A DNA stretch of 64,000 bases from NCBI GenBank assembly GCA_016744855.1, contig JADGDO010000007.1:62001-126000 (forward strand). Reading direction: 5' to 3'. Position numbers and translations under genes: made by a program. How positions within the stretch are numbered: the stretch's first letter is position 1; each line of letters begins with the position of its first letter. The notes beneath the pieces were generated by a model, which was given only the letters and a program-made list of their open reading frames with translations, had not been told where the DNA came from and did not search any database. Source of the DNA: Candidatus Fermentibacteraceae bacterium. Lineage in GTDB: Bacteria; Fermentibacterota; Fermentibacteria; Fermentibacterales; JCC-6. Below, piece by piece: positions 1 to 64,000 of this stretch.

Positions 1-1491
1 GAAAACCTTGAAATCTGCCTGAAACAACCTTTCATCCTCATGTACATGAACAGAAAGCTTGTCACTTCTTGCAGTAAGATATTCCAATCGTCTTCCATCT
101 TCTTCCATGAGATACTTTGAGACAAGAGGATTAATGGTAACGACGAGATTCTTATGCTTCTTGCCGTTAGCTGCTCTCTCCAGGAATCTTTCAATTCTTG
201 TGAGTATGCTGACAGGTGTTTGAATTCTACCTGTACCGGAGCAGTGAGCACAGGCAACAGACATCGACTGAACAAGGCTGGGACGAACCCTTTTCCTTGT
301 CATTTCAACCAAACCCATCGGGCTGACCTGACAGGTTTTGGTTGGGGATCTGTCTCTTCCCAACTCACCTCGCAAACAGTTAACTACCTTGTCTCGATGG
401 GACAAGTTATCCATATCGATGAAGTCAATTACAATAATACCACCCAGATCGCGAAGTCGTAATTGACGTGCAACCTCGCTTGCAGCTTCCATATTGGTCT
501 TAAGAATGGTGTCTTCCTGCTTCTTTCGGCCAACATACCTCTTGGTGTTAACATCAATAGCCACCAAAGCTTCGGTATGATCAATTACAATTGATCCCCC
601 GCTTTTCAGCAAAACTTCCCTGCGCACAAGACCGGATATTTCCTTCTCTACACCGTATTGATCAAAAATCGGGGTTTTTCCCCTGTAGAACTTGACCTTA
701 CTTGCAACCTCAGGATCAAACGCCTTCAAATACTTCTGTATCTGTTTGGCAACAGCTCTACTATCACTGACGATTGAGTTAACATCGGGAGATACAAGAT
801 CGCGGACAGTCATTGTGATCAGGTCATGCTCCTGGTGAAGAAGGGCCGGGGGCTTTGATTTTACTGTCAGAGCACCTATTTCCTTCCACTTGTTAACTAT
901 TCTTTCAACATCAGTTCTGAAACTCTCTTCATCCTTGGAAACACCAGCAGTTCTCGCAATAATGCCAAACCCCTCAGTTCTGACCTGCTGTGTAATCTTC
1001 CTCAACCTGCTTCTCTCAGCACGATCAGTAATTTTCCGGGAAACCCCGGCTACTGAATCTCCCGGCATACTTACTACGTACCGGCCGGCGATGCTGATTC
1101 TGGTGCTCACTCTGGCACCCTTTGTTCCTATTGGCTCTTTGGTTACTTGAACAAGTATCCTCTGGCCCTTTTCCAGCACTTTCTCAATGGGTCTTCGAGT
1201 CTCTACAGACTTCGGGGGTTTCCCTTCGATGAGAGCTCTGGCAAAACTTTTTTCGTCCACCAGCTTTTCACGCACATCAGAAACATGAAGAAAAGCACTT
1301 CTTTCCAGCCCGATATCCACAAAAGCAGCCTGCATTCCAGGAAGAACCGCATTGACCCTTCCCAAGTAGATGTTCCCGACTATGTGCTTGTCATCAGCCA
1401 TTTCGACGATAAGCTCCATAAGTCTTCCATCTTCAAGAACAGCAATTCTGGTTACTTCAGGGTGCTGGTTGACAATAAAATCAACCTTCAT
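1..1491 (-). CDS. rng: Ribonuclease E/G family endoribonuclease, 3' end cut by window edge
   Basis: Single-strand endoribonuclease of the RNase G/E family, which matures rRNA and decays mRNA in the cytoplasm. Reading the minus strand from the ATG at 1491 gives 497 codons with no stop before the edge. An N-terminal S1-like region (VGNIYLGRV, then GMQAAFVDIG) is followed by the catalytic metal site: IDHTEALVAIDVNT and, later, DLGGIIVIDFIDMD. Next come QVSPMGLVEMTRKR and the Zn-link pair CAHC in the order seen in RNase G. E. coli RNase G has 489 residues, so only a few C-terminal residues should be missing and the long RNase E scaffold is probably absent. The start overlaps the radical SAM gene by 11 bp, an arrangement common for this pair, so it is the last known gene of the purine operon train. 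Confidence 0.95.
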   Translation of the reverse strand, partial: MKVDFIVNQHPEVTRIAVLEDGRLMELIVEMADDKHIVGNIYLGRVNAVLPGMQAAFVDIGLERSAFLHVSDVREKLVDEKSFARALIEGKPPKSVETRRPIEKVLEKGQRILVQVTKEPIGTKGARVSTRISIAGRYVVSMPGDSVAGVSRKITDRAERSRLRKITQQVRTEGFGIIARTAGVSKDEESFRTDVERIVNKWKEIGALTVKSKPPALLHQEHDLITMTVRDLVSPDVNSIVSDSRAVAKQIQKYLKAFDPEVASKVKFYRGKTPIFDQYGVEKEISGLVRREVLLKSGGSIVIDHTEALVAIDVNTKRYVGRKKQEDTILKTNMEAASEVARQLRLRDLGGIIVIDFIDMDNLSHRDKVVNCLRGELGRDRSPTKTCQVSPMGLVEMTRKRVRPSLVQSMSVACAHCSGTGRIQTPVSILTRIERFLERAANGKKHKNLVVTINPLVSKYLMEEDGRRLEYLTARSDKLSVHVHEDERLFQADFKVF

Positions 1492-3838
1492 TAATAATCT
1501 CTCCTTCAGTTACAGCCAGTAACGGCACAAAATGCCCCGTCTGATCCGTAATAAAAATGTTACTTCTCATAATTGATCCCCACCTTACGCCGGCTGCCTC
1601 CATGACCCTGTCAGGCCTGGAAGATCCGTTGTTCGGATCGGATACCATACGAACTTTATTTCCATCTATAATCGAGAGAGAAGAAACAGTATCATCATCT
1701 CTCAAATAATCGTTTAATTTATCAACACTTTCAACATCTTCAATAATATACTCTGCTGCGGTAATTAAAGAACCCGGTGACCTATACTTCCCCGTAATTC
1801 TTTTCATCGCAATGATTTCAAAACCTTCAGGGAGAGAGCTGGACAGAGAGTTGTAGACTGAGGAAAGTGGGACAGGCTCCATCAGCTGAAAATCAAGATA
1901 TTCACTTTCACTACCCATACCGAGAGGAATTGGGGGTGAAAAAACTAATTTCATCCGTCCTGCAAAACCTGTGCTGTAAAAAACAGGTAGACAACTTCTT
2001 CTGAGAGCCCTGGTCCACATTCTTACCATATCGAGATGAGATGTAAACCGGGATAAACCAGTTTTTGAGTAGCGCAATCGAACCCTTTGAACAGGAAGCC
2101 TCTCTTCCGAAGTGGGGCTATGATTCTCGACTGTGGTAATCATATCAGGAAAAGGTGGAACAATCCCGTCACACGCACCGCAGCCACTGCAACCCGCTTC
2201 CCGGCAATCAGGAAGAACCTCTTCTTTGAAAGAGCGTTCATACTCCTGAGTCAACCAGCTACTCTGAACACCGGTATCCACAAAATCCCAGGGCAGTTTT
2301 TCCTTAATATCAAACCCGGAAGGCATTTCTTCAGAGATAAGGCTTTCCCATATATCCCATCGAAAAAGATCGCTCCAACCGTCGTAAACAGCACCTTTCC
2401 GGTATGCTTGTTCTAAAACATCCTGAGACTCTACTCCGCCTGTACAGAGATAGTATTCAACTTTGGCTACCTTGGGATCATTCCAGGAAACTCTGGCTCT
2501 TCTACAATTGCTTCTTACAAGCTGTATTCTTCTCCAGAGTTCTTCATTTGAAGGTTGATCAGACCATTGAAAAGGCGTATGCGGTTTGGGCACAAAGGGA
2601 GAAATAGCAGCGGTAACCTTTCTCTTCTTCCCCATTATTTTTGCAACATCATCAGCAAGTGCTGCGATAGCGAGCACATCTTCATCTGTCTCTCCGGGTA
2701 AACCAATCATAAAATAGAGCTTTATTCCCCGTGCTCCCATTCGCGAAGCAGTTTCAGCAGCTTTGAGTATTTCATCATGGGAAAGCGGTTTGTTAATCAC
2801 TTTCCTCATTCTCTCACTACCGGCCTCGGGAGCCATTGTAAGACTGCCCTTAAAAAACTTTTTACTGCTCAGCCCAGGAAGAGAGTCCGGCCTGAGAGAT
2901 GGCTGTGAAATTCTTGCATGAATTTCCTTCTCCAGTGGAGCAAGACCTGAAAGAAACTCATTAAGCCCGGAATAGTCGCTGTAAGAGAGCGAAAGAACAC
3001 CAGCCTGTTCCCAACCTGTTTCAGAAACTGACTCTCTTATCAGCGAAAGGACATCATCAGACTGCCTCTCCCTTACTGGACGTGACAACTGCGAAGCCTG
3101 GCAGAACCGGCAACCTCGCGAGCAACCTCTAGAGATCTCGACAACAGCCCTGTCATGGGAGACAATGGCTAATGGAACTACCTGCTTCACTGGAGCATCT
3201 TCTCTCTTCAATTCAGCCGCAATTGCCCAGCGTACGGTAGCACCGGTATGATGCATTGGAACCAGAACTGATGGAAGAAAGGAAGCTTTGCTCAATTTCT
3301 CATCCCTGGAAAGCTCAGAGGAGCACAATATCTCCATAAGAGGAAGAAGCCCGGCCTCAGCCTCTCCAAGAAAGAAAACATCGACAAACGGCATCAGAGG
3401 GACAGGATTCGCCAAGCCACCTCCGCCAGCCAGTATGATCGGATCGTCGCTCTTCCGATTTTCAGAGCGAAGCTCAATCTTCATCAGATCAAGAAGAGAA
3501 AGAACATTTGTGTAGAGAATTTCTGTTGATATCCCGAAACCGATAACAGCACTCTCTGAAATGGGTTCTCCAGCTTCTATGTCTAGCCAGGGTAATCCCT
3601 TTTCCTTCATTATCCGATACAAATCATATGCGGGTTGAAATCCTCGTCTTACCGAGTAATCTCCTGTCTGAAGCAACAGATGCCGAACAACCCTGAGACC
3701 AAAATTGGAAGCTCCCAGTTCATATGTATCGGGATATACGAGTGTAACACGCGAACCGGAATGAGTCCGGTTCGCATTATACTCTAACCCTATGTACTGC
3801 TGAGGTCGATCAATCTGTTTGTAAGCATCAAACATCAC
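1481..3838 (-). CDS. TIGR03960/TIGR03936-type radical SAM protein (B12-binding-like, SPASM-less) with DUF2344 tail
   Basis: A 785-residue cytoplasmic protein of the family usually found beside rng, thought to act in RNA or translation-related modification, though no reaction is established. Residues 1-220 resemble the B12-binding-type N domain. The radical SAM cluster motif is C-x3-C-x2-C in ISRGCSRGCRFCQAS near residue 240. A cysteine cluster (CREAGCSGCGACDG) near 545 could bind a second Fe-S cluster or zinc. From about 580 the DUF2344 (TIGR03936) domain follows (RLRYSKTGLSRFTSHLD). In many bacteria these are two adjacent genes, and here they are one polypeptide. Codons 1 and 2 are GTG and ATG (3838 and 3835) and either could start. 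The 3' end overlaps rng by 11 bp. Confidence 0.9.
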   Translation of the reverse strand: MMFDAYKQIDRPQQYIGLEYNANRTHSGSRVTLVYPDTYELGASNFGLRVVRHLLLQTGDYSVRRGFQPAYDLYRIMKEKGLPWLDIEAGEPISESAVIGFGISTEILYTNVLSLLDLMKIELRSENRKSDDPIILAGGGGLANPVPLMPFVDVFFLGEAEAGLLPLMEILCSSELSRDEKLSKASFLPSVLVPMHHTGATVRWAIAAELKREDAPVKQVVPLAIVSHDRAVVEISRGCSRGCRFCQASQLSRPVRERQSDDVLSLIRESVSETGWEQAGVLSLSYSDYSGLNEFLSGLAPLEKEIHARISQPSLRPDSLPGLSSKKFFKGSLTMAPEAGSERMRKVINKPLSHDEILKAAETASRMGARGIKLYFMIGLPGETDEDVLAIAALADDVAKIMGKKRKVTAAISPFVPKPHTPFQWSDQPSNEELWRRIQLVRSNCRRARVSWNDPKVAKVEYYLCTGGVESQDVLEQAYRKGAVYDGWSDLFRWDIWESLISEEMPSGFDIKEKLPWDFVDTGVQSSWLTQEYERSFKEEVLPDCREAGCSGCGACDGIVPPFPDMITTVENHSPTSEERLPVQRVRLRYSKTGLSRFTSHLDMVRMWTRALRRSCLPVFYSTGFAGRMKLVFSPPIPLGMGSESEYLDFQLMEPVPLSSVYNSLSSSLPEGFEIIAMKRITGKYRSPGSLITAAEYIIEDVESVDKLNDYLRDDDTVSSLSIIDGNKVRMVSDPNNGSSRPDRVMEAAGVRWGSIMRSNIFITDQTGHFVPLLAVTEGEIINEG

Positions 3839-3846
3839 GTCATTTC

Positions 3847-4356
3847 TCAGGTCCAGAAAGAAACCTCCTGTGATACAGGATTACTGAATAGACCACCCGT
3901 TCTCGTGTTACTTACGGAAAGATCCATTGCCATCTTAGCGGCAAGTGCTTCATCTGTATCTTTCATGTATCCGAATCTCCACAGAACACCGTAGCGTAAA
4001 GATTCTACAGGAAAACCCCTGCGTTTCAGAAGAGCAGTCCAGTTTGAGCTCACACTGTCTGAGAAATCTCTGACCACGACTCCAACCCAGACAAGTTCTT
4101 TATCTTCACCTGCAAGAGAAGAATTCTTTTCGGGAAAGATCCACATCTGCTTATTCGGATTTACGATATCTGTAAAATGATTAACAAGTTCGCAAACTGT
4201 ATCTCTGCCTCCCTCTGCTACATCAAACTCCCACAATTCATGTCTCTGAAGTTTGATTGGAGGAAGCTGCAGCCGCATAGCCTTGATTGTATTCAGGGCG
4301 GTCACTGCCTGGGGATCTGGAGTTTTCAACCTTACTGCTATCTGAACGCTATCCAT
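3847..4356 (-). CDS. purS: PurS-like FGAM synthase subunit, apparently a tandem PurS duplication
   Basis: A 169-residue protein translationally coupled to purQ (TAATG, 1-nt overlap). PurS is normally about 80-85 residues and bridges PurL and PurQ as a dimer. Here two PurS-like halves can be seen: residues 1-75 (VRLKTPDPQAVTAL ... DIVNPNKQMW) and 85-169 (VGVVVRDFSD ... LRYGVLWRF ... GLFSNPVSQEV), each ending in an NP-containing segment like the LANPVIE end of PurS. I infer a single-chain equivalent of the PurS dimer, similar in idea to the doubled PurS-like region at the N-terminus of large PurL. Similarity is weak, so identification leans on position: the window holds purL, purQ and no other purS candidate. 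Confidence 0.7.
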   Translation of the reverse strand: MDSVQIAVRLKTPDPQAVTALNTIKAMRLQLPPIKLQRHELWEFDVAEGGRDTVCELVNHFTDIVNPNKQMWIFPEKNSSLAGEDKELVWVGVVVRDFSDSVSSNWTALLKRRGFPVESLRYGVLWRFGYMKDTDEALAAKMAMDLSVSNTRTGGLFSNPVSQEVSFWT

Positions 4357-5168
4357 TACTCCACCCCCAGGTACTTAGCAAGACTCTTGAAAATAACTGC
4401 TCCGGGTCCAGGGTGCTCTTCGATATCTTTCATCGATGAGTTTCTTCTTAACTCTCCCCAGGGACCATCCATTCCGGGAGGAACCTGCCAGAGATTGAAG
4501 CATCGTTCCGGATGAGGCATCATTGCAAGAACATTGCCTTCCGTATTCATCAGTGCAGCTATGTCAAGCGTGGAACCGTTGGGATTCTCCGGCCAGCCAT
4601 CAGCAGGAGTACCACTCTCGCCGCAATAGGTAAGGCCTATGTGATTCTTAACTTTTTTAATGTCTTCTTCACGAAAGACAAATCGTCCCTCAGCATGCGC
4701 AATTGGAACAGGAATCGGTTCTTCTGTCATTGCACAGAGCCATGGGCATTTTGATATTGCTTCAGGTTCAGCTTTGAGATTGACCCACCCCGAAAGGTAA
4801 CCGCTTCTACCCGGTGCAAGATTACCGGCAAGAGCCGCCTGCACAGATCCTGGCTTCCATCCGGGAACAAGACCACTTTCCAGAAGAACCTGAGCACCAT
4901 TGCAGATCCCGAGAATGGGTTTGCCATTCACCGCTTCTTCAAAAATAAGATCCATAATGCTTTCTCTCGATGCAATTACACCAGCTCTTATGCGATCTTG
5001 AAAAGAAAAACCACCCGGAAGAACATAGGCATCTGCCCTGTCATATGAAAGCAGGTCAATATCATTCCAATTATAAATCCTGGAATCAATACCCGATCTT
5101 TTGAGCACTCGGGCAGTCTCAAATTCGCAATTTGATCCCGGGAATCTGATTACAGCTGCTCGTGGCAT
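4356..5168 (-). CDS. purQ: Phosphoribosylformylglycinamidine synthase, glutaminase subunit PurQ
   Basis: Class I glutamine amidotransferase that releases ammonia for FGAM synthase (step 4 of purine synthesis). It opens with the typical AAVIRFPGSNCE. The nucleophile is Cys89 in ILGICNGAQVL, and the other triad members are His219 and Glu221 in MMPHPER. The oxyanion loop is VLPGGFSFQDRIRAG. At 270 residues it is longer than the roughly 227 of the Bacillus protein, with extra sequence around 150-190 and at the C-terminus. The start overlaps the purL stop (TGATG) and the stop overlaps the PurS-like start, so the three subunits should be made in step. Confidence 0.96.
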   Translation of the reverse strand: MPRAAVIRFPGSNCEFETARVLKRSGIDSRIYNWNDIDLLSYDRADAYVLPGGFSFQDRIRAGVIASRESIMDLIFEEAVNGKPILGICNGAQVLLESGLVPGWKPGSVQAALAGNLAPGRSGYLSGWVNLKAEPEAISKCPWLCAMTEEPIPVPIAHAEGRFVFREEDIKKVKNHIGLTYCGESGTPADGWPENPNGSTLDIAALMNTEGNVLAMMPHPERCFNLWQVPPGMDGPWGELRRNSSMKDIEEHPGPGAVIFKSLAKYLGVE

Positions 5169-7447
5169 CAGACGCCCTCCTCTCTCCAGATAACAGAAGC
5201 AAGTTTATCCGACCACTCTTTCCTTAGGGATGCAAGATCAACTGACCAGCCGTTGCCGGATACTGAACATCCACGGCAAACTGTTCCTGCGACCGAAACA
5301 AATTCCGGTAGAGTGGTGTCTTCAACAAACCGGGGATCAACTTCCAGAAGATATCCGGGAGTCTCTGAAAACAAAGTGACTGGATTTGAATCCAGTGAGA
5401 ATTTAATGCCAAGTTTTTTACTGGCCAGGGCCATTTCAGCTCCGGCAACAGCAAGACCTCCACCGCTGATATCATGAACGGAGTGAGCCCTGTTCTCGTG
5501 TACTACTCCCAGAACCCATTCAGCCATCCGCTTCTCCAGCGAACCCCTGAAAACCGGAACTGTTCCTCCGTGGTAATCCAGACATGTTCGATAGAAGAGG
5601 CTTCCACCAAGTTCATCTTTTCTGGTCCCGACAAGAAGAATAAGGTTGTCTTCTTTTCGGAGAACAATATCAGTAGCTTTTCTGTGGTCATGAATTTTAC
5701 CGAAAACTGCTACGATAGGAGATGGAGGAATGGCCTTTCCTCCAGTAGACTGGTTGTAGAAACTTACATTGCCTGACACAATTGGCAATGGATAGTCAGC
5801 ACCACTGAATCCAAGTGCATTGCAAGCCTCAGCAATACCAGCTACAGACTGTTTGAACTGCCAGAAAGCTTTAGGATCTTCAGGATTACCGAAATTGAGA
5901 CAGTCAGTTGCACAAATTGGCGTAGCACCGGTGGCTACAACATTCCTGACAGCCTCGCCTACAGCATGGGCTCCTCCAAGGAATGGATCAAGCTCACCAT
6001 ACCATGGGTTTCCGTCTCCACTTACTGCAAGGCCGGCCCTGGAGCCCTCTACAGGGACTGAAACACAAGAGTCTGCCTCACCGGGTCTGAGTCTCGTGGC
6101 TCCCTGTACTTCAGAATCATAGTAAGACCAAATATGCTCTCTGCTGCATCCTGAAATGGATGTTAGTATTTTGGTTAAATCTGCAGTAGGGTCGCATGGT
6201 CTCTCTGCAGGTTCTGGTAGATTGTTCTCTACAGGGGATTCCTCCCTTTCATAGACAACACCTTCAGTAATGTAGTTGATTGGAGTCTCTGCAGCGTTGC
6301 TGCCTCTGCAAACAACATTATAGACAGGCTTCGAATTAAATCTTCCAATAATCGCAGCCCGGCAATGCGGGAATAGCCTCGGCAGTTCAAATTTTTCGTT
6401 GTAGACAGAGAGAACATCATCAGCAACAGAAGCCGGCACTGCCAGTCCATACCTTTCCTGAGTTTCACTGCAGGCGATAACCTCAGGTGGAAGATTCTGT
6501 ATTGAAACAGGTACTGCATCCAGATCGACATCGATACCGAGACCTCCATGCGCTGCAAGCTCGCTGGTAACACAAGCTATACCTCCTGCACCAAGATCCT
6601 TAAAACCAAATTTTATCCCTTTTTCGAAAAGCATATCAAGTACAGCTTGATTAGCTTCTGAGAGTACTCTCTTCAAAAATGGATCCGCAACCTGTACAGA
6701 GCCCATTCCTTGCTCTCCGTCGAGATCAGCACTCGCAAAAGTAGCGCCGCCAAAACCGGTATCATCGGTAGGCTTGCCGGTGAGGATGAGAACATATGGT
6801 TCTTTGTGGGCTTCCTCGGGAACAAAGCTGTGTACCACTCTGTCATGAGGTACTACACCGAATGCAACAACATTTACAAGACAGTTGTCATTGTATCCTG
6901 GATGGAATTCAGTATCTCCACCCATGTTGGGCACACCGAGTGCATTCCCGTATTTCCAAATTCCTTCAACAACTCCTCTTACAATTCCACGAGTTGTTTC
7001 ACCAGTGCTTCCTTCGGGGTTTCCGAAGCGAAGAAGGTCCATAGATCCGGTAACCCTGGCACCCATGCAGTATACATCCCTGACAATACCACCCACACCG
7101 GTCGCCGCGCCTTCAACGGGGAGAACCTGTGACGGATGGTTGTGACTTTCATGAGCAACTACCAGATCCCATTCCCTACCATCATGCCGGCAGAAGCTGA
7201 CAACCCCTGCATCCTCTCCCGGACCAATAACAACTCCCGGAGAATCTGTGGGCAGAGTTTTTAACACAGGTTTTGAGCTCTTGTAGGAGCAATGTTCGCT
7301 CCACATTGTGTCAAACAGATGAAACTCAAGAGGTGTCGGCATTCTATTTACATAACCTGCAAGCTTTTCAGCTTCCTCGATGGTCATTGCCAAACCTCGA
7401 GAAGTTACCTCGTTTCTTAACTCATCCCTGTTCGGTATTTCTGACAT
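5168..7447 (-). CDS. purL: Phosphoribosylformylglycinamidine synthase, synthetase subunit PurL (small type)
   Basis: ATP-dependent conversion of FGAR to FGAM using ammonia from PurQ. At 759 residues it is the small PurL that works with separate PurS and PurQ. Family marks include LFDTMWSEHCSYKSSKP near residue 45 (catalytic His), the HESHNHPSQVLP segment with GAATGVGGIVRD, KDLGAGGIACVTSE and, in the second half, VHDISGGGLAVAGAEM. The start ATG at 7447 has an AAGG-type ribosome site (GGAAGGTAGT). It lies 27 bp after the GAF protein gene and ends in a 1-nt overlap with purQ. Confidence 0.97.
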   Translation of the reverse strand: MSEIPNRDELRNEVTSRGLAMTIEEAEKLAGYVNRMPTPLEFHLFDTMWSEHCSYKSSKPVLKTLPTDSPGVVIGPGEDAGVVSFCRHDGREWDLVVAHESHNHPSQVLPVEGAATGVGGIVRDVYCMGARVTGSMDLLRFGNPEGSTGETTRGIVRGVVEGIWKYGNALGVPNMGGDTEFHPGYNDNCLVNVVAFGVVPHDRVVHSFVPEEAHKEPYVLILTGKPTDDTGFGGATFASADLDGEQGMGSVQVADPFLKRVLSEANQAVLDMLFEKGIKFGFKDLGAGGIACVTSELAAHGGLGIDVDLDAVPVSIQNLPPEVIACSETQERYGLAVPASVADDVLSVYNEKFELPRLFPHCRAAIIGRFNSKPVYNVVCRGSNAAETPINYITEGVVYEREESPVENNLPEPAERPCDPTADLTKILTSISGCSREHIWSYYDSEVQGATRLRPGEADSCVSVPVEGSRAGLAVSGDGNPWYGELDPFLGGAHAVGEAVRNVVATGATPICATDCLNFGNPEDPKAFWQFKQSVAGIAEACNALGFSGADYPLPIVSGNVSFYNQSTGGKAIPPSPIVAVFGKIHDHRKATDIVLRKEDNLILLVGTRKDELGGSLFYRTCLDYHGGTVPVFRGSLEKRMAEWVLGVVHENRAHSVHDISGGGLAVAGAEMALASKKLGIKFSLDSNPVTLFSETPGYLLEVDPRFVEDTTLPEFVSVAGTVCRGCSVSGNGWSVDLASLRKEWSDKLASVIWREEGV

Positions 7448-7474
7448 ACTACCTTCCTGTCTCTCAAATCCAGA

Positions 7475-8638
7475 TTATGCGTCGTAATATCCTTCGAATT
7501 CCATTGCTTCCTTTGATCTCAACCGGTCAAGCAATTCCCTGACATCTAGTCTTGATCCACCTTCTATCACTATACTTTTTATCTCGGTTGCGCCAACATG
7601 TGATCCGTCATCCAGTGTAATAAGAGGAATTTCTCCTCCGAGCTTACCTGTAACCGACTTAAGCCCCTCTGCGTCTGTACCGGGAAGAAGAATAATCACA
7701 GTTCCGCGACTGATTCTAATACCTACATCAATATTGCGAAGAGAAGAGAATAGATGCTTCGCAGTAGCGCCGATAATTTCCCTTGAGCTAGCTTCTTTGT
7801 CTGCCTCTGCAGCCTTCAGTTTCAGCTCTATGACAGCCAAAGTACTTCCGAATCTCTCTACTCTTTCAAGCTCATTTGCAATAGTGGGCTCGAGTGCGAT
7901 TTTCCCAAAGAATCCCGTTTCAGGATCCAAATTTGATGATTTACCAAATCGCTCAAGAAGCCTGACATTCTCGAGAGCAGCAGCAGCAACAGCAGCTAGA
8001 GCCCTAAGAGTTTCGCTTCTCATTGATGCGTTGCCCTCAAATGCACCTGCAGTAATAACTCCATAAAGAACACCCTCCACCAACATGGGTGCCGCATATT
8101 CCGGTTTAAAACCCGGAATTTCACTCGTTATTACTTTTCTTCTGACAAGAACACTTTCCTTCTCCAGATCGTCTCTTATCAGAAATCTTCCAGTCTCAGC
8201 GGCAAGACCAACAAAACCGTCTCCCAAGCCAAGATTGACCTGCTTTCCAAGAACATCTGACAGTCCAGTTGAGGCTGACAGGCAAAGTCTGGCTCCAGTT
8301 CTGTCTGCAAGAAATACAGCAGATTCATTGGCCTTCAAAAGGTTATTGCACGATCTGTTCACAAAAGTCACTATTTCATCACTGTCTCTTCCCGAGAAAA
8401 TCATCTTCACCAGATCCGGGAAAAGCAAAATCAGGTCACATCCTGCACGTTCGCCCTTTTCATAATCTTGTACCTGAAGGCGTAAACCGGCAACCTCTTT
8501 AGTAGCTCTACGAGCAGCTCTGGTAAGAGCAGCAGAAGATTCTTCAGCTTCTTTCCCCTTTTTACTCATAAGATTATGATAAAAAAGAAACACTGCTGTA
8601 GCTCCCAGAATCAGCCCTGTAATCAATCCAACAACCAT
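7475..8638 (-). CDS. Membrane-anchored GAF domain protein with a degenerate GGDEF-like domain
   Basis: A 387-residue protein with one N-terminal membrane segment (residues 3-22) and a short coiled region (30-65). A GAF domain spans about 75-220, where VNLGLGDGFVGLAAETG is a typical GAF core. The last 160 residues follow the layout of a diguanylate cyclase domain (DPETGFFGKIALEP ... STLAVIELKL ... ILLPGTDAEGL), but the GG(D/E)EF position reads SRGTV, so cyclic di-GMP synthesis is unlikely. I infer a sensor or scaffold without catalysis. It sits between purB and purL with a strong ribosome site (AAGGGGGAG), so it is co-transcribed with purine synthesis. The signal sensed by the GAF domain cannot be read from sequence. 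Confidence 0.75.
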   Translation of the reverse strand: MVVGLITGLILGATAVFLFYHNLMSKKGKEAEESSAALTRAARRATKEVAGLRLQVQDYEKGERAGCDLILLFPDLVKMIFSGRDSDEIVTFVNRSCNNLLKANESAVFLADRTGARLCLSASTGLSDVLGKQVNLGLGDGFVGLAAETGRFLIRDDLEKESVLVRRKVITSEIPGFKPEYAAPMLVEGVLYGVITAGAFEGNASMRSETLRALAAVAAAALENVRLLERFGKSSNLDPETGFFGKIALEPTIANELERVERFGSTLAVIELKLKAAEADKEASSREIIGATAKHLFSSLRNIDVGIRISRGTVIILLPGTDAEGLKSVTGKLGGEIPLITLDDGSHVGATEIKSIVIEGGSRLDVRELLDRLRSKEAMEFEGYYDA

Positions 8639-8667
8639 AACTCCCCCTTCCCACGGTAACCAGAAGG

Positions 8668-9963
8668 TCAGCTGAGCCCCAATCTGCCCAAAATGTACCC
8701 CTCGTTCCGCAGATGATTGTCTATAGTGCAGATATGACTAAGTTCTGCTTCAGGAACAACCCCTGTCACATCTTCCTGGGAAAGAGCAGCTGATGCAAAG
8801 GATTCACCACTAGCCATAGCTCGCATCGCTATTTTCTGAACAAGTGCGTAAGTATCTTCTCTGGTCAGTCCATGCCTGATCATAGCCAGCATAATTGCTT
8901 GAGAGAAATATCGGTCCCCGGCCTCCTCCACATTCTTAGCAACAGCGTCCTCCATAATTCTGAGTCCGGCTGCCAAGTCTTTTGCCTTCCTCAAGCCGTA
9001 AAGAGCAACTCCACAACTGTCAGGAAATATGAATCTCTCAGCAGCTGAATGGCTGATGTCTCTTTCATGCCACAAAGGGGTGTTCTCGAGACCAACTTGA
9101 AGATAGCCCCTCAGAAGACGGGCAAGACCGCAAAGACGTTCTCCAACAATTGGGTTTCTTTTGTGAGGCATTGCACTTGAGCCCTTCTGACCCTTTCCGA
9201 ACATCTCTTCAACCTCGCCTACCTCAGTTCTTTGAAGATGCCGGCACTCGGTGGCAAAACGTTCCATAGCTCCACCTATTGCTGCGAGAGCATAGAGGAA
9301 CTGGGCATGCCTGTCTCTAGCTACAACCTGGGTGGGAACTTCCTCTACCCCGAGTCCCAGTTTCGTGCATACAAACTCCTCAACTGAGGGATCAAGATAT
9401 GCGTAGGTTCCAACTGCACCGGATATTGTCCCGACACAGGATGCAGTCAGGCTTTCTTCAAGTCTCTTCATGCAACGGATATATTCGGAGTAATGACCGG
9501 CAAACTTCAGAGCAAGGGTTGTCGGCTCAGCATTCATGCCGTGAGTTCTGCCCATGCAGACAATGCCTCTTGTCCTAAGAACCAGCCCCTTTAGTGCTTC
9601 TCCGTATTCTTCAAGAGCCTGCTTGATAAGAGCACCGGAGTCCCGAATCTGCATAGCAACGCAGGTATCCAGAATATCACTGGAGGTCATTCCGTAATGG
9701 ATATGACGGCTCTCCAGTCCCAGAGATTCAGAAACAGAAGTTAAAAAAGCAATTACATCATGCCTTGTTACTGCTTCAATCTCGTTAACCCTCTCGGTTT
9801 CAAAAGATGCGTTTTTCCTGATTAGCTCGAAGTCTTTCTCAGGCACAAGACCAGCTTTGCATCTTGCTTCAACCGCCAGTATTTCAATCTCAAGCCATCT
9901 GGTGTATCTTGCTTCAGTAGTCCAGATTTCTGTCATTTCGGGAATGGAATATCTATCAATCAT
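8668..9963 (-). CDS. purB: Adenylosuccinate lyase
   Basis: Cleaves SAICAR and adenylosuccinate to release fumarate, acting in both IMP and AMP synthesis. The 431 residues match the bacterial family length. The fumarase/aspartase superfamily signature GSSAMPHKRNPI is near residue 265, and HYGMTSSDILD and MGRTHGMNAEPTT carry the conserved His residues of the active site. The ATG at 9963 is preceded by AGGAG at good distance. It heads the purine part of the minus-strand train, 14 bp behind an SH3 lipoprotein gene. No purine riboswitch or PurR-like box is evident upstream, and the gap is too small for one. Confidence 0.97.
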   Translation of the reverse strand: MIDRYSIPEMTEIWTTEARYTRWLEIEILAVEARCKAGLVPEKDFELIRKNASFETERVNEIEAVTRHDVIAFLTSVSESLGLESRHIHYGMTSSDILDTCVAMQIRDSGALIKQALEEYGEALKGLVLRTRGIVCMGRTHGMNAEPTTLALKFAGHYSEYIRCMKRLEESLTASCVGTISGAVGTYAYLDPSVEEFVCTKLGLGVEEVPTQVVARDRHAQFLYALAAIGGAMERFATECRHLQRTEVGEVEEMFGKGQKGSSAMPHKRNPIVGERLCGLARLLRGYLQVGLENTPLWHERDISHSAAERFIFPDSCGVALYGLRKAKDLAAGLRIMEDAVAKNVEEAGDRYFSQAIMLAMIRHGLTREDTYALVQKIAMRAMASGESFASAALSQEDVTGVVPEAELSHICTIDNHLRNEGYILGRLGLS

Positions 9964-9977
9964 GAAAAACTCCTAAC

Positions 9978-10301
9978 CTATTGCGGCAATACCGCACCGG
10001 AAGTGAGCCCGGCATAAATCCAGGCAAATAATGATTTCTCGGGAAGGTAAATTCTATACCAGTCAGGGGCTTCCCCTGTAACCATAAGGCTGTCACCTGC
10101 GTGTACCGAGCCAACTATTGCGTACTGTGTGCCGGGGCCCTGTCTTAAATTGACTGTTCTTCCGGTAACAAGCACTGTCTGAAACGGGTTGTTAGGTGGG
10201 TTTGGCTGCTGTGTGTTACCATCTGTGTTATCAACAGATACGGTGTTACCGCAACCGGCAAGAAAAAGTAACACTGTTAGCAAGATTACTGAAAACTTCA
10301 T
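9978..10301 (-). CDS. SH3 (bacterial SH3b) domain lipoprotein
   Basis: A small exported protein of 107 residues. The N-terminus MKFSVILLTVLLFLAGC is a lipoprotein signal peptide with lipobox LAGC, so the mature protein should be lipid-anchored at the envelope. A Pro/Asn-rich linker (QQPNPPNNP) leads to an SH3b fold in which VNLRQGPGTQYAIVGSVHAGD and WYRIYLPE are typical. Such domains bind peptidoglycan or other wall material. I prefer the ATG at 10301 with GAGAGG six bases upstream, because the ATG at 10322 would overlap ispH and add residues before the signal peptide. Its place between ispH and purB does not suggest a specific partner. Confidence 0.85.
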   Translation of the reverse strand: MKFSVILLTVLLFLAGCGNTVSVDNTDGNTQQPNPPNNPFQTVLVTGRTVNLRQGPGTQYAIVGSVHAGDSLMVTGEAPDWYRIYLPEKSLFAWIYAGLTSGAVLPQ

Positions 10302-10309
10302 AAATCCTC

Positions 10310-12025
10310 TCAAATGCTGCATAGTAAAAAGGGTATAAAACCGGCGATGGCAAGGCTTCCATCAGAAAGAACTCTAACTGTCAATTCCGATGGGAAGGAT
10401 TCTTTCTCGAGACGGAAATAGGCTGTGATTAGAATAACCGGTGCAACAACAAAACCCAAAGAACAAATGGGAAGTTTCCCTGAAAAAACAGCGGCAATCT
10501 GCACCAGACCTGCAGAAGAGGCTCCTGCGATCAAAATTTTCCGACATCTACTAAAACCGAGGTGAAGTGGAAGTGTATCCATCCCCAAGAGAGCATCTCC
10601 CTGCAGATCAACTAGATCGAGGAAGAGAGATCTGCTGAAAAACAGAAGAGCAAGAGAAACCGGCCAGATAAACAATCTAAGACTGAAATCCAGACCTGCC
10701 AGCGTTACTGCGGGAAGAATACAAACAAGAAAACTCCATGCGAGGGTAAACAGTATTTCTCTGGATCCAGGTATGCTTCGCAATAAATCGAAGAATTGAT
10801 TCGCCCTGAAAAGAGGGAGCGCATAGAGGAAACAGAAAAGAGTTGCTACCGCTGTCCAGATAAGCCAGGCCGTACCCAGAACAGATGATATAACAACCGC
10901 ACCGACAAAACTGAGAGCTGCCAGGATGAGAATAATACTCTCGTTTGTACGGATGAACTCTTGTCTTTTCTGGCTGGTCATTGCAACCCTCCGACACTCA
11001 AGAACAGCTGTGAAATTGGTAAAAGACCAGAGAAAAAGCCCTGCTGCCAGTCCTGCAGATCCCCAATCAGAACCGCCAAGTGTCTGTCTCTGAGCAAGAG
11101 CAATCATTAAAGCAATAAATGGAATATGTACACCGCTGAAAACAAGATTCCTGAAAACTGTTCGTATCCAACCGGCGCCGGTGGAGTTACCCTGAATTTC
11201 GAGAAGACGTTCTCTTACTTTCCTGATACTCCATCCCGGAGTTGAAGCACCGGCGGAGAGAAGAATACGTTTATAGTTTTTTAAAGCCTCAGGATCGAGT
11301 TCGTCAGGAGTTTCCACCTTAAAGACCGGCAGCCCCGTTTCTCCACCTATTAATGCAAGTCTTTCCGTATTAGCACTGTGCCTTCCACCGACAACAACAA
11401 CGGCGTCCACCTTACCGAGCAGCTCTCTAAGCTCTTTCTGACGCCTCGCTGTTGAATCACATATTGTATTTGATGACTCAATAGAGGGCCATCTTTGGGT
11501 TAACACAGCAAGAATTTCATGGAATGTTTCACAGTTCTGAGTGGTTTGAGAAAGTAAAAAAGGTTTTTCAAGATCTGGAAGCTTATGAGCCTCCTCAAGT
11601 GATGAGACAACCCTGCCGCTCGAGCCTGCTGAGGAGAGTATTGCTTTTACTTCGTGATGGCCGGAGTCTCCATAAATAATCACATCGTACCCCAGCTTTG
11701 ACATTTTCGTCGCTATAGCCAGAGCTCTTCCTACTCGAGGACAAGTAAGGTCCCTTAATACAAGTGGAAGCTTTACCAGGCGTGCTCTCTCTTCAAGAGT
11801 AACCCCGTGGGTTCTCAAAAAAAGTGTACCACCACTCTCCTCCCATGGTTCGGGAGAAGAACCCACTCCTCTGTCTTTCAAGGCTTCTATTACCTGGGGG
11901 TTGTGTACAAGAGGACCGTAAACACGAAAAGGGCCTTCACCCTTCTTTATTTCCGTAACAACACTGTCTACAGCCCGGCGTACTCCCCAGCAGAAACCGG
12001 CAGTCTTTGCAACTATGACACTCAT
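10310..12025 (-). CDS. ispH: IspH (HMBPP reductase) fused to a UbiA-like prenyltransferase membrane domain
   Basis: Residues 1-280 are IspH, the last enzyme of the MEP isoprenoid pathway (HMBPP to IPP and DMAPP). The [4Fe-4S] ligands Cys12 (TAGFCWGVRRAV), Cys95 (DLTCPRVGRA) and Cys189 (NTICDSTARRQ) are present, as are Glu125 (GHHEVKA) and the SQTT threonines near 161. Residues about 283-571 form a multi-span membrane domain resembling UbiA prenyltransferases: YALPLFR, RSIPGSRE and the second Asp motif DLVDLQGD (470-477) followed by GMDTLPLHLG. The first Asp-rich motif (NDxxDxxxD) is not visible; NFTAVLECRR stands in its place. The ATG at 12025 is chosen over an in-frame TTG at 12040. No Shine-Dalgarno is seen, and TATCTT lies 6 nt upstream of the ATG, so a leaderless mRNA is possible. 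Confidence 0.9.
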   Translation of the reverse strand: MSVIVAKTAGFCWGVRRAVDSVVTEIKKGEGPFRVYGPLVHNPQVIEALKDRGVGSSPEPWEESGGTLFLRTHGVTLEERARLVKLPLVLRDLTCPRVGRALAIATKMSKLGYDVIIYGDSGHHEVKAILSSAGSSGRVVSSLEEAHKLPDLEKPFLLSQTTQNCETFHEILAVLTQRWPSIESSNTICDSTARRQKELRELLGKVDAVVVVGGRHSANTERLALIGGETGLPVFKVETPDELDPEALKNYKRILLSAGASTPGWSIRKVRERLLEIQGNSTGAGWIRTVFRNLVFSGVHIPFIALMIALAQRQTLGGSDWGSAGLAAGLFLWSFTNFTAVLECRRVAMTSQKRQEFIRTNESIILILAALSFVGAVVISSVLGTAWLIWTAVATLFCFLYALPLFRANQFFDLLRSIPGSREILFTLAWSFLVCILPAVTLAGLDFSLRLFIWPVSLALLFFSRSLFLDLVDLQGDALLGMDTLPLHLGFSRCRKILIAGASSAGLVQIAAVFSGKLPICSLGFVVAPVILITAYFRLEKESFPSELTVRVLSDGSLAIAGFIPFLLCSI

Positions 12026-12087
12026 AGACCAAAGATACAAAAAAAAGGGCTGTTTCCGTTAACGAAATAGCTCAATCACCAACTGTG

Positions 12088-12130
12088 GGAAAATAAAAAA
12101 GATAGGCCGCCCCCGTGAGGGAGCGGCCTA
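12088..12130 (-). terminator. Rho-independent terminator of the 12156-12785 gene
   Basis: Read on the minus strand, TAGGCCGCTCCC pairs with GGGGGCGGCCTA around a short TCAC loop (12103-12130). An uninterrupted GC-rich stem is followed by a T-rich tail over about 12088-12102. It sits 25 bp after the stop of the secreted orphan gene and before ispH, so it isolates that gene from the downstream operon. It is the clearest intrinsic terminator in the window. Confidence 0.88.
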
Positions 12131-12155
12131 AACAATTCGCTATACAGTCAGTCGA

Positions 12156-12785
12156 CTAAAATGTAGCCTTGAGTGAACCCCATGTGGTGTTATCAAGAGC
12201 CATTCCACCACTAGGAATGTCAGCAGAAACACGGAAGAAGTAGTTGGCAACGACTTCTACAACAAGCCAAGGCTCCCAGATGATGAAATCATCACTTAAG
12301 AGACTATGAGAAACAGCAGAGCCAGCCCAGTCACCGAGAGCACTAGGCCATCCACCGGCACTCATCTCTGTGTTTGCAAAAGACCAGAAGTTACCTTCTA
12401 CAGTGAGAAGCTCTGGGAAATCAACGAATACTGGTGCATAGTGAAGAGCGGTGAGCATGCTCTGGTCGAGCTGAGTTGTAGGAGCCATTGCATCGCCATT
12501 CCAAACTTCAACGTATACATCAGATGTGTCCCAAGGGTAGCTAGTGCTGTGATAGAACCAGTATTCTGTCTGGTGGATATCGGCACTGCTCTCTCCTGGT
12601 ACAAAGTCTTCTACATTGAACCATACACCTCTGTACATTCCACCCCAAGTAACCCAGTTGGGTGTTCCATTGTCATACTGCAACAGATCTTCATCTGTAT
12701 TCTGGATAGGATCAAGATCAACAGCAAGCTGTCCTGCGAAAGCCGCTAATGAAAGTACAGCAAGAATTGCTATTACGTTCTTCAT
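12156..12785 (-). CDS. Secreted protein of unknown function, monocistronic
   Basis: A 209-residue protein I cannot assign. The N-terminus MKNVIAILAVLSLAAFAGQ is a Sec signal peptide cleaved near AFA-GQ. The mature part is acidic and rich in Trp, Tyr, Asp and Thr (for example WGGMYRGVWFNVEDF and YHSTSYPWDTSDVYVEVW), with no cysteine, and looks like an all-beta extracellular domain. There is no type IX sorting tail. The ribosome site AAGGAGA is near consensus, the gene has its own terminator just downstream (12088-12130), and a possible promoter lies upstream. This suggests a separately controlled and possibly abundant exported product. Confidence 0.85.
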   Translation of the reverse strand: MKNVIAILAVLSLAAFAGQLAVDLDPIQNTDEDLLQYDNGTPNWVTWGGMYRGVWFNVEDFVPGESSADIHQTEYWFYHSTSYPWDTSDVYVEVWNGDAMAPTTQLDQSMLTALHYAPVFVDFPELLTVEGNFWSFANTEMSAGGWPSALGDWAGSAVSHSLLSDDFIIWEPWLVVEVVANYFFRVSADIPSGGMALDNTTWGSLKATF

Positions 12786-12840
12786 GACTCTCCTTTCTTC
12801 TTTTGTTTGAGTAGCACGAACCCCTTATTGAGTATCACGG

Positions 12841-12873
12841 GCTGAACATTCAGCAGATTTTGGACTATGTCAA
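12841..12873 (-). promoter_or_regulatory. Possible promoter with a palindrome over the -10 region, upstream of the secreted orphan gene
   Basis: On the minus strand a perfect TTGACA (12868-12873) is followed after 17 bp by AATGTT (12845-12850), a poor -10. That -10 lies inside a 14-bp palindrome, GCTGAATGTTCAGC (12841-12854). The palindrome has no T-run, so it is not a terminator, and its position would suit an operator. The weak -10 keeps confidence low. Confidence 0.35.
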
Positions 12874-12887
12874 GTCCCACAAGAGAA

Positions 12888-14861
12888 CTATTTCTTCCGA
12901 TTTTGAAGTCTTTTCAAAATGTCTCTGTATCTTGCTGCCTCCTCGAATTCTAGATTATCCGCAGCATTAATCATACATTTTTCAATTTCGGCAACACGAT
13001 CAACAGTGTACTCTTCGGCTGCTTCCGCGGCCATAATCGATTTCTTTTTCCCCATAATATCGGCAATACCCGTAGATCTAATTATTTCTTCTCTCGTCTT
13101 TACTATTGTCGTTGGAGTGATGTTATTATCTTTATTGTACTTTATTTGAATCTTTCTACGTCGAGCTGTTTCATCAAGTGCATATTTCATGGAATCTGTT
13201 ATCTTGTCAGCGTAGAAAATAACTTTTCCGACATTATTTCTTGCAGCTCTGCCGGCTGTTTGAACAAGACTTGTTCTAGATCTCAAAAAACCTTCCTTGT
13301 CTGCATCCATAACTGCAACGAGGGTTACTTCCGGAAGATCTAGACCTTCTCTCAGAAGGTTAACTCCAACCAAAACATCGAATTCTGCCAGCCTTAGTTC
13401 TCTCAAAATAGAGACACGTTCGAGAGCATCAATTTCGCTGTGAATGTACCTGGTTCTGAAATCAAGCCTTCTCAGGTAATCAGTCAGTTCTTCAGCCATC
13501 TTCTTGGTAAGAGTGGTAACAAGAATTCTTCCGTCGTTTTCTGAAGCAGTTCTGATCTGCTCTACTAGATCATCCACCTGCCCCTCGGCCGGCCTCACCT
13601 CGATGACAGGATCGACTAATCCAGTAGGTCTGACGATCTGCTCAACAATGTTTGTGGAAATATCAAGTTCAAAATTTGCTGGAGTAGCCGACATACAAAT
13701 CTTTCTGCCGGTAATGGCAGTAAACTCTTCCAGAAACAAAGGACGATTATCCAGAGCAGACGGAAGCCTGAATCCAAAGTTTACCAGGGTTTGCTTTCTT
13801 GATCTGTCACCCTTGAACATTCCTCTTATCTGAGGTAAGGTGCGATGACTCTCATCAATAAAAACAAGATAATCATCCGGGAAGTAGTCCAGAAGACAGG
13901 ATGGTCTCTCTCCCTCTTTCCTGTCACCTATCAACCTGCTGTAGTTCTCAATTCCTGAGCAATATCCTGTCTCACCCATCATCTCGAGATCAAAATTGGT
14001 TCTTGACTCCAATCGGTGAGCTTCAAGCATCTTCCCTGCGGCCCTGAGTTCGAGCAGTCTTTCGTCCATTTCCCGACGAATACGGCCCATTGCCAGATTA
14101 AGCTTCCTCTCACCGGTAACAAAATGCCTGGCGGGGAAGATCATGGTTTTCTCCATGGTTCCCATAACATGTCCTGTGAGATGGTCCATCTGGCTTATAC
14201 TTTCCACATTGTCACCGAAAAACTCTACTCGAAGACCCGTGCTGGCATAGGAGGGAACAAGGTCGACAATATCTCCTCTTACACGAAAATACCCTCTAGT
14301 GAGTACAGTATCATTCCGCCTGTACTGCATTCCTACCAGCTTCATCAGAAGAAGATCCCGCGACAGGGATGCTCCGACCGTGATCTGGAAACCGGTATCC
14401 ATGAAATCTCCGGGTGCCCCAAGGCCATACAAACAACTCACCGATGCAACAACAATCACATCATCTCTGCTAAGCAGGCTGGCAGTTGTTCTCAGGCGAA
14501 GCCTGTCCAGCTCCTCATTTAAACTGGCGTCCTTCTCTATGAACATATCTCTGGCGGGAATGTAGGCCTCGGGCTGATAGTAATCGTAGTAGCTTACAAA
14601 ATATTCGACCGCATTATCGGGGAAGAAACCGGACAATTCTCCGAATAGCTGAGCAGCAAGAGTTTTGTTATGGCAGATAACGAGAGAAGGCAATTTCATT
14701 TTTTCTATCACGTTTGCCATTGTAAATGTTTTTCCAGAGCCGGTTACACCAAGAAGAGTCTGCCATTCGCTCTTCAGTTCAAGTCCCTTAACAAGTCCTT
14801 CAATGGCCCGGGGCTGATCGCCCGACGGGCCAAAGGATGACTTCAGTTTAAAGCCTGACAG
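12888..14861 (-). CDS. uvrB: UvrB, excinuclease ABC subunit B, with an apparent CTG start codon
   Basis: DNA-damage-loading helicase subunit of nucleotide excision repair. Using CTG at 14861 as codon 1 gives 657 residues, the normal size. FKLKSSFGPSGDQPRAI (4-20) and the Walker A motif GVTGSGKT (38-45) are intact and YFVSYYDYYQPEAYIP is the beta-hairpin region. The C-terminal UVR motif (EFEEAARYRDILK) binds UvrC. The frame opens after a TGA at about 14874 and contains no ATG, GTG or TTG until the ATG at 14720, which lies after Walker A and would give a dead protein. GAGGG sits six bases before the CTG. pheT ends one base upstream, so translation is probably coupled. Confidence 0.93.
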   Translation of the reverse strand: MSGFKLKSSFGPSGDQPRAIEGLVKGLELKSEWQTLLGVTGSGKTFTMANVIEKMKLPSLVICHNKTLAAQLFGELSGFFPDNAVEYFVSYYDYYQPEAYIPARDMFIEKDASLNEELDRLRLRTTASLLSRDDVIVVASVSCLYGLGAPGDFMDTGFQITVGASLSRDLLLMKLVGMQYRRNDTVLTRGYFRVRGDIVDLVPSYASTGLRVEFFGDNVESISQMDHLTGHVMGTMEKTMIFPARHFVTGERKLNLAMGRIRREMDERLLELRAAGKMLEAHRLESRTNFDLEMMGETGYCSGIENYSRLIGDRKEGERPSCLLDYFPDDYLVFIDESHRTLPQIRGMFKGDRSRKQTLVNFGFRLPSALDNRPLFLEEFTAITGRKICMSATPANFELDISTNIVEQIVRPTGLVDPVIEVRPAEGQVDDLVEQIRTASENDGRILVTTLTKKMAEELTDYLRRLDFRTRYIHSEIDALERVSILRELRLAEFDVLVGVNLLREGLDLPEVTLVAVMDADKEGFLRSRTSLVQTAGRAARNNVGKVIFYADKITDSMKYALDETARRRKIQIKYNKDNNITPTTIVKTREEIIRSTGIADIMGKKKSIMAAEAAEEYTVDRVAEIEKCMINAADNLEFEEAARYRDILKRLQNRKK

Positions 14862-14862
14862 A

Positions 14863-16503
14863 CTAAACCCTCAGGCTTTCCAGAGACAATTCAAAACCTG
14901 CTACAGGAACAGTTATTCCCCAGGCTTCCAGAACACCAGGATGGAATTCACCCAGAATTCCAACCTCGTTGCCGTTTATCAGAATGGATGCACTTCTACC
15001 GGGGATAAATCTAGTGTCATCAATCGCCTTGAGAGAAAGCTCAAGCCCTCTCAGGTGGCAGATTATCCCAAGGATGGAATGGACTGCTCCAAAATCACCG
15101 TCCCCCGTACTCACAGCCAAATTGACTGCTGTATCACAGAGTGCACTGTTTGTTCTACAAAGAACTTCGCCCACAGTAAACAATCGGTGTGGAAAAGCAG
15201 CGTGACCACTCGAAGCCTCGACCTCAAGAAGTGCTGGTAAAAGTGTGCTTGAGACTACCCCGTATTCAGCTGTCATGGGATTACTGATTCTGATAGGAGG
15301 AACAGGAGTTCTGGTCAGCGTAGATATCTTCTCAAAACTTGTTAGAACAGGTCTCATTATCTCTTCACAGCCAGCTCCGACGAGAAGAGACTTAACTGAA
15401 CGGGCAAGACTTTCAACAGGTGCTGCGGATCCAACAGTGTATTCTGAGGGAAGAATCGGCTCAATATTGTTAAGCCCGATAGCAATTACAATATCCTCAA
15501 TCAGGTCTCTTGGGTGTATGCCGTCGCGCCTGTAGGGAGGCATAACAGCAGTCACAGAATCATCGCTAACACTGATTTCTCCGTAATCCATCTTCGAAAG
15601 AAGTGCCTCCAGATCAAGCTCCTCTGCGGGAGTTCCTATCATTTTGGATATCTCATCTAAACTTGCAGAAAGAGTATCTCTGTAGATGTGGGGGGTAACC
15701 GCAGCATCACCATCAGAGTATCTGATTTCAACAGGGCTTATGACAGCTCCTCTGTCCTCAAGATTACAAGCAAGAATGGTCGCAGTCAGGTTAACAGTGT
15801 GCCAATCCGTTCCGGTTACTTCACAAAAAAGCCGACTGTCACCGGAAGCAACTCTGCCAGTTGTCTGGCTGTTAAGAACTGGAGGAAATGACAGTATTTT
15901 ACCTGCACTGTCTCTCAGAATCGGATATTTCTCAAAATCCTTGAGAAGAGATGCATACTTTGTTCCGGTTTCTGTCTGCTTCAGAATCTCAGAGAGAGTC
16001 ATTTCAATTTCTTCTCCAAGGGGCTGAAAAGCTGTTTCAGGTGATGTCACTGAATAGCTGACCGGGAAACTGATTCCATCAAGAGGGTAAAAACCTATTG
16101 CAGCAGTTTTTCTTTCTTTACCGAAACTGGAAGCAATTTTCTCCTGTGCAGTAATCAAAGACTCTAGGCCGTCATCATCGACAGTCCATCCCGCGCAAGT
16201 GAAGGCAGCAATGTACGGTCTGACCTGTTTCAGCTCTTCGTGAACATCAATGTGAACAACAGGATCAGCCATACAACTCAAATGAGTTTCAGCGCCGGTA
16301 TTCCAGCAGCGCAACCCTCTTGCGATTCCCTCTGCTGTCCATAGATCCGGTCGGTTTGTATCGTTGAGCTCTATTTTTACAGTTTTTTCGTACAGCCCGT
16401 CCAGCTCAGCCTTGAGTGATTCAAGAAGTGCTTCCAGGTTGTCTGTGCTATCCATTTTAGCAAGGGGAAGAAAATCCTTGAGAGGTATTTCTATTTTAGG
16501 CAT
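14863..16503 (-). CDS. pheT: Phenylalanyl-tRNA synthetase beta subunit, archaeal/eukaryotic type
   Basis: Non-catalytic, tRNA-binding subunit of PheRS. With 546 residues it matches the short archaeal/eukaryotic-type beta chain rather than the roughly 800-residue bacterial one, and it lacks the N-terminal EMAP-like tRNA-binding domain and the C-terminal anticodon domain. Recognisable parts are IELNDTNRPDLWTAEGIARGLR near the N-terminus (editing/B1-B5-like region) and the class II-like core with MPPYRRDGIHPRDLIEDIVIAIGL. An ATG at 16509 is also in frame, but the ATG at 16503 has GGAGG eight bases upstream and gives MPKIEIPLKDF. The gene overlaps pheS by 8 bp and is followed directly by uvrB. 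Confidence 0.93.
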   Translation of the reverse strand: MPKIEIPLKDFLPLAKMDSTDNLEALLESLKAELDGLYEKTVKIELNDTNRPDLWTAEGIARGLRCWNTGAETHLSCMADPVVHIDVHEELKQVRPYIAAFTCAGWTVDDDGLESLITAQEKIASSFGKERKTAAIGFYPLDGISFPVSYSVTSPETAFQPLGEEIEMTLSEILKQTETGTKYASLLKDFEKYPILRDSAGKILSFPPVLNSQTTGRVASGDSRLFCEVTGTDWHTVNLTATILACNLEDRGAVISPVEIRYSDGDAAVTPHIYRDTLSASLDEISKMIGTPAEELDLEALLSKMDYGEISVSDDSVTAVMPPYRRDGIHPRDLIEDIVIAIGLNNIEPILPSEYTVGSAAPVESLARSVKSLLVGAGCEEIMRPVLTSFEKISTLTRTPVPPIRISNPMTAEYGVVSSTLLPALLEVEASSGHAAFPHRLFTVGEVLCRTNSALCDTAVNLAVSTGDGDFGAVHSILGIICHLRGLELSLKAIDDTRFIPGRSASILINGNEVGILGEFHPGVLEAWGITVPVAGFELSLESLRV

Positions 16504-18061
16504 TATCATCTCCTCCCAGTAATTTCTCAGGTGTAGATTTCATCTCTCTCAGTCGCGCAAGATCTGGGTTAAGAAGATCTCTGATATCAGAAAGACCCAG
16601 AGCAAGAAGAGCCATTCTATCCAACCCCAGCCCCCATGCTACAACCGGTACATCAATTCCCATCGGTTGACAAACTTCACGTCGGAAAAGACCTGCACCA
16701 CCCATTTCAAACCATCCCAAGGTGGGGTGTTTTACGTGAAGTTCCACAGATGGCTCAGTAAAAGGGAAATAGGCAGGAACAAACTTGAATTCTGTTGCTC
16801 CGGCAACTTCTGTAGCAAAAAGCTTGAGCAGGCCGAGAAGATGCTTCATATTGATATCTTCACCAAGAACAATGCCCTCGATCTGAAAGAAATCAGGTAA
16901 GTGGGTTGCATCAACCTGGTCATACCTGAAGCACTTGGCTATTCCGAAATACTTGCCGGGTATGTCTGGATTTGACGCTAGTGTTCGTGCGGAAAGAGCA
17001 GTTCCCTGAGAACGCATGATAGCCTTAAGAGACCTTTCCCATTCGAAGGAGTATTCCCAGCCCCTGCCTCTTGTAATACCACCGTCCTCGTGAACAGCCT
17101 TTACGTTATCTCCCAGTACTCTTGGAGGAGGTGCCACTTCCACACCATCCTCGAGATAATAGGCATCATGAATGTCTCTCGCGGGATGAAACTGGGGCAT
17201 GAAAAGAGCATCATTATTCCAGAATTCACTTTCTGCAAGAGAACCCTTCATCTCCTGAAAACCCATCGCTTGCAGTTTATCTCTTACAGAATCAAGAAAC
17301 ATTCCGTAGGGATGCAGTCTTCCAATATGGATCCTTGACGGGGGGATATCAACCTGGTACCTCCGGAAAGATCCATCCTTCCATTCACCCGATGCCAATA
17401 TCTCTCGGGTAAGAATACCTATTGTGTTAACTCCCCGAGAACCCTCTAAAGCTGTCTTACCCAGTGGTGTTATACCAATAACGCTGCTTGTGGATTCGTT
17501 GATAACGAATTCGGCTCTGGATTTTCCCCTTTTGGGTGCTCTTGCTGATACCTCTGCTGCAACCTGTTCATCCAGGTCAGACAGATTAAGAGTCTTCCCG
17601 TTTTGAATAACCGAGTAAACTTCATTCCAGATAAGTGAAAATACTCCACCTGAAGAATCATTTACGGTCAGACCCTCTTTGCCCTTTTTCAGAATACGGG
17701 CTTTAACGAGAGCTCCCATGGAGCTACCCCACTGACCTCTATCAAACAATTCATTTTTTTGTATTTCAGGCAAAGAAACAGTTCCGCTTTTCACTGCTTC
17801 AAGGAGTGCAAGTTCCGGTGTAGTTCCTTTGTCGGTATAAACAGCACCAACAGGTCCAAGCTCGACAGTTACAGTTTTTGTGCTTGAAACGACATATGCC
17901 ATTTCTCTGGAGAGAAGCCACTGGAAGGCTCTTCTGTACGATCCCTCATCCATTCCGGTACCCGCCATAACAGCCATATCACTGCCGGTGTCATTTTCAG
18001 ATAACCAGTTCAGCAGCGTTTTCTCCAGGGGGTGCAGGTCTTTTGATACAGTTTCTGACAA
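16496..18061 (-). CDS. pheS: Phenylalanyl-tRNA synthetase alpha subunit, archaeal/eukaryotic type
   Basis: Catalytic subunit of PheRS, charging tRNA-Phe. At 521 residues it is far longer than the bacterial alpha chain (about 330-350). The first 200 residues form winged-helix-like domains (LHPLEKTLLNWLSEND ... GTTPELALLEAVKSG) as in archaea and eukaryotes. The class II core follows: QFHPARDIHDAYYL, motif 2 FRYDQVDATHLPDFFQIEG, and motif 3 WGLGLDRMALLALGLSDIR. It starts at TTG (18061) with GAGGG seven bases upstream, 13 bp after the caspase-like gene. The archaeal-type pair is known from spirochaetes and some other bacteria, so old lateral transfer is likely. Confidence 0.95.
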   Translation of the reverse strand: MSETVSKDLHPLEKTLLNWLSENDTGSDMAVMAGTGMDEGSYRRAFQWLLSREMAYVVSSTKTVTVELGPVGAVYTDKGTTPELALLEAVKSGTVSLPEIQKNELFDRGQWGSSMGALVKARILKKGKEGLTVNDSSGGVFSLIWNEVYSVIQNGKTLNLSDLDEQVAAEVSARAPKRGKSRAEFVINESTSSVIGITPLGKTALEGSRGVNTIGILTREILASGEWKDGSFRRYQVDIPPSRIHIGRLHPYGMFLDSVRDKLQAMGFQEMKGSLAESEFWNNDALFMPQFHPARDIHDAYYLEDGVEVAPPPRVLGDNVKAVHEDGGITRGRGWEYSFEWERSLKAIMRSQGTALSARTLASNPDIPGKYFGIAKCFRYDQVDATHLPDFFQIEGIVLGEDINMKHLLGLLKLFATEVAGATEFKFVPAYFPFTEPSVELHVKHPTLGWFEMGGAGLFRREVCQPMGIDVPVVAWGLGLDRMALLALGLSDIRDLLNPDLARLREMKSTPEKLLGGDDNA

Positions 18062-18074
18062 TTTATACCCTCAA

Positions 18075-20408
18075 CTATTCCCAGACGGGTTCGTCCGAAT
18101 TTATGAAAAGTCCCTGCTCCGGTCTTGGAATACGATACTCACCCTTGAGAACCGTTCCACAATCGGGACATTCAGCCATTCCTTCATTAACTACCGAGTC
18201 GCAGACAGGGCAGATTCTAGCCATCATTCCGTCTACATAACTAACAAGCTCTCCTGCTGTGATAACTCCGTTTCCATTACTATCTGCAGCCCCTCTGGAG
18301 CCCTCAAGAAGTATCGGAGTCAGAACTCTCTCACTAACTGATTTATCTTCTCTTGCTGCGGTAAGAATAAGAATGTTATCACTTTCCGCAAAGTCGTTTA
18401 CGAATCCTCCGGAATTACATGCATCTGTAAACAGGTAAACTGTTCCGGGGAAATCATCAAGCAACTGGTACATTTCATCGTCGGAGATGTCCTCGTTGTA
18501 AAAGCACAGAACTTCATTTACACCATCGGCCTCTTCGCTTCCGCCGGATCCTGGAGGTTCCTGTGACCCGTGCCCGCTGTAGAAAACAATAAGTCGATCT
18601 TCTGAACCTGCTCTGTGGGAAAGATCCGACACAGCCGTCCGGAAAGCCTCTGCCCTAGCTTCAGCATCCACAAGAAGAACAATATGATCGGAGTCGACGT
18701 TCTGTTCATCTCTGAGAAAACGGTATACGTCTATAGCATCCATGCTGGCTCTGGATAAAATATCACCACGAGATTCATATCCACTAATCCCAGCCACAAC
18801 AGCCCAAGTTTCTGCAGATGTATCGCCTTCCGGTAATCTCTCAGAAGGAATTCTCTCCGCTTCAACAGTATAAGTTCCCTGACCATCCCTTGAATAAGCG
18901 TACACAGTAACACCATAAAGAGCATCTTCTCTGCAATACATTGTGACTGATTCGTCTGCAGCATTGTCTGCATTGCTGACGCCGCCTTCTGCCTGAAGAA
19001 CATAATCAGGCCCTGTTACCAGCATATCAAGATCATAATCCCGCTGGTCTCCTCGCAGCTCAATAACCAAAGTGCTTCCAGCTTCACCGTGAACAGTGTA
19101 GAACTTTTGAGCGGCTGTCGTATCATCAATTCTACCGTGGACAAGACCAACAACTGGTTCGGCTACAGTGGGTTCAACAGAAACTTCGCACGATCCGCCT
19201 CTGGCAGAATTCAGGAAACCTGGAGAAATCCAGAGAGTATCTCCTCTCTCTACCCAGAAACAGAAACTCTCATCTCCTCTCTCTGTCGTAACGAAAGAGG
19301 CAGGTTCCCCGTAACCATTGAACAATCTGATATCACCATCCCGGAGTTTATCAAAAATACCAGATATGGTGTAAAAACCTGAACTTGGTGCGATGAATCG
19401 TAGAAGAGATGATTGACCGAATCCTGTTTCGATCTCAACAGGACGTGATTGTCTGAGATCGCTTTCAGGATGAGAAAGATTTAATCGATAAGGAAATTCT
19501 TCCAGGTCTACCCCAACATCGTAGGGTCGTATCTCCACAACACACGGCGAGCTGCCGGCTGGAACCAGTAGTCCCTCGCTAAAAAGATAGGTGTTTGATG
19601 AATACAACACATCGCCATCAGCATCGCGTACAGCTAAATCAAGATCACCCTCGTTTTCAAAAGTTAGCTCAAGCAGAGCCTCCGACTGCATTTCAGGTAA
19701 CTTAAATCTCTGTATGGTACCGTTTATGGCATCTCCTGTTATGGATTCAGTGAGTGCATCCATTTCTCCCGCACGCATGATCTCGAGCGAGTAATCGCCA
19801 CTGCCACCCTTGTTGTACCTGGAAACGACTATCTGGAGTGTCTCACCCTCGAGCAGACCTACAGATAACTTCTCAGATGAGTTTGTACTGTAGCTGCCGG
19901 CCCACAGACTATTGCCTGCTCCATAAAGCTCAAGGTCAAGATCTGAAATGTCATCCACACCCCTGATAAGGAATTTCCAATCACCCTCTTCATCTGCTGT
20001 AAAAGTCCAGATTTCTGCCATTTCAGCCGATGAGAGAGAAGATTCCGCACCACTTCTGGTAAGAGGTCCAGCATCAACGTACTCTACCGTGAAATCTATT
20101 GGTTCATCGCTCTCAGCCTTGATCCAGAACCAGTAGTCACTGTACGCAGAAAGAACCAGAGAACTACCGTCTTCTGAAAATACAAGTGGTTCTCCTTCAT
20201 TATCATACGCGGTTATTGGTACAGCTGTAGAAGGTGCAACCTTAATGACGGCGTAGTCACTTTCTAGAATTCGAACCCACTGACAACCATCAAATTCAGC
20301 ACTTTCCACTGTTTCACCGGGATTAACTCCGGGAACTTCAACCGCATCAGGAAGTGTTATTGCAAACAAGGCAGAGATGTAAAGAATAGAGAAAATCAAT
20401 TTAGCCAC
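18075..20408 (-). CDS. Secreted caspase-like (C14) peptidase with PPC-type beta domains, EF-hand loop and zinc ribbon
   Basis: A 777-residue exported protein starting at GTG. Residues 1-18 are a signal peptide. About 20-530 is a chain of beta-rich modules resembling prepeptidase C-terminal (PPC) domains (for example DLDLAVRDADGDVLYSS and DYDLDMLVTGPDY). A caspase fold follows: AVVAGISGYES, catalytic His613 in VFYSGHGSQ and Cys664 in LFTDACNSGG, the metacaspase-type dyad. After it come a canonical EF-hand loop DSNGNGVITAGE (709-720) and a four-Cys zinc ribbon, CPVC ... CPDCG (Cys733, 736, 747, 750). By analogy with clostripain-like and metacaspase enzymes it should cut after Arg or Lys and may need calcium. 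Its target is unknown, and a zinc ribbon on an exported protease is unusual. Confidence 0.85.
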   Translation of the reverse strand: MAKLIFSILYISALFAITLPDAVEVPGVNPGETVESAEFDGCQWVRILESDYAVIKVAPSTAVPITAYDNEGEPLVFSEDGSSLVLSAYSDYWFWIKAESDEPIDFTVEYVDAGPLTRSGAESSLSSAEMAEIWTFTADEEGDWKFLIRGVDDISDLDLELYGAGNSLWAGSYSTNSSEKLSVGLLEGETLQIVVSRYNKGGSGDYSLEIMRAGEMDALTESITGDAINGTIQRFKLPEMQSEALLELTFENEGDLDLAVRDADGDVLYSSNTYLFSEGLLVPAGSSPCVVEIRPYDVGVDLEEFPYRLNLSHPESDLRQSRPVEIETGFGQSSLLRFIAPSSGFYTISGIFDKLRDGDIRLFNGYGEPASFVTTERGDESFCFWVERGDTLWISPGFLNSARGGSCEVSVEPTVAEPVVGLVHGRIDDTTAAQKFYTVHGEAGSTLVIELRGDQRDYDLDMLVTGPDYVLQAEGGVSNADNAADESVTMYCREDALYGVTVYAYSRDGQGTYTVEAERIPSERLPEGDTSAETWAVVAGISGYESRGDILSRASMDAIDVYRFLRDEQNVDSDHIVLLVDAEARAEAFRTAVSDLSHRAGSEDRLIVFYSGHGSQEPPGSGGSEEADGVNEVLCFYNEDISDDEMYQLLDDFPGTVYLFTDACNSGGFVNDFAESDNILILTAAREDKSVSERVLTPILLEGSRGAADSNGNGVITAGELVSYVDGMMARICPVCDSVVNEGMAECPDCGTVLKGEYRIPRPEQGLFINSDEPVWE

Positions 20409-20485
20409 CTTTCAATTCCTGGAAAACTGCAAATTCCAAGGCGATAAGATAACAGAATATTGAGTAATCGGGCTAGAAGAGTAAC

Positions 20486-21190
20486 CTAGAATTGTTCAGC
20501 AAAAAGAGAAAATGAAGGGAAGACAAGATCAATATCACGATTTCTATCGCAAGTCTCTACTGCAAGATCCCACAGGCAGAGTACAGCATAACCGAAAAGC
20601 CGTTTGCCGAAAGAGACAACAATTGGTACAGATGAATCTCTTACTGAAAGATGTAGACACTCTGTTGCTTCTCCAGGGCGCCATGCATCCGGGAGTCGAC
20701 CGCCAGTGGGCCACACAGAAAACACAAGCTTCATCTCGGGAGAAGAAAGATCTGGTCTTTCAAGCATCTCGATGAACCTGCTCATATCACCCCCAAGATA
20801 ATGAATCGCTGCTCTGATCTCTGAGGTTGTCCGGACAGGATTGCAGGAAGGATCAGGGAGTGTGGTTACAAAATCAATACCATCTTCTCTTCTGTAACCC
20901 AGTTCAAGAAGTGACGACGCCTCCTCTGCACATGCTGAAAGCAGGGAAGATGCGCCTGCAGGAGGTAGAATTGTACTGGAAACAGACTCATCAGTCCAAA
21001 GATTTACCTGCCGGAATATACCTTTAACCCTCTCTCCTGATGGGGTTCTGGAAATGTCAGTTACTGTCTGGCGAAGTCTGGGAAGTTGAGGAACTCTTAC
21101 ACCGGATCTGCCAAGGGCGGAACGGGCATTTGCACGAATAAAAAGAGCATTGAGATCTTCCAGTTTCTGTAATTCTGCGGGAAATTTCAC
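20486..21190 (-). CDS. Hypothetical protein, coupled to the Xer recombinase gene
   Basis: A 234-residue protein I do not recognise. It has no signal peptide or membrane span and so is likely cytoplasmic. The N-terminal 60 residues are basic and helical (LQKLEDLNALFIRANARSALGRSG, shortened here to the first part LQKLEDLNALFIRANARS). The rest is mixed alpha/beta with a YLGGDMSRFIEMLERPDL segment. GTG at 21190 overlaps the recombinase stop as GTGA and has AGGA five bases upstream, so I prefer it to the TTG just before. Coupling to the recombinase is the only clue to function. The 77-bp space after it (20409-20485) holds nothing I can identify except the ribosome site of the caspase gene. Confidence 0.75.
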   Translation of the reverse strand: MKFPAELQKLEDLNALFIRANARSALGRSGVRVPQLPRLRQTVTDISRTPSGERVKGIFRQVNLWTDESVSSTILPPAGASSLLSACAEEASSLLELGYRREDGIDFVTTLPDPSCNPVRTTSEIRAAIHYLGGDMSRFIEMLERPDLSSPEMKLVFSVWPTGGRLPDAWRPGEATECLHLSVRDSSVPIVVSFGKRLFGYAVLCLWDLAVETCDRNRDIDLVFPSFSLFAEQF

Positions 21191-22077
21191 CAAATTCCTG
21201 TCCCCCTTGGATGGTATTTGTTAACGGCATCAGAAAGTCGCTTCCTGCTAACGGAAGTATATATCTCCGTCGTCCGAATGTCAGAGTGCCCGAGAAGTTC
21301 TTGGACGACCCTGAGGTCTGCCCCTCCCTCAAGTAGATGGGTAGCAAAAGAATGTCTCAGAGAATGGGGATGTATGTCAGTTGTGATCATCGCTTTAAGT
21401 GCTGAGTTGCGAACAATATTCCAGACCGTCATTCTTGAAAGTGGATTACCGTTTCTAGTTAGAAAAATGAATTTACCGCTATGGCTACCGGCAACGATAT
21501 GGCGCCAGCTATCCAGGTAACAGGCTAACCACTTCACAGAAAGCTGACTCATCGGTACCATTCTTTCCTTAGCCCCTTTACCAAGAGGCCGAACCCACCC
21601 GTCATCCAGACTTATTCTGTCAACAGTTAATGAAACAAGTTCTCCCTCCCTCAGGCCTGAACCGTAGGCAAGTTCCATCAGAGCTCTATTTCTCGCTGAA
21701 ATAAAGTCTTCACCTTTCCATACCTCTATTAATCTGGTTACCTCTTCAAACAATATGGAATGCGGAACTCTAAAGGTTTTCAAAGGAGGTCTGATTTTTG
21801 CAGCGGGGCTGGATTCCAGCACCTCTCTCTGAACGAGGTATGAGTAAAAGGCTCTCAGAGAAGAAAGCTTTCTTGAAATGGTCGATGGAGCAAGTCCTTC
21901 TTTTAACAGATGCTGAAGCCATTGCCCGATCTTTGCAGAATCTGCGAAAACCAGGTCTTCAATAAATCTTCCAGCTTCAATCAGATCACGACTGTACGCT
22001 GCAACTGTGTTGGCAGAAAGATTTCTTACCAGAACAGCCCATGTGAGGTATCTGTCAACGTGTTCGTCCGTGTCCAT
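21187..22077 (-). CDS. Tyrosine recombinase of the XerC/XerD family
   Basis: Site-specific recombinase of 296 residues, the length of XerC/D proteins that resolve chromosome dimers at dif. The N-terminal SAM-like domain (LSANTVAAYSRDL) precedes a catalytic domain. The catalytic set is visible: Arg in AYGSGLREGELVSLT, Lys in PLGKGAKERMVP, HSLRHSFATHLLEGGADL (His and Arg), HSDIRTTEIYTSV (His and the Tyr nucleophile). Nothing nearby looks like an integrated element, and there is no tRNA, so a housekeeping role is more likely than an integrase. Whether it is C or D cannot be settled without its partner gene. It overlaps the upstream gene by 23 bp. Confidence 0.92.
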   Translation of the reverse strand: MDTDEHVDRYLTWAVLVRNLSANTVAAYSRDLIEAGRFIEDLVFADSAKIGQWLQHLLKEGLAPSTISRKLSSLRAFYSYLVQREVLESSPAAKIRPPLKTFRVPHSILFEEVTRLIEVWKGEDFISARNRALMELAYGSGLREGELVSLTVDRISLDDGWVRPLGKGAKERMVPMSQLSVKWLACYLDSWRHIVAGSHSGKFIFLTRNGNPLSRMTVWNIVRNSALKAMITTDIHPHSLRHSFATHLLEGGADLRVVQELLGHSDIRTTEIYTSVSRKRLSDAVNKYHPRGTGIW

Positions 22078-23191
22078 TTAACCATCCGAAAAATGATTTT
22101 CCCGCTGCATTTTCAGCATTCAGGGAAGAGCCAGGCACTAGTGAAACCGGAATTCCATGGCTGGTAAGTTCTTTTATTGTAACTAGGGCATCTATCCGTT
22201 CACTGAATCCAGTAAGAGCAACCGGTGCTCTACTGATGACTTTCTGCGCTGCTGCAGGAGAAATATCCAACAGGCTGCACAACACTTTTTGCACTCGTTC
22301 CTCTTCCTCTGGAGAAACAGGAAACAGATAAATAAGAATAGTTCCGGAAGAGTCCTTGATGCAGGGAGTAACACACAGTTCCTGTAAAAAAGGAATCACC
22401 GGGGGAATTGATACAGGAGGAAGAGTAAACCGGATTATCGAGGGGTGCCTGTATACAACCTCAGCAGGTGACTGGTATTCTGCGGGAAGGGGGGGAATAC
22501 GTTTTCCCCGGCAAGAGACAGGTGGTGTATGGTGAAAAATATGCGGTTCTGTAAAAACAAAATCTGAAGAGTTGAAAACTGGAGGTACACCTGCGGAGCA
22601 TGTCTCTTCTTCGGCAATTTCAGGATCTTTCTTAAGGAACAAATGGGTATCATTGTGATCTTCAGATGGTTCGAGCAAAGGTTTAACTTCTCGTGTCGGA
22701 GAAGAAATGGAAGCAGTCGAATGAGTCTTTCTGCTTGATACTCCGACCAGGTCATTGGGGGAACGTATCTCTACAATTCCTCCCGCTTTTTCAAGAATCT
22801 TCTTTATTGATTCTGCCGTTGCACGATCAGCATCTGATTTTAATGCTATGGGAATACAGGTTAGAAAGCGAATTACTTCCTCCGTTGGAAGAGAACTCAA
22901 CTTCTGAAGTGCGACTCTGAGTCTGCCTCGGCTTCCCGGGCGATAACCCATAAGCACAGGAATAGAGACAATTTCGTCTCTCTGCATAATAATCTCTACA
23001 GAACCATCACGTGGAAGCTCTGAAGTAAGAGAATCAGCACTTTCGCGCGTTAGAGCGGACTGAAGTACCATTCCTTGTGAAGAATTAAGTCGAGCTCGAA
23101 CAGCATCAATTGTTTCACCGGTCCTAGCACAGAGAACGGCCAGAATTCTGCCTGAAGGATTATTGCCCCTTAAGACTATTTTCCAGAACAT
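22055..23191 (-). CDS. Protein with three ribosomal L7/L12 C-terminal-domain-like repeats
   Basis: A 378-residue protein with no signal peptide. Three segments share the length and pattern of the L7/L12 C-terminal domain: residues 1-66 (KIVLRGNNPSGRILAVLCAR ... LTRESADSLTSELPRDG), about 88-142 (LPTEEVIRFLTCIPIALKS ... ATAESIKKILEKAGGIVEI), and about 300-362 (VQKVLCSLLDISPAAAQKV ... RIDALVTIKELTSHGIPVSL). In each, a helix, a P-x-x-(L/V) turn, a helix ending in (A/H)G and a strand line up with the E. coli domain. Residues 150-270 are a low-complexity Pro/Ser/Thr-rich linker. The L7/L12 domain recruits translation GTPases; what these copies bind is unknown. A GAGGA ribosome site precedes the ATG. 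Confidence 0.7.
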   Translation of the reverse strand: MFWKIVLRGNNPSGRILAVLCARTGETIDAVRARLNSSQGMVLQSALTRESADSLTSELPRDGSVEIIMQRDEIVSIPVLMGYRPGSRGRLRVALQKLSSLPTEEVIRFLTCIPIALKSDADRATAESIKKILEKAGGIVEIRSPNDLVGVSSRKTHSTASISSPTREVKPLLEPSEDHNDTHLFLKKDPEIAEEETCSAGVPPVFNSSDFVFTEPHIFHHTPPVSCRGKRIPPLPAEYQSPAEVVYRHPSIIRFTLPPVSIPPVIPFLQELCVTPCIKDSSGTILIYLFPVSPEEEERVQKVLCSLLDISPAAAQKVISRAPVALTGFSERIDALVTIKELTSHGIPVSLVPGSSLNAENAAGKSFFGWLNGHGRTR

Positions 23192-23201
23192 CTATGTTTC
23201 C

Positions 23202-24209
23202 TCAGTCGACCTGGCTTCTGCTGAGATACAGTTTGTCTCCCACTTCAATCAAGTCTGCGGTTCTTGAACTAACTATCATCGCGGCGCAACTTCTAGCCTC
23301 TGTTGTAAGAACAACAACTTCGGCAATGGGAATCTCCGCAGTAAAAAGAAGCTCATCAGTAAAATCTCTGACCTGTTCGCTTGGAGTGTAAGCAGTAAAC
23401 ACATCACCGGGGTTTATCCCTTGAGAGCTTCCTGCGCTGAGATAGACAACGTCGTAGGTATAAGCACAAGTCCTATCGGGATCTCTGAAGCCCAGTACCC
23501 AAAGCAGGCCTCTGTCGACACCGGGTTCATTCTGAACACGAATATCTCCAGCTGCATGGTACGGAACAAGCATATCTCCCTCAACAATTGAAAGGTAGCA
23601 ATGCTGAACCTTGGCGATTGATGTTGATGGAGTGGTACTTTCAATCTGACAGACACCGGCAACTCTGATAATGTTTCCTTTGTTACCTGTTTCCGGGTCT
23701 TCAACTTCCTCACATTCGCGTAGAATATGATAGACTCTTCCTGCTTCGACACCCTGATCAGCCCCGAAATCCAATTCAATAATATCACCGGGAAGAGCAG
23801 TTAGGTGCCTGTACATTCCATCTTCTTCGGCATTCGTAGAGAGGACATGACCCTCGTAATCAAGATTGGAATAACTAACAAATCCAGCGGATTCTCTTTG
23901 AATACGGGAAAGAATTGGCTCGCTGGATCTAATTAAAACAGCTCCAGCAGGAATCTCTGTAACGTATCTGCTTGAACTGGAAAGACCTTCAGGCGTTCCG
24001 GTAACGTTCGGGATCTGAAGAACCATTCCGGGTACAAGATACTCAGCACCTCGTAAATCAGGATTGGCCATAAGAATATCTTCCCACTTCTCCCATGTAC
24101 CGTAGTAATGGACAGAAATATCTGAGAGAGTATCACCGTAACCAACAACATACTCACTTGCGACTGATGCAGTTGCAAGTAATGCAAACAATAATGTAAC
24201 ATGCTTCAT
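23202..24209 (-). CDS. Exported LysM domain protein
   Basis: A 335-residue exported protein. A signal peptide (MKHVTLLFALLATASVASE) is followed directly by a LysM module (residues about 19-68: YVVGYGDTLSDISVHYYG ... NPDLRGAEYLVPGMVLQIP), which binds peptidoglycan glycan chains. The remaining 260 residues are beta-rich and repeat a pattern of the type 'PGDIIELDFG', 'EGDMLVPYH', 'PGDVFTAYT', 'VGDKLYLSR', suggesting several small barrel modules like those in other LysM envelope proteins of FCB bacteria. A GGAGGTGA ribosome site and a good promoter (24266-24295) precede it, so it probably starts the transcript that continues into the L7/L12-like and recombinase genes. Confidence 0.88.
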   Translation of the reverse strand: MKHVTLLFALLATASVASEYVVGYGDTLSDISVHYYGTWEKWEDILMANPDLRGAEYLVPGMVLQIPNVTGTPEGLSSSSRYVTEIPAGAVLIRSSEPILSRIQRESAGFVSYSNLDYEGHVLSTNAEEDGMYRHLTALPGDIIELDFGADQGVEAGRVYHILRECEEVEDPETGNKGNIIRVAGVCQIESTTPSTSIAKVQHCYLSIVEGDMLVPYHAAGDIRVQNEPGVDRGLLWVLGFRDPDRTCAYTYDVVYLSAGSSQGINPGDVFTAYTPSEQVRDFTDELLFTAEIPIAEVVVLTTEARSCAAMIVSSRTADLIEVGDKLYLSRSQVD

Positions 24210-24265
24210 CAGCTCACCTCCAGCTCTTTAGTAGTAGCGCATTCTCCAATATCATAACTTCATAA

Positions 24266-24295
24266 ATTCTAAACTAAGAACCATGGGTAAGTCAA
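24266..24295 (-). promoter_or_regulatory. Sigma-70-type promoter upstream of the LysM gene
   Basis: Minus strand: TTGACT (24290-24295), 18-bp spacer, TAGAAT (24266-24271). Both boxes match consensus at five of six bases. The start point would fall near 24259, giving a leader of about 50 nt with GGAGGTGA before the ATG at 24209. It lies in the 96-bp gap that follows the LecA-like gene, which makes it the most convincing promoter by position. Confidence 0.6.
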
Positions 24296-24305
24296 CCTGT
24301 TGATT

Positions 24306-25022
24306 TTATCTGCCTGCAGGATAAAAGACAACGGTACCGGCTTGACCGGCAATTACAGCTGCATTTACCACAACGGAATAAACACCTCTAGCCTCTAGGC
24401 TGCCTTCCAGTGGCACATTAACCGCTAGCATAAGGGCACCGCTATTGGGTGACTCCCCTATCCAGCTGCTTCCTGCTGCGACCGGTTGACCTGCATCTCC
24501 TACTTTGAAAACAAGCTGACCGGAGGTTGCTCCCGGGACCAGGGATACAGAAGAAGAGAATTTTTCTTGTCCATCTGGTGTCGAGGTTCCCGTTTCGGAG
24601 ACGACCGTGCCTGTTCCGTGAAGGGACAGTATTGCTCCTTGGTTGAGCTCAATACCAGTGTCTAACCATCCGAGAGCAGCATCAACTGAAAATGACTCCT
24701 GATTGAGATCAGGATTTCCCCAGACTATAAGATAGAGCGAATCCGAGGAAGCTGAAAATGTACCGATACTGAAAATTCCATCTGAAGCTACTACAGGCCC
24801 AGATTGAGTAGTTCCGTCTAGACGCCAGATGCGGCCAATATCCGGAACGTCTACCCGACCACTCTCAAAAACAGCTGTACCGGAGGCAATGGACTGAAGG
24901 GTGCCCGTTAGAACAGTTCCGTCAGCTGATACAAGAACATCAACAGGTTTGTTGATACAGGCCGTCAGAAGAAGAAAAAGAGTAACAGTTGTGAATGTTG
25001 TTTTTCTTGTCAATCTAATCAC
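24306..25022 (-). CDS. Lipoprotein with a LecA (PA-IL)-like carbohydrate-binding domain
   Basis: A 238-residue protein with a lipoprotein signal ending in LLLTAC. The C-terminal 130 residues follow the layout of the LecA/PA-IL galactophilic lectin fold: WLDTGIELNQGAILSLHGTG, then STPDGQ, GQLVFKVGDAGQPVAAGSSW and NSGALMLAVNVPLEG ... YSVVVN. These correspond to the 'W..TGI.l..G', 'p.gl', 'galv.kIG', 'G...' and 'G.i.l..ND' elements of that family. The calcium-ligand ND pair of LecA appears as NV here, so sugar or metal binding is not assured. The N-terminal 100 residues are unassigned beta structure. The start overlaps the end of lon by 8 bp. Confidence 0.65.
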   Translation of the reverse strand: MIRLTRKTTFTTVTLFLLLTACINKPVDVLVSADGTVLTGTLQSIASGTAVFESGRVDVPDIGRIWRLDGTTQSGPVVASDGIFSIGTFSASSDSLYLIVWGNPDLNQESFSVDAALGWLDTGIELNQGAILSLHGTGTVVSETGTSTPDGQEKFSSSVSLVPGATSGQLVFKVGDAGQPVAAGSSWIGESPNSGALMLAVNVPLEGSLEARGVYSVVVNAAVIAGQAGTVVFYPAGR

Positions 25023-27309
25023 CCCAGATTATTAAGTGATCAATTGCCTGACCTATTTCTGAAATGGGTACAAATTTCAGTGCGTTTCTCTGTGCTTCAG
25101 GCACTTCCTCCAGATCACGCATGTTCTCAAGAGGCAACAATACCTGTTCGATTCCGGCGGCAAGAGCTCCAAGTACTTTTTCTTTGACCCCTCCAACAGG
25201 AAGAACCATTCCTCTCAGAGTGATTTCTCCGGTAACTGCTGTTAGATTCCGGATGGGTTTCTCGCACAGAGCACTCAGTATAGAAGCAGTAATTGCAACA
25301 CCTGCGGAGGGACCATCTTTGGGTGTAGCCCCTGCTGGAACATGAATATGTATGTCAAAGTCAGACGGATTGTTGCGCAGATCAGTTCTGTTTGATTTTA
25401 TCCAACTCAGAGCCGCCTGAGCGGATTCCTTCATAACATCACCGAGCTGGCCGGTAAGAATGAGTTTCCCTGTACCAGGCAGAAGAAGAGATTCAATCAT
25501 AAGAATTTCGCCACCCACAGATGTCCATGCAAGACCGGTTGCAACCCCTATCGCTGGAGCGGGTAAGGATGATTCTCTAGTAAACTTCCAGGAACCTAGG
25601 TAATCCGGTATGTTTTTCTCTGTTACAGTAACAAGAGCTTTGTTTCCACTTGCAACCTTGACCGCACATTTGCGGCATACTGCACCAATCAAACGTTCAA
25701 GCTCTCTTACACCGGCCTCCCTTGTATACCGCTTAATGATAGAGCGAAGTCCGCTTTCTCTGAATCGAATAAACTTGCCCGAAAGACCTGTTCTGTCTAC
25801 CTGTCTTTTAACCAGGTATCGTTTGGCAATTTCATATTTGTCATCTTCTGTATATCCGGGTATACGGATAATCTCCATTCTGTCTCGCAGAGGTCCGGGA
25901 ATGGTATCCAGAGTGTTTGCTGTGGTGATAAATTTAACTGAACTCAGATCGAATGGAGTGTTCAAATAGTTATCACGGAAAGAAAAATTTTGTTCAGGGT
26001 CGAGAACTTCCAGAAGGGCTGACGTGGGGTCTCCCCTGAAATCTCTTCCTATCTTGTCGATTTCATCAAGCATAAAAACAGGATTAGATGTTCCTGCCTC
26101 TTTCAGACCCTGAATTATTCTTCCGGGCATTGCTCCTATATATGTCTTTCTGTGACCTCTGATCTCTGCTTCGTCATGAACTCCACCAAGACTCAATCGG
26201 ATGAATTTTCTTCCAAGAGCTCTTGCTATAGATCGGCCCATGCTGGTTTTTCCGACGCCGGGAGGACCAACAAAACAGACAATAGGGGCTTTACCCGTTG
26301 GATTAAGTTTTCTGACTGCAAGAAATTCAAGAACTCTCTGCTTAACATCTTTAAGGTCATAGTGGTCCTCATTAAGGATCCGTTCTGCCTCTTCTATATC
26401 AAGACGGTCCTCAGTCATATCCATCCAAGGAAGTTGAAGAATCCATTCAATATAGCTCCGGGCTACCCCAGCTTCGGGAGATCCGGGATGAAGTTTCGAG
26501 AGTCGCTTCAACTCTTCTGCTGCTGCATCTCCTGCAGATTTTGGCAGTTCTTTTCTAGCGAGTTTTTCCGAAAGTTCGAGGAAATCAGGATTAACTGAAG
26601 TACCACCAAGCTCTTTCTGTATTACCTTCATTTTTTCTTTCAGGTAATATTCCTTCTGATCCTGTTCCATTTCCACCCGGACTTGACCCTCAATGTGTTC
26701 TCTGAGCTTCAATCTCTGAATCTCATAGTTCATCATAGATCTCAACAGACGGAATCTAAGTATTATGTCGTCTTCTTCAAGGAAAGTCTGCTTCCTGGAA
26801 ACCGGGGCTTCTAAACCGCTTGCGGCAACAAACCCGAGTCTTTCAGGGTCTCTGAGAAGAGTTATAAGTTGGAGTTCATCCGGTATTCCCGGAGTCAGTT
26901 CCATTATCTTCCGCAGCTGTAACTCGATTGATCTTCGCCAGGCTTCCAGTTCATCAACATTTTCAGGTTGAGTTGTGCTGAGTCTTTCAATTCTGGCACT
27001 GGCAATATCGTCGATTACCATATCTTCAATTATTTTAAATCTGAAGAGCCCTTTCAAGGTTACTCTTACAACATCACCCGGAAATCTGTACAATTTCATT
27101 ATTCCTGCAGCTGTTCCGATCGAATAACGGGCACCTGAAGGAGATTCTGCTACTACTCCGATAATCTTATCGCCATCTACGGCGTGATCAATCATGGCTA
27201 TCATGTCGGGGTCTGTTACGGTAAGAGGAAGGACAGTATGGGGCATTAGGACACCCTGATTGAACAGATGAATCGGTATGATTTCTGGAATATCTCCACC
27301 TTTAGTCAT
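25015..27309 (-). CDS. lon: ATP-dependent protease Lon
   Basis: AAA+ serine protease that removes misfolded and regulatory proteins in the cytoplasm. The order is the LAN substrate-binding domain (1-200), a coiled-coil region (EMEQDQKEYYLKEKMK), Walker A GPPGVGKTSMG near 345, Walker B VFMLDEIDKIG, sensor and C-terminal protease domain. The catalytic Ser is in TPKDGPSAGVAIT and the Lys in PVGGVKEKVLGA. At 764 residues it is a complete LonA, slightly shorter than E. coli Lon (784). It overlaps the small heat-shock gene by 4 bp (ATGA) and so is part of a proteostasis operon. No CIRCE or HrcA-type element is seen upstream. Confidence 0.97.
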   Translation of the reverse strand: MTKGGDIPEIIPIHLFNQGVLMPHTVLPLTVTDPDMIAMIDHAVDGDKIIGVVAESPSGARYSIGTAAGIMKLYRFPGDVVRVTLKGLFRFKIIEDMVIDDIASARIERLSTTQPENVDELEAWRRSIELQLRKIMELTPGIPDELQLITLLRDPERLGFVAASGLEAPVSRKQTFLEEDDIILRFRLLRSMMNYEIQRLKLREHIEGQVRVEMEQDQKEYYLKEKMKVIQKELGGTSVNPDFLELSEKLARKELPKSAGDAAAEELKRLSKLHPGSPEAGVARSYIEWILQLPWMDMTEDRLDIEEAERILNEDHYDLKDVKQRVLEFLAVRKLNPTGKAPIVCFVGPPGVGKTSMGRSIARALGRKFIRLSLGGVHDEAEIRGHRKTYIGAMPGRIIQGLKEAGTSNPVFMLDEIDKIGRDFRGDPTSALLEVLDPEQNFSFRDNYLNTPFDLSSVKFITTANTLDTIPGPLRDRMEIIRIPGYTEDDKYEIAKRYLVKRQVDRTGLSGKFIRFRESGLRSIIKRYTREAGVRELERLIGAVCRKCAVKVASGNKALVTVTEKNIPDYLGSWKFTRESSLPAPAIGVATGLAWTSVGGEILMIESLLLPGTGKLILTGQLGDVMKESAQAALSWIKSNRTDLRNNPSDFDIHIHVPAGATPKDGPSAGVAITASILSALCEKPIRNLTAVTGEITLRGMVLPVGGVKEKVLGALAAGIEQVLLPLENMRDLEEVPEAQRNALKFVPISEIGQAIDHLIIWGD

Positions 27310-27653
27310 AAATTTTCCTCGGACTGGACCGGCACTGCAACCTTAACAGGTTTCTGTTTTGCAAGCTTGATGAAAAGTACACCCACCTTGAGCTCTGCGG
27401 ATACACTGGATGTATCCACCCTGCAGGGAAGATGTATCTCCCGTTGGAATCTGCCTGTCTGAATTTCTATGGCCAGTGCTGTTGCTCCCCGGCAGGGAGT
27501 TTTGCGCACTCCCCATACCTTTACGGTAAGGGGAGTAACCTCAAGTTCTATGTCTTCTCGAACGACTCCCGGCATATCCACGACGACCTCGAACCCCTCA
27601 GTGGTTCCGTAAACATCGGCGTGGAGAATCCAGTTGTCTGAATTTCTATACAT
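27306..27653 (-). CDS. Small heat shock protein (Hsp20/alpha-crystallin family)
   Basis: ATP-independent holdase chaperone, 115 residues. The alpha-crystallin domain covers most of the protein: ADVYGTTEGFEVVVDMPGV and REDIELEVTPLTVKVWGVR, then RFQREIHLPCRVD and AELKVGVLFIKLAKQ, where the usual 'GVL.i.lPK' motif is present in form. N- and C-terminal extensions are very short, and a C-terminal I-x-I-type motif may be VAVPVQ. Coupled to lon by ATGA, it would hold unfolded clients close to the protease that removes them. It starts 5 bp after the TonB-C protein gene. Confidence 0.9.
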   Translation of the reverse strand: MYRNSDNWILHADVYGTTEGFEVVVDMPGVVREDIELEVTPLTVKVWGVRKTPCRGATALAIEIQTGRFQREIHLPCRVDTSSVSAELKVGVLFIKLAKQKPVKVAVPVQSEENL

Positions 27654-27658
27654 TATCT

Positions 27659-29890
27659 CTACTCTACATCGAAACGAACTTGTACCTGCGTAGTCAACTC
27701 AATTGGTACACCGCCCTGTGATGCAGGGTTAAACACCCACTGGCTAACTGCATCCTGTGCAGCAGCTCCGCATCCCAAACCAAGCTCGTCATTTACAATT
27801 GTTACGTTCTGAACTGTTCCGTCAGTTCCAACAAGAACATCAAGAGTTACATAACCGTGAACGTCTCCCATATCACTGGCAAGGCCGGGAACCTGAGGGC
27901 CAACCTGTGAAATAGGGAATGGAGGAATAACAGGCTGTTCTTCTTCGATTTCCTCCGGCTGATCAGGCTGAGCTTCAGCTGCAGTATACCTTATACTGGC
28001 ATCCTCACCTGCGGCAATGGTCACGGTGCTTGTCTGATCTTCATAATCCGGATTTGTAAGCAGAACTGTGTGCGAACCTTCTTCGAGTTCTATAGGCGCC
28101 ATAGGCGTCTGGCCCATTGCAACACCATCGATAGAAACGTTGGCCCATGGTTCTGGTGCAATTAGAAGTCTTCCGATTGTTGGTATTTCAACTGGAGATA
28201 CTGTTGCACTGTATCCGGCGACATCAAGAGTAATGTTTCTGGACCAACTCTCGAAATTTTCCACTTCCACCCGGAGTGTATGATTTCCGAAAGGTAGAAC
28301 TTCGCTTATTCTTCGAACACCAGTGCCTACCCTGTTACCGTCAATAAAGAAGGTGCCGGAGCCTGGGATTTCTCCTGCAAGAGCAAGAGTTACCTGAGAT
28401 TCTTCCTGCGAAAGTAGAGCGAGTGAAATTTGAAGAGGCTCATCAGAGTAATCCACAAGAATAGACTCAGGAACAGAATTGAAGCCCTCTTCCATGGCCT
28501 GGAAAACATGCATACCGGTGAGAAGCTCAATGGTGCTCTCTACTTCTTCACCGTCAACAAGCCAGACAACTACGCCATCACCGGCACCAGAAGCCTGCAT
28601 GGTTACCTGAACAGTGCTGGTTCCAATGGGGTTAAGAACGATAGAGTCAGCTGCTTCCTCACCACTTTCGAAAACTACACTTCCCGTGTAAGTTTCAAAT
28701 CCTGCTGAGCGTACCTCTATGATTCGAGGTCCTTCTGAAGAACCTTCAACAACGAAAGAACCGTCAGGAAGAAGGGGTGCTGACTGTCCGTCAATTGTAA
28801 CAGAATAATCTTCAACACCAACACCGCTAACCGAATAGGAAGCGCTGTAGGGCTCAAATACTGCGACGTCATCCACTGGAACGTCTTCAGTTACCGTTGA
28901 GCCACCAAATGGTTTTACAACAAAGAATACCACAAGAAGTGCGATCACAACGATGGCAGCTACTATTAGACCAATAGGCTTTTTCTTCTCGGGTTTATCT
29001 TCGGATTTATCTTCTTTAGTTTCTTTGGAACTTTTGGAACTTCCAGCGACGGCAACAGGAGCAACAGCAGCTTTACCGGCTTTCCCCCCTGCGAGTTTCT
29101 CCAGTCGGCCGACCAGCTCTTTGATAGTAGCATTCTCTGGATGCTTCTTGCGAGCTGCCCTGGCTTCATCCAAAGCACTTGAGAAATCGCTCCGGGATAT
29201 TTTGCCACGGATAGAAATGATAGCTGCGTCTGCAGGAGATGTTTTTTCTTTCTTGGCTGGAGCAACAACAGTCTCTTCAACCTCGATGACATCCTCAAGC
29301 TCTATATCTTCAATTTCCTCGATCTGCTCGACAGAACTATCGCCAGCCGTGGGCTGATACTCCTCAAGTTTATCGAGAAGATCTGATAGAACGGGAGCAC
29401 TTGGCCATGTCTTGAAAATTGCTCTGGCATTTTTTACTGCTGTAGCGGGATCTCCGTCGAGAAGTTTGGCAAGCGCAAGATCATAAAGATTGTCTGTTTT
29501 TATCTGTCTTCTCACTGTGACAATTTTGCGACGAACCAGCTTATTATCAGGATCGTGCCTTCTGGCTCTCTCCAGCTCCTGTAGAGCACGCACTTCGTCA
29601 CCCTGCCTGAATGCATCTTCTGATCGTTCGATACACTCGTCAACAAAGTCACCGGAGGAAACAGATTTTCCCGCTTTGTGAGTTCGAGAATCTCGTGTTT
29701 TCTTGAAATTGCGCATAGCGACAACTTCTCGCTCAATATCGGATATTCTCTTTTTTACCGGTTTGTTACCCGGATCAATGTCAAGAACCTTGTGTAGTTC
29801 GGTAAGCGCTTTCTGCCTTTCGCCCTTTTGAACAAGTTCTTCGGCAGAATTGATAAGTCGCTGAATCCTAGCATTTTCGCTTGCTGCCAT
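27659..29890 (-). CDS. TPR / PEGA / TonB-C-terminal domain membrane protein
   Basis: A 743-residue protein with one membrane span (about 305-327, GLIVAAIVVIALLVVFFVV). The N-terminal 290 residues are cytoplasmic TPR-like helices (AEELVQKGERQKALTELHKV and two similar stretches). The periplasmic side has repeated beta modules, including PEGA-like domains (RLLIAPEPWANVSIDGVAMG and neighbours), an acidic Pro-rich linker, and a TonB C-terminal domain over the last 80 residues (VTLDVLVGTDGTVQNVTIV ... QWVFNPASQGGVP). The TonB-C form resembles the stand-alone domain of many FCB proteins rather than a classic energy transducer. An 8-base G run lies directly before the ATG. The 104-bp space upstream contains a lone TTGACA at 29977-29982 without a clear -10. 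Confidence 0.85.
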   Translation of the reverse strand: MAASENARIQRLINSAEELVQKGERQKALTELHKVLDIDPGNKPVKKRISDIEREVVAMRNFKKTRDSRTHKAGKSVSSGDFVDECIERSEDAFRQGDEVRALQELERARRHDPDNKLVRRKIVTVRRQIKTDNLYDLALAKLLDGDPATAVKNARAIFKTWPSAPVLSDLLDKLEEYQPTAGDSSVEQIEEIEDIELEDVIEVEETVVAPAKKEKTSPADAAIISIRGKISRSDFSSALDEARAARKKHPENATIKELVGRLEKLAGGKAGKAAVAPVAVAGSSKSSKETKEDKSEDKPEKKKPIGLIVAAIVVIALLVVFFVVKPFGGSTVTEDVPVDDVAVFEPYSASYSVSGVGVEDYSVTIDGQSAPLLPDGSFVVEGSSEGPRIIEVRSAGFETYTGSVVFESGEEAADSIVLNPIGTSTVQVTMQASGAGDGVVVWLVDGEEVESTIELLTGMHVFQAMEEGFNSVPESILVDYSDEPLQISLALLSQEESQVTLALAGEIPGSGTFFIDGNRVGTGVRRISEVLPFGNHTLRVEVENFESWSRNITLDVAGYSATVSPVEIPTIGRLLIAPEPWANVSIDGVAMGQTPMAPIELEEGSHTVLLTNPDYEDQTSTVTIAAGEDASIRYTAAEAQPDQPEEIEEEQPVIPPFPISQVGPQVPGLASDMGDVHGYVTLDVLVGTDGTVQNVTIVNDELGLGCGAAAQDAVSQWVFNPASQGGVPIELTTQVQVRFDVE

Positions 29891-29891
29891 G

Positions 29892-29899
29892 CCCCCCCC
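29892..29899 (-). repeat. G8 homopolymer in the ribosome-binding position
   Basis: Eight consecutive G residues on the coding strand end two bases before the ATG at 29890 and serve as, or replace, the Shine-Dalgarno sequence of the TPR/PEGA/TonB-C gene. Runs of this length can gain or lose a base during replication, which would alter spacing to the start codon. Whether it varies cannot be seen from one sequence. Confidence 0.6.
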
Positions 29900-29994
29900 A
29901 GTAGCTCATGCGAGCCACAAAGAATAATCGTTTAGAAATTCCTACCCTGTAACACATAAAAGTATCAGTCTGAGAGGCGGTGTCAAGCCCCTCT

Positions 29995-32046
29995 TTATAC
30001 GCCGGTAAATGACATCTCTCCGTACCTCCACATTTGGCCTTTCATCAGTGTTTCAATTCTTCGTAATGGAATGGGAGACATCTTACTAACCTCTCGCAAA
30101 AGATGTCCGTCTGTTGAAAGGTCAGCCACTCTGAACTTTGGAATACCATGCTGAGCCTTACCCAGAACCTGTCCGGGCCCCCGCATTGTAAGATCCTTTT
30201 CCGCTATAACGAACCCGTTTGAGGTCGAAGCAAGCAGATGAAGCCTTTCCAAAGAAATATGCGATGCTCCTTCACAGGGCACAAGAAAACACCAGGCATT
30301 TCTTCCACCTCTACCAACCCTGCCCCGGAGTTGATGAAGCTGGCTGAGACCGAATCGTTCTGCGTTTGCAACCAGCATCACAGTTGCTTCTGGAACATCA
30401 ATCCCGACTTCTATTACAGTCGTACTTACCAGAACTGAAATTTCCCCTCTGGTAAACTTCTCCGTAACAGCAATTTTCTCAGAAGCAGCCATGCTTCCAT
30501 GAAGCAAACCTGTTCCGAATTCAGCCAGTGGTCCGTTGCGCACAGTTTCATATGCCGAGGCAGCATCTTTAAGATCACTCAACTCAGAAGCTTCCTTAAG
30601 AGGGTAAACCAGGAAGACGCGTTCTCCCTCTTGCAACCGTTTCAAGATAAACTGAAAGACACTCCCCCTGTCTGAATGTGCAACTACCCTGGTTTCTGTA
30701 AATCCTCTTCCTGGAGGCATCTTGTCTATAACTGACACATCAAGATCTCCATAGAAAGCCATAGCAAGGGTTCTAGGAATGGGAGTTGCAGACATCACCA
30801 AAGCGTGGGGTCTCGGATTCCTTGATTCAAGAAGCCTCTCCCTCTGAGCAACACCGAAGCGATGTTGTTCATCGATTACAAGAAGTGCCAAAGAGTCAAG
30901 AGGAACCCAGTCCTCAAGTATAGCATGTGTACCTATAAGGATTGACCCCGACTCCTCCTTCAGCAATTCTGCGGTCTTCCTTCTTGCTGCAGTCGTGGTA
31001 CCTCCGGTAAGAATATGAACCTCCAAATTAAAACTGCTGCAGAATCGACTCAAGTTGGAATAATGCTGTACGGCCAATACCTCGGTGGGAGCGAGAATTG
31101 CGGCCAGTTTCCCGGACAGGGCAGTAGCAATGCATGCATATGCTGCGACAACGGTCTTCCCCGAACCCACATCACCCTGAAGAAGTCTTCTCATAGGGGA
31201 ATTGTTGCAAAGATCTGTGGAAACTTCATCACAGACTTGCCTCTGGGCTGATGTAAGAGACCATGGCAGAGTGGATTCAAAATCACTAACAGGAAAAGAA
31301 GATATTGGAATTCCGTGGTCGCTTCTGCTTTTCTCCCTTACTGCAGAGAGAATAGAGCGATAAAGGAACAACTCCTCCAGAGCAAGAAGATTCAGTGCTT
31401 TCTTACTTTCCTCTGGCGAAGTGGGGTTGTGAGCAGCCTTGAAAACCTCCCAGCGTCCTGGAAATCCAGCAGACGTTACAATCCCTGGAGGAAGAATATC
31501 AACCAGAGAACCTTTAACAGAGTCAAGAGCTGATTCAATAAGTTTTCTTATTGTTCCCTGAGTAATTCCCGCGGTAAGAGGATAGACAGGAAGCATGCCC
31601 GGCGCTTCCGCCAGAGTAACGGCATCCCTTGAAAAATACAGCTCAGGATGAACAATGTTGTACCCTCTGAAAGACTCGACCTTGCCGCAAGCCAGAACAC
31701 TCATCCCCGGTTCCAGTTTAGATCCTGGGAAACCTGCTCTGAAAAATGTTAATTTGATACTTCCGGTTTCATCAGAGATTACCGCCGTTAGAGAAGGTCC
31801 TCTTCCCCTTCCCCTTCCCCTTCGCGCACGGTTGATGCTGACTACCTTACCGCAAACAACAGCATCAGCCCCCGGTTGCAGCCCGGAAACAGGTGAAATG
31901 GATCTTCTGTCAAGATGTCTGATTGGAATATGCATCAGCAAGTCGCCGATTGTTACTATAGAAAGACGCTTAAGAAGAGCTTTTTTAGCTCCTCCAACTC
32001 CCTTCAGACAACTCACACTTTCATCAGTTCTCAGGTGATTCTCCAT
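29995..32046 (-). CDS. recG: ATP-dependent DNA helicase RecG
   Basis: Branch-migrating helicase that processes stalled forks and Holliday junctions. 683 residues, the usual size. It has an N-terminal helix-hairpin region (CLKGVGGAKKALLKRL), a wedge/OB domain (about 60-160), Walker A GDVGSGKTVVAAYA near 290, DEQHRFGVAQRERLL, SATPIPRTLAM, and the helicase C domain with LLHGSMAASEK, VSTTVIEVGIDVPEA and HQLRGRVGRG. The OB region contains an unusual RRGRGRGRG run encoded by a hexamer repeat (31803-31823). The ATG at 32046 has no clear ribosome site, and the gene is divergent from a TPR gene with only 76 bp between them. Confidence 0.97.
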   Translation of the reverse strand: MENHLRTDESVSCLKGVGGAKKALLKRLSIVTIGDLLMHIPIRHLDRRSISPVSGLQPGADAVVCGKVVSINRARRGRGRGRGPSLTAVISDETGSIKLTFFRAGFPGSKLEPGMSVLACGKVESFRGYNIVHPELYFSRDAVTLAEAPGMLPVYPLTAGITQGTIRKLIESALDSVKGSLVDILPPGIVTSAGFPGRWEVFKAAHNPTSPEESKKALNLLALEELFLYRSILSAVREKSRSDHGIPISSFPVSDFESTLPWSLTSAQRQVCDEVSTDLCNNSPMRRLLQGDVGSGKTVVAAYACIATALSGKLAAILAPTEVLAVQHYSNLSRFCSSFNLEVHILTGGTTTAARRKTAELLKEESGSILIGTHAILEDWVPLDSLALLVIDEQHRFGVAQRERLLESRNPRPHALVMSATPIPRTLAMAFYGDLDVSVIDKMPPGRGFTETRVVAHSDRGSVFQFILKRLQEGERVFLVYPLKEASELSDLKDAASAYETVRNGPLAEFGTGLLHGSMAASEKIAVTEKFTRGEISVLVSTTVIEVGIDVPEATVMLVANAERFGLSQLHQLRGRVGRGGRNAWCFLVPCEGASHISLERLHLLASTSNGFVIAEKDLTMRGPGQVLGKAQHGIPKFRVADLSTDGHLLREVSKMSPIPLRRIETLMKGQMWRYGEMSFTGV
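31803..31823. repeat. TTCCCC hexamer microsatellite inside recG
   Basis: Three perfect TTCCCC units plus a partial fourth on the plus strand, encoding alternating Arg-Gly in the RecG wedge/OB domain. Gain or loss of units would stay in frame and only change the length of the Arg-Gly tract. Confidence 0.85.
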
Positions 32047-32053
32047 TCAGGGG

Positions 32054-32080
32054 TTGACGATGGCTTTTAAAATGTATAAT
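32054..32080 (+). promoter_or_regulatory. Promoter of the 32123 TPR gene
   Basis: TTGACG (32054-32059) and a perfect TATAAT (32075-32080) are separated by 15 bp, a little short but usable. The predicted start near 32087 leaves a leader of about 36 nt that contains GGAGG before the ATG at 32123. The same interval must also carry the recG promoter on the other strand, for which I see no good match. Confidence 0.5.
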
Positions 32081-32122
32081 TCTGGCCTTACTATTAAGAC
32101 ACTCAATGGAGGTAAAACCTTG

Positions 32123-32638
32123 ATGAGCGAGCTGAAATCAATACAGATTGAACTTGAAAAGAAGATAGCAAACGACTTGGAAGATGTCGATGCGAGATTA
32201 AGCCTCGCCAGCATGTACATGTCGGACAACAATCCTGAAGCGGCATTTCCCCTTTACTACGAAATACTCAACTTCGATCCGGAGAATGCAGAAGCATACA
32301 TGGGACTGGGTCTTGCTTGGGGTTTCTCGATTCTGGAAAACATACCCGCTGTTGAACTCCATGGAGAAGATGTAGACGAAGAGGAGCTCCTGATAAAATC
32401 GATCGAGTTCCTGGAGCGCTCAATTGAACTTGATCCCGAGACAACCACTTCTCTTAATGCCCTTGCCCGCCTCTACATAGTCAGAAGTCTTGAAGACGAG
32501 GCAATCGACATGTTCAAGCAATCTTTGCTTATAGATCAGGCTCAGCATGATGTTCTGGAAGAACTTCAAAAGCTTACGGGAACACCAGTCTGGAAGCTGC
32601 TGGAAAAAGATGTTTATATGGGAGATTTTGAGGAGTGA
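32123..32638 (+). CDS. TPR-repeat protein
   Basis: A 171-residue cytoplasmic protein, very acidic, made of tetratricopeptide repeats: SLASMYMSDNNPEAAFPLYYEILNF is typical (first part LASMYMSDNNPEAAFPLYY), followed by AEAYMGLGLAWGF, then LERSIELDPETTTSLNALA and DEAIDMFKQSLLIDQAQHD. TPR arrays hold partner proteins, and no catalytic motif is present. An open frame exists back to 32054, but the ATG at 32123 follows GGAGG and leaves room for the TATAAT promoter, so it is preferred; an in-frame TTG at 32120 is another option. The next gene (T9SS substrate) follows after 77 bp and may be transcribed separately. Confidence 0.85.
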   Translation: MSELKSIQIELEKKIANDLEDVDARLSLASMYMSDNNPEAAFPLYYEILNFDPENAEAYMGLGLAWGFSILENIPAVELHGEDVDEEELLIKSIEFLERSIELDPETTTSLNALARLYIVRSLEDEAIDMFKQSLLIDQAQHDVLEELQKLTGTPVWKLLEKDVYMGDFEE

Positions 32639-32656
32639 ACACATTTACTGCTGGGG

Positions 32657-32665
32657 TGTTATACT
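32657..32665 (+). promoter_or_regulatory. Possible extended -10 promoter for the T9SS substrate gene
   Basis: TGTTATACT (32657-32665) fits an extended -10 element (TG-n-TATACT). No -35 match is seen at the right spacing. It lies 51 bp upstream of the ATG at 32716 within the 77-bp gap after the TPR gene. Confidence 0.4.
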
Positions 32666-32715
32666 CTTGCAGTTCGTGTAGTTGAGATTTTGTTTTCCGC
32701 AAGAGAGGTATTTCA

Positions 32716-34149
32716 ATGAAAATTCTTCATAATTTTGCCAGAGTTGCTGTCGTTTTTCTTCTTTGTTCACCAGCCCTTTCGGACGGATGGGCAGAAGACT
32801 ACCTTGTCGGTCACTTCCTCCAAGGTATTGTTGTTACAGGTGAAGGTTATTCAAGCTTCGAATGCCTCTATGGAACCGATGATGATATGCTGGTTACTTT
32901 TGTCAACCATCAGGGCGTCTCTCGCTCGGGAGACATTCTTACATTAAACAAATCCTTTAACAACGGATACACCTGGACCCGCACAAACACAGCTATACAG
33001 GGTGGCGGTAACACACTTCTCTCCCCATCATTCGCACCGATTCCGGGTACAGATACCCTTCTGGTTGCTATTGTTACAGACTTCAACACCGATGCTTCAA
33101 ACACTCTTGATACATACAAATACACTTATGCAAACAATATTACTTACCATCGTTGGAGTCAGGCGGACTACTCCTATCCTGGCGCACAGGAACCTGTTTC
33201 CTGTTTTGTTCTGAATAATGAAGTTTCAGGAGAAATTTGGCTGTTTGCAGAGAGTTCAAATAACTGGCTCTACTTAACCAGATCTTCAGATGGAACAACT
33301 TGGTCTTCTTCTGTACCGGTAGCCGCAAATGTTTCCAGACCGAGTGCTGTCGTCTCCAGCGACGGCCAGGTAGCTGTAACTTGGACCAATTCAATATCAC
33401 ACACAATATTGTGTTCAATAGCTTCCCCCTCAGCAACCTTCTCCCCTGCAGTGACTGTATCGGAAAGCGGTGCTGAACTAGCTTCTCCTGTTCCCGGCTG
33501 GGAACACATAGGAAATGAAAATCTGGGAATCGTCTGGCACAGCGAAGAGGGTGAATCCTACATCACAATTTCTGAGGACCAGGGAGATTCATGGGGAGAC
33601 AGTCACCCTATTGGAACTGGTGTTTACCCCTATATCAATAGTTTTGAAGGCACACGAAGAATGGCGGTATGCTATACATCCACCGATGGTGATGTATACG
33701 TAACCAATGCTCTGACAATAAATGCAGTTCCATCAGCAACATTTGTCGCTCGCAGCCATCACGAAGCATACTCAGGGGCTTCCTCACGAGTTGTTTACGG
33801 CGAGGAACCGGGTCAGCTTGCTCTTTTCTTCCTCTCTCCGGCAGTCAATGATCTCTGGGTTACAAGCTCAAGATTTATTGCCGGGATAGAAGAACCTGAA
33901 ACATCCGATAATTATACTGTTACAGCAGGACCCAATCCTGGTGCTGGTTCAATTACAGTTTCTTCAACTGGATTTGGGGACAGTGTTGAATACAGTATCT
34001 ACAGCATCAACGGAAGACTTGTAGATCATGTTCAGCCACATAACGGAAATGCATTCCTGGTAGATGCAGGATCATTCCCGGCAGGTATGTACACTATCGT
34101 TGCTTCTGGGAACGGCAGAACAGCCAGCTGCAGAATTGTCAGATTCTAG
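32716..34149 (+). CDS. Secreted beta-propeller-like protein with type IX secretion C-terminal sorting domain
   Basis: A 477-residue exported protein. A signal peptide covers residues 1-26 (FARVAVVFLLCSPALSDG). Residues 30-390 contain BNR/sialidase-like repeats with Asp-box forms (NKSFNNGYTWTRTN, LTRSSDGTTWSSS, ISEDQGDSWGD), typical of beta-propellers that bind or cut glycans; I see no sialidase catalytic set. The last 80 residues are a type A T9SS sorting domain: TAGPNPGAGSITVSSTG, VEYSIYSINGRLVDH, SFPAGMYTIVASGNGR ending in a basic residue near the C-terminus. That implies export across the outer membrane by the type IX system. It converges on, and overlaps by 11 bp, the panE-like gene. Confidence 0.88.
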   Translation: MKILHNFARVAVVFLLCSPALSDGWAEDYLVGHFLQGIVVTGEGYSSFECLYGTDDDMLVTFVNHQGVSRSGDILTLNKSFNNGYTWTRTNTAIQGGGNTLLSPSFAPIPGTDTLLVAIVTDFNTDASNTLDTYKYTYANNITYHRWSQADYSYPGAQEPVSCFVLNNEVSGEIWLFAESSNNWLYLTRSSDGTTWSSSVPVAANVSRPSAVVSSDGQVAVTWTNSISHTILCSIASPSATFSPAVTVSESGAELASPVPGWEHIGNENLGIVWHSEEGESYITISEDQGDSWGDSHPIGTGVYPYINSFEGTRRMAVCYTSTDGDVYVTNALTINAVPSATFVARSHHEAYSGASSRVVYGEEPGQLALFFLSPAVNDLWVTSSRFIAGIEEPETSDNYTVTAGPNPGAGSITVSSTGFGDSVEYSIYSINGRLVDHVQPHNGNAFLVDAGSFPAGMYTIVASGNGRTASCRIVRF

Positions 34150-34975
34150 TACTTGCTTCAATAAGAGAAATCAGCGTATTAGCTGTCGGGCACCTGTCCG
34201 GCAGCTTTTCTCTGCATAGGCCGGTAAGAAATTCAATCTCGGTTTTTTGCCCTTTTTCTCTATCTTGAAGCATGCTGCACCTGTTGGGTGAGTTTTCCAG
34301 AAGCCATTCAAGAATCCGATTCCCTTCGGTAAGAGCATCGTCTGTCGGAAGCAATTGTGATACCTCCAGTGACAGAGTGTCAATAAGTGGTCTAAGCCCT
34401 GCTCCTTTAAGTCTGTTGTTTGCAAGACCAGAGAGAGCAGCGATGGGATTGATTATACTGTTGGCATACCACTTAGCCCATCTGAAAGTATCAATATCCA
34501 AGACCTCACAGGGCGATATGAGCGAAGAAGCGAAGAGCTCAGCAGCTTCGCCGCCTTTGCTACAGTAGAGCAACCCATCTGAAGTACTAACTGTGAATGG
34601 CCCTGTTTTCCTGAACCCAATGGAAAGAACAGCATACTCGATCTCTGAAATTGACTCTCCCCATTCTTCGTTAAGACCCATACCATTGGAAAGGCAAATG
34701 GGTGTTCCGACGCAAAAATTCTTCATGTATGAAACAGCATTTTTTATAGAAAACGCTTTCAGCGCAACTACAACTTTGCCCCGGTGGGTGATGCGGTCAA
34801 TTGCTGTGTGAGTAATCTCAGCCGATTGACTAAGGTAGCCAACTGTAGAACAAAGTCTTCTTCTTTCCGGTGTACCCCGGGGTCCAGCCAAAATAACATC
34901 TTTATTCATAGCAGAAAGGGTGACGGCTATTGCTGTTCCCACAGCACCGTCACCCAAAACGATAATAGAATTCAT
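34139..34975 (-). CDS. Ketopantoate reductase family (PanE/ApbA) NAD(P)-dependent dehydrogenase
   Basis: A 278-residue protein of the 2-dehydropantoate 2-reductase fold. It opens with an NAD(P)-binding GxGxxG (VLGDGAVGTAIAVTL, a G-x-G-x-x-G). The family's ALKAFSIKNAV and SNGMGLNEEW follow where PanE has 'VK..d...a' and 'QNG.g..E'. WAKWYANSIINPIAALSGLANNRL carries the conserved 'K...N...N...A' catalytic and binding segment. Reduction of ketopantoate to pantoate for CoA is the likely role, but PanE-like paralogues with other substrates are common, so I leave the symbol empty. Start codon support is weak (no clear ribosome site). Confidence 0.82.
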   Translation of the reverse strand: MNSIIVLGDGAVGTAIAVTLSAMNKDVILAGPRGTPERRRLCSTVGYLSQSAEITHTAIDRITHRGKVVVALKAFSIKNAVSYMKNFCVGTPICLSNGMGLNEEWGESISEIEYAVLSIGFRKTGPFTVSTSDGLLYCSKGGEAAELFASSLISPCEVLDIDTFRWAKWYANSIINPIAALSGLANNRLKGAGLRPLIDTLSLEVSQLLPTDDALTEGNRILEWLLENSPNRCSMLQDREKGQKTEIEFLTGLCREKLPDRCPTANTLISLIEASTRI

Positions 34976-34984
34976 CAGGTCTGT

Positions 34985-35302
34985 TTATACTTCAGCGTCA
35001 ACTTCTTCCACAGTCTCGTGGTGTACTTTGTCGCGAACATAATCTATGGTCTCTTCAACCTTGGCACGACCCTCAGAATAAATCTGTTCGGCTTTGCCTC
35101 TGCCGTCATGGTAAATTTTCTCGGCTTGTACTCTACCCTTGCCGTAGATGTCTTCACCCTTATGGTATGTTTCCTCGGCAGTGTCTCTGATTTTCTTTCT
35201 TGTTTCCTCACCCTTTGCAGGAGCGTAAAGAACTGCAGCAACTCCGCCGGCAAGCAAACCAGCCATAAATGCCCAGAATTCTCCTCTTCCTCTTTCACTC
35301 AT
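34985..35302 (-). CDS. YtxH-like membrane-anchored helical protein
   Basis: A 105-residue protein with an N-terminal membrane segment (FWAFMAGLLAGGVAAVLYAPAKG shortened: FWAFMAGLLAGGVAAVLY) and the YtxH signature APAKGEETRKKIRDT. The rest is an amphipathic helix built of roughly 11-residue repeats (ETYHKGEDIYGKG, EKIYHDGRGKA, EQIYSEGRAKV), like apolipoprotein or LEA-type surface helices. YtxH-domain proteins are often stress-related, but the exact role is unknown. A strong GGGAGG ribosome site precedes the ATG. It follows secA by 27 bp and may share its transcript. Confidence 0.88.
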   Translation of the reverse strand: MSERGRGEFWAFMAGLLAGGVAAVLYAPAKGEETRKKIRDTAEETYHKGEDIYGKGRVQAEKIYHDGRGKAEQIYSEGRAKVEETIDYVRDKVHHETVEEVDAEV

Positions 35303-35329
35303 ATCAAGCCTCCCTCGGTATAGTGCCGC

Positions 35330-38300
35330 TTACTTTCCGCAGCATTGTTTGTATTTTTTACCGCTGCCACAGGGGCAGGAATCATTTCTACCTACTTTTA
35401 CCTCTTCACGCTTAACAGTCTGCTGTCTGCCCTCGGCATTTTTTCCGTCTCCAGGTCGGGAACTGCCCATGGGAGCTTTTAAGCCGGGATGGAGTGCTTT
35501 ACCTGAGGGCCCCTGCTGTCTTTGCATTTTAGAAGCCGGCCAGAGAGATAATATCTGTCTTACCGATTGTTTGTCAACACCGTCAAGAAGGTCTTCAAAC
35601 ATGCTGAAGGCTTCTTTTTTGTACTCAACAAGTGGATCTCTTTGTGCGTATGCCCGAAGGCCGATACCCGATTTTAGATGATCAAGAGCATAAAGATGAT
35701 CTCGCCACTTAGAGTCAATAGAGCTGAGAATCGACCATTTTCCAAGATCAACTATAAGCTGCTCTCCAAGTTTTTCTCTCTTCTTGCCGTAGTAACCCAT
35801 AACCATTTCGACAATTTTCAGCCTGAGTTCTTCGGCATCAGTAAAGCTATTCTGTATTCCATCGAGTTTGAAAACAGCACCTGAAATATCCCTGAGCGCT
35901 ATGGTAGCACCCGCAATATTCCACTCGTGCGGCTGAGAGTCGTCTGGAATAAACTCCATAAGAGTGTGCTCTGATACAGCTTCAATCATATCATTAATCT
36001 CGTTATCAAGTCCTTCACCGGTAAGAGCCTGCAAGCGTCTTCCGTAGATGACTTCGCGCTGACGATTAACAACATCATCGTACTCTAGAAGGTGTTTTCT
36101 TATTCCGAAATGGTACTGTTCAACTCTCTTCTGAGCCTGTTCAATAGACTTTGTAAGAAGAGCATGTTCAATAGGCTCACCCTCTTTTTCCTGGCTCTTC
36201 TTGAGGAAGTCGATAATTTTCTCACTGGCAAAAAGACGGAACAAATCATCTTCGAGAGAAAGATAGAACCTGCTGCCTCCATTATCTCCCTGCCTGCCAC
36301 TTCTTCCTCTGAGCTGCCTGTCAATACGACGGGATTCGTGCCTTTCCGTTCCAATAACAAAAAGACCACCACCATTTTTTTCGCCGTCAGGCATAGAAAT
36401 ATCTTTAACCTCTTCAGCTAATTTAATATCTGTTCCACGCCCGGCCATATTGGTTGCTATAGTTACAGAACCTTTCTGACCGGCTCTGGTAATAATTTCA
36501 GCTTCCTGTTGATGGTGCTTGGCATTCAGTACGCTGTGAATGATTTTGTTTCTTTTCAAAAGTTTGGAAAGAAGTTCAGAAACCTCCACGGAAACGGTAC
36601 CAACAAGAACTGGTTGTCCCAAATTATGTCTTCTGGAAATTTCATCAATTATCGCCCCGTACTTCTCGCGCTTCGTAGCAAAAACCCTGTCATTGTGGTC
36701 AGTTCTTGCGATGGGTTTATTGGTAGGTACAACTGCAACATCGATACCGTAGATACTGCCGAACTCCTCGGCTTCTGTCTCAGCTGTTCCAGTCATTCCT
36801 GCGAGTTTGTTATACATTCTGAAGTAGTTCTGAATAGTGATAGTTGCAAGGGTTTGAGTTTCATTCCTGATCTCTACATTCTCTTTTGATTCAAGAGCTT
36901 CATGTAAGCCGTCACTGAATCTTCTACCGGGCATCGGTCTTCCGGTAAACTGATCAACAATTACTACCCTGCCCTCATCAATCACATACTCAATATCTTT
37001 TTCATAGAGCTGATATGCTTTTAAAAGCTGATCGATGTTGTGAAGAGCTTCAGCCTTCGATGAGTGACTCTCGTAAATCTGCTTCTTTTTTTCGAATTTT
37101 TCTTCTTCGGAAAGGTTCTGAACTTCCAGATCAGCCATGTCATCGCCGATATCGGTAAGCAGGAAAAAATCAGGATCCTCCGGGGAAAGAAGCTTTCTTC
37201 CAAGATCAGAAACAGAGACAGATTTCTCCCTCTCGTCGATGGCAAAATACAAGCCATCGTCAAGCAGACCCATATTCTTCTCTCGAAGCCTTTCACCCTC
37301 TATGCGCTTAACTGCGGCAACCCTGTCGGGGTCACGCATTGCTTTCGCCAGGCGGCGGTGCTTAGGGGCTCCACGGCGAGCTTTCAGGTAAAGAGTCGCA
37401 GCACCGTGATGATCGCCGGTGTCCCATAGATCATTCGCGTCTGATGCTATAGTATTTACCAGCTCCGCCTGCTTTCGGACAAGTCTGGCAACTGAAGAAC
37501 GGTACTCGTTGTATCTGTTTTTATTTCTGGCAACAGGGCCGCTGATAATTAATGGTGTTCTTGCCTCATCAATAAGAACACTGTCGACCTCATCAACTAT
37601 CGCATAGTTGTACCTGCGCTGCACTCTCTGCTCCAGCCGAACTGCCATGTTGTCACGAAGGTGGTCAAATCCGAACTCGCTGTTTGTGCCGTAAGTAATG
37701 TCACAGTTGTACTGCGTTCGGCGCTGATCGGGTGTCATTCCTCCCTGCAGGCAACCGATTGACAAACCCAGGTACTCGTAAATGGGGCCCATCCATTTTG
37801 CATCACGTAAAGCCAGGTAATCGTTTACAGTAACCAGATGGGCACCGGCTCCGACAGGAATACCCTCGATGGGTTCAAATACCCAGTCCGAATAGTTCTC
37901 ACCGAAATCAAGGAGGGCTCTTTCCTTCCATTCCGGATTCAGCTCAAGACCGTTGAGATACATAGGCAGAACTGCAACAAGAGTTTTTCCTTCTCCAGTC
38001 GCCATCTCAGTTATCATTCCCTGATGAAGAACGATGCCGCCTTTCAGCTGAACATCGTATGGCACCATATTCCACTCTGTAGAAGTGCCGGTTACGTTCC
38101 AAGAAACACCCAGGTTCCTCCTACAAACCTCTTTAACAACAGCAAAAGCCTCAGGAAGAAGGTCATCGATTGGTACACCTTCAAGAAGCTTGATTCTGAA
38201 CTCTCTCGTCTTACTCTTTAAGTCTTCATCGGAAATCTGTGACAATCCTTCATACTCTGTGTTGATTTGATCAACATAGGGCTCCAGGCTCTTCATCAGC

Positions 38301-38353
38301 TTGGCTTGACTGTCACCCATGATTTTCTTGAATATTTTTCCAAAAACACCCAT
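35330..38353 (-). CDS. secA: Preprotein translocase ATPase SecA (long form)
   Basis: Motor of Sec protein export. 1007 residues from the ATG at 38353 (MGVFGKIFKKIMGD, the normal SecA start); an ATG at 38374 also exists in frame. Walker A is ATGEGKTL, the DEAD-like box is VDEVDSVLIDEARTPLI, and the C-terminal SEC-C zinc finger is DSCPCGSGKKYKQCCGK, which binds SecB or ribosomes. Against E. coli SecA (901) there are insertions of about 30 residues between Walker A and GAHLVTVNDYL and about 70-100 residues in the pre-protein crosslinking region. Long SecA forms of this kind are known from FCB bacteria. The start overlaps the YfiM-like gene stop (TAATG), with GGAGG ten bases upstream. Confidence 0.97.
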   Translation of the reverse strand: MGVFGKIFKKIMGDSQAKLMKSLEPYVDQINTEYEGLSQISDEDLKSKTREFRIKLLEGVPIDDLLPEAFAVVKEVCRRNLGVSWNVTGTSTEWNMVPYDVQLKGGIVLHQGMITEMATGEGKTLVAVLPMYLNGLELNPEWKERALLDFGENYSDWVFEPIEGIPVGAGAHLVTVNDYLALRDAKWMGPIYEYLGLSIGCLQGGMTPDQRRTQYNCDITYGTNSEFGFDHLRDNMAVRLEQRVQRRYNYAIVDEVDSVLIDEARTPLIISGPVARNKNRYNEYRSSVARLVRKQAELVNTIASDANDLWDTGDHHGAATLYLKARRGAPKHRRLAKAMRDPDRVAAVKRIEGERLREKNMGLLDDGLYFAIDEREKSVSVSDLGRKLLSPEDPDFFLLTDIGDDMADLEVQNLSEEEKFEKKKQIYESHSSKAEALHNIDQLLKAYQLYEKDIEYVIDEGRVVIVDQFTGRPMPGRRFSDGLHEALESKENVEIRNETQTLATITIQNYFRMYNKLAGMTGTAETEAEEFGSIYGIDVAVVPTNKPIARTDHNDRVFATKREKYGAIIDEISRRHNLGQPVLVGTVSVEVSELLSKLLKRNKIIHSVLNAKHHQQEAEIITRAGQKGSVTIATNMAGRGTDIKLAEEVKDISMPDGEKNGGGLFVIGTERHESRRIDRQLRGRSGRQGDNGGSRFYLSLEDDLFRLFASEKIIDFLKKSQEKEGEPIEHALLTKSIEQAQKRVEQYHFGIRKHLLEYDDVVNRQREVIYGRRLQALTGEGLDNEINDMIEAVSEHTLMEFIPDDSQPHEWNIAGATIALRDISGAVFKLDGIQNSFTDAEELRLKIVEMVMGYYGKKREKLGEQLIVDLGKWSILSSIDSKWRDHLYALDHLKSGIGLRAYAQRDPLVEYKKEAFSMFEDLLDGVDKQSVRQILSLWPASKMQRQQGPSGKALHPGLKAPMGSSRPGDGKNAEGRQQTVKREEVKVGRNDSCPCGSGKKYKQCCGK

Positions 38354-38658
38354 TACGGAAATTCCTCCATGCATATTCCAGCCGCGGCAAAACCGCCTGC
38401 GACTGAGCCTGCTATATCTGCTGCCAGGTCTCCGAAATCAAATCCGGAGCCAAACAAACCGTCGTATATTTCTTTTATCATACCAAGCCCCACAGTCATG
38501 GCAACTGCTTCAAGAGGTTTTGAAGATGCTGCCGCAGTTACAGAAGAAAGTGAAGCAGAGAAAGCAAGGTGATTCCATTTGTCTGAAGCAGTTAGACAAC
38601 CACACCCACAAGTGAACATAACAAATACAAGAGAACCTGTGCATATTCTGGAAATCAC
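38353..38658 (-). CDS. YfiM/DUF2279-like small membrane protein
   Basis: A 101-residue protein from GTG at 38658. The N-terminus is hydrophobic with several Cys (VFVMFTCGCGCL) and may be a lipoprotein or export signal. The body matches YfiM/DUF2279 or VanZ-like proteins: DKWNHLAFSASLS ('DK..H...S'), then GMIKEIYDGLFGSGFDFGDLAAD ('KE..D......D..DL.AD') and GSVAGG. Members are thought to sit in the envelope with unknown function. It overlaps the TPR gene by 4 bp and is coupled to secA. Confidence 0.75.
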   Translation of the reverse strand: MISRICTGSLVFVMFTCGCGCLTASDKWNHLAFSASLSSVTAAASSKPLEAVAMTVGLGMIKEIYDGLFGSGFDFGDLAADIAGSVAGGFAAAGICMEEFP

Positions 38659-39572
38659 AATGGCTCACCATAGCCTTCAGAAGTGCTCATAAACTCGTTA
38701 ATCAGTAAAAGCAGCGAGTCTGATTTTACTGCCCATAGGCTGTCGTTACTCCAGAGGTTAGAAGACTCCATAAGCGGTGGAACCGCATCAATCATTCTTC
38801 CGTCACGGATCATATCTCTTCCGTAAAAATAAAGCTTCCAACCGAGGTCAGCAGCAGAAGATGGTGTCATCCTGATTTCCCATGCGCGACGTGATGATTC
38901 TATAGCTCCCACGGGATCATCCAATGCTTCATGAAGTGATGAAGCAGTCTGCCAGAAGGAGAGACCGCTTATACCGGACTCCTTCAGTATTCCAAAATGA
39001 AAAATAGCCTCTTCAAGTAATCCTGCTTCAATCAGTTTATCGATGAAGAGAGACCGGTAGAACTCCTCCTCCGGCATAAGTTCGACAGCTCTTTCTATAA
39101 AGGGAAGTCCGGAATCTCGATGCAATATTGATAACCAGCAGCCAGCGTCAGCGGCTACGGAATCTATATCGCTGTGAAAAGAATTTTCTAACCATTCCAG
39201 TGAACATTTATCCGGAAGACCAAGTTCAACCTCTGCTCTGGCCAACCTGTATCTGCAAGATCCCCCACCTCTTACAAGATAAGAGTATTCAAGTACTTCG
39301 CTGGGTTCATCTGAAAGTGCTTTCAGCAACTCAGTAAGAGATCTTTCACTGGCAGGTTGAAGAGCAAGTGCACGCTTGGCGTAAACCTCTGCCGAGTCTG
39401 ATAGATCAAGCAGATTGAAACACCAGGCAACCCTGTAACAGGCCCACCAATTAGTGGACTGTCTCTGGGTTTGCAGACAGTAACTGCTCAGGGCGTCAGT
39501 GATATTACCCGATTGTACCAGAGAGTCGCCTCTGGAGAAAGAGAGCAGGAAAACAATACAGATTGTGGCCGT
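38655..39572 (-). CDS. TPR-repeat protein with no canonical start codon
   Basis: The frame that follows the TAG stop of the upstream gene (39573-39575) is open to 38655, 305 residues. It is clearly coding from near its beginning: a hydrophobic segment (ICIVFLLSFSRG) resembling a signal peptide, then TPR-like helices GDSLVQSGNITDALSSYCL, WWACYRVAWCFNLLD and AEVYAKRALALQPASER, continuing into LSDEPSEVLEY and beyond. The first ATG, GTG or TTG that is not inside these repeats is the TTG at 39329, about 80 codons in. Possible non-standard starts are ACG (39572, seven bases after GGAGG), ATC (39563), ATT (39557) or CTG (39548). Coordinates give the full open frame. A sequencing error or a readthrough fusion is also possible. 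Confidence 0.65.
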   Translation of the reverse strand, partial: TATICIVFLLSFSRGDSLVQSGNITDALSSYCLQTQRQSTNWWACYRVAWCFNLLDLSDSAEVYAKRALALQPASERSLTELLKALSDEPSEVLEYSYLVRGGGSCRYRLARAEVELGLPDKCSLEWLENSFHSDIDSVAADAGCWLSILHRDSGLPFIERAVELMPEEEFYRSLFIDKLIEAGLLEEAIFHFGILKESGISGLSFWQTASSLHEALDDPVGAIESSRRAWEIRMTPSSAADLGWKLYFYGRDMIRDGRMIDAVPPLMESSNLWSNDSLWAVKSDSLLLLINEFMSTSEGYGEPL

Positions 39573-39968
39573 CTAGAAGCCTCCGAAATTCAGGTTACTC
39601 TCAGGTAGAGCGCCACGGTAGACGAATGAAAAAACAGAATTCTCAGAAGGTCTCCAGTTTAGCTGAAGTCCACCGAGTATTCTACCCGTTTCCTCACCTC
39701 CGGAAAACCTCATCAGTCTGGAATATCCCATCTCGAGAGTTGCATCTACATCGGGATGAAGAGAGAAGCTCATGCTGCCGAGATAAGTTCCTTCTCCAAC
39801 TGAACCGTTTTGTCCTGAAGAAAATGAGAAACTGGCCATACTGCTGAACTCAGGAACAAAACCGGAGGCATAGTCCGGGTAACCTACGAGCTCAAAACCG
39901 GATGGTTCCAGGCCGTAAGCAAATGCACCGATAACGAATGCCGACAAAATGATTAAACTGTTTCTCAT
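39573..39968 (-). CDS. Small exported outer-membrane-like beta protein
   Basis: A 131-residue protein with a signal peptide (MRNSLIILSAFVIGAFAYG). The mature part alternates polar and hydrophobic residues in strands (SMASFSFSSGQNG, LGSMSFSLHPDVDATLEMGY, LGGLQLNWRPSENSVFSFVY) and ends in Phe, as outer-membrane barrels do. It is too short for a full barrel unless it oligomerises, so it could be a barrel fragment or a small 4-6-stranded protein. I do not recognise a family. GGGAGG precedes the ATG at 39968. The upstream region carries a promoter whose -10 is covered by an inverted repeat. Confidence 0.75.
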   Translation of the reverse strand: MRNSLIILSAFVIGAFAYGLEPSGFELVGYPDYASGFVPEFSSMASFSFSSGQNGSVGEGTYLGSMSFSLHPDVDATLEMGYSRLMRFSGGEETGRILGGLQLNWRPSENSVFSFVYRGALPESNLNFGGF

Positions 39969-39991
39969 GAAGAAGCCTCCCTTTTCGTGTA

Positions 39992-40010
39992 TTGTATATT
40001 ACCTATACAA
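39992..40010. promoter_or_regulatory. 7-5-7 inverted repeat, likely operator between divergent genes
   Basis: TTGTATA (39992-39998) and TATACAA (40004-40010) are perfect inverted arms around TTACC. The repeat covers the -10 and part of the spacer of the minus-strand promoter at 39996-40024 and lies just before the ribosome site of the plus-strand gene at 40024. That position suits a dimeric repressor controlling both genes. No T-run follows, so it is not a terminator. Confidence 0.6.
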
Positions 40011-40024
40011 AAGGAGACAGTCAA
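39996..40024 (-). promoter_or_regulatory. Promoter of the small outer-membrane-like protein gene
   Basis: Minus strand: TTGACT (40019-40024), 17-bp spacer, TAATAT (39996-40001). The -35 matches five of six bases, and the -10 matches weakly. The start point would fall near 39989, about 20 nt before the ATG at 39968, with GGGAGG between. Confidence 0.5.
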
Positions 40025-40413
40025 TGTTCCAACAAACAATTCAATGCCGATTGTTGGATGGAACTTTTCCTGAAGAAAGCTGTTGTAATAAAGTTCTGAC
40101 TTGCAGCAAACTATTTATGGTAGTATTTTATCAGTACCTGAGGGGGTGTGATTTGTTATTTCCAGATAGCTACAAAAAACCTGTTCTTTTAAACATTATC
40201 GATGCTGCGGCAAATGGATGGAACGCAGTATGCGAAAGCGGTTTAGCCCCGGGATCAGGAAGTACAGTCTGCACAACCGGAGCTGCCCCACAAACTGTGC
40301 CCGTATGCGTTGGTACAGGCTCTTCTCCATCAAACAAAGGTGATATCTACTACCGTGGTGGTAGCAGAGAGGAAAGACTTTTCAATACCGATGACATGGG
40401 TGAAGGCTTCTAG
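40024..40413 (+). CDS. Small cysteine-rich protein with VCxxGxxP repeats, function unknown
   Basis: A 129-residue protein starting at the ATG at 40024 with GGAG seven bases upstream. The N-terminal part holds five cysteines (TIQCRLLDG, ESCCNKVLTC, RGCDLLF). The C-terminal part repeats a motif three times at 12-13-residue spacing: VCESGLAP, VCTTGAAP and VCVGTGSSP, followed by a Gly-rich, charged tail (YYRGGSREERLFN). It lacks a signal peptide. Such repeats occur in small proteins, including candidate precursors of ribosomal peptides, but no dedicated modifying enzyme is adjacent, so this is only a possibility. It is divergent from the outer-membrane-like gene across an inverted repeat and ends 1 bp before the convergent flippase gene. 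It may instead be a metal-binding protein. Confidence 0.7.
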   Translation: MFQQTIQCRLLDGTFPEESCCNKVLTCSKLFMVVFYQYLRGCDLLFPDSYKKPVLLNIIDAAANGWNAVCESGLAPGSGSTVCTTGAAPQTVPVCVGTGSSPSNKGDIYYRGGSREERLFNTDDMGEGF

Positions 40414-40414
40414 C

Positions 40415-41338
40415 TCACCTAACGTCTTTTTTCTTCAAAATCATAAAAGCACCCAATCCAAGTATCACGCTGAACCAGAGAGTAGCAAACCTCATTAGCA
40501 GAGTTGTCACTGTTGCTGCAGCTCCTGGAAGATAGTCACCAAGGATACCCTCTATTGTGAGCTCTGTCAGTCCAAGACCACCGGGAATCATTGAGATCGC
40601 ACCTGCAACGCTCCCCGCTGAGTGTGACAACAGCGCGACTCCAGCTGGAAGGCTGTAGCCCATCGATGCCGCAACAATACAGAGCACAAAGGCCTCAATC
40701 CCCCATGAAACCATACCGATAGGTACAGATATCGCGAGGCTTTTCGCATCAAGAAGCTTCATTGAGGCGTCTCTGAAATCTTCAAAAAGATGTTTTCGTT
40801 TTTCCAGGAAAGGTACCTTGCCGGCAACTCGGGAAAAAAGGTTCCAGGCTCGCCTGTTCATTAGAATGAACATTGCAAGTGCAACAAAGAAAGCACCTGC
40901 TAAAGCTGCTGGGAGAGCGAGTCTGCTTCTTACAAGCAAAGCCCCAAGAAGTGCCAGGAGAACCATGCTGATAAGATCAGTCAGTCGCTCTGCGACAACG
41001 ACAGGGCTCGTTTTCTCTATAGGAATACCCCAACGTTTTTTGAGAAGACTGCATTTGAGGAGTTCTCCCATTTTGCCCGGGGATACAGTCATTGAAAAGC
41101 CAGCAATAAAAATCAGAAGGCTTTCCGAAATCGGTACTGTCACATTTATCCGGTGGAGAAAATACTGCCATTTAATGAATCTTACAAAATAGTTGAACAG
41201 TGGCAGAAGCAAGAAGAGCGGAATCCATATCAGTTTGATAGAATCAGCTGCTGCAACAACTTTCTGAATATCTGAATGAAGAACAAGAATTGTGTAGAGC
41301 GCAATCGCTATTACAATTCCCCATATTGCCTTCTTCAT
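40415..41338 (-). CDS. UPF0104/LPG-synthase-TM family integral membrane protein (flippase-like)
   Basis: A 307-residue protein with about eight membrane spans, of the family shared by the MprF membrane domain, AglD and YbhN. Family motifs are VSPGKMGELLKCSLLKK near residue 90, VVAERLTDLISM near 115 and MIPGGLGLTELTIEG near 255. Members move or bind lipid-linked molecules such as phospholipids or dolichol/undecaprenyl sugars across the membrane. A soluble synthase domain is absent, so lipid transport or tethering is more likely than aminoacylation. It starts just after the TPR gene stop (TGATAAATG). Confidence 0.85.
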   Translation of the reverse strand: MKKAIWGIVIAIALYTILVLHSDIQKVVAAADSIKLIWIPLFLLLPLFNYFVRFIKWQYFLHRINVTVPISESLLIFIAGFSMTVSPGKMGELLKCSLLKKRWGIPIEKTSPVVVAERLTDLISMVLLALLGALLVRSRLALPAALAGAFFVALAMFILMNRRAWNLFSRVAGKVPFLEKRKHLFEDFRDASMKLLDAKSLAISVPIGMVSWGIEAFVLCIVAASMGYSLPAGVALLSHSAGSVAGAISMIPGGLGLTELTIEGILGDYLPGAAATVTTLLMRFATLWFSVILGLGAFMILKKKDVR

Positions 41339-41341
41339 TTA

Positions 41342-42136
41342 TCAGTTCTGTGCTTTTTTACCGGCAATTGCTGTCAGCTCATCACGAAGCTTCTCAGTTC
41401 CGGGCTGATTATCAAGTATTTTCAGGGCTTTTCCTGCGAGTCGTTTTGCCTCGCCGGTATCCAGAAGCTTCACAGAACATCTGGCTGCAAGACCGAAAGC
41501 CTGAGCTTTACCCATCCTTGTTATCGGAGTATCGGGAAGAAGTTCTGCAGAGGTCATAGCACTTGCCCTTGCTCTAGAGAACTCTTTGCGCTTCATGTGA
41601 AGCATTGCAAGATTTAGATAAACCCCGCTTTTACCTGCTCCCTCGCGCTGCTCAAGAGCCTCTTCAAGAAGAGCTTCAGCCTCATCAAGTCTTTCATCCA
41701 TGTTTATCAGGAGTCCTGCAAGATTAACCTTCATAGTACCTTCAAGCTTTGGATCTGCTGCCATAGCTTCTCTGTAATACTTCTCTGCGTCCTCGTTCTG
41801 CCCCTTCTGCTGAGCAATGTAAGCCATCTGGGCCAAAGCAGTTCCACTTTTGTCTCCGGCATTCATGGCTTCAAGAACAATCTTCTCTGCCTTTTCTGTT
41901 TCTCCACTGCGAATAAAGTAAAAAACCAGGGCGTTTGTAAGAGGGCAGGCTACACTCTTCTTGTTCCTGTTAATCTCAAGATAATCAATCATACCCTGCA
42001 CATTTCCCTCTGCAGCCATTTTTGCGGCTTTCTGCAGCTGTCGATGCTTCCACACCGGAGATTTAAGAAATCTGTATCCCAGAAAAATGACCAGGGCCAG
42101 GCAAACTCCGGCCACTATAAATAAAATGTTCTCCAT
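41342..42136 (-). CDS. Membrane-anchored TPR protein
   Basis: A 264-residue protein with an N-terminal membrane anchor (residues 4-23, LFIVAGVCLALVIFLGYRFL) and TPR helices after it: MAAEGNVQGMIDYLEIN, ETEKAEKIVLEAMNAGDK, AQMAYIAQQKGQNEDAEKYY, LNLAMLHMKRKEFSRARAS. It resembles small periplasmic or cytoplasmic TPR scaffolds that organise wall or secretion machinery. It lies directly after the PBP1A gene, which suggests a wall-related role. GGAGA nine bases upstream supports the ATG at 42136. Confidence 0.87.
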   Translation of the reverse strand: MENILFIVAGVCLALVIFLGYRFLKSPVWKHRQLQKAAKMAAEGNVQGMIDYLEINRNKKSVACPLTNALVFYFIRSGETEKAEKIVLEAMNAGDKSGTALAQMAYIAQQKGQNEDAEKYYREAMAADPKLEGTMKVNLAGLLINMDERLDEAEALLEEALEQREGAGKSGVYLNLAMLHMKRKEFSRARASAMTSAELLPDTPITRMGKAQAFGLAARCSVKLLDTGEAKRLAGKALKILDNQPGTEKLRDELTAIAGKKAQN

Positions 42137-42141
42137 GTTTT

Positions 42142-44355
42142 TTAGTCTCCTTGACCTTGACCGAAGTTTCTATCGAAATCGTTGAATTCACCAAGTGTAG
42201 TATCGGCTGCAAATCCAATACTGTCAGAATGAATTTCGCATACAGTGGTTGGTGCAGTACCTTTCCAGAACATTTCACTTCGTGAATTCTCGGCGCAGGC
42301 GGCGTTGGCAAGCTGCCCAGTCACTTTACAGATAATAACCTCTTCGACCTCACCGGGTTCGGGTCCTGGAAATTCTGGAGCCAGTGCCGTGTCTGATTCG
42401 ATAAATACTCTGCGCATAAAGCTGTTCCAAACTGGTAGAGCGATACTGCTTCCGGATTGTCCACGCCCATTTTTCAATCGCATTCGAATAACATGATTGT
42501 CATATCCGACCCATACTGAAGTAACAAGATCAGGCGTGAATCCAACAAACCAGGCATCTGCATAATCACTCGTGGTGCCTGTTTTCCCGCCGGCTTCCCT
42601 ACCGGCAAATGGACCTCCCCAGTACCAGTGAGCGCCGGTTCCAGTTCCTGCACGAAGAACACTCTGCAGCATATTGTTCATCAGGTAAGCGCCTGTTACA
42701 CTCAGAACTCGCCTGCCTGGATCGGGTTGCTCATTGCTTTCCAGAACATTACCGTATCTGTCTTCCACCTTAAGAATGGCGGTGGTATTTCTTGCCAGAC
42801 CTCCTGTTGCGAAAGGAATGTATGCCCGGGCCATTTCGAGAGGATTCGCCATACAACTACCCAATGGAAGAGAGTTAACAATCGGAAGTCTGGAACTAAT
42901 TCCCATTGCCATTGCTCTGGCTGCTCCTGTTTCTATTCCGACAGCATCTCCGAGTCTGACCGCGCTAACATTGAAAGACCTAGCCAGTGCCTCGCGGAGG
43001 GTTACCATTCCATGGAATTCTCTGTCGTAGTTTCTGGGTCGCCATGTACCCGGATTCAGATCTACTACAACTGGCTGGTCGAGAATAACGCTTCCGGGAG
43101 ACCAACCCTGCTCAATAGCTTCTGCATAGAAAAAAGGTTTGAATGAACTACCCGGCTGGCGTCTGGACTGAACAGCCCTGTTGAATTCACTGTCCTGGAA
43201 ATCCCGCCCTCCAATCATAGCTTTGATGTACCCGGTGGTCGGATCAATAGAAACCATTGCTCCCTGAATGTAACTGGGCGCTCCAGAGGTAGTGTCCTCT
43301 ATCGCCTGCCAGTGAGCCCATGAACTCTCAAATCTGAGTCTTTCACCATCTTCAGACCAAGTGTTTGAAAGAGGATCCCAGTAGGGTTCTTTTTCTGTAA
43401 GTATGCTATCAATAGCCAGTCGTGCACTTTCCTGAATGAAGGGGTCCAGAGTTGTATAAACCTCCAGTCCTTGTTCATAAACAGCAGACCATCCGTATCT
43501 TCCGACCAGGTACTGCCTCACATACTCTGTGAAGTAATCCCAGTCCTGCTCAAGTTCATATCTGTGTACATCAACACCGAGAGGAAGTTCAGAAGTTTCC
43601 AGTTTCTGCTCTCGGGTAATAACTCCGAAATCCTCCATCATAAAAAGAGCGAGGTTTCGTTGAGTCAGACATCTTTCAGGATTCCGGAGAGGATTGAAAC
43701 CACTGGGATTTTTGACCATTCGAACCAGCATAGCAGACTGTGAAAGACTGAGTTCAGCAGATGAAATTCCTCCGAAATATGTTCTTGCAGCAGCCTCAAT
43801 ACCATGTGCACCCGAGCCAAAGTATATCTGATTAAGGTACATTTCCATTATTTCGTCTTTGGAAAACTGTCTTTCGATCTCCATAGCAATGAAGGCTTCC
43901 TGAAGTTTTCTCTGAAAGGTTTGGTCCTGAACAAGAAAGAGGCCACGGGAAAGCTGCTGGGTAATGGTACTTCCACCATGTCTGTCTCCAGTACGGAGAT
44001 TATGCAGCATTGACCTGCTTATTCCCTGAAGATCGACTCCACCGTGATTGTAGAAATTCCTGTCTTCGGTAGCAATAAATCCTCTCACAACCCATGGGCT
44101 TATCTGATCAAGAGTTACAGGATATCTGTTTTCAACAAAAGCCGTTGCAAGCTGGTTTCCGTAGCAATCATAAATTCTGGTAGCACTAACTGGTTCACTA
44201 CCTCGGAGGCCGGCAACAAGAAGGTTACCGCGAGCCTGTCTGAAAGCTACAGCACTGTCATTCCAGACCCGGTAGAGAAAACCTGCACCGAATGCTGCGC
44301 CGATAACAAAAAGAATAGCAAGCCAGTAAAAGATTGAAACAACAATTTTTTTCAT
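42142..44355 (-). CDS. mrcA: Bifunctional penicillin-binding protein 1A (GT51 and transpeptidase)
   Basis: Class A PBP, 737 residues, that polymerises and cross-links peptidoglycan in the periplasm. An N-terminal membrane span (residues 5-25) is followed by the GT51 glycosyltransferase: ATEDRNFYNHGGVDLQGI with the catalytic Glu, then GGSTITQQLSRGLFL and EIMEMYLNQIYFGSGAHGIEAA. The transpeptidase domain has SxxK as QPGSSFKPFFYAE, SxN-type RSFNVSAVRLG and KTGTTSDYADAW. The C-terminal tail has a small conserved Cys pair (ICKVTGQLANAAC). The start overlaps the upstream lipoprotein stop as TAATG with GGAG ten bases upstream. Confidence 0.95.
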   Translation of the reverse strand: MKKIVVSIFYWLAILFVIGAAFGAGFLYRVWNDSAVAFRQARGNLLVAGLRGSEPVSATRIYDCYGNQLATAFVENRYPVTLDQISPWVVRGFIATEDRNFYNHGGVDLQGISRSMLHNLRTGDRHGGSTITQQLSRGLFLVQDQTFQRKLQEAFIAMEIERQFSKDEIMEMYLNQIYFGSGAHGIEAAARTYFGGISSAELSLSQSAMLVRMVKNPSGFNPLRNPERCLTQRNLALFMMEDFGVITREQKLETSELPLGVDVHRYELEQDWDYFTEYVRQYLVGRYGWSAVYEQGLEVYTTLDPFIQESARLAIDSILTEKEPYWDPLSNTWSEDGERLRFESSWAHWQAIEDTTSGAPSYIQGAMVSIDPTTGYIKAMIGGRDFQDSEFNRAVQSRRQPGSSFKPFFYAEAIEQGWSPGSVILDQPVVVDLNPGTWRPRNYDREFHGMVTLREALARSFNVSAVRLGDAVGIETGAARAMAMGISSRLPIVNSLPLGSCMANPLEMARAYIPFATGGLARNTTAILKVEDRYGNVLESNEQPDPGRRVLSVTGAYLMNNMLQSVLRAGTGTGAHWYWGGPFAGREAGGKTGTTSDYADAWFVGFTPDLVTSVWVGYDNHVIRMRLKNGRGQSGSSIALPVWNSFMRRVFIESDTALAPEFPGPEPGEVEEVIICKVTGQLANAACAENSRSEMFWKGTAPTTVCEIHSDSIGFAADTTLGEFNDFDRNFGQGQGD

Positions 44356-45764
44356 TAAGGATTATCTCCGCGAAGCAGTGGACTCTCAACAAGCTCATCG
44401 TTCAGGGTAACTGAAGTGTCTGCTGATATTGAGATTCTCTCAAAAACAGGTTGGCTGTTATGATTCAGAGACAGCTCATATTCGTAATCCCCTGTATTAC
44501 CTACAAGCACCACGCTGCGGTTACCTCCAGGAGATGTCTGTGTGCCGAATTGCCCATGAAAATCACTGGAAAAATTCTGCCAGCTCCTCCATGCAAGCGA
44601 GTAACCGGTGGGTGTTCCAAGGAACAGATACAGATCCCCGGCCCAGTAAAGAACCCGTTCGGGGTCAATGTCTCCATTCATATCAACTCCTAGAGCTCTC
44701 CACATAGGGATTCCAATATCATTCTCGGTCTTCTGTTCCAGCTGGTGAGGGTCGAGATTCACCATCATATGCTCCAGAGGTTCACTGCTGCCGCAGGTAA
44801 GAAGCACAGGGTGTATGCTGGACAGAGTATCATTTTCCTCTACGAGTTCATCTACAGAGTAAAAAACAAATTCGAGGAAGGCTATTCTTTCCAGTTCCTC
44901 TTCAGTATCCGGTCCCATCCATGTTCCGGTCTGCCGAAGATTCTGCATTGCCTCGTGATTTGCGCGAAGAACGGCTTTCCTGAGATATGCCAGTTCTCGC
45001 CAGGCAGCAACCAGCTCTCTAAGTTCAACAGGAACGTCTGTTATCTGGAAAGTAGCTCGGTCCTGGATTATTTGAAGCTTGGCGGCAATCCTCACATTGC
45101 TCAATGCAAGAGTTGTATAGCTATCATCAGAGAGCTCCATAATGTATTCTGTAAAATCTGCTCCGTTTTCAGATGCTGAAATCCATGATGCCCAATTTAT
45201 CTGATAATCCATTTCACAATCGTCAAGCAGCATCCTCGCTACACGCATTTCCCGCCTCAGGATTGGGTCCTGCAGCACAATAGATGCCTGGGTCTGAACA
45301 GTGAGAGAATCGAGGACATCGCCGGGAAGTTCGCTTTCAATATTTTCTATTAACCACTGTCCCTCATAAAGTACGAAATCTATCCGAACTACGGGAGGGA
45401 GTTCCTCCAGCCGCGCAATGGAGCAGTAATAACTTGTTCTGTTTAAGCTGTCCTCACCGGAAATCGTTTCCGTCAATCGCCCACCCGAATCAAAACCTCT
45501 CCATTGCCCGAAGATTTCCCTCGGGGAAAGGGCGAGTTCCTGAATAGAATCTCTGTAAGCAGGTTCCAGATATTCAAAACATGCAGAGTTATTCATTCCA
45601 AGAGAGTTAGAGAATCTGAGCCCGACTGCAAGAGGTGTGTCCGGTATAGTTCTGATTATTGTTGTGTCTGCTGAAGCACCACTGGTTGAAGACTCTGGCG
45701 CTCTGTCGCATGAGATTATCAATGCAGCTAGCAGAATTACAGTTAGAAAATTGTTGCGTTTCAT
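44355..45764 (-). CDS. Lipoprotein of unknown function in the PBP1A operon
   Basis: A 469-residue protein with a lipoprotein signal peptide (MKRNNFLTVILLAALIISC), so anchored in the envelope. Residues 40-150 may form an NTF2/DUF4878-like fold (FEYLEPAYRDSIQELA ... RIDFVLYEGQWLIENIE). The middle is helical (RELVAAWRELAYLRKAVLR), and the C-terminal 130 residues are beta-rich and include DVMNGDIDPE-like acidic loops (MNGDIDPERVLYWAG). No catalytic motif is evident. It overlaps the ATPase gene by ATGA and PBP1A by TAATG, which fixes it in an operon with wall synthesis. Confidence 0.82.
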   Translation of the reverse strand: MKRNNFLTVILLAALIISCDRAPESSTSGASADTTIIRTIPDTPLAVGLRFSNSLGMNNSACFEYLEPAYRDSIQELALSPREIFGQWRGFDSGGRLTETISGEDSLNRTSYYCSIARLEELPPVVRIDFVLYEGQWLIENIESELPGDVLDSLTVQTQASIVLQDPILRREMRVARMLLDDCEMDYQINWASWISASENGADFTEYIMELSDDSYTTLALSNVRIAAKLQIIQDRATFQITDVPVELRELVAAWRELAYLRKAVLRANHEAMQNLRQTGTWMGPDTEEELERIAFLEFVFYSVDELVEENDTLSSIHPVLLTCGSSEPLEHMMVNLDPHQLEQKTENDIGIPMWRALGVDMNGDIDPERVLYWAGDLYLFLGTPTGYSLAWRSWQNFSSDFHGQFGTQTSPGGNRSVVLVGNTGDYEYELSLNHNSQPVFERISISADTSVTLNDELVESPLLRGDNP

Positions 45765-47464
45765 AGCCCCCCTGCAGTTACTCGAACAAGTTCACTCACC
45801 GTTGTAACTCCCTCAAGAACTTTAGTTATGCCTGCTTCCCGCAGAGTAAGCATTCCGCCGGCTAAGGCAATACGTCTGATTTCATCCAGAGATGCTCCTC
45901 GAACTAGAGCGGTACGGATATTCTCATCTATGCTCATAACCTCAAATATTGCTATTCTGCCCCTGTAACCGGTGTTCCTGCACTCTCGACATCCGGCACC
46001 ACGTATGAGCTTGAAATCTGCATCAACACCGAGAAGGTTACATTCTGTCTTATCCGCTGTGTATTCTTCTCTGCAATGCGTGCAGATTGAACGCACCAGA
46101 CGCTGAGCAACAATACCACGAAGCGTACTGACCAGCAGATACGGTTCAACACCCATATCCATCAATCTTACAACTGTAGAAGCGGTATCGTTGGTATGAA
46201 GTGTACTGAGAACAAGGTGGCCGGTGAGAGCGCTTCTCATAGCGCTGATAGCCGTTTCTCTGTCTCTTATCTCTCCTACCATGATGATATCCGGATCCTG
46301 CCTGAGTACATGCCTGAGCGCATTAATAAAGGTAAGATCAATCGATTTCTGTACTGATATCTGATTGAACTCATCGGTTACAAATTCAACAGGATCCTCA
46401 ATGGTGACAATGTTGTTCTGGTCAGAAGAAATGGTAATCAGACTTGAATATAGGGTAGTTGTTTTTCCACTCCCGGTAGGTCCTGTAACAAGCACCAGAC
46501 CATTCGGTGAATTAATCATGTCTGTGTAATTCTTCATATCGATCGGATTAAACCCCAGAACAGAAAGATCCTGCATAAGAATAGCCGGATCAAGGATTCG
46601 AAGAACAATCTTCTCACCAAAAGCAACCGGTACTGTCGAACATCTTATCTCAACCGGTTTCCCCTCATATTGCGTTCTTATTCTTCCGTCTTGAGGTCGC
46701 CTTTTCTCTGCAATATTCAGGCCCGAAATCATCTTAATCCTGCTGGTAATTGCAAAATGCAGTTTTTTTGGTAATCTGTAAACCAGATGCAGAACACCGT
46801 CAATTCGAAATCTGACAACAGTACTTTCCCTGTGAGGCTCAATATGGATATCGCTTGCTCTCTCTTCAAATGCATGCTGGAAAAGATGGTTTACAGCATT
46901 GATAACAGGCTTGTCTGTTGGCTCGATTGATCTGTCAGCAGTGCTGTCTATAAATCGTTCGAGATTACCAATATCTACTACTTCATCAGTTGAAAGCTCT
47001 TTTGTAGCAGCCAGAATTGAGCTGTGAAGCCCATAGAACTGCCTTATTACTTTATCTATAGCTCTGGGGCGACTGAGGTAAATGACAATATCTTTCCCCA
47101 GCATATTCGACATATCATCAATCTGCACAGGAGTAGGAAGAGTGCTTACGGCAAGAAATATTTTGTTTCCCTCTTCCTTGAAAGCAACAACACCCTTAGC
47201 CTGAGCATAGGCTCCCGGAAGGCACTCTGTTACAACCTGATAATCAAGTTCAAGAGGATCCAGGTCTGTATATGGAACACCTGCAAGCTCTGCAAGATAC
47301 TTGTAGAGCTTCTCCTCACCTATAATTCCACTGGATACAAGAAGACTCAAAGGGTCCTCGCTGGAATTCTCCGCCAGCCGCTGATATCTTTTGTAAACAG
47401 ACTCTGTGATCAGACCATCTCTGAAAAGAGTATCCGGAACTGCTTCAGATGAAATTATCCTCAT
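45761..47464 (-). CDS. Type IV pilus / type II secretion assembly ATPase (PilB/GspE family)
   Basis: Hexameric cytoplasmic ATPase, 567 residues. The N-terminal GspE domain (about 1-150) precedes the ATPase: GPTGSGKTTTLYSSL (Walker A), the Asp box VTIEDPVEF, Walker B DPDIIMVGEIRDRETA, and the His box LVLSTLHTND. The four-Cys zinc site CTHC ... CREC near residue 485 distinguishes PilB/GspE from retraction ATPases such as PilT. No other pilus or secretion component is nearby, so the machine must be encoded elsewhere. The ATG overlaps the phosphorylase stop (TGATG), and GGAG sits eight bases upstream. Confidence 0.95.
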   Translation of the reverse strand: MRIISSEAVPDTLFRDGLITESVYKRYQRLAENSSEDPLSLLVSSGIIGEEKLYKYLAELAGVPYTDLDPLELDYQVVTECLPGAYAQAKGVVAFKEEGNKIFLAVSTLPTPVQIDDMSNMLGKDIVIYLSRPRAIDKVIRQFYGLHSSILAATKELSTDEVVDIGNLERFIDSTADRSIEPTDKPVINAVNHLFQHAFEERASDIHIEPHRESTVVRFRIDGVLHLVYRLPKKLHFAITSRIKMISGLNIAEKRRPQDGRIRTQYEGKPVEIRCSTVPVAFGEKIVLRILDPAILMQDLSVLGFNPIDMKNYTDMINSPNGLVLVTGPTGSGKTTTLYSSLITISSDQNNIVTIEDPVEFVTDEFNQISVQKSIDLTFINALRHVLRQDPDIIMVGEIRDRETAISAMRSALTGHLVLSTLHTNDTASTVVRLMDMGVEPYLLVSTLRGIVAQRLVRSICTHCREEYTADKTECNLLGVDADFKLIRGAGCRECRNTGYRGRIAIFEVMSIDENIRTALVRGASLDEIRRIALAGGMLTLREAGITKVLEGVTTVSELVRVTAGGL

Positions 47465-48741
47465 CAGCGAATCTCCTCAAATATGAGCGGATCAGAAGGT
47501 GAATCCCAAGTGAAACTTTCACTGATTGTGCGCGTGGCTTCCTCGGCTGATTCTCTGTCTGCGGCATGAACTCTCCCGAGAATCTGTCCGTCTTCAACAG
47601 GAGATCCACAGAGCACTTCCTGCTCCCAGCCCACCAGAGGGTTAACCTCGTCCTCTACCCGATACCTTCCTCCTCCGAGCTTGCGTACAGCTTTCCCGAC
47701 AACAAGGGCATCCGGTCCACACCAGTATCCGGTTCTTGCGGCTCTAACATCCAAGGTAACAGGTGCTAAAGACAGTGCTTCAAAGGCCTCAAGATCGCCT
47801 CCCTGTGCTTCAACCATCTTCGCAAACAAATCCATGGCCTTGCCGTTTGCAAGGTTTTCCAAGCAAAGTTCCCTACCGTTTTCTATACCAGCATGCATAG
47901 CCATTTCAGCAACAAGTTCAACAGTAAGCTCAGTAGAGTCGGCTGGTCCTTTGTTGTTCAGAATATCAAGAGATTCCTGAACTTCCAGAGTGTTTCCGGA
48001 ACAAAGACCAATAGGCTTGTTCATGGAGGTTACAAGAGCACTCGCCTTTTTCCCTGACAATTTAGAAATCTGAACTAGGGTTTGTGCAAGTTCTTCTGCA
48101 TCTTTGCGGTTCTGCATGAAGGCTCCGGTACCACACTTCACATCAAAAACCAAGATGTCGGGATTCTCTGCAAGTTTTTTTGAAAGAATACTTGCACAGA
48201 TAAGTGGAATAGAAGTTACAGTGGAAGTAGCATCTCTAAGTGAGTAGAGCACCCGGTCGGCCGGGGCAAGCTGCTTGGTCTGTCCTATCATGCATACTCC
48301 AAGATCAAACACCTGCTTCCTGAAATCTTCAAGACTCAGGTTAACATTGAAACCAGGGATGGATTCAAGTTTATCAAGAGTACCGCCAGTGTGTCCCAGC
48401 CCCCGTCCGCTTATCATGGGAATACTAATTCCAATTGAAGCAGCTAGTGGGGCGAGAACGAGAGACATCTTGTCTCCCACACCACCGGTGCTGTGCTTGT
48501 CTGCAAGAGGACGCGGATGATCATCCCATTGAACAATTGTTCCGCTGTCACGCATTGCCATTGTAAGAGCAAGAGTTTCTTCTGAATCAAGACCGTTTAT
48601 ATATGAAGCCATCAAGAAAGCACTTGCCTGATAACTGGTAACAGTTCCATCGGCAATGCCGGTGGCAAATTTGTACAAATCATCACTCGATAATGATAAA
48701 GAGTCTCTCTTTGCCTTGAGTATATCAGTAATCAGAACCAC
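47464..48741 (-). CDS. Pyrimidine-nucleoside / thymidine phosphorylase
   Basis: Phosphorolysis of thymidine and/or uridine to the base and (deoxy)ribose-1-phosphate. The family signature SGRGLGHTGGTLDKLESIPG is present near residue 105, KHSTGGVGDKMSLVLAP (phosphate-binding Lys and Ser) near 78, and the C-terminal PYNP domain (LGGGRYRVEDEVNPLVG) is intact. At 425 residues it matches PdpA/DeoA length. I prefer the GTG at 48741, which has GGGAG eight bases upstream and gives VVLITDILKAKRD, over an ATG at 48756 with no ribosome site. Which base it prefers (Pdp or DeoA) cannot be decided by eye. Confidence 0.93.
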   Translation of the reverse strand: MVLITDILKAKRDSLSLSSDDLYKFATGIADGTVTSYQASAFLMASYINGLDSEETLALTMAMRDSGTIVQWDDHPRPLADKHSTGGVGDKMSLVLAPLAASIGISIPMISGRGLGHTGGTLDKLESIPGFNVNLSLEDFRKQVFDLGVCMIGQTKQLAPADRVLYSLRDATSTVTSIPLICASILSKKLAENPDILVFDVKCGTGAFMQNRKDAEELAQTLVQISKLSGKKASALVTSMNKPIGLCSGNTLEVQESLDILNNKGPADSTELTVELVAEMAMHAGIENGRELCLENLANGKAMDLFAKMVEAQGGDLEAFEALSLAPVTLDVRAARTGYWCGPDALVVGKAVRKLGGGRYRVEDEVNPLVGWEQEVLCGSPVEDGQILGRVHAADRESAEEATRTISESFTWDSPSDPLIFEEIR

Positions 48742-49775
48742 GGTATTATCTCCCATATACCGAAAAGATCGAGGGCTGAAACTGCGACTGCAGTTAAAAG
48801 CACACCTCCAAAAATCCAGAGAACAGGACGCTTCCCAGATGGTTTTAAACTATCGAGATACTCGCCGACAGAGACAGTTTCTTCATTTATAGTCGAGTGT
48901 TTTATCTCATCGTAACTGTAGATGAGCTTCTTTTTGATAAGAGACTTCAGTTTTGTGACTGATTCAATGGTCATTTCAGAATCACCGGAAAAAACAATGA
49001 AGGGTTCTTCATCAGTATTGGTGTCGTTTGCATCATCAACGGGAACGTCGAAGATACTATCAGTAGACGCAGGTTCATGTGTTTCCGAAGTTCCAGTGGG
49101 TTCGCTATGTAATTCTTCTGGGAAGGAAGGTTCGATGTCAGTTATAACAGTAGCTGGAACAGATTCCGGCATCAGAGGAAGAGCTTCTTCTTCAATCCGT
49201 CCCAGAGCTGCCTGAGGCCAGTCTTCCAAGTCGAACAATCCACATCGGCTGACAGATTCCCAATTCTTTCCCTTGAGAGATATCTCAGCTTCAATCGGTA
49301 CTCTGGATCCTCTTATCCAGTCTCTGATGGTCTCCGTATCAGGTGCAGGGAACTCATGCCCATCAATTCTAAGAATAGGATTTTTGGGTTCTAAGCCCAA
49401 TTGTTTCCTAAGATTGGAGGCAAGAGCAGGAAGAGCAGTGGCTCTAACCCCTCCGGGAGGAGTTCTGGGACCTTCGACCACCGCATCATCAGTAACGCGG
49501 CCCTCCTCTGCCCATTTGACTATGGTTTCGAATCTGTGAGCCCTGTACTCTCCGCTTTTCATGGTTACAACCCATTGACTATCAGGATTGAGAATCAAAG
49601 CAAAGGCAGGTTCATCCATCAAAGAGAGCCATTTCTCCGTACCGGCTGGTCTGTAACTGTCTTCAGCAGTTACTCTGGACTCCAGAACCCAATTTTTAAG
49701 TTCACTGAATTCGGAGGCTCTGTGAATCTTACCGCAATGTTTAAGCTCGTAAGCACCATTCTCATTACCGGACAT
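48732..49775 (-). CDS. Tail-anchored protein with four GYF_2-like repeats
   Basis: A 347-residue protein. Four related modules of about 45 residues are visible: 9-55 (SELKNWVLESRVTAEDSYRPAG), 58-105 (TIVKWAEEGRVTDDAVVEG), 130-180 (TIRDWIRGSRVPIEAEISLKG) and about 255-305 (TKLKSLIKKKLIYSYDEI). They share the 'L..W...(R)V..(D)....G' pattern of GYF_2/DUF4339-type domains. An acidic linker (185-250) separates the last one. The C-terminus has a single membrane span (about 318-336, LWIFGGVLLTAVAVSALDL), so the repeats face the cytoplasm. The ATG at 49775 has GGGAGG six bases upstream and a promoter (49822-49850) before it. An upstream ATG-frame extension to 49850 would overlap that promoter. Confidence 0.75.
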   Translation of the reverse strand: MSGNENGAYELKHCGKIHRASEFSELKNWVLESRVTAEDSYRPAGTEKWLSLMDEPAFALILNPDSQWVVTMKSGEYRAHRFETIVKWAEEGRVTDDAVVEGPRTPPGGVRATALPALASNLRKQLGLEPKNPILRIDGHEFPAPDTETIRDWIRGSRVPIEAEISLKGKNWESVSRCGLFDLEDWPQAALGRIEEEALPLMPESVPATVITDIEPSFPEELHSEPTGTSETHEPASTDSIFDVPVDDANDTNTDEEPFIVFSGDSEMTIESVTKLKSLIKKKLIYSYDEIKHSTINEETVSVGEYLDSLKPSGKRPVLWIFGGVLLTAVAVSALDLFGIWEIIPWF

Positions 49776-49821
49776 TTCCACCCTCCCGTTTATCCATTGT
49801 ACAAATGCACCAGGAACAATC

Positions 49822-49850
49822 CTAATAGCCCGCCGAGACCCCTGTGTCAA
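49822..49850 (-). promoter_or_regulatory. Promoter of the GYF_2-like repeat gene
   Basis: Minus strand: perfect TTGACA (49845-49850), 17-bp spacer, TATTAG (49822-49827, four of six). The start point would fall near 49815, about 40 nt before the ATG at 49775. It sits directly after the stop of the upstream gene and would begin the transcript through the phosphorylase, ATPase and PBP1A genes. Confidence 0.55.
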
Positions 49851-49852
49851 CT

Positions 49853-51781
49853 CTAAAAAAGAGAAACATCACCATCAAATATAAGGGTATCTGCAAGGGC
49901 TCCGGAAACTACAGATTCCGGAAGCCATCCTCGATTGCCACATATTGTTATGAGCCTCTCAACATAAGAGTCCCAGTAATCAGGCAACACACCCCTTACA
50001 GCATATCTGTGATAGAGTTTCGGCCCGGGTAATATTGACACCAAATACGCCATTTCTTTTACAGAAAGATCGGATACTTCCTCATTAAAATAATACATTG
50101 CTGCCGAGTTAAATCCAAACACGCCAGGACCCAGCTCGACGATGTTCGCATAGATCTCAAGAATCCTCTCTTTGGAAAGCCACCTCTCCAGTCTCCAAGT
50201 GAGAAAAACTTCCTGCAGCTTCCTTGACAAGGTTTTTTCTCTACCAAGAAAAAGGTTCTTGGCGAGCTGCATTGATAGGGTCGAGCCACCCCTCACAAAT
50301 CTGCCCCGTTCCATGTTGGCTCTGATGGAATTCCTTATGTGATACTCGCTGAAACCGTGGTGTCTCCTGAAAGAAGCATCCTCTGCACAACGCAACAGCG
50401 GTTCGAAACACGCTGGAAGAGAGTCGAAAAACACAAATTCCGGATTGGTCAATGTATCCAACCCTATAATGGAACTGTTTCCCCAGGAGTCTCTCATACG
50501 ACAATCTGCTCCTGTCTGATCTCGGAGTCTTCCAAATGTAATCGGGCTGTATCCGACTGTGAGTCTGGAGGCATCAATATCAAGATTAATATCACAGCTG
50601 TCCGGGTAATCCCAGTCCAGAAGCAGCTCAGCCGCTACAGAAAGTTCCCCTCCGAGATCAAGTCCCCTTAAACTGCCAAGAAGCTCCGGGGGAATGGATT
50701 CGATGATGCTAGCACCTGAAAGTGAACGGTTTGAGATAAAAAGGTTCAACTTTCTACGCCTGTCCCATGAGTAGTTGAGATTGAAAGACAAAGTCAGATC
50801 ATGGAAAGAAATGAAACCTGAATCAACAACAACAAACCCGGAATCCGGAAGAACAAAACCGGTGCAGCTGAAACCAACATCGGTAAAAAAAGTATCAGGA
50901 GCTACGGCCTCACTGAAGATAGACAGGCTATCAAATACGAGGTTGGTCGAGAAAAAGACTGAATCATTTCCCGGGAAAATCACAGAAAGAGACCCGGAAG
51001 GAGCGGCCGTCATTATCGCCCCGGATGAAAGACTGTCAAGAATAGTCATTGCCGGTTCTGCGACCTGCGAGAAGTCCATTGCAAGGCTGATTGAGGGTTG
51101 ATCTTCCTGCAAACAGTAGTCAAAGCTTGCGGAAGCAGGATGACCATCCAGCTCTGTTATGTAGCCTGAGATTGAAGTTACAGGTTCAAGAATTCCAGAG
51201 CAGTTGCCGGAAATACTATGCCCGCGTGCAAGATCAGGCACGAGATCTTCCGCTCCGGGAATACTGGAACAATTGTTAAAAACAACGGAAATACTGTCAC
51301 AGGAATGATAAAGAAACACACTGCCCCAGGAACCTGAGGCTGAGCCCATATCAATTCCATCCGCTCTTCTTCCAAAAAACTCTGTACCATAGAGTGGAAT
51401 TGATCCATTAATAATAGAAATAGGAGGCATAACAGCTGAAGAAATTGAAGAGGAAGAAGTGGAGGTCTCAGAGGTACTCCTATGGACATCGACCCTGTTA
51501 AAAACCACGCTGGACACACTAGGGTGAAGCAAATCACCCTCAATAATTATATATGTCTCCTCAGCTGATAATCCTACATCGGGCATTCTCAGATTTTCAA
51601 TCAGAATTGAATAGAAACCATACGAAACACCATCGAATGAAGAACCTTCATCAATTTCTCTTAACCGTTTTTTCAATGTTGCTGTGGCAAGAAGGTGCAA
51701 CAGAAAGAGACACAGAGAAATACAGACAATAATGATCAGGGGTCTCAGCAGGAACGATAACTCCTTCCAAAATCCCTTCAT
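49853..51781 (-). CDS. AsmA-like periplasmic domain fused to a GT51 peptidoglycan glycosyltransferase
   Basis: A 642-residue protein with an N-terminal membrane span (about 13-33). Residues 40-440 are an extended beta-rich periplasmic region with many Asp-Ser motifs (for example SISGYITELDG, LGGELSVAAELLLDW), resembling AsmA/DUF748-type repetitive beta domains. Residues 450-620 are a GT51 monofunctional transglycosylase: RCAEDASFRRHHGF with the catalytic Glu, FVRGGSTLSMQLAKNLFLG, RILEIYANIVELGPGVFGF. No transpeptidase domain follows. The enzyme would polymerise lipid II at the inner membrane, and the large domain could span toward the outer membrane or bind partners. The start overlaps pyrF (TGATG). 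Confidence 0.85.
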   Translation of the reverse strand: MKGFWKELSFLLRPLIIIVCISLCLFLLHLLATATLKKRLREIDEGSSFDGVSYGFYSILIENLRMPDVGLSAEETYIIIEGDLLHPSVSSVVFNRVDVHRSTSETSTSSSSISSAVMPPISIINGSIPLYGTEFFGRRADGIDMGSASGSWGSVFLYHSCDSISVVFNNCSSIPGAEDLVPDLARGHSISGNCSGILEPVTSISGYITELDGHPASASFDYCLQEDQPSISLAMDFSQVAEPAMTILDSLSSGAIMTAAPSGSLSVIFPGNDSVFFSTNLVFDSLSIFSEAVAPDTFFTDVGFSCTGFVLPDSGFVVVDSGFISFHDLTLSFNLNYSWDRRRKLNLFISNRSLSGASIIESIPPELLGSLRGLDLGGELSVAAELLLDWDYPDSCDINLDIDASRLTVGYSPITFGRLRDQTGADCRMRDSWGNSSIIGLDTLTNPEFVFFDSLPACFEPLLRCAEDASFRRHHGFSEYHIRNSIRANMERGRFVRGGSTLSMQLAKNLFLGREKTLSRKLQEVFLTWRLERWLSKERILEIYANIVELGPGVFGFNSAAMYYFNEEVSDLSVKEMAYLVSILPGPKLYHRYAVRGVLPDYWDSYVERLITICGNRGWLPESVVSGALADTLIFDGDVSLF

Positions 51782-52479
51782 CAGTGATTCAAAGCCTCTT
51801 CGATCTCCTGCAGTATTGCTCGAGCAGACAAGGCTGGATCATCGGCACCGGTAATAGGTCTACCGACAACAAGAGCTGTCGCACCGGCTATGATTGCTTC
51901 TGCAGGAGTTCTAACTCTTTTCTGATCGGCAACAGCTGCACCAGCTGGTCTGACTCCCGGTGTAATAATCATGAAATCTTCTCCTGCAATTTCACGAACT
52001 GTGGCAGCTTCAAGAGGAGAGCACACAACACCATGAAGACCGCATTCTCTGGCAGCAGCAGCAAGAGAGGCTACCGCTTCAAGAGGGTTGTACTGGGAAC
52101 CCAACAGTTTGAGATCATCCTCATCCATACTCGTTAAAACAGTTACTGCAATCAACTTAGTTTTTCCAGTGCATGCTGCAGCGGCAGCTTTCATCATAGC
52201 CCTGCCACCCGAAGCATGTATGTTGATTACATCCGGCTCGAGGAGACATGCCGCTTTTACCGCACCTGCAACTGTATATGGGATATCGTGAAATTTCAAA
52301 TCAAGAAACACCGGGAAACCAGCCTTTTTGATTTCTCCCACGATTGAAGGACCTTCCTTCACGAAAAGTTCAAGCCCTATTTTCACCCCAACAGGAAGAC
52401 CCTTTAAAGGCTCAAGCATTTTCATGGCGTCACTGCCGCAATCGCTTGTAAGCGCAACATAAATTCTTACATCATTCAT
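51781..52479 (-). CDS. pyrF: Orotidine 5'-phosphate decarboxylase
   Basis: Last step of UMP synthesis. From the ATG at 52479 it has 232 residues. The catalytic set is in VKIGLELF and VFLDLKFHDIPYTVAGA (K-D-x-K-x-x-D pattern), TVLTSMDEDDL follows, and the phosphate-binding end is VVGRPITGADDP. A TTG at 52485 is also in frame, but the ATG has AAGGTGG eight bases upstream. It overlaps the RlpA-like gene by 8 bp and the AsmA/GT51 gene by one base, so it is embedded in an operon of envelope genes. Confidence 0.96.
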   Translation of the reverse strand: MNDVRIYVALTSDCGSDAMKMLEPLKGLPVGVKIGLELFVKEGPSIVGEIKKAGFPVFLDLKFHDIPYTVAGAVKAACLLEPDVINIHASGGRAMMKAAAAACTGKTKLIAVTVLTSMDEDDLKLLGSQYNPLEAVASLAAAARECGLHGVVCSPLEAATVREIAGEDFMIITPGVRPAGAAVADQKRVRTPAEAIIAGATALVVGRPITGADDPALSARAILQEIEEALNH

Positions 52480-52882
52480 TTCCAACCACCTTCAAAGATA
52501 CCTGCGCAGTGCCGGTATCAAGCATATCCAGAGCTGCAGCAGCCCCTCTGGAAAGATCTACAATACGTCCTGAAATAAAAGGTCCTCTATCAGTAACCCT
52601 GACTGTAACAGTTTTTCCATTCCCCAGATTTGTCACGAGAAGAACTGTGCCGAATGGAAGAGTTCTGTGGGCGCAAGTTCTCCCATTCATATCATAGGTT
52701 TCTCCGTTTGCGGTTTTCCTGCCATGAAACGGAATTCCGTACCATGATGCAGTACCGCGCAATTCGAGACCGTTAATAACAACAGTTCCAGCTGAAACCC
52801 CGTGATTCCGGTATACCGGGTGAGAGACAAGTGTACACCCCTGAATCATCACAAGAATCAGAGTGATTAATAACTTGTTCAT
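52472..52882 (-). CDS. rlpA: RlpA-like double-psi beta-barrel lipoprotein
   Basis: A 136-residue lipoprotein (signal peptide ending IQGC). The mature part is a DPBB domain of the RlpA type: GTASWYGIPFHGRKTANGE, CAHRTLPFGTVLLVTNL, VTDRGPFISGRIVDLSRGAA. The conserved Asp/His and Thr-Asp residues of the lytic transglycosylase site are present. The C-terminal SPOR domain of full RlpA, which targets septal glycan strands, is absent, so recruitment must differ. It overlaps pyrD by ATGA and pyrF by 8 bp. Confidence 0.9.
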   Translation of the reverse strand: MNKLLITLILVMIQGCTLVSHPVYRNHGVSAGTVVINGLELRGTASWYGIPFHGRKTANGETYDMNGRTCAHRTLPFGTVLLVTNLGNGKTVTVRVTDRGPFISGRIVDLSRGAAAALDMLDTGTAQVSLKVVGNE

Positions 52883-53754
52883 TCACCTGTCAATTTCTTC
52901 ATTTCATCCATAAGCTCAGCCCCGGCGAAAGGTCTCCTCATCAAACGTGTTCCCACCTGAACCATCTGAGCACCAGCTGCAAGAAGCTGCAAAACATCTT
53001 CGCCGTGCGATACACCACCCGAACTGATTACAGGAACAGAAACAGCGTTTGATACCTGCCATACTTTTGCAACTACAAGTGGCAGCAAAGCAGGGGATGT
53101 GTAGCCGGCGACTTTGCGTTTAATGATGGATTTTCCCGTTCTCCAGTCCATGTGCATCCCCAGAAAAGTGTTGCATACTGTTATAGCAGAGGCTCCACCT
53201 TCAACAGCAGCTTTTGCCGACAGCACCATATCTCCGCCGTTTGGGGTTAGTTTCACAGAAAAGGGTCTAGCAGTTACTCGAGAAACTCCCATTGCGACAC
53301 GAAGTACCACCTCGGGATCTACACCGAAAGCGGCTCCACCATCAGCGACATTGGGGCATGATACATTTATCTCGTAACCCATATGAACGTTGGAGCTTTC
53401 CAAAATGCTTACAACATCAGCAAACTCTTCAACAGATTCTCCGGCTACGTTTATGAGAAGGGGGCATGGTAGGTTTGAAGTCTCCGGAAGAATATGGTTC
53501 AGAACATGATGTACTCCTGGATTTGCCAGACCTATGGAGTTAAGAAGTCCATAAGGTGTTTCAAGCAACCTGGGGGGAGGATTACCTGCCCTCGGTTTAA
53601 GGGAAACAGCCTTGGAAACAACTGCTCCAACACCTGCCAGGCAATTCAGATTCAGTAGCTCTTCGCCAAAGCCTGCCGTACCAGAAGCAAGCATTATCGG
53701 TGAATCGAAAAGCTTCCCCCAGAATTTCCGTTTGATGTTGGGTGGGAAACTCAT
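52879..53754 (-). CDS. pyrD: Dihydroorotate dehydrogenase, class 1B catalytic subunit
   Basis: FMN enzyme that oxidises dihydroorotate to orotate, working with the PyrK electron-transfer subunit. From the ATG at 53754 it has 291 residues. Marks are SPIMLASGTAGFGEE at the N-terminus, EINVSCPNVADGGAAFG with the Cys-Pro-Asn segment, SVKLTPN, and VISSGGVSHGEDVLQLLAAGA with QVGTRLM for FMN phosphate. GGAGG seven bases upstream and an ATGA overlap with pyrK fix the start; an ATG 27 bases earlier is less likely. Its pairing with pyrK supports the NAD-linked 1B class. Confidence 0.96.
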   Translation of the reverse strand: MSFPPNIKRKFWGKLFDSPIMLASGTAGFGEELLNLNCLAGVGAVVSKAVSLKPRAGNPPPRLLETPYGLLNSIGLANPGVHHVLNHILPETSNLPCPLLINVAGESVEEFADVVSILESSNVHMGYEINVSCPNVADGGAAFGVDPEVVLRVAMGVSRVTARPFSVKLTPNGGDMVLSAKAAVEGGASAITVCNTFLGMHMDWRTGKSIIKRKVAGYTSPALLPLVVAKVWQVSNAVSVPVISSGGVSHGEDVLQLLAAGAQMVQVGTRLMRRPFAGAELMDEMKKLTGE

Positions 53755-54524
53755 AGTCCAGCCTCCTTCCAACGCTTCCAATCAATGTCGGTACCGGGAA
53801 AAACAGGCCCCTCTTTGCAGCATTTTTTGTATCCTCCGTCTGAAATCGGGATTGAGCAGCCATCACAGACTCCCCAACCACAACCCATACGGCTTTCTGT
53901 CGATATCTGCACTTTGTGTCTGTGTTTTTCCGGGATAGTTTTCCATACAGCTTCCATCATTGCAACTGGGCCACAGACAGCAATTGAATCTGCATTGGAA
54001 AGATGCTCCTCGGAAATAAGCGATGTAACAAGACCTCTGCTACCTGTCGAACCATCCTCAGTTACTACGAAACTTGCGTCCAGTGGGATTACTCTGTCAG
54101 AGCAGGATGCCCCAATAAGTATTGCAGCGGTATCCACGGAATCTTTAAGGAATTGGAAACCGGCAGCTCCGAGGCCTCCACCGATGAGAAGCCATTTTGA
54201 ACCCGGATCAGTCATCCAGCCATGTCCCAACGGGCCCAGTACCCGAACAGTGTCACCCGGGCTCATCACAGCCATGAGTTCAGTACCTCTGCCGATGACA
54301 TCAAACAATAACTCAAATCCATCATCTGTAAGACTATTAATAGTGATCGGTCTTCTCGTTACCGGGAAAGTACCGGGAGAAGGCTCGATCTGAACAAATT
54401 GTCCCGGTAATGCAGTAGCAGCAATTCCCTCACATTGGAAAAAAATCTTAACAACTCCTGGAAGCACTTCTTCACGGCGCGTTACCAGGCAATCGTAATC
54501 AAGAGGTACAGCACAACTTAGCAA
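53751..54524 (-). CDS. pyrK: Dihydroorotate dehydrogenase electron-transfer subunit PyrK
   Basis: FAD- and [2Fe-2S]-containing subunit that passes electrons from PyrD to NAD. 257 residues. The FAD-binding barrel ends in PGQFVQIEPSP and RRPITINS, the NAD region has LLIGGGLGAAGFQ and VCGPVAMMEAV, and the [2Fe-2S] cysteines are in MGCGWGVCDGCSIP with KKCCKEG. It starts at TTG (54524) with GAGGAG upstream, 2 bp after the TPR lipoprotein gene, and overlaps pyrD by ATGA. Confidence 0.94.
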   Translation of the reverse strand: MLSCAVPLDYDCLVTRREEVLPGVVKIFFQCEGIAATALPGQFVQIEPSPGTFPVTRRPITINSLTDDGFELLFDVIGRGTELMAVMSPGDTVRVLGPLGHGWMTDPGSKWLLIGGGLGAAGFQFLKDSVDTAAILIGASCSDRVIPLDASFVVTEDGSTGSRGLVTSLISEEHLSNADSIAVCGPVAMMEAVWKTIPEKHRHKVQISTESRMGCGWGVCDGCSIPISDGGYKKCCKEGPVFPGTDIDWKRWKEAGL

Positions 54525-54526
54525 AC

Positions 54527-56182
54527 TTACTCCTCTCCCCCTTCGGGGTCTTCTTCTTCAAGTCCAACTGCTCTTCTCAAAGCAGCTTCCTTGCCCTGGG
54601 GAGTTTGGGGATAATCATCGGTGAGCTCTTTCAGGTAGTCACCAATAATTCCTCCATCCATTCTTGCTCCCTCTGCTGCAATATAGGCAGCCCACAAGGC
54701 TTCAGCTCTTACCTCGTAACCGAATGGTGACTCAAGAAGATCATCAAGATTGGTCCATGCTGAGACCCAGTTCTGATTATCTATCTCAATCCAGGCCCTT
54801 TCCAGAACTGCAGAAGGTCTGAGAGACGCCGATCTCCCGGGAGGAAGCCCTAAGCGCTCCTCAAGCTTCCCGGCAAGATCACTCGCCGGAATGGCTGAGA
54901 GTACTGAAAGCAGAACAGTATCAACTGAATCTGCATCAAATTCCCCATTGTCTGCAAGAAAAACCAGAGCCATCCGGGAAAACAATATGTGATCAGAAGT
55001 AGCTACTTCACGAAAACCGTTACTCGCTTCAGAATCCATCCCATAAAGATCGAGTCTTTTTTCCGAAGCAAGAAGTCTGTAATGTATTTTATCTTCTCCA
55101 CCAGATGTATTCGCACTGTCTGAATAGGTGATATAGAGATTGAGGTTTCTCTCTCGATTTGAAGCAAGCCTCAACCACATAAAGTCACCTGGTCTGGAAG
55201 AGCATTCTGCTAGAGCCAGCAGAGCATCATTGTATCTTTCCTCTGTTTCAAGAAGGAAAGCACGTCTGTAAAGTGCCTCTGCGCCTGTTTCCCTGTAGCT
55301 GTCAAGCTCCGCAGCATCCAGATAGGCGGTAAGAGCACTTTCAATGTTGCCTGCCTGCTCATCAGCTCTGCCTTTCAGCAGTGATATATCAGCCATCTCT
55401 CGATCTGAACGATAGCCAGTCAGAAGCCGGTTGAGCTCCTCTGAAGCTCTCTCCGGCATTCCTGCTTCAAGATAAGATTCGGCTGCAGCAACTAAGGCTC
55501 TGTAAAAAACATCTCCACGTTCCTCGATCAAAGTCGCCCGAAGGCACATCACGGCCCCACTGTCCGGCATTCCCAGCGCAGTGAGAATTTCTCCCCCTGT
55601 AATGTAGTATTCAGCTCTGAGACTGTCACCACCGGAGGGGGTAAGTGTATCAAAGACTGATGCAGCCAGATCAGGGTTGTCTGATTTAAGAAATGCCTCG
55701 CAAAGAAGCAATCTGCTGAGTGTATGTCTGCGATTGTTATCGGACGATACCGTTTGCAATGCAGCAGCTGCATCGTTAAATCTACCGAGTTCTATAGCAG
55801 CTCTTCCCTGACCGAGTCGTGCCCTGTCAAGAAGAGACCTGTTGTCTGTCATGGCAGAAACAGAAGCGAAAGAGAGCATCGCTTCCTGGAAATCACTGGT
55901 ACCACTTCCAGTAAGAGACCTTTGACCTCTTAGAAGAAGTGCATTCCCGAGAAGAAGCTGCGCATCATCCACCCATCTGCTGTTTGGATAATTCGCAAGA
56001 ACTCTGCCTGCTCCAGTAACAGCATTGTCTAGCAGAAGGCCCTCGTGCGAAGAGGGGTCATCAGGGTGTTCACGGGCATAATCTAGAGCTTCCTCATAAC
56101 TGGATCTTGCATTATAAAACGTGTTGTAGTATGCACATCCTCCGCTAAGGAGAACAAGAATGATAGCAATGATTTTAAACAA
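54527..56182 (-). CDS. TPR lipoprotein
   Basis: A 551-residue envelope protein. The signal peptide FKIIAIILVLLSGGC gives a lipidated Cys followed by AYYNTFYNARSSYEEAL, a start that recurs in FCB lipoproteins. TPR-like helices run through most of the length (DAQLLLGNALLLRGQRS, RASEELNRLLTGYRSDREM, EALYRRAFLLETEERYNDAL). Such proteins resemble BamD or YbgF-type scaffolds, but no specific partner can be named. The TTG at 56182 has GGGAGG six bases upstream; a GTG at 56188 is the alternative. It lies between pyrC and pyrK. Confidence 0.85.
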   Translation of the reverse strand: MFKIIAIILVLLSGGCAYYNTFYNARSSYEEALDYAREHPDDPSSHEGLLLDNAVTGAGRVLANYPNSRWVDDAQLLLGNALLLRGQRSLTGSGTSDFQEAMLSFASVSAMTDNRSLLDRARLGQGRAAIELGRFNDAAAALQTVSSDNNRRHTLSRLLLCEAFLKSDNPDLAASVFDTLTPSGGDSLRAEYYITGGEILTALGMPDSGAVMCLRATLIEERGDVFYRALVAAAESYLEAGMPERASEELNRLLTGYRSDREMADISLLKGRADEQAGNIESALTAYLDAAELDSYRETGAEALYRRAFLLETEERYNDALLALAECSSRPGDFMWLRLASNRERNLNLYITYSDSANTSGGEDKIHYRLLASEKRLDLYGMDSEASNGFREVATSDHILFSRMALVFLADNGEFDADSVDTVLLSVLSAIPASDLAGKLEERLGLPPGRSASLRPSAVLERAWIEIDNQNWVSAWTNLDDLLESPFGYEVRAEALWAAYIAAEGARMDGGIIGDYLKELTDDYPQTPQGKEAALRRAVGLEEEDPEGGEE

Positions 56183-57446
56183 ATTCACCCTCCCTAAACA
56201 ACTCCCGCCTGAACCATACCCTCATGACTTTACCTGTGAGTTTTCTACCGATGAAGGGGGTATTTGATGAGGAAGAAAAGGTTCTTGTGTATGTCCACTC
56301 AAGTTTCGGATTGAAAAGGACCATGTTTAACGGCTTACCTACCTTAATTTCAGGTGGTTTTGTATTGAGAACAGATGCAGGTGAGGTTGTGAGCATCCGA
56401 ACGATATCCAGAGGGGCCATCCCGGCCTCCATTGAGAGAATGTTAACGGTAACTGGAAGAAGGGTTTCCAAACCTATAATACCGAAAGCTGCCTTTTGAA
56501 GCGGTAAGTTCTTCTTCTCAATGGTGTGGGGAGCATGATCACTTGCAATAGCACAGACCTTCCCGTCTGCTATCATTTCTACTATTTTTTTCCTGCTTTC
56601 CTCAGACCGGAGGGGAGGATTCATCTTGGCTATTGAACCCAGTGCTATTACCGATTCCTCGTTCAGGGAAATGTGATGAGGAGTAACGTCGCAGGTAACC
56701 CTTAGGCCCTCCTGAGAAGCCTTGTGTACCAGTCGTATACTTTCGGGGGATGACAAGTGTGTTAAATGAAGTCTGGCCTCGCCTCCAGATTCCCGGAGAA
56801 CTGCAATGCACCTCTCTACATCCAGATACTCTGCGCTTTCCGGTATTCCAGCTACTCCTGTTTCAACAGAAGCTCGTCCAAGGTTAACAGCTCCTCCTGC
56901 AGCCATGGCTGAAACTTCGGGATGCTCAATCACAACCCCGTTAAACGAAGAAATCCGGTGAAAAGCATCCAGAAGAGCTTCATCTCTTTCCACAGGGCTT
57001 CCATCGTCGGTGAAAGAGGTAATACCGTTCTGGGCAAATTTTTCCAGATCAACACATTTATCACCAGAACGGCCGAGAGTTACACAGGGAACCGGTTCAA
57101 TGGACGCAAGTCCAAGGGATTCACCTGCTTTCATAACTTCCAGGACTGCAGCCAATGTATCCAAGGGAGGAGAAGTATTGGGCATCATTCCGGTAGAGGT
57201 AACACCACCAGCAATAGCTGCTCTTAATCCAGTTTCGAGAGTTTCTGCGCTCTCGTACCCGGGAGTTCTAAGATGCACATGCATATCGACAAGACCGGGT
57301 AGCAACCACAGCCCGGAAGGTTCACCGGATGCTTCCTTTATCCACACTATGTCAGTCTCGCCTACAGCAACATCAACAACTGTGTCACAATCTGTAAGTG
57401 GGTCAAGAAGCCTAACTCCCTGAAGTATTTCTTTTATCTCATCCAT
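56175..57446 (-). CDS. pyrC: Dihydroorotase (class I)
   Basis: Zinc amidohydrolase that forms dihydroorotate. 423 residues from the ATG at 57446. The metal-binding HVHLRTPG follows PGLVDM near residue 60, and the other conserved pieces are GGVTSTGMMPNTSPP, the Asp-containing TSFTDDG, HLTHLSSPES, CDVTPHHI and ASDHAPHTIEKK. An upstream ATG at 57473 would overlap fba by more and has no better ribosome site. The stop overlaps the start of the TPR lipoprotein gene. It begins the pyrimidine part of the cluster. Confidence 0.95.
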   Translation of the reverse strand: MDEIKEILQGVRLLDPLTDCDTVVDVAVGETDIVWIKEASGEPSGLWLLPGLVDMHVHLRTPGYESAETLETGLRAAIAGGVTSTGMMPNTSPPLDTLAAVLEVMKAGESLGLASIEPVPCVTLGRSGDKCVDLEKFAQNGITSFTDDGSPVERDEALLDAFHRISSFNGVVIEHPEVSAMAAGGAVNLGRASVETGVAGIPESAEYLDVERCIAVLRESGGEARLHLTHLSSPESIRLVHKASQEGLRVTCDVTPHHISLNEESVIALGSIAKMNPPLRSEESRKKIVEMIADGKVCAIASDHAPHTIEKKNLPLQKAAFGIIGLETLLPVTVNILSMEAGMAPLDIVRMLTTSPASVLNTKPPEIKVGKPLNMVLFNPKLEWTYTRTFSSSSNTPFIGRKLTGKVMRVWFRRELFREGEFV

Positions 57447-57450
57447 TTGC

Positions 57451-58713
57451 TCAGTCCGAGTAGTCCTTTCCATCTGATGTCATTGTTCCCTTATCCGGAG
57501 CATTTGCTGCGGTGGAGTCGCCCCTGTTAGCAACTATCTCTCTCTCCGGTGTTGAGTTCCAGTCTTCCCTCTGAACGATGGTTTTTATGACCTCAGAACC
57601 AAGTCCAACGGAGCCGAAGGCATCAAAGAATCTGAGTGCCCATTTCTCTGTTTCATCAAGTATTCTCTGTCTGTACTTTCCGGAAAGAGCCATTATCTCA
57701 GCATGGAATGGCTTATTCAGTTTTTTGTAATTACCCGAATTCCTTGCCCATCCCAATGAATCGGCTTCCTTTACCATTCTCTCCCATAGTTCGGTAGGGA
57801 TACCTTTGTCGGGTCTCTTAACGTATGTGCCGTTATCCATTAGAGCATTCCCACTGTTCTGATCCATTTCAAGACCAAAAAGAATGTTCTGCCAGAGAGT
57901 ACCTACATTACCCTTGTTAATGCCGAATTCTCTGAAGTGTCCGACTTTGTCGAGAGGAGTTCCACTAATACCGTGCTGTGCAATGGTAACACCGTATTTG
58001 GCAATTGCATCTGCTATCTCTCTAGTGCGCTGAAGGTCTATCCCTTCATCTTCTCCTGCTGATGTATCATAAGTTCCGTGTTTGGATCCGTTGCTTATTG
58101 CAAGAAAATCAGGGAAAATTCCCCAGGAATTCAGTCCACCTATATAGTATTCAGCCTCTTCAACTGTTGTTAATACTCCGGCACCTTTGATTTCTCCCAC
58201 TTCAGTTTCAAGACCTATATAGGGCGGAATGTGCATTGCGAGATCGCGCGTGTACATCAGGTTTGCCCAGTCCATATTGTGTGAAGCATCAATTGCAACA
58301 GAAGTCCATCCTCGGGAGATAGCGTCAGGAACTACTCTGACCGCATCTTTCAGGTCATCGGATGATTTGATGGCAAAGTGATCCATATGAAGAGAAAAAA
58401 CGACCCCGTCACCAAGCATACTTGAGTATCCGGTGGCAAGGGAAGGCAGATTCACAAAATTCACACCGGTATATGTTGCTTCGGACTTTGCCAGTTCGAG
58501 AAGAACGAAACTGTCTGCCTTTTTTGCAGCAGTTAGTATTCCGAAAGCACTGAGCGGGTTTCTTATGTTGCAGGCCATAACAATAGCGTGGTTTTCCTCA
58601 GCAACTCTGGCAATATCACGACCACTCACCAGAGCACAGCGACTATCCGGAAGAGCATTGATAACGTTCAATGGTCTTAAATCCAAAAAACGGTTGTATA
58701 GAGAGGCGTTCAT
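57451..58713 (-). CDS. fba: Fructose-bisphosphate aldolase, class II-like
   Basis: Zinc-dependent aldolase of glycolysis/gluconeogenesis, 420 residues from the ATG at 58713 (AAGGAG eight bases upstream; an upstream frame to 58791 is unsupported). SLHMDHFAIKSSDD gives the zinc-binding His with Asp, and AIDASHNMDWANL, GLETEVGEIKGAG, LAISNGSKHGTYD and VTIAQHGISGTP follow the class II order. It is longer than the usual 305-360 residues, with extra C-terminal helices and a charged Asp/Ser tail. Tagatose-bisphosphate or other sugar aldolases of the same fold are alternatives. Confidence 0.85.
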   Translation of the reverse strand: MNASLYNRFLDLRPLNVINALPDSRCALVSGRDIARVAEENHAIVMACNIRNPLSAFGILTAAKKADSFVLLELAKSEATYTGVNFVNLPSLATGYSSMLGDGVVFSLHMDHFAIKSSDDLKDAVRVVPDAISRGWTSVAIDASHNMDWANLMYTRDLAMHIPPYIGLETEVGEIKGAGVLTTVEEAEYYIGGLNSWGIFPDFLAISNGSKHGTYDTSAGEDEGIDLQRTREIADAIAKYGVTIAQHGISGTPLDKVGHFREFGINKGNVGTLWQNILFGLEMDQNSGNALMDNGTYVKRPDKGIPTELWERMVKEADSLGWARNSGNYKKLNKPFHAEIMALSGKYRQRILDETEKWALRFFDAFGSVGLGSEVIKTIVQREDWNSTPEREIVANRGDSTAANAPDKGTMTSDGKDYSD

Positions 58714-58806
58714 TCTCTGTCTCCTTTTCATTATTATTTGGCTTACCGAAAAAAATTGCTCTGTACCGTATAAATATGCTTGAAAGAGCAACAGGGAGGA
58801 AACAGT

Positions 58807-60540
58807 TTGCTGAATGCTGCTGATTGGAAAAAAGTTCTGCTTGACAGGCCGCTTAACATCTACAACATTTTGGCCATAATTGTTCTTGTTCTTTTCAGAT
58901 ACCTCTTCAAATTCAATAATCTCATGATTTTTGATTTACTGCAGGCAGTGCTGTTTGTGGAATCAATACTGATCTTTGTGGCGATTCTGGGTTCAACAAG
59001 AGGTTGGAGTGATGTAAAAAGCAGACCATGGCAGATGATTCTAAGTGTGTTTTTCCTCGCAGGAGTAGTAACAGCTCTGATAACCGGTGGAACCTCCGGA
59101 ACTATACACTCGTGGGGATTATCCAGAGTAGCAAACGCCTATCTAGTTGCAATGGCATTTATCACGATATTCAGCGAGTTGATAAAACTGGCAAGTAACC
59201 TCTCTCCAGCACTTAGTCTCGGGTCAAGCTTCTCAATGGTTATTCTTGCAGGTGCCGCCCTTCTTATGACCCCGAGAGCCACAACTGAAGGAATATCTGT
59301 GGTAGATGCTGTCTTCACTTCAGCCAGTGCTACTTGTGTTACAGGTCTGGTTGTTCTTGATACAGGAACCGATTTCACTTTTATAGGGCAGCTTATTATT
59401 CTTGTGTTAATCCAGGTAGGAGGTCTGGGTTTGATGACATTCGCAGCCTTTTTCGCAATGTCTTTTGGACAGAAGATGGGGCTGGCAGGTGCACGCAATC
59501 TTTCCCGACTCATGGATAGTGAGTTTACAAATGATTTGAAACACATTCTGCTTTCAATCCTCCTGTGGACACTTATTCTGGAAACAGTTGGAGCACTACT
59601 TCTTTACAATACCTGGTCGGGAATTGATTCACTTGGGTGGTCAACCGGCCAAACTATCTGGCAAGCAGTTTTCCACAGCATCAGTGCCTTCTGTAATGCA
59701 GGATTCAGCCTGAATGCCACCAACCTGGAAATGTTCGCAGACTCTCCGTCAACGTCACTGATTATAGGATCAATGATTGTTCTTGGAGGCCTGGGCTTCA
59801 TGCTTCTTACCACTCTTGGAAGACACTGGCTGATGAAAATGAAAAATGGAAGGAAGAGAATTCTTCCTGTCCAGACAAGATTTGTACTTCTGATAACAGC
59901 CATTCTGATAATTACCGGCACCACCTTGTTTCTGGTGCTGGAATGGAACAACTCTCTTCAGGGAATGAGTATCTCTCAGAAACTTGCAAACAGCTACCTT
60001 GAGGGCGTCACAACACGAACAGCCGGGTTCAATACAGTACCTACCTCCAGTCTTCTCTCTCCAGTCAAGTGGTTTTTCGTCATTTTTATGTTTATCGGGG
60101 CTTCTCCCGGTGGTACAGGTGGTGGTGTGAAAACAACCACTATAGGCCTTCTTTTTCTCTCTCTGAGATCATTGATTTATCGCAGAAAGTCTCCGGAAAT
60201 ATGGGGAAGAGTTATCCCCACTTTTGACCTTCAAAGAGCCAGTGCTATACTTCTGATAAGCATGGCAACATTCGGAATAAGTAGTTTTCTTCTTCTGATT
60301 TCTGAAAGCGGCGCTGGAGATTCTTTTTCCAATATGGATTATATTTTTGAGTCGATGAGCGCTTTCGGCACAGTCGGACTTTCCACCGGAGTAACTGCCT
60401 ACCTGTCCGTCGCCGGCAAATGGATCATCATTGTAACTATGTTTATCGGGAGAATTGCACCGGCAACCCTTGCGGCAGCCACATCAAGAGTTAAGAACCA
60501 ACTGTACAGTTATCCTGAAGCCAGAATAACCATAGGGTAG
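58807..60540 (+). CDS. TrkH/KtrB family potassium transporter membrane subunit
   Basis: K+ uptake channel subunit, 577 residues from TTG at 58807, which has GGAGG seven bases upstream (a TTG at 58780 is less likely). About ten membrane spans are visible. The four P-loop filter segments can be traced as TCVTGL near 185, AFCNAGFSLN, RTAGFNTVP and AFGTVGLSTG, the last carrying the T-V-G-L form. The N-terminus has extra membrane spans compared with KtrB. The regulatory TrkA-like partner follows 5 bp downstream. The 93-bp space from fba holds an A-rich stretch with TATAAA at 58769-58774 but no clear -35. Confidence 0.93.
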   Translation: MLNAADWKKVLLDRPLNIYNILAIIVLVLFRYLFKFNNLMIFDLLQAVLFVESILIFVAILGSTRGWSDVKSRPWQMILSVFFLAGVVTALITGGTSGTIHSWGLSRVANAYLVAMAFITIFSELIKLASNLSPALSLGSSFSMVILAGAALLMTPRATTEGISVVDAVFTSASATCVTGLVVLDTGTDFTFIGQLIILVLIQVGGLGLMTFAAFFAMSFGQKMGLAGARNLSRLMDSEFTNDLKHILLSILLWTLILETVGALLLYNTWSGIDSLGWSTGQTIWQAVFHSISAFCNAGFSLNATNLEMFADSPSTSLIIGSMIVLGGLGFMLLTTLGRHWLMKMKNGRKRILPVQTRFVLLITAILIITGTTLFLVLEWNNSLQGMSISQKLANSYLEGVTTRTAGFNTVPTSSLLSPVKWFFVIFMFIGASPGGTGGGVKTTTIGLLFLSLRSLIYRRKSPEIWGRVIPTFDLQRASAILLISMATFGISSFLLLISESGAGDSFSNMDYIFESMSAFGTVGLSTGVTAYLSVAGKWIIIVTMFIGRIAPATLAAATSRVKNQLYSYPEARITIG

Positions 60541-60545
60541 GAGAA

Positions 60546-61220
60546 ATGAAGAAAAAACCCAAGAGAATAGCAGTGATCGGGCTTGGAACCTTTGGAAGCA
60601 GCCTGGCAAACGAACTGATCGAACAGGGAGCTGAAGTTATCGCGATTGATATCAATCCGGAGCTGGTGAATAACATTTCAGGTAAGGTATACAACGCGAT
60701 CTGTTTTGACTGTACCAATGAAAACCAATTGCAGGGATACGGAATCGGATCACTCGATCTGGCAATTGTGGCAATTGGAGAGAATTTCGGGAACACTGTG
60801 ATAATCACAAAGATTCTCAAAGATCTCGGTGTAAGAGTATACAGCCGTGCAAGCAACGACAGAGAAGAAAGAATTCTGGAAGCTGTAGGAGCCGATAAGA
60901 TATACAGGCCTGAACATGAACAGGGCATTACCAGAGCGAAAGAGATAACTTATTCCAAGGTACGAGAGGTTGTTCCACTTAGATCAGACATGGAACTGAT
61001 AGTTACAGAACCAGGCAAACTAATGTTGGGAATGAAAATCCGAGATCTTGATATTCGCAGATCCTACGGAATCAATATTGCTTTTTTCGGAAAAATGAAA
61101 GAAAACGGAGAGCACGATTACAGAATCCCGAACCCTGAAGATGTACTTAATGAAGGTGATCTACTCTGGCTGATAGGTTCAAATGATCACATTAAGAAGT
61201 TCCTGGAAAGACCATCCTGA
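60546..61220 (+). CDS. TrkA/KtrA family potassium transporter regulatory subunit
   Basis: A 224-residue cytoplasmic RCK protein gating the adjacent TrkH-like channel. The N-terminal Rossmann fold has VIGLGTFGSSLANELI (GxGxxG) and VIAIDINPELVNNI with the acidic ribose-binding end, CFDCTNENQL and ARASND-like SRASNDREERILEAVGADK. The C-terminal RCK_C domain (ELIVTEPGKLMLGMKIRDLD ... EGDLLWLIG) follows. The 224-residue length with one RCK unit matches KtrA rather than the doubled E. coli TrkA. It ends 2 bp from the convergent unknown gene. Confidence 0.95.
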   Translation: MKKKPKRIAVIGLGTFGSSLANELIEQGAEVIAIDINPELVNNISGKVYNAICFDCTNENQLQGYGIGSLDLAIVAIGENFGNTVIITKILKDLGVRVYSRASNDREERILEAVGADKIYRPEHEQGITRAKEITYSKVREVVPLRSDMELIVTEPGKLMLGMKIRDLDIRRSYGINIAFFGKMKENGEHDYRIPNPEDVLNEGDLLWLIGSNDHIKKFLERPS

Positions 61221-61222
61221 TC

Positions 61223-62146
61223 TTAAAAATTATCCATCAGTCCGGTAGATTTAAGTGCTGCAGTTCTGTCTTTGTTGATCCGGGTAAAAAGTTTCAGGGC
61301 CGTTGCAGGCGAGGGATGCTTCTTGCAGAGTGATTTTATAAGTAGAGCAATTGCTTTGGGGAAATCGGAAGAGTCTGTAATAAAACTTGAAAGAGTAAGA
61401 AAATCCTCGGTATTGTAGCCCAAAGCCTCAAGTGATGGGTATCTGGATCGTATTTTCGCAACATATCCCGGTACAATCGCTCTGCTCTGAGGCCATACTG
61501 GTCCCAGGGATTCCAACCAGGCATTAACGGCAGCAAGAATCAGAGTAATCTCTCCAATCCCCAGAGCGGAAGGCTCGGCAACCTCACCATCAACAAACTC
61601 TGCCATTCCAGCGCCCTCAGGCGACTTCAGGAAATCAACAAGAGCCTTGCCTTTAATCGTTTTTCCCGGAAGAAAACCTTTAGAAATTTTTCCACTTCTG
61701 ATAGGTATCAATCCAATCCCATTATCGGTATGGAGAGTTATCATCCCTGATTCTCCGGACTTTCTCAAAGACTTAAGAAGCTGAATCAGCTCGCCGCTGG
61801 AGTTGTCCAGTTCAGTAAGAACAGGCTCTTCACAAAGATATTTGATTACAGGCCCAAGTGACCCTGGTTCCAGAAAATGGAGGGATAGGAAAAGCTCTCT
61901 CTTGTCTCTTTTTATGGTATTGACGAACGATTTTGAATTAAGACTATCTACACCGTGAATGAAATATGGTTTCCCCTGGCGGAATATCATTCGTGCGAAA
62001 ACAGCTTTCCCGTCTGAGATTGCCCAATAGCAGTCTTTTTTAAAATCACGGAGTTCAGTTCCTCCTGTGACGAGTTTGTCCAGATTAAGAAAACCGAGAG
62101 GAACATTACTAAAAAAACAACTGCTGTAAGGCAGAGTAAGTGTCAT
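61223..62146 (-). CDS. Hypothetical cytoplasmic protein with a DUF4388-like segment
   Basis: A 307-residue protein I cannot name. No signal or membrane segment is seen. Residues about 120-190 (ELIQLLKSLRKSGESGMITL ... IPIRSGKISKGFLPGKTIKGKALVDFL) recall the 'L...L..S..sG.l.l....g.i.f..G.i..a' pattern of DUF4388/PatA-type domains that act in gliding and signalling proteins, but the match is weak. The first 110 residues contain a similar pattern (ISDGKAVFARMIFRQGKPYF), so the protein may be an internal repeat. It follows lepB by 1 bp. A TTG at 62167 is an alternative start. Confidence 0.65.
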   Translation of the reverse strand: MTLTLPYSSCFFSNVPLGFLNLDKLVTGGTELRDFKKDCYWAISDGKAVFARMIFRQGKPYFIHGVDSLNSKSFVNTIKRDKRELFLSLHFLEPGSLGPVIKYLCEEPVLTELDNSSGELIQLLKSLRKSGESGMITLHTDNGIGLIPIRSGKISKGFLPGKTIKGKALVDFLKSPEGAGMAEFVDGEVAEPSALGIGEITLILAAVNAWLESLGPVWPQSRAIVPGYVAKIRSRYPSLEALGYNTEDFLTLSSFITDSSDFPKAIALLIKSLCKKHPSPATALKLFTRINKDRTAALKSTGLMDNF

Positions 62147-62147
62147 A

Positions 62148-62891
62148 TCAGCGAACCAACCTCGCAATTCTTCCTATCTGGGGAAGACCGTTACCGAGCT
62201 CCCAAGACCAGTACGTAACAACTGCCTGACCTTTAACCAACTCAAGATTCATCGGTCCCCAGATCCTGCTGTCACTGGAGTGGTCACGATTGTCACCCAT
62301 CATAAAAGCATTTCCCTCAGGAACAATGTACACAGGATTACCGCTGGTGTCCAGAACCACATTGGAAACTATTTCATTGTAGGCGAGATCGGCTATACCG
62401 TAATTTGAATTCAGGTACGGTAGACAATCAGGCCATTCCTGATCAATAATACTGGGGTTCAACCTATCCTGATGGGCGGAGGCAAACTCAGAAGGCTCAC
62501 CATTTACAAAAAGAGTATCATTTTTTACCCGTACAGAGTCCCCACCCAAGGCAACAACTCTTTTTATGAATGTAACTTCCTGATCAACAGGATAACGAAA
62601 AACAATGCTTTCGCCCACTTCAACCGACCCGGTTGCCGGCATAAGAAGCCATCGTTCATCCCCGCGGAAATTGTGAAGAGGGGGTTGCATCCTGTCAGAA
62701 AATGGAATCTGCTGACCATTCTCAGACTTCATTACAAGCAGGTGATCTCCAACCGGAAGGGTGGGAGACATGCTGGGTGTAGGTATCCTGTAAGCCTCAA
62801 TTACATAGGGCCTCAGAAAACCGAAAAAGACAAGAAGGGCTAAGGCTAACTGTAAAAACCAGTTACCATATTTTTCAAGCTTTGGATTCAA
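62148..62891 (-). CDS. lepB: Signal peptidase I
   Basis: Membrane-bound serine protease that removes Sec signal peptides. 247 residues from TTG at 62891. One membrane span (about 11-27) precedes the catalytic Ser40 in RIPTPSMSPTLPVGD. The Lys is in TFIKRVVALGGDSV and the C-terminal box is MGDNRDHSSDSRIWGP. I prefer this TTG because GGAGG precedes it and a good promoter lies between it and the earlier in-frame TTG at 62987. The longer version would add a Cys-rich, basic N-terminus and pass through both divergent promoters. Confidence 0.94.
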   Translation of the reverse strand: MNPKLEKYGNWFLQLALALLVFFGFLRPYVIEAYRIPTPSMSPTLPVGDHLLVMKSENGQQIPFSDRMQPPLHNFRGDERWLLMPATGSVEVGESIVFRYPVDQEVTFIKRVVALGGDSVRVKNDTLFVNGEPSEFASAHQDRLNPSIIDQEWPDCLPYLNSNYGIADLAYNEIVSNVVLDTSGNPVYIVPEGNAFMMGDNRDHSSDSRIWGPMNLELVKGQAVVTYWSWELGNGLPQIGRIARLVR

Positions 62892-62919
62892 AACTCCTCC
62901 TGTAATAGTAGTGAATGCG

Positions 62920-62948
62920 ATAATGCCCAACAAAAGCACTTTCGTCAA
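62920..62948 (-). promoter_or_regulatory. lepB promoter
   Basis: Minus strand: TTGACG (62943-62948), 17-bp spacer, CATTAT (62920-62925). Start near 62913 gives a 20-nt leader with GGAGG before the TTG at 62891. Its -35 lies five bases from the -35 of the mscS promoter on the other strand. Confidence 0.5.
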
Positions 62949-62953
62949 CCGCC

Positions 62954-62982
62954 TTGACACTGTGCAGTAAACAGAGCAAAAT
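62954..62982 (+). promoter_or_regulatory. mscS promoter
   Basis: Plus strand: perfect TTGACA (62954-62959), 17-bp spacer, CAAAAT (62977-62982, four of six). Start near 62989 leaves a leader of about 27 nt with AAGGA before the ATG at 63016. It is back-to-back with the lepB promoter. Confidence 0.5.
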
Positions 62983-63015
62983 TGCAATCAATAACACGTA
63001 AATCGAAAGGAAATA

Positions 63016-64000
63016 ATGGAATTCTTCAACAGTATAATAGATTACGCACCCGGTGCTGTACCTATTGGCCGAATCGCAGTTTTTGCTTTGGGTATTTTTC
63101 TCTCTCTGATCCTGAGAAAGATAGTAGCCTCCGGCCTCAAAAAACCTCTGAAAAAAGTAAGAAACTTTTTCACAATACTTCTTGACGGCCTTGCGGGTTC
63201 GTTGGCCTTCCTCGTTGTTTTCACAGGCTTTTACTTCTCTCTGATGATTCTTAACCTCCATGGAACTGTAAATACAATCGCTTTCAATATTCTCCAGATT
63301 CTCTTAACATTCACAGTTATACGAATCATCTTTGTTCTTATAGATGATGTTGCGATTCAGATGAATTCTTTAGCAGATGAAACCGAATCACAGCTCGATG
63401 ATCAGCTCATTCCTGTTCTCAGAAAACTTGCGAAAGTAGTTATTGCTGCTGTAGGTGTTGTGTTTTTCATGCAGTTGAAACACTATCCAGTTTCAGGAAT
63501 CATTGCCGGTCTGGGAATAGGAGGTCTTGCTTTTGCATTTGCTGCTCAAGACTCTATTGCCGGTATTTTTGCCTCGATTGCTCTCTTTCTTGATCGTCCC
63601 TTCATGGTTGGAGATTTTGTCCAGGTGGGCGGAGTAAGTGGAACTATCGAGGAAGTAGGGCTGAGATCCACAAGAATTAGAACCGTTGCAAAAACCCTTG
63701 TTACTATTCCAAATAAGGAAATAGTAGACTCCACAATCGACAACCTCTCCAAGAGACCAATGCGCAGATGCTCAATTACTATAGGAATCACATACGATGC
63801 GACTGCAGAGAAAATGCACCAGCTTGTACTCGCTCTCAGAAAAATGCTGGAAGAGGATGACATGGCTGAAGAGAATGGTGCCAACATACATTTCACAACA
63901 TTCGGCGACTCATCTCTTAATGTTGAAATGCTCTTCTTCATAAAAACAACAGACTATTCTAAATTCCTTCAGAGCAGACAGGATATCAACTTCAAGATCA
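63016..64000 (+). CDS. MscS family mechanosensitive channel, 3' end cut by window edge
   Basis: Small-conductance mechanosensitive channel that vents solutes on osmotic downshock. 328 codons are present without a stop. Three or four membrane spans are followed by the pore helix and beta domain: GIIAGLGIGGLAFAFAAQD (TM3, GA-rich), SIAGIFASIALFLDRPFMVG, DFVQVGGVSGTIEEVGLRST, TIPNKEIVDSTIDNLSKR, which are the standard MscS motifs. The C-terminal alpha/beta domain begins (SITIGITYDATAEKM) and the protein probably needs fewer than 50 further residues. AAGGA six bases before the ATG and the promoter at 62954-62982 support the start. Confidence 0.95.
   Translation, partial: MEFFNSIIDYAPGAVPIGRIAVFALGIFLSLILRKIVASGLKKPLKKVRNFFTILLDGLAGSLAFLVVFTGFYFSLMILNLHGTVNTIAFNILQILLTFTVIRIIFVLIDDVAIQMNSLADETESQLDDQLIPVLRKLAKVVIAAVGVVFFMQLKHYPVSGIIAGLGIGGLAFAFAAQDSIAGIFASIALFLDRPFMVGDFVQVGGVSGTIEEVGLRSTRIRTVAKTLVTIPNKEIVDSTIDNLSKRPMRRCSITIGITYDATAEKMHQLVLALRKMLEEDDMAEENGANIHFTTFGDSSLNVEMLFFIKTTDYSKFLQSRQDINFKI

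Follow-up and report, generated by a model that had tools for sequence, protein, structure and literature searches.

IspH, a drug target, catalyses the final reaction of the MEP pathway. Its fusion to a UbiA-type prenyltransferase domain was described by Rao et al. in 2015 (PMC4746011), who reported 47 IspH–UbiA fusions, all from sulfate reducers; those of the Desulfobacterales had two DXXXD motifs and were placed in class PT_UbiA_5, and the full-length protein could not be expressed. In the literature that we searched, a single later paper mentions IspH–UbiA, and does so in its reference list alone. In animals, HMGCR, an enzyme of isoprenoid supply, is under the control of the UbiA-fold protein UBIAD1 (PMC8641950, PMC9314443): UBIAD1 controls the degradation of HMGCR, and geranylgeraniol disrupts the binding (PMC8641950).

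Here we characterize an IspH–UbiA gene in a window of 64,000 nucleotides, the whole stretch of DNA analysed, from an uncultured sediment bacterium (Candidatus Fermentibacteraceae) whose relatives by name are Ca. Sabulitectum and other Fermentibacterota. An earlier note on this DNA knew of no IspH–UbiA fusion, although one had been published in 2015; the published range and motif description differ from our findings. What is new is a far wider taxonomic range, the status of the fused gene as sole IspH, the erosion of UbiA motif 1 with motif 2 kept, and a host order whose sampled genomes lack the tested quinone-synthesis markers.

A complete IspH in a fused gene

A single frame on the minus strand starts at an ATG (position 12025), ends at a stop (10310–10312) and encodes 571 amino acids, and the plus strand across the same interval is riddled with stops (Table 1). 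Residues 1–277 are, by sequence, a complete IspH. Pfam LYTB (PF02401) matches residues 3–274 (E = 2e-74; 250.6 bits against a cut-off of 24.5), and TIGR00216 (ispH) passes its curated cut-off of 187.85 with 237 bits. C12, C95, C189, H41, H73, H123, E125, T161, T162, S217, N219 and S261 are invariant in our IspH alignment (A1); we take the His, Glu, Thr, Ser and Asn positions among them to match active-site residues of E. coli IspH. The IspH half is expected to be active as an HMBPP reductase, since no second IspH was detected in its genome. The same holds for all 36 other fusion-bearing genomes tested (37/37 with its own), so that IspH function appears to be tied to the membrane domain. The earlier note had read this frame as a complete IspH plus a multi-span membrane domain, and had left the strand unstated; the frame is intact and its three cluster cysteines are invariant.

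Table 1 Features of the fused gene and its surroundings (positions in the window)
Feature	Position	Strand	Evidence or remark
Whole fused gene	10310..12025	-	571 aa + stop; relatives also full length
IspH domain, residues 1–277	11195..12025	-	LYTB, TIGR00216, 3dnf IspH E 2.3e-54
Cys12, 4Fe-4S ligand	11990..11992	-	Invariant, alignment A1
Cys95, 4Fe-4S ligand	11741..11743	-	Invariant, alignment A1
Cys189, 4Fe-4S ligand	11459..11461	-	Invariant, alignment A1
Low-confidence linker, residues 278–284	11174..11194	-	pLDDT <50 at 281–283
Predicted UbiA-fold domain, 9 TM helices, residues 285–571	10313..11173	-	PF01040, NF010117, structure model
UbiA motif 1 remnant (N-xxx-D-xxx-D site): T339, E343, V347	10985..11011	-	Register identical by MAFFT and hhalign
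Tyr401, equivalent of UbiA catalytic Tyr (AfUbiA Y139)	10823..10825	-	Conservation, hhalign
UbiA motif 2, D473-L-Q-G-D477	10595..10609	-	Conserved across fused sequences
Small SH3-domain lipoprotein-like gene	9978-10322		Downstream of fused gene
purB	8668-9963		Downstream; follows in relatives examined within the order
209-aa protein	12156-12785	-	Upstream; signal-like N-terminus, no Pfam match
Strong terminator-like hairpin of upstream gene	12103..12130	-	12 pairs, 9 GC; consensus match only
uvrB	12888-14870	-	Upstream

With a terminator-like hairpin upstream, transcription probably begins anew at the fused gene. Neighbourhoods across lineages share no recurrent partner save a response regulator in four and offer no clue to function outside the order, and no isoprenoid-related gene was recognisably adjacent to the fusion in the relatives examined. 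The uvrB frame extends 5′ of its first ATG, through the Walker A sequence (GVTGSGKTF), up to a stop; this extension contains no ATG, GTG or TTG and offers a CTG (LSGFKL) as its first plausible start codon, and the uvrB N-terminus is similar in the relatives L034, L038 and L043.

Distribution and origin of the fusion

The earlier note had proposed counting genomes that hold both domains in one gene. Within the same order (Fermentibacterales), 38 of the 42 sampled genomes contain the fusion at full length and contig ends interrupt it in 3; one genome (80% complete) has no IspH match. Beyond the order, full-length fusions occur in the Holophagae, Nitrospirota, Nitrospinota and Sumerlaeota, Geothrix isolates included, and a sample of 343 other bacterial genomes yielded 26 with such a fusion, from 22 families. 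In a quick tree of the IspH domain (41 fused and 27 unfused sequences), the fused label changes 3 times, against a mean of 21 after shuffling. One side of a well-supported (starred) branch holds the fused rows together with six unfused ones (Acidobacteriota, Verrucomicrobiota and one further row), and a tree that keeps all fused sequences together was not rejected (AU P = 0.846), its likelihood being higher. The fusion is widespread and probably ancient; the tree is most simply read as one early fusion event, perhaps followed by losses in some lineages, a reading short of proof. The L105 fusion, from a metagenome-assembled genome labelled Bacillota, falls among Holophagae rows in the IspH tree, and its label may be wrong.

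Fold of the membrane half

Profile searches suggested in the earlier note gave a clear result for PF02401 (above) and a weaker one for the second domain: the UbiA profile PF01040 matches residues 366–540 (E = 3.6e-4 with the whole protein, 8.6e-5 with the domain alone) at 20.3 bits, below its curated cut-off of 34.2. Other members of the fused family, including some within the order, exceed that cut-off, and the NCBIfam prenyltransferase NF010117 matches the membrane half (E = 2.7e-8). An AlphaFold2 model of this half, built on 95 sequences, has nine transmembrane helices (pLDDT 90.3). Its best VIA-align match is ApUbiA (4od5; Z = 19.0, r.m.s.d. 3.4 over 254 residues); 4od4 and UBIAD1 come next, and soluble isoprenyl diphosphate synthases after them (Z ~16). 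Because these soluble proteins reach such values, the UbiA assignment draws on the sequence motifs and on a match that spans the entire domain, in addition to Z. As modelled, the membrane half has the UbiA fold, in agreement with the identity first proposed for it. From the order of the helices, both motifs and the conserved 418–422 loop face the side on which the N-terminal IspH lies. Among unfused proteins, the closest relative of the fused UbiA domain that we saw is a standalone one of 333 aa (L227, genome G355; E = 4e-19).

Loss of motif 1 and retention of motif 2

The earlier note had seen the second UbiA Asp motif and reported the first as not visible, and both observations hold. The D-xxx-D of motif 2 is present (D473 and D477), and at the site of N-xxx-D-xxx-D stand T339, E343 and V347, with Glu in place of the first Asp; MAFFT and hhalign (against 51 standalone UbiAs) agree on this register. 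Among 36 Fermentibacterales sequences, the Asn site is Thr in 27, the first Asp is Glu in 34 and the second is Asp in none, whereas D473 and D477 occur in 36/36. Over all fused sequences, D477 is found in 122/122 and D473 in 112/122. When 40 distinct fusions are compared, only 2 (L146 and L159) keep N, D and D in motif 1; the first Asp is Asp in 18, Glu in 13 and neither in 9, some having R, K, Y, S or N there, and D477 is present in all 40. Tyr401 is at least 97% conserved in the order and is Tyr in 35 of the distinct fusions. By comparison, of 60 standalone UbiAs taken from the same order and from other genomes with a fusion, at least 51 have N-xxx-D-xxx-D (Fisher P = 2e-16 for motif 1 intact in fusions versus standalone proteins, relatedness ignored); several of the 9 that fail are incomplete or wrongly picked frames. 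On the tree, the status of the first Asp switches at least 9 times, 3 of them forced by well-supported branches, and D477 does not change anywhere. Two UbiA halves, those of L166 (3506-4999, minus strand) and L153 (338-2107, minus strand), are more decayed; the first motif-2 Asp is His in both, and L166 is missing the motif-1 region.

Mutants of AfUbiA give a guide to what these changes may mean (PMC4106721). N68A and D72A in motif 1 abolish GPP binding, and D198A and D202A in motif 2 merely weaken it; judged by these mutants, the residues lost in the fusions are those most important for binding. D76, the second motif-1 Asp of AfUbiA, makes no direct contact with Mg2+, so that its loss alone would mean little. 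E. coli MenA needs every one of the four equivalent residues for function (PMC4106721), motif 2 included, and retention of motif 2 could therefore equally signal catalysis.

Selection on the membrane half

The UbiA half is under strong purifying selection, similar to that on the IspH half. In the twelve least diverged pairs of close Sabulitectum species, several of them close to synonymous saturation, dN/dS is 0.065–0.111 for the UbiA half and 0.052–0.094 for the IspH half. Between phyla the UbiA half diverges faster (16–19% identity against 39–43% for the IspH half). Positions fixed across the order concentrate at motif 2 and in loops on the cytoplasmic side. Among the most conserved are R354, Y401, PGSR (419–422), R465, D470, D473, Q475, D477, T484 and P486, polar and on the cytoplasmic, active-site side. 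Purifying selection together with these conserved positions indicates that this surface serves a function of the domain.

Quinone and lipid pathways

The earlier note had offered coupling to a membrane prenylation, of a quinone for example. The quinone part is unlikely for this order, in which we rejected it because PF02621 (MqnA/D) was found in 0/12 Fermentibacterales genomes, and MenD exceeded its cut-off in 0/12 with a weak match in one; PF02621 is present in three fusion-bearing genomes of other groups. Quinone prenylation is thus unlikely in this organism, and on the tested markers, MqnA/D and MenD, a quinone-free fermentative life is plausible. In nearly all genomes of the order there are exactly two UbiA matches, one in the fused gene and the other standalone. 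A check for a separate ubiA, also proposed in the note, identified the standalone protein of the same genome (L001, C41:33433-37140) as a decaprenyl-phosphate phosphoribosyltransferase (over the NCBIfam cut-off), directly before the MEP-pathway gene ispE. Archaeal-type lipid synthesis was considered and found unsupported, with just a partial, sub-cut-off GGGPS match in a 419-aa frame.

Possible roles of the UbiA-fold half

We give about an even chance to the membrane half being a dock on IspH that binds an isoprenoid lipid or phosphate and carries out no standard prenyl transfer. IspH would then produce IPP and DMAPP on the cytoplasmic side of the membrane, the side to which the UbiA cavity would open. 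Because the motif-1 Asn and second Asp are gone and the first Asp is Glu, the UbiA-fold half is probably unable to bind and transfer a prenyl diphosphate in the standard manner, and in this organism it probably makes no quinone. Motif 2, Tyr401 and a group of polar residues towards the cytoplasm are still there, under purifying selection. Such a dock would hold IspH close to prenyl synthases and might tune its output. The fusions elsewhere that keep N, D and D count against this explanation, as do the two DXXXD motifs that Rao et al. report for the Desulfobacterales.

The main rival, less probable and on balance unlikely, is an altered but active prenyltransferase that passes DMAPP, or a prenyl diphosphate derived from IspH, to a non-quinone acceptor, with E343 standing in for the first Asp; this would be a Rosetta stone coupling, as proposed by Rao et al. 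(PMC4746011). Catalysis is conceivable because E343 may still bind Mg2+, and a change from Asp to Glu is mild. The domain has kept R465 and the catalytic Tyr as well as motif 2, it is under strong purifying selection, and the full motif 1 survives in some fusions. However, most fusions are without the motif-1 Asn and second Asp that the standalone UbiAs of these or related genomes retain, some fusions have R, K, Y, S or N at the first-Asp site, and neither the tested quinone pathway markers nor a candidate acceptor was found in this order.

A decidedly doubtful proposal gives the half a sensing role. As a pseudo-prenyltransferase it would detect an isoprenoid end product within the membrane and exert feedback on the fused IspH, the two forming a covalent bacterial counterpart of HMGCR–UBIAD1 that evolved once and was kept across several phyla.

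After the dock and the altered enzyme we rank, as improbable, an inert membrane anchor left from a dead UbiA and nothing more. The faster divergence of this half and the repeated loss of motif 1 fit such an anchor, and anchoring without catalysis, the other role raised in the earlier note, is closer to the sequence than prenylation. Yet an inert anchor would have no use for the polar residues on the cytoplasmic, active-site side that account for many of the top-conserved positions; they suggest more than that. An assembly join, which the note had named as grounds for withdrawal, or chance read-through of two genes can be dismissed, because full-length single frames occur in many independent assemblies, Geothrix isolates included.

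A multi-phylum fusion that serves as sole IspH, with half of an active site lost and half fixed, points to an undescribed means of locating or regulating isoprenoid supply. Quinone prenylation, the usual explanation, can be set aside for an order that lacks the tested quinone-synthesis markers, which makes the question of its role testable using one protein.

Comparison with known systems

The protein described here has IspH followed by a UbiA fold in a single chain, as in the fusion of Rao et al. 2015. It shares with the Desulfobacterales IspH–UbiA the domain order, about nine transmembrane helices, a three-Cys IspH and a separate UbiA-family gene elsewhere. It differs in that two DXXXD motifs, and sulfate reducers only, were reported there, whereas the present protein has lost motif 1 and comes from an order whose sampled genomes are without the tested quinone-synthesis markers. 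With UbiA prenyltransferases (ApUbiA 4od5, AfUbiA 4tq3 and the archaeal DGGGP synthase 6m31) it shares the nine-helix fold, motif 2 and the catalytic Tyr, but it has T-xxx-E-xxx-V where they have N-xxx-D-xxx-D, and identity is ~12%. The clostridial IspH–RPS1 fusion likewise joins IspH to a C-terminal partner, there soluble S1 repeats and no membrane domain. In animal HMGCR–UBIAD1 (8djk), a UbiA-fold protein is also joined to a key isoprenoid-supply enzyme at the membrane; that pair is non-covalent, belongs to the mevalonate pathway and contains an active UBIAD1 enzyme, and it serves here as an analogy only, not as evidence.
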